Of a stretch of 12,563 nucleotides of DNA, positions 1 to 12,563 are shown piece by piece; the first letter of the stretch is position 1; each line of letters begins with the position of its first letter. Source of the stretch: Auxenochlorella pyrenoidosa (lineage: Eukaryota > Chlorophyta > Trebouxiophyceae > Chlorellales > Chlorellaceae); NCBI GenBank assembly GCA_001430745.1, contig KQ481969.1:382016-394578 (forward strand). The letters run 5' to 3'. The translations under genes were made by a program, and so were the position numbers. The notes under the pieces are model-generated. The model made no database searches and had not been told where the DNA came from. It saw only the letters and a list, made by a program, of their open reading frames with translations.

Positions 1-127
1 CCCCGCGCCCCTGCCGCGCCCCTGCCGCACGCAAGGCTGGCCGCGTTTGAGGCACCCCTGGCAAGACCAGCACTTTGAATCGTGTGCTGAGGCTTCTTTT
101 CCTCCCCACCCGGCCCTCGCCCTGCAG
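1..127 (+). other. 3' end of a DnaJ-gene intron
   Basis: This is non-coding sequence ahead of the first recognisable DnaJ exon. It ends in a pyrimidine-rich stretch and CCCTGCAG, a typical green-algal 3' splice site. The first 30 bases hold two near-identical copies of a CCCCTGCCGCG-like unit. The upstream exons, which would encode the J-domain and zinc fingers, lie outside the window. Confidence 0.65.
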
Positions 128-902
128 TCGAGTTCCCGGATGAGGTGACCCCGCAGCAGGCGAACGCGCTCAAGGCTGCGTTTGGCGGCGCGGCCAACGG
201 CAGCTCGGCGCCCATGGCTGAGGTGGGTGCTTGCGGGGTGTGCCCTGCTGGTGGCGGGGCGCGCGGTCCGGCTGCCGGCCGACAGGCCCCTGCCGTCCAA
301 CCTGTTACGGCGGCAGCATGCACAGCGCGCTGCCTCCGGCCACAAGCCTGGTGTCTCCTTCGACTTCTGAATTCGCCCTCCCCTGCCCACCCGCCTGGCC
401 GCTGCTGCCCTAAGAATGATCGTTATAATGAAGTATCAACATCTGATCTGCCCTGATTGCCCGCAGGTGGAGGAGGTGCGGCTGCAGCCGGTGCCGGACA
501 TTGAGCAGGAGATCAAGGCGCGGCGGGAGCACGAGCGGCGCACCGGTGAGCGCGGGGGCGGGGGGCAAAACTGGGGTGCCGTGCCGGGGGCGTCATGCGC
601 AGGCCAGCATTGCTGGGCGCAGAGGGCCACACAGGCAGAGGCGCTTTCGCGCACAGGCGCCCGCACACGCTCAGCGCCATGCACACGCGCTTCACCCGCA
701 TGCGCGGCTGGGCGTCCCTCTAAAAGCCTCGCCATACACTGGGGATTGCCATGAGACAGCGGGCTTAATGTTTTCCACCTGCCTAGCATGCCACTCATCT
801 GCCCGCCCGGCTCCCCTGGCTGCAGGCGCCGAGGCTTATGACAGCGACAGCGATGATGAGACGGGCCGCGGCGGCCAGCGCGTCTCCTGCGCGCAGCAGT
901 AA
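128..902 (+). CDS. Type I DnaJ/Hsp40 co-chaperone (plant J2/J3-like), last three exons, 5' partial
   Basis: Three exons join in phase: 128-222, 467-545 and 826-902 (stop TAA 900-902). The introns are 223-466 (GTGGGT...CCGCAG) and 546-825 (GTGAGC...CTGCAG). The visible 82 codons start in the C-terminal substrate-binding region (EFPDEVTPQQ), pass a charged helix (VEEVRLQPVPDIEQEIKARR) and an acidic DSDSDDE patch, and finish GGQRVSCAQQ. That ending is the hallmark of plant type I DnaJ proteins: the final CAQQ is a CaaX box, which in the plant relatives is farnesylated and tethers the co-chaperone to membranes. The protein would stimulate Hsp70 ATPase and deliver unfolded clients in the cytosol. 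The J-domain, Gly/Phe region and four CxxCxGxG motifs must lie in exons to the left. The family call rests on the tail and should be safe; the exact paralogue is not determined. Confidence 0.88.
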
Positions 903-957
903 AATGGCAGCAGTAAAACGGCATGCCCGATGCCAGGCCGCGCTGTCCAGCCGCCGC

Positions 958-1012
958 CGCCTGCCTGCCAGCGTAGCACCCAAGCCGTGGTGCCACGGCT
1001 GGCAGGCAGGCG
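958..1012 (+). repeat. Long near-perfect hairpin (22 bp stem)
   Basis: The arms 958-980 and 989-1012 pair around an 8-nt loop (981-988). Outer pairs C958-G1012 through G971-C999 are an unbroken 14 bp. G998 is then bulged, and C972-G997 through C980-G989 pair with one A975/C994 mismatch. It starts 56 nt after the DnaJ stop codon, so it is probably transcribed in that 3' UTR. Its function is unknown: it could be a structured 3' UTR element, a small-RNA precursor-like fold, or the relic of an inverted-repeat element. Confidence 0.75.
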
Positions 1013-1373
1013 CATTCAGGCATGCAGACCGGCATGCATGCCTTGTGAAGAACATTTCCAGCCAAGCGGCGCTGTAGGCCCTGCTGAACCGCCAGAGGCG
1101 GCGCCGCCTACCCGCTTGCCTTCCCCCCTCTGCCCACACTTTACCCGCCTCCTTTCATTTCCCGTCGCCTGCTGAACCGCTCTTTTGCTGCCCAGTTGCA
1201 CTTCGCTGCCAGCATGCAGCGGCCACCCCGAGCTCCCCTGAGGCCACTGCATGCTCCCTGTGCCTTCTTACCAGCTCTTCCCGCTCTCTCTGCATGTGAG
1301 CTACGCAACGATTCATACTTGTGGCGCCCGGTACTTCTCGCCACGGTCGTGCCACTTGATTGCCCCACTCCTT

Positions 1374-1399
1374 CCGTGCCTGAGGCACGGCGCATGTAA
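1374..1399 (+). promoter_or_regulatory. Candidate DnaJ poly(A) signal TGTAA next to a small hairpin
   Basis: A perfect 7-bp hairpin (CCGTGCC/GGCACGG, loop TGA, 1374-1390) is followed four bases later by TGTAA at 1395-1399. TGTAA is the established poly(A) signal of chlorophyte mRNAs. It lies about 490 nt after the DnaJ stop codon, a long but plausible 3' UTR for these algae. The assignment is inferred from position only. Confidence 0.35.
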
Positions 1400-1608
1400 A
1401 CGCCATGCTGCGGTTGGCAGAAGAGCACACCAGGGGCGGCTTTGCTGGGACCCAGCACCGTGCCGTTGCTGCAGATGGTGATGCGCCTGTTGTTAAAACC
1501 CGGCATCTACAACCAATCAAAAGAGCGTCCGCAACAGTGGGCCATCACAAGAAGTAGAGGTCCCTGCTTCCAAAGTGCTTTGCCCTGCTGCCGACGCTGC
1601 CGGGCGGC

Positions 1609-1785
1609 ATGGGCAGCAGGCTCCCCTTCAAGCCGGCGGAGGACCCGATCGTGCTGCGATCGCTTTACGTTCAAATCTCTCTGCTTGAAGTATCCGCTGC
1701 ATTCCAGCGCATCAACCGCCTGTCCCGCAAACGACAGTGTAAGTCGACTGCAACAAGCTGCACCATCGCCCCTCAAACTCTCTGA
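1609..1785 (+). CDS. Small unrecognised ORF or possible first exon (58 codons)
   Basis: ATG at 1609 sits in a good context (G at -3, G at +4) and opens 58 codons ending TGA 1783-1785. The beginning reads MGSRLPFKPAEDPIVLRSLY and continues with a mixed hydrophobic/basic helix, a more protein-like composition than the Ala/Arg-rich shadow frames nearby. Local GC content is lower than in the flanks. A consensus donor GTAAGT lies at 1739-1744, so the ORF may instead be an exon (1609-1738, ending in phase 1). The acceptor ending at 1866 would join it in frame to the PIG-U exon that follows, making it an alternative PIG-U first exon. I do not recognise the sequence and it does not look like the usual PIG-U N-terminus. 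Treat as tentative. Confidence 0.25.
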   Translation: MGSRLPFKPAEDPIVLRSLYVQISLLEVSAAFQRINRLSRKRQCKSTATSCTIAPQTL

Positions 1786-1850
1786 ACGTAATATCGCTTG
1801 ATAGCGCATCCTATCAAGGGATGCAGTCAACCACATATCCCGCACTGGCC

Positions 1851-3485
1851 ATGGCGGCGGCCGCAGACCTGGCGGGAGCGGCGGCTCTGCAGGCGGCAGC
1901 AGGTGCGCCAGGCTGCATGGCTGATGCTTCATCGCCTGCCCCTTTCTGTCTGGTAGAAGCGCAGGCAATCAATCAGTGTTGACAGACTGTGCTGCAGGCT
2001 CCATTTTGGCCAGTCGGCAACGAGGCGTGCAGGCTGCTACTGCCTACCTGTGTGCCGCTGCTGTGGCCTTGCTGGCGGGCAGCGGCGACTTGGCAACCTC
2101 GATTCAGAATGCGGCACTGTTGACTGCCGCCGCCGCTGCGCTGGCGCGTCGAGGCTCCCTGCCGTCGGCTGTGCTGCTGGCGGCAGGGAGCGCAGCCTGG
2201 CTGCCCGGTGCAGTGCTGCAGGCTGCGCCGCTTGCGCTGCTGGCAGCAACCAGGCAGCCCGGATCTGGGCCGGACGGCAGCGGCGGCAGCAGGGCTGTCA
2301 GTGGCAGCGCATGCGGAAGCGCCAGCACTTCTGCTGTGCAGGCCAGCGCTGTGGCGCGTCGCATCGCTGGCTACATGTGCTGCTTTGCAGCCACCGCAGC
2401 AGCACTAGCGCATGCCCAGCGGGCGCTGCCGCCAGGCCTGGCCGCAGCCGTGGGCCTGGCGGGTGGGCACGCCGCGGCGCCAGCTGTCTCCCCCGCTGAC
2501 CTGGCAGCCGATCCCCTGGCCTGGGTGGGCGCCCGCGTGGCGCAGCAGCCGCCGCACCTGGGCAGCGCCGCCGTGCTGCCTGCAGCCTCGCTGGAGCCCG
2601 GCCTGGGTCTCCAATGGTACCTGCTGGCCCAGACCTTTCCACAGTTCAGGTGCACCAGGGGGGCAGCAAAGTTACAACGGCTGGCGCTGCTGGAGGGGGC
2701 GGCTGGGCTGGCTCTCCGCGGCGCGGCTGCTCTGACGCAGGGCTGCGTAATGCCCACAGGGGCGGACCCAGCCGCATTGCCATGCTTGCACGAGCTCTGC
2801 CGGACACCTGCCCGGCGTCTGCAGCCGTCTGGGTGCCCACCCGGCTTCCCTGCCACTGCCCAAACGTTGAGCCGCGCGGCCTTCCCCTCCTCCCAACCAC
2901 CTGCAGGGCCTTTTTCCTGTACGTCCTGCGCTGGCTGCCCACGGCTCTCATGCTGCCGCTGGCAGTGCGGTTCCGCAACCAGCCGGGCCTGCTGCTGGTC
3001 GCTGGCGCGCTGGCGCGCTCCCTGCTGCACCCGCGGCCGCAGCTGGGCACCGCAGCGCTCTGGGTGGTGAGCCGGCTGGCTGGCTGTCTGGGGCTGTGGC
3101 ATTTCGAGTGTTTGTGAGCCTGGGCGCGCCACACGCGCCGCGCTTGCGCCCTGCTTCCGCAGCCTGCTGCCGACCCTCCTCCCCCGCACCTGCCATGTCC
3201 CGCTGCTGTACGCAGGGCCTGCTGCCGCTGGCGGGGCCCCACCTGGGGGCCATGCGTGGAGTGCTGCCCTGGCTGGGGCTGGGGCAGGCGGCGGCGACGC
3301 TGCTCAGCGCCTCGGCCGCCGGCCTGTGGCTGGGCGGCAGCGGCGGCAATGCAAACTTCCTCTACGGCATGAATCTGCTGTGGGCGGGGCTGCAGGCTGT
3401 GCTGCTGCTGCGCCTGCTGCGTGCCGCGGCTGCGGCGCAAGGGCCAGCCGCGCCAAAAAGCGCGGCGGCCGGGCAGAGCAGCTGA
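1851..3485 (+). CDS. PIGU: GPI transamidase subunit PIG-U (CDC91 homologue), N-terminus uncertain
   Basis: PIG-U is a multi-pass ER membrane subunit of GPI transamidase, which cleaves a C-terminal signal from proteins and attaches a preassembled GPI anchor. Exons: 1851-1902 (tentative), 1998-2649 (or from 1965; both acceptors keep phase), 2907-3066 and 3216-3485, stop TGA, about 377 aa. Family landmarks in order: the region after the second membrane span (GDLATSIQNAALL, where relatives have an STSPIEN-like motif); LQWYLLAQTFPQFR followed across the splice by AFFLYVLRWLP; PQLGTAALWV; and near the C-terminus GGNANFLYG, matching the conserved (S/T)GNANF(F/Y) segment. Hydrophobic helices alternate throughout. 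Later introns 2650-2906 and 3067-3215 are GT-AG and in phase. ATG 1851 (GGCCATGGCG) was chosen for its strong context; ATG 1821 is also in frame. The usual luminal N-terminal SPY.G segment was not found, so the 5' end is the weak part of the model. Confidence 0.82.
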
Positions 3486-3792
3486 GGGCGCAGTGCACAG
3501 CGCAGCATGCACCCCCCAATCCCTCCACCTGTCTCGCAACTGCACATGAAAAACGGGTTTTTTCCGCAACCCATCGCCTGCCGCGATTACACAAGGCCCT
3601 GGCCTTAAGGAGCTCGGTAGTCAGTTCAGTTCGGCAGTGCTATCTCCGCGCTTTCCATAGGCACTGCATCGGTGGCATACAGCCTGCCCAAGTGCTTGCA
3701 TTGCTGCATTGAATTGGCGGGGTGAAGGCCTCGGGCAAGTAAAGCGCTCGACGGGCTTTAGCGCGCCGCACTGGAGGCTGCGGCGCTGCAGC
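3486..3792 (+). other. Spacer between PIG-U and the next gene
   Basis: These 307 bases have no recognisable gene and no TATA box or TGTAA signal that I can point to. They presumably hold the PIG-U 3' UTR and the promoter of the gene starting at 3793. Confidence 0.5.
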
Positions 3793-5492
3793 ATGTCGGC
3801 AGCAGGCACAGTAGCCCGGCTAAGGGCCAGTTTTGAAGCGCCGCAGCTGCCCGGCCTAGGCGAGGGCGGCGCCGCCACGCCGGGCTCTGCGCCGGCCTCG
3901 CAGCAGCGCGTGAAGCAGATGCGGCTCTGGTCGGCCTTCCCCCTGGTGTCCAGCCCCAATGAAGGCGCGGGGCCAGCAGCTGCAACAGCAGCAGCAGCCG
4001 GCGGGGGCCTGGCTGCGCGGCAGCTGTGGCCGGTAGAGCAGCTCGCAGACGGCATGGCATGCGGCACAGACGATTGCTCGGAGCCGCTTGACGAGGCTGC
4101 GCGGGCTGCTCGCCTCGATAAGATCCGGGCTAGGTAAGGCGTGCAGCCAAGCCAGCTGCTGCGAGAGCCCGAGGAGTGTATTGGCCTGCCACGTGTGCGG
4201 GTCCATCAGATGCCGCAGCTAGCACGCATCGGATGCTGTCTGGCGCCGGCGCGCGGCTGCCGGACCCCCCCCCTTAGCATGCCCCGTCCAGAGCAAGGCT
4301 GCACCCACCTGCGGCCCCCCACCCCGTGTGTGCGTTGCCCGCAGGTTTGGCACGCGGGTCTTCCACGCCGCACGGGAGGTGCCGCCTGCGGAGCTGCGGC
4401 AGCAGCTGGGTGCAGCCGAATCGGACCTTCAAGAAGACGACTGTGAGCCCTTGCTGCCTGCTTGGCTGCTTTTATACTGAAATTATAAAGGAGTCTTAAT
4501 AAAAGGCTCCGTCCTATCCTCCTGCTGCCTGCGGGGCTGCTGCCGCGGCCGCCCCCCTGGCGCTTCGCTGTGCACCTGCTCCAGGCTGTGGCCCAGCAGA
4601 GCGCCTGCCTTCCTGTGCGGCCCCTGCAGCTTTTGATGCAGCCTGCGGCGCTTGCGACCTCCCCCCCAACAACACTTGTCCGTCCTCACCGCCTCTGCCT
4701 CCCCAACGCCCTCCCCCTGGCATGCAGACAGGCTGCTCCGCTGGGAGCCCATGCCGGTGCTGCTCAACAGCACCAGCAACTCGTACTGCCGAAACTTCGT
4801 GCTCAAGGGGCTGGTGAGCGCAGGCTGGTCGGGGGCTCGCCCACGTCCCGACTGCTCAGTCGTTACGGGCTGGCAGGGCCGGCAAGGCCTGCTGTTCTGA
4901 CATCCCAGCCTGCGCTGTGCTGCTCACGCCGGCCCCTGTGTGCCCTGCAGAGCGGCTGCGTGGGGCTGGCCTCCTCGCTGGCGCACCTGTTTGTGCTGGG
5001 GGCGGGGCAGACGATCTGGATAGCAGAGGCGGATGAGGTCGCTGCCGAGCCTCGGGAGCAGGAGGCAAGCGGGGGCAGTGTTTTGCTGTTGCAAGCGGGG
5101 GCAGTGTTTTGCTGTTGCAAGCAGGGGCAGCTTTTGCTGTTGCAAGCGGGGGCAGCCTTATCCTGTCGCCTCCGCTCCTGGTCTGGCCCCAACCCGCCCT
5201 GAGCTGTGCTGTGGGGGCTGGTGGGCACGCTGCAGGGCGGGCCGGTGCGCCTGAACGCAGTGCAAGACGTGCCGCGCCCCTGCGCCTTTACGCGGTGCCA
5301 GACGTGCCGCGTCCCTTCGCCGTCGCGCTGCAGGGCCTGTTCCTGCACTTTGGTGAGGGCAACTTCCTGACGCTGAGGACAGACGGTGCCAGCGCAGCCG
5401 CCATTGCAGCCGCCGTCAACACGCGGGCAGCCAGGCGGGCAGCGCTGCGACGGGCGGCGGGCGGCGCCGACAACGCCGGCACCTTGCAATAG
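3793..5492 (+). CDS. Unrecognised conserved-looking multi-exon protein with a frame-breaking duplication
   Basis: I do not recognise this protein. Exons 3793-4133, 4345-4442, 4728-4813 and 4951-about 5037 join in phase through introns GTAAGG...CCGCAG, GTGAGC...ATGCAG and GTGAGC...CTGCAG. The last exon begins near 5236 after CTGCAG and stops at TAG 5490-5492. The first 114 residues are Ala/Gly/Gln-rich. The rest looks like a folded domain: FGTRVFHAAREVPP, LLRWEPMPVLLNSTSNSYC, RNFVLKGL, a hydrophobic GLASSLAHLFVLGAGQTIWI stretch, then LFLHFGEGNFLTLRTDG near the end. The donor of exon 4 is weak (GTCGCT at 5038) and the following intron holds a minisatellite. Two diverged 35-bp copies at the start of the last exon put its two halves in different frames; with a single copy the spliced model would be 277 codons plus stop. 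It could be a pseudogene, an assembly error, or a gene with splicing I have not resolved. Confidence 0.55.
5065..5157 (+). repeat. 26-bp minisatellite, about 3.7 copies
   Basis: Units begin with GCAAGC at 5065, 5091, 5117 and 5142 (periods 26, 26, 25) and read roughly GCAAGCGGGGGCAGTGTTTT followed by GCTGTT. Because 26 is not a multiple of three, the array would scramble a coding frame, which supports placing it in the intron between the last two exons of the surrounding gene. Confidence 0.85.
5248..5317 (+). repeat. 35-bp imperfect tandem duplication inside the last exon
   Basis: Copy 1 (5248-5282) and copy 2 (5283-5317) match at 29 of 35 positions. Copy 1 encodes RLNAVQDVPRP in the frame set by the CTGCAG acceptor at 5235. 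Copy 2 encodes RLYAVPDVPRPFAVALQG in the frame of the rest of the exon. The 35-nt spacing is not a multiple of three, so the two copies cannot both be read in frame. Confidence 0.85.
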
Positions 5493-6366
5493 CACCCTTT
5501 CATGCTGCAAAATGAGGGCCACATGCACCCCGTGCAGTCGCACACCCCACCGGGGTGCTCCATCGCTCGCGTTTTCCTGGCGGCCGCATCTTTATTTCAT
5601 GCCTCCTGCCTCGCCTTTCCTGACCTTGTGACGTGCCCCTTGTGGTCAATTCCTTCTCAGACAATCCGTTTCCAACACTGTTTAGCCTCGGCTGGTGTCA
5701 GGCCACGCATGCAAAGGCTCGCAGAAGGATGGGGGCGAAGCATTGAAAAGACAAGGGGGTGGGTTGGGTGCAGAATGAGTCTACGGGCGACATGCGTGCA
5801 ACGTTGGTTGGCGGAGATGAGCAGAGGGCAGACAACGAATTGGGGCAGTTGGGAGGCCGCACTGAAGGCGGAGGGCTGGGGGCGGCCGGGAGGAAAATTC
5901 ACACAAAAGAGGGGCAGCAACTTGGCAGCGCTTTGTGCGCTGTGGGGTGTCGGGTGTTGATTCTGGTGAGTGGCGGGATGTCCCAGAGGCAAAAGGTGGC
6001 GGGAGGGAGGGGAGGGCGGCCTTGGCACTACTGCTGCAAGGCAGAAGTCAGCTTGGCGGGGCCCTGTCTTGGGGAGTGGCGTGCGAATGCAGGGTGCCCC
6101 CTGAGATGAAGCAGATTAGGCGAAGAATTTGCGGGGAAACAATAGGCTGATACGGGAGACAGGCCAATGGAAGCAACCAGCCGGCGCGCCGGCAGTGCAG
6201 TGACAAGAACAACATTTGCATGAGTTTCTCCAGAGGTTACGGGGGGCAAGGGTGGGGTGTGTGCAGTGTAACAGGGGGATGGGAGGTGGCAGTGAGGGTG
6301 GGGTGGAAGGGGTGTTCACAGGTAGCCGCAGGGCCAGGCTTGGGGTGCATGCTTGCGCGCCGCGGC
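5493..6366. other. Convergent 3' region; no gene recognised
   Basis: This spacer lies between the stop of the plus-strand gene (5492) and the stop of the minus-strand haemoglobin gene (6367), so it holds two facing 3' UTRs. Open frames on both strands resemble nothing I know and lack conserved motifs. One TGTAA (6267-6271) is present on the plus strand; I found no TTACA for the minus strand. Positions 6241-6314 are rich in G-runs on the plus strand. Confidence 0.55.
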
Positions 6367-8342
6367 TCACGCCGCTGGCTGATGTGCAGCGGCGCTGTCC
6401 GGACACTGCTGCTCTTGCTGCTGCTGCTGCTGGGGCTGCTGCTGGTCGCCCTCCGCGCTGGCGGGAGGCTCCAGAGGGAAGATGACCCGCCGGGTGCTCT
6501 CCACTATTTCCAGGGCCTGGGCAACTTGCTTCTGCGGGGCACAGGGTATCATGAGGCGGTTAGAATGTGCAAGCCCGTGGGAGCGCCGCCACCCAGCGTG
6601 GGGACGGTACGAGGGCCAGGCTTGGACGGGGTGGGCGGCTGGCGGGCTGGCAGCCGGGCACACAGGTGACGGTAGTTAGCACGGCACGAGCGCAGGCAAG
6701 GCGATGCAGACCGCTACAGTGTGGTCCGCGAAGCAGCGCCTGCTCGGGCCTGTGTCGCAAGTTCCGTTGCGGATAGACAGACTGCTAAGCCCAAACAAGC
6801 AGCAGCGCCTGCTCCCGCGGCTCGGGCGGCCCTGCGGCGCACCTGCCCCACGCCCATCTGCTCCAAGGAATCCCGGAAGTGGCCCTTGATGAGGTCCAGG
6901 TGGATTTCCTTGAGGCCTGCGGGCAGCGACAGGCAGTTTGATGGCAACGAGGGGGCGGGAGCACGGTGTGCCGGCCGCCGCCCGTCCCAGCGGCTGGGCT
7001 GGAGCCGGCCTCCTTGCCAGCACCTCCCACCCACAGCCGTGCTGCATGGCGCGGAGCCGGAGCCGCGCCAGACAGCATCCCTGCAACGGCCTTGATGCTG
7101 CAGCCCCTGTATGTGGCAGCACACAGCCAGCGACAGCCAGCAGCCGCGCGCTCGCCTGCATGCTTGATGAGCCGCTCGTGCACGGCGTACAGCTGCGGCC
7201 ATGGGTCCGGCGCGTGCTCATAATCATCTGGGCCTGCAGCACCAGGGGGGCCCAGGGTCTGGCGCGTCGTTTCAGAGAGTGGGTTGGCAGGACGTAAGGC
7301 GCCTGCTTCGTTACACAGGGCGGAGCTGGCGACAGCGTGGCCGCATTTACCGGCGCCCTGAGCGGCTGCGTTCAGCTGGGACCGGCAGCGGGCGGGCAGG
7401 CACCTTCCGGCGCTGCCGCGCGCGTGCAGCCGGGCAGCGGGGCTGCTGGGGGCCAGGCCGGTGGGCGCACCTCCCATCACATAGGTGGCAAAGAGCAGGA
7501 ACTTGCGCCGGTGGGTGGCCATGTTGATGCCGTCGAAGAAGCGCGCAAGCTGCTCGTCGCCCAGCACCCGGCTGTAGAAGGCATCCACGATGCTCTGCAG
7601 GCAGAAAGGCATGGGAGCAAGACGAGCGGAGCCGGGGCGGCGGCTGTGAGGGTCGAGGACGCAGCAGCGCGGCATGCGGGTGCAGGCATGCATCGCGGCA
7701 GGCGCGCGCGGCAAGGGTGTGCGCATGCATCGCAGCAGGGGCCGCGCGGCATGCGGCGGCCGCGGAGCAGCGCGCGGCTGGCGGGCCCGTGCCCCAACCC
7801 GGGGCCATCTGTATTTAGGCTTCAAAAGAAGATGTAAAAAATAAACCTGAGTCGGCGCCGCCGGCAGAGCGCACCTTCATGACCACTCCGCCGCCGACTT
7901 GGTCGTACAGCGACAGCCCCAGCTCCTTCTCCTCCTCCTCCTCCTCGTAGCGCGCCATCAGCCCCTCAAACTCCTCGCACAGCGGCTCGGAGGAGGCGTG
8001 GCGAGACGCGCGCTGCGAAGAGCGGCGCGAGGAGCCGGGCTGCGCCGGGTCGCCACCCGACCCATACTCCTCGAGCAAAATCTCCCTCGTCAGCTCCCGG
8101 CTCAGCAGGTCCTCCTCCTCCGTGGCGTAGTCCGGGGCGCTGCAGAGGCTGTGCCCCCGGCTGGCCGTCAGCTGCTCCATCCCTGCCGTGTCGGTGCTGG
8201 CGGCGGAGGAGAGCGCCTCAGCGGAGAGGGCGCCGCTCGCCGCGCGCCCGCCGCTGGACAGCCCGCCCGCGGCGTCCCGCTGCTGCTGAAGAGAGTGTGG
8301 TGCGTCGAGGTGCTGAAACGGGCGCAAGCCAAGGCCGGCCAT
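6367..8342 (-). CDS. Truncated haemoglobin, group 1, with long N- and C-terminal extensions
   Basis: Five exons join in phase: 8342-7875, 7594-7471, 7233-7156, 6916-6843 and 6531-6367 (stop TGA), giving 302 aa. Residues 145 to about 265 form a 2-over-2 truncated globin: LYDQVGG (145-151), DAFYSRVL with B10 Tyr163, RFFDGINM with CD1 Phe176, the group 1 EF-loop GGP (197-199, created across a splice), proximal haem ligand F8 His216 in YAVHERLIKHAG, and the G/H helices HLDLIKGHFRDSLEQMGV and KQVAQALEIVE. Such proteins bind haem and O2/NO; in green algae they have been linked to NO handling, but this one's role is not shown. Distal residues are unusual: His184 at E7 and Phe188 at E11. The 144-residue N-terminal extension is Ser/Ala-rich, then acidic with a run of Glu; the C-terminus is Gln-rich. 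The start was chosen as the only in-frame ATG. The third intron has a GC donor. Confidence 0.9.
6406..6446 (-). repeat. CAG-type trinucleotide run encoding poly-Gln
   Basis: An interrupted CTG/CAG tract in the last haemoglobin exon is read on the minus strand as QQQPQQQQQQEQQ. It may be length-variable. Confidence 0.8.
7154..7155 (-). other. GC donor of a GC-AG intron (haemoglobin intron 3)
   Basis: Exon 3 ends GCATGCAG and the intron starts GCGAGC on the minus strand. Joining to the CCCGCAG acceptor at 6917-6918 restores ...IKHA-G-LKEIHLDL..., exactly where group 1 truncated globins continue. No GT donor nearby preserves both phase and homology, so a GC-AG intron (7155-6917) is the best reading. 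Confidence 0.8.
7925..7946 (-). repeat. GAG-type trinucleotide run encoding poly-Glu
   Basis: A CTC/GAG tract in the first haemoglobin exon is read on the minus strand as EEEEEEKEL just before the globin domain. It forms an acidic linker. Confidence 0.75.
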
Positions 8343-9234
8343 CACGCGAGCCTCTGCAGCTAACAGGGCAGCTAGTACTGAGTGAGCGGTGCAACCGCCG
8401 TGTTCGGCACCTGGCGATGGATGAGCTTGGCGGGGCTCGCCAGAGCAGCCCAAACCCTGATTCGAGCTTGCCTGCTACCAGCAGATGGGGTCGCGGCGCC
8501 CGGGAGCCCGGAGCTCTGGCTGAGGGCCCAGGAGGCCTCTGGCTCGCTCACGAGCGCTCGCTCCACCGCTGCGCTGCAAACAGCCGCTTTGCACCCGCGC
8601 TTGGCGGTGGCCTCAAGGCAGACGGCACGGCAAAGTGCAGGCAGACTTGCACAGGAAGCGGCGCTGATTGTGTTACCCAGGGTTAAAGAATCTGTTCATG
8701 CGGCCCATACGAGAAGCCTCACATGCGGCCCGGCCCACCCCAGCAGCCGCAGCGCGCCGACGCAAAAGGTGAGGCCGGTATTGCTTGCAAATGTGGGCCG
8801 GTTTTCGGCCAAGAAGAGAAAACTTTCAAGTGCTTTTTAGATTGGCATTGCATGAGGCATGGAAAAGGCCCTCCACATTGGTCAGCTCACGTGATGCTGG
8901 CACCAGCTGCAGTGGGGGAGCACGGTGGATGATGAAATACAACCCAAAGGGGCGCGCCAGCCCAGGCATGGAGCGAGAGCGGCGGTAAAGAATCAGGGTT
9001 CAGGATGAATGGGGAAGAATCAGGAATCAGGAAGGACGCGAGGTTCCGTGAGTGTCTGGAGCCCCATGGCAGGCATAGGCCATGCTGCATGTACAGTGCA
9101 GGCTCTCCAACCGGGCGCCACATGCAAGTGGAGTCTGTGCTGTCGTCGCCCTCCAGAAGGTATAGCGTGGGCCGGCGGAAGCCTGTCCTGGCAGCACAGG
9201 CGCGCACGCCATTTCCAAGCCACACTGCCCAAGC
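8343..9234 (-). other. Spacer between HAP2 3' end and haemoglobin start
   Basis: About 0.9 kb on the minus strand contains the HAP2 3' UTR and the promoter and 5' UTR of the haemoglobin gene. No clear TATA box or TTACA (reverse of TGTAA) was seen. A 152-codon plus-strand frame (8382-8840) resembles no protein I know. Three copies of GAATCAGG lie at 8990-9031. In frame with the haemoglobin start, the sequence stays open upstream to at least 8453, so a further 5' exon cannot be excluded. Confidence 0.5.
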
Positions 9235-12200
9235 TCAGCCGGGCCTGAGGGCTGACCTCGTGGCCTGGGGGGCCAGTCGGTGCGGCAGGGAGGGCGGAGC
9301 TTGCAGGGCGGCCACCGAGGAGGGCGGCGGCGCTGGCAGCGCGCCGGCAGGCGGCGCCAGCCCCTGCTGCCGCGCCTGCCGCAGGAACAGCACCTGCTGC
9401 TGCACCTGATGCAGCCGCTGCTGCATGCCCGCCACCGCGGCGCTGCTGCTGCCGCCGCCGGGCGGCGTGCCGGAGCTGCCTGCTGCTGGCGGCGCTGATA
9501 TGGCGCCTGCAGGGCCTGCTGCTGCTGGGACCGCGCCATGCGCCTGCTGCGCCAATTGCTGGGGCTGCTCCAGCCGTGTGCGCACAGCCGGAGGCGGCAC
9601 CGGCATGGCGCGTGGCGACGGGGGCAGCAGCATGGGCGGACAGTAGGCTGAGTGAGGCATCATGCTGCCTTGCAGCGGCAGCGCCAGCCGCGGGGAGCCG
9701 CCCGCAGCTGGCAACGCCCAATCGCCCGCAGCAGGTGCACCCTGCTGCGGCGGCAGCAGGGGCCCGGGGTGGAGGGCCGGGTAGCCCAGGGGGGGTGCGT
9801 ACGCCGCGTGGTGCGGGGGCAGGGCCATGTGCGGCTGCGTGTGCGGCAGCGGTGGCGGGTAAGTGGCGGGCTCGGGGGCCGGGACGGCCAGCGGGTTTAT
9901 CATGAAGTTTCGCAGGCCCGCCATCATGTCTCGGGCCTGCTGCGCAGCAGCCAAGAAGGACGCGCGCGCTCGCGCATAGCTGCTGGCCCGCCCGCGCTGC
10001 CCCTCTGCCAGCGGCTCGGCAGCCGCGGGCGCGTGCTTTGCGGCCAGCGGCCGCGCGACTTCGACGCTTGCGACGCTGCCGCCGCCGCCGCCGATGCTGC
10101 CGCTGCCTCGGCGGCGCGCCTGGCCCCACCACTGCTGCAGCGGTGGGTGGGCAGCGTGCCCCTGGCCCCGGTCTCCGGGCCGGCCGGCCCGGATGCGAGG
10201 GGACATTCCCGCCTCCTCCCCTTCCTCGTCGGCCAACTCGCTTGCAACCGCTTGCCGCCTGCCGCCGCCCTTGGTCTTGGCAGGCTGCGCGGGGGCGGCC
10301 GCCGCGGGCGCCGCGGGCCGGCAGAAGAGCAGCGACAGCAGGCGGAAGAGGATTGACAGGTAGCCGGAGCGCCAGGCCACCAGCAGGGCACCTATGCCGA
10401 GTGCTGGGCCCACTATGGTGGCGATCCCCTGCGGGGCGGTGCACAGGAAGCCAGGGGGGCAGGGGGGAGGGGAGTCAGGGGGTGGAGAGGGACGAGGGGT
10501 GAGGGCTGCCCATGCGGCAGTCCCATGCGGCAGCTCTGGCTGCTGCCCTGGCAGCCCCAGCGTGCAAAGCAAGCAGGGGTGGGGGCCAGGCGGCAGCAGG
10601 CGGGCGGCCCAGGCGCCACGTGCCCCGCCGGCAAACCCTGCTCTCTTGCACCCCTGCCAGCGGCACCACGCAGGTATGGTACATTGAAGAGACCCTCACA
10701 CAATGGGGAGCATGCACCACCCCGGGCATGCGGCACGCACCTTTGCCAGCTGCATCGCGCAGCCCTTGGCGGCTGCGCACTTGACGTTCAACATGTTTGG
10801 GCACACTTGCTTGCACCACTCGGAGTCGGAGGAGCTGCCGTTGCCTGGGCCGGTGACCTGCAGGGAAGGGGCGGGTCGCATGCCAGCACAGGTGTCGGAG
10901 GGCACGCGGGGCACGCGCATGCTCCTGGCACGGAGCGCGGTGGCATGGGCGCCGCTGCCAGGTAGGGTTGCAGGCCACAGGCTACGCTGCAGCGGCGCTC
11001 CCCCTGTCCTGTGCGAAAGAACACTCGGTGTGGACCTTGCCAGCCCACGCAGACCCGGCTGCGGGCCCCCACCTTGCCGCCCAGGTCGCTCTGATCGGGC
11101 ACGGTGCCATAGTCGGTGGCATTCGTGTAAAAGTAAAAGGCCTTGCTGGCGGCGCTGTCGCCGAGGGAGTCCCTCACCAGCACTGCAGGGGAGGCGGAAG
11201 GGGCGGGGCCCAGGGGGTGGGGGTGGCCCAGGGGGTGGGTGGGATAGGGTGGGGCTGAGGCGTGGGACGGAAGGCGTTGAGGCAGGGGCGAGGGCAGGCG
11301 CAGAGGCTGGGTGGTGGTCAGCCCCAGCCAACGCTGGGATGCCGCCATTCACGGGGAGAAGAGGCAGGGCAGCAGAGCGGAGGTGCGCGGGCGTGGCCAA
11401 GCCGCTGGGGCTAGGCACGCGCCCCGGCGGCGCTTCCAACTAGGCAAGCCGGAGGTGTGGAGCAACTTGGAGCGGCAGGGCGCGCCGCACCGGAGCAGCT
11501 GCTGTTGGTGGCCTGGTCTGTTTCCATATAGATGTCGAACTGGAAGCGGCGCGAGGACTGGGCCATGATGCCCGCCCGCTGCGCCTGCACAGCCAGGCCA
11601 GCAGGGCAGGGCGCTGCAGGGCGGCAGGCTGGGCGGCAGGCTGGGCATAAGTGCTGCCCCCGCCGCAACTTTGCCAGCCGCCGCTGCCACCAGGAATGCG
11701 AGCAGCACTGGCAAAGATCGCTTGCCGAAAGCTTTGGCAGGCCTGGCTGCTCGTGGCCCGGCTGGGCAGGCCTGGCGCCCGACAGGTGCTCACCACAATG
11801 GGGCGGATGCCCTCTGTGCAGTTCACCACCGTGACTGTGTAGTCTGAGGCGACATACCCTGTGTTCTTGACATCCACTGCAGAGGCGAGATGGGGAGGGC
11901 AGCGGGTCTGAGGAGCGCAAGATGCCAACGCACGGAAGGGCCTGTCCCTGTGCTCAAGCTCCCTACACTTGACGAGTTTGATGGGCGGAAGCTACGAGGG
12001 AAGCTCGGCAGCTTACCGAGCAGGTACCCACGCGTGGCCAGCGACTCAAAGCCGCCACAGAACTGGCCGTCAAAAGTGCACACCTGCGGGCGGAAGGCGA
12101 GAAGCCACAGGGCAGGGCGTGAGCTGTCAGAGAAGCAAGCGAGAAAGGGTGCAGCGCCCGTCCAATTCGCGGCTGCAGTGCGCCTCCAGCTGCGGCGCCC

Positions 12201-12563
12201 GCCACACACCAAGGCACAACGCATTGCAGGCGCGCGAGGCGCGTGATGCACAGTGGAAAGTCGCTGAGCCCGGCCTCGCAGTCGGGGTGCCCAGTTCAAG
12301 ACAGCACAAAGCAGGATGCGTGGGTGTGCCACAGCAGGCAAAGCAGGCGCAGCGGGCGCAGCGGGCGCAGCGGGCACAGCGGGCGCAGCGGGCACAGCGC
12401 GGCGCACCTGCACGCCCTCGATGGTTGCCGGCGAGCGCGACACCACATACTGCACATCGTCGGCTGCCACCGTGAGCGTCATCAGGCTGGTCTTGATGGC
12501 GGTGATGGGGAAGGAGAGGAAGAAGTCGAGGGTGCCCCTGCTGTTGGCGGTGGCGTTGAGCTG
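9235..12563 (-). CDS. HAP2: HAP2/GCS1 gamete membrane fusogen, C-terminal part, 5' partial
   Basis: HAP2 is the conserved class II-fold fusogen that merges gamete membranes in algae, plants and protists. Exons on the minus strand: 12563-12408, 12083-12017, 11876-11794, 11584-11491, 11182-11073, 10857-10741 and 10428-9235 (stop TGA), all joining in phase to 606 aa; the gene continues beyond the right edge. Family landmarks in order: MTLTVAADDVQYVVSRSP; VCTFDGQFCGGFESLATRGY; VDVKNTGYVASDYTVTVVNC and EGIRPI; FQFDIYMETDQA; SKAFYFYTNATDY; and a four-cysteine membrane-proximal segment (EWCKQVC...KC...GC). This order follows the Chlamydomonas HAP2 ectodomain closely. Visible ectodomain cysteines number eight and N-glycosylation sequons five (residues 3, 93, 129, 154, 176). 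The last exon opens with the transmembrane span (TIVGPALGIGALLVAW), a second hydrophobic stretch ending LLSLLFC, then a roughly 350-residue Pro/Ala/Gln-rich cytoplasmic tail. The fusion-loop domain must lie in exons outside the window. Confidence 0.93.
10440..10502 (-). other. Extended pyrimidine tract in the HAP2 intron before the transmembrane exon
   Basis: The plus strand is almost pure G with some A; on the transcribed strand this is a long C/T tract just upstream of the CCCCGCAG acceptor at 10429-10430. It is an unusually strong polypyrimidine tract and also G-quadruplex-prone on the template strand. Confidence 0.6.
11207..11239 (-). repeat. 15-bp direct repeat inside a HAP2 intron pyrimidine tract
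   Basis: GGCCCAGGGGGTGGG occurs at 11207-11221 and again at 11225-11239 (plus-strand reading, 18-bp spacing) within a G-rich stretch of about 11189-11270. On the gene strand it is C-rich and lies upstream of the CTGCAG acceptor at 11183-11184. Confidence 0.7.
12347..12400 (-). repeat. 9-bp minisatellite, six units, next to a HAP2 splice donor
   Basis: Six units of GCGCAGCGG or GCACAGCGG run from 12347 to 12400 with no gap. They sit in the first visible HAP2 intron, starting seven bases after its donor (GTGCGC, 12407-12402). Because nine is a multiple of three, the array stays open in the exon frame and would add an Ala/Pro/Val repeat if the intron were retained. Confidence 0.85.

What the first reader, a model, noticed from the sequence alone, without database searches (positions are those of the whole stretch)
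9235..12563. HAP2/GCS1 gamete fusogen in a Chlorella-type genome: evidence for cryptic sex
Seven exons join in phase and reproduce the conserved C-terminal half of the HAP2 ectodomain, with paired cysteines, five N-glycosylation sequons, a membrane span and a tail. HAP2 is known to be required for gamete fusion in Chlamydomonas, Arabidopsis, Plasmodium and Tetrahymena. If the host is, as it appears, a trebouxiophyte normally seen only dividing asexually, an undamaged fusogen implies recent selection for gamete fusion. No stop codon or frameshift is visible in the seven exons.
Basis: partly seen in the sequence, partly recalled or inferred. Interest (0 to 1): 0.85.

Follow-up and report, generated by a model that had tools for sequence, protein, structure and literature searches.

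The report
Micractinium gamete-fusion gene HAP2, ordinary ortholog
This stretch holds an apparently intact gene for HAP2, the protein that fuses gametes in many plants and protists, in a Chlorella-like green alga close to the genus Micractinium; such genes were already known in these algae, so it adds support to hidden sex but is not a surprise.

Summary
Seven minus-strand exons (window 12563-9235) join in phase and match HAP2/GCS1 (PF10699, E 5.7e-30; Chlamydomonas HAP2 structure, E 3.4e-33). Right of the window, past a 1926-base run of N, four more exons give the N-terminal part (profile 1-108, E 1.5e-9). The fusion-loop segment (profile 109-335) falls in the N run and cannot be read; two Micractinium relatives carry it. 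The 14 readable Chlamydomonas ectodomain cysteines are kept, the readable exons are open, and the ectodomain is better conserved than the tail, so decay is unlikely. The nearest proteins are Micractinium (92 and 88% identity), with PIG-U close by in all three. MND1, a HOP1-like HORMA gene and a SPO11/TOP6A-family gene are visible; DMC1, HOP2 and ZIP4 were not found, but 15754 of 24000 blindly sampled bases were N. HAP2 is in print for Chlorella, Auxenochlorella, Trebouxia, Picochlorum and Micractinium conductrix, and oogamy is recorded for M. pusillum. dN/dS and expression could not be tested.

The parts
12408..12563 (-). HAP2 exon, ectodomain (QLNATANSRG...IEGVQ); its 5' end runs into the N stretch right of the window
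   Evidence: gene model; 91% identity to P0002 residues 390-443
12017..12083 (-). HAP2 exon, ectodomain (VCTFDGQFCGGFESLATRGYLL)
   Evidence: AG acceptor, GT donor; both Cys columns invariant in the 7-row alignment A1
11794..11876 (-). HAP2 exon, ectodomain (VDVKNTGYVASDYTVTVVNCTEGIRPIV)
   Evidence: sequon NCT; aligned to 5mf1
11491..11584 (-). HAP2 exon, ectodomain (AQRAGIMAQSSRRFQFDIYMETDQATNSSCS)
   Evidence: sequon NSS; aligned to 5mf1
11073..11182 (-). HAP2 exon, end of the PDB-matched ectodomain (VLVRDSLGDS...DLGGK)
   Evidence: sequon NAT; last exon reached by the 5mf1 alignment
10741..10857 (-). HAP2 exon, membrane-proximal stem with four cysteines (VTGPGNGSSS...LAK)
   Evidence: PF10699 match extends to residue 203; four Cys shared with P0001, P0002, P0005
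9235..10428 (-). HAP2 last exon: membrane span (about 10428-10372) and a long Pro/Ala/Gln-rich tail, stop codon at 9237-9235
   Evidence: hydropathy maximum at residues 210-228; tail 64-66% identical to Micractinium relatives over aligned residues

Best explanation
This is the HAP2/GCS1 ortholog of an alga of, or very close to, the genus Micractinium, with one copy in what can be read. It encodes a secreted-and-anchored class II-type fusogen: hydrophobic leader, cysteine-rich ectodomain, stem, one membrane span, cytosolic tail. By homology, in gametes it would insert its fusion loops into the partner's membrane, trimerise and fold back to merge the two membranes (mechanism established for Chlamydomonas HAP2; inferred here). 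Shown here: family membership, open readable exons, conserved cysteines, kinship and neighbourhood shared with Micractinium. Inferred: the fusion-loop segment of this very genome, expression, and use in a sexual cycle.
For: PF10699 hits for both halves: C-half E 5.7e-30, profile 336-514; N-half E 1.5e-9, profile 1-108. Chlamydomonas HAP2 structures at E 3.4e-33 (C-half) and 2.9e-28 (N-half). Micractinium proteins at 92 and 88% identity (3 hits among 7996 scored candidates). In the own genome the 12 matches to the relative P0002 lie in one place, C17:391322-397486; 2 of the 12 rows hold one TGA each, both where the six-frame match runs past an exon end. 14 of 14 readable Chlamydomonas ectodomain cysteines are kept; the other 8 of 22 fall in the N run. 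Ectodomain identity 310 of 346 against tail 231 of 348 versus P0001 (Fisher p 8e-14), and 319 of 346 against 147 of 229 versus P0002 (p 1e-16). GC at codon position 3 is 0.84-0.86 against 0.48-0.49 at position 2 before the span. The predicted structure of the relative P0002 (mean pLDDT 68.5) has HAP2 structures as its best PDB matches (6dbs, E 1.0e-51). PIG-U lies about 6 kb from HAP2 here, and five and three locus tags away in the two relatives (ABPG77_000847/000852, ABPG75_004245/004242). Meiosis-related genes visible: MND1, HOP1-like HORMA, SPO11/TOP6A family.
Against: The fusion-loop segment is not readable in this genome (N run of 1926 bases). DMC1, HOP2/TBPIP and ZIP4/SPO22 were not found; the gene that matches the DMC1 profile along its length scores higher as RAD51. 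One of the three complete introns outside the window has a GC donor instead of GT. Against the more distant Chlorella sorokiniana protein the ectodomain/tail contrast is not significant (172 of 340 against 19 of 46, p 0.27; 323 tail residues unaligned). The predicted model of P0002 overlays the HAP2 structures only loosely as a whole (rmsd about 19-20, TM-score 0.57-0.61 by target). Nothing tests expression or function.
Confidence: 0.88

Rival explanations
1. A decaying pseudogene: sex was lost recently and the gene only looks intact because too little time has passed, or the damage lies in the unread fusion-loop segment.
For: The fusion-loop segment is N here; DMC1, HOP2 and ZIP4 not found.
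Against: 11 of 11 readable exons are open; cysteines kept 14 of 14; substitutions are rarer in the ectodomain than in the tail; both relatives are full length, with 200 of 222 residues identical to each other over the segment that is N here. Absence of other genes is uninformative, since 15754 of 24000 blindly sampled bases were N.
Confidence: 0.07
2. The gene is intact but kept for membrane fusion outside a classical sexual cycle, such as vegetative cell fusion without meiosis.
For: The meiotic set seen here is incomplete, and I found no record of sex for this strain, whose name I do not have.
Against: MND1 and a HOP1-like HORMA gene, both meiosis-specific by established knowledge, are visible; oogamy is recorded in M. 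pusillum (PMC8894098).
Confidence: 0.05
3. A contaminant or a wrong assembly join: the gene belongs to another organism than the rest of the contig.
For: The assembly is heavily gapped.
Against: The neighbour PIG-U independently finds Micractinium as nearest named relatives (78 and 66% identity) and lies near HAP2 in both.
Confidence: 0.01

Closest known systems
Micractinium sp. CCAP 211/92 ABPG77_000852 (P0002) and Micractinium tetrahymenae ABPG75_004242 (P0001)
   Same: Same domain order, the 18 readable ectodomain and stem cysteines, PIG-U near by; 92 and 88% identity to the C-half query
   Different: Tails differ (64-66% of aligned residues identical) and the CCAP 211/92 protein model lacks part of the tail
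Chlamydomonas reinhardtii HAP2 (PDB 5mf1, 6e18, 6dbs)
   Same: PF10699 family and cysteine pattern; the experimentally shown gamete fusogen
   Different: 43% identity to the window's protein in alignment A1; in the Micractinium relatives the stretch between the two fusion-loop cysteines is 10 residues instead of 19
HAP2 of Chlorella variabilis E1Z455, C. sorokiniana A0A2P6TVX6, Micractinium conductrix A0A2P6VMS5, Auxenochlorella protothecoides A0A1D2A410
   Same: Trebouxiophyte HAP2, listed and aligned in PMC6327110 (passages read)
   Different: These accessions were not fetched; P0005 (C. sorokiniana, 'generative cell specific-1') is 49% identical to the window's protein in alignment A1

Membership tests
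HAP2/GCS1 (PF10699) | Match to the family profile above the curated cut-off | tested here: met
   104.8 and 37.4 bits for the C- and N-halves, cut-off 27.4
HAP2/GCS1 (PF10699) | Conserved ectodomain cysteines | tested here: met
   14 of 14 readable Chlamydomonas cysteines aligned with Cys; 8 of 22 unreadable
HAP2/GCS1 (PF10699) | Single membrane span after the ectodomain | tested here: met
   Hydropathy maximum at residues 210-228 of the C-half
HAP2/GCS1 (PF10699) | Signal peptide | not tested
   A hydrophobic leader is seen by eye in the first exon; no predictor was run
HAP2/GCS1 (PF10699) | Fusion loop in domain II with conserved Arg before it | tested here: inconclusive
   Lies in the N run here; present in both Micractinium relatives (RANLDCGLFN[IL]KKSAHC)
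Class II fusogen fold | Ectodomain fold like the HAP2 structures | tested here: inconclusive
   Run only on the relative P0002, not on the window's protein: best matches 6dbs, 6e18, 5mf1 at E 1.0e-51 to 2.5e-41, but TM-score 0.57-0.61 by target and rmsd about 19-20; mean pLDDT 68.5
HAP2/GCS1 (PF10699) | Required for gamete fusion | not testable with these tools
   Needs genetics
Gene under purifying selection | dN/dS well below 1 | not tested
   No DNA of relatives was at hand; only the protein-level ectodomain/tail contrast

The most novel reading that the evidence does not exclude
This Micractinium has a working, rarely seen sexual cycle in which HAP2 with a shortened fusion loop (10 residues between the two cysteines, as in its relatives, instead of 19) fuses gametes, and HOP1, MND1 and SPO11 serve meiosis, possibly without DMC1.
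Probability: 0.15. Interest if true: 0.5.

Novelty: already known. Interest (0 to 1): 0.2.

Why it matters
It is one more open HAP2 gene in an alga rarely seen mating, close to a genus where sex (oogamy) is on record, which makes Micractinium a sensible place to try to induce and film mating. If mating can be induced, strains used in symbiosis and biotechnology work could be crossed.

Tried and rejected
The direct PF10699 search of the genome gave nothing, presumably because exons are matched singly; the relative's protein found the gene. DMC1 was sought with the NCBIfam profile (7 matches, 6 in one gene on C2 and one weak at C57, E 2.4e-4, not assigned) and with an Arabidopsis DMC1 sequence written from recall (5 matches, all in the C2 gene). 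The hand-joined C2 gene scores 473.6 bits as RAD51, just under that model's cut-off of 478.05, against 387.2 as DMC1. HOP2 and SPO22/ZIP4 gave nothing. I considered treating these absences as evidence of lost meiosis and rejected it: 15754 of 24000 bases in six blind 4-kb stretches were N (four stretches nearly or wholly N, two with none). The HORMA hit on C30 was set aside as MAD2-like; that is my reading of the sequence, and no call separates the two. One RAD21/REC8 locus was seen and not assigned. The SPO11/TOP6A-family gene matched only topoisomerase VI subunit A in the PDB (2zbk, E 8.4e-9), so SPO11 itself is not shown. The 12th genome search was not used; MSH4, MSH5, MER3 and GEX1 were not sought. 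dN/dS was not possible.

Full report
What is there. They lie on the minus strand, join in phase, use GT-AG introns, and end at a TGA at window 9237-9235. The 606 residues carry eight cysteines before a hydrophobic span at residues 210-228, five sequons, and a long Pro/Ala/Gln-rich tail. Pfam PF10699 (HAP2-GCS1) matches residues 13-203 at E 5.7e-30, and three Chlamydomonas HAP2 structures match at E 3.4e-33 to 2.9e-32.

Beyond the window. The window ends exactly where a 1926-base run of N begins. To the right of it, at window-equivalent positions 15480-15343, 15228-15116, 14982-14823 and 14650-14559, four further exons give 167 residues: start codon, hydrophobic leader and N-terminal part (one of the three complete introns has a GC donor). 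They match PF10699 profile positions 1-108 at E 1.5e-9 and Chlamydomonas HAP2 at E 2.9e-28. Profile positions 109-335, which include the fusion loop, are therefore in the N run and cannot be read. In the two Micractinium relatives this segment is 222 residues, with 200 of 222 identical between them, and holds RANLDCGLFN[IL]KKSAHC, 10 residues between the cysteines where Chlamydomonas has 19. Variation of the algal fusion loops is already noted in print (PMC6327110, passages read).

Whose gene. The protein search with the C-half returned three proteins among 7996 scored candidates; the two named ones are from Micractinium sp. CCAP 211/92 (92%) and M. tetrahymenae (88%). A search with the CCAP 211/92 protein returned 28. 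In a tree of the window's protein and 12 of those 28, the window groups with these two at 100/100, next to CCAP 211/92 at 89/90 (42% of columns filled for the window row; root at the midpoint). The neighbouring PIG-U gene returned seven proteins; the two named ones are again these two algae (78 and 66%), while P0031 (99%, no source given) is probably the window's own. Locus tags put PIG-U five and three numbers from HAP2 in the relatives, on contigs of the same lengths; here the two lie about 6 kb apart. So the host is a Micractinium or very close to it. The gene has one copy in what is readable: the 12 matches to P0002 fall in this place. No species name was obtained.

Is it alive? The 11 readable exons are open. 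The 14 readable cysteines of the Chlamydomonas ectodomain are kept, as are four stem cysteines shared with P0001, P0002 and P0005. Against P0001 the ectodomain is identical at 310 of 346 aligned residues and the tail at 231 of 348; against P0002, 319 of 346 and 147 of 229 (Fisher p 8e-14 and 1e-16). The tail is repetitive, its alignment is loose, and 21 and 140 tail residues were unaligned and left out of those counts, so the contrast is indicative. Against C. sorokiniana it is not significant (172 of 340 and 19 of 46, p 0.27). GC at the third codon position before the span is 0.84-0.86 against 0.48-0.49 at the second. This speaks for constraint on the ectodomain, but it is not a dN/dS test, which was impossible without relatives' DNA.

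Structure. An AlphaFold2 model of the relative P0002 (28-row alignment, mean pLDDT 68.5, pTM 0.58) has HAP2 structures as its first nine PDB matches, then archaeal Fsx1 and other class II fusogens. Whole-chain overlay is loose (TM-score 0.57-0.61 by target and rmsd about 19-20 for the Chlamydomonas chains), which may reflect a different arrangement of domains; that is inference. The window's own spliced protein was not modelled.

Other sex genes in the same genome. MND1 is present (profile hit E 8.5e-6; joined exons E 6.8e-27; Mnd1 structure 4y66 E 3.4e-17). A HOP1-like HORMA gene is present (first hit E 2.6e-4; joined exons E 4.4e-27; only PDB match HORMAD1 at E 8.2e-5). A SPO11/TOP6A-family gene is present (E 1.4e-4, 27.5 bits against a cut-off of 26; topoisomerase VI A E 8.4e-9); I read it as SPO11 from a recalled motif, which no call confirms. 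RWP-RK domains matched in four places, which are not assigned to any sex role. DMC1, HOP2 and SPO22/ZIP4 were not found. Since 15754 of 24000 bases in six blind stretches were N, none of these absences counts.

What is known. C. vulgaris has a HAP2-domain gene and meiosis genes (PMC6972661, passages). Auxenochlorella has HAP2 and GEX1 (PMC12636532, passages). Picochlorum SENEW3 has HAP2, with six other core genes reported missing (PMC11092101, passages). Trebouxia A48 has HAP2 and GEX1 (PMC12712428, passages). HAP2 of C. variabilis, C. sorokiniana, A. protothecoides and Micractinium conductrix was aligned in PMC6327110 (passages). 'Cryptic sex' is in the title of the C. variabilis genome paper of 2010, which is not held here; I saw it only in other papers' text and reference lists. 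A survey of 62 trebouxiophyte genomes reports the nine meiotic genes in the class (PMC12477308, passages). Oogamy is recorded for Micractinium pusillum, and the same source calls sex in the genus an open question (PMC8894098, passages).

Verdict. The inference to cryptic sex is reasonable but indirect, and was made for these algae long ago. The claim of an undamaged fusogen holds for everything readable, but not for the fusion loop itself, which is in an unread stretch.

Noticed in passing
window 1851-3485, + strand: PIG-U (GPI transamidase subunit, PF06728, E 4.2e-28), near HAP2 in both Micractinium relatives as well.
   Followed up: yes
window about 6367-8290, - strand: Truncated (bacterial-like) globin, PF01152 E 9e-17 on hand-joined exons, with a long acidic, serine-rich N-terminal extension; the start was not found.
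   Followed up: partly
window 5065-5160: Short tandem copies of a GC-rich unit (gcaagcgggggcagtgttttgctgtt), by my hand reading within an intron of a plus-strand gene whose joined peptide has no Pfam match; seen by eye.
   Followed up: no
G000 assembly; L003, L031, L034, L035 wholly N, L036 mostly N, L001:3330-5255: The 51.6 Mb assembly is largely N where sampled blindly (15754 of 24000 bases); the window ends where the N run on its right begins, and the 10 kb just left of it are N.
   Followed up: partly
G000:C2:2380442-2382242: The gene matching the DMC1 profile scores higher as RAD51 (473.6 against 387.2 bits); DMC1 was not found, although a survey reports it across trebouxiophyte orders (PMC12477308).
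   Followed up: partly
L001 about 6392-10000, - strand: Long coiled-coil-like, glutamine- and alanine-rich open frames just upstream of HAP2 in the same orientation; not identified.
   Followed up: no
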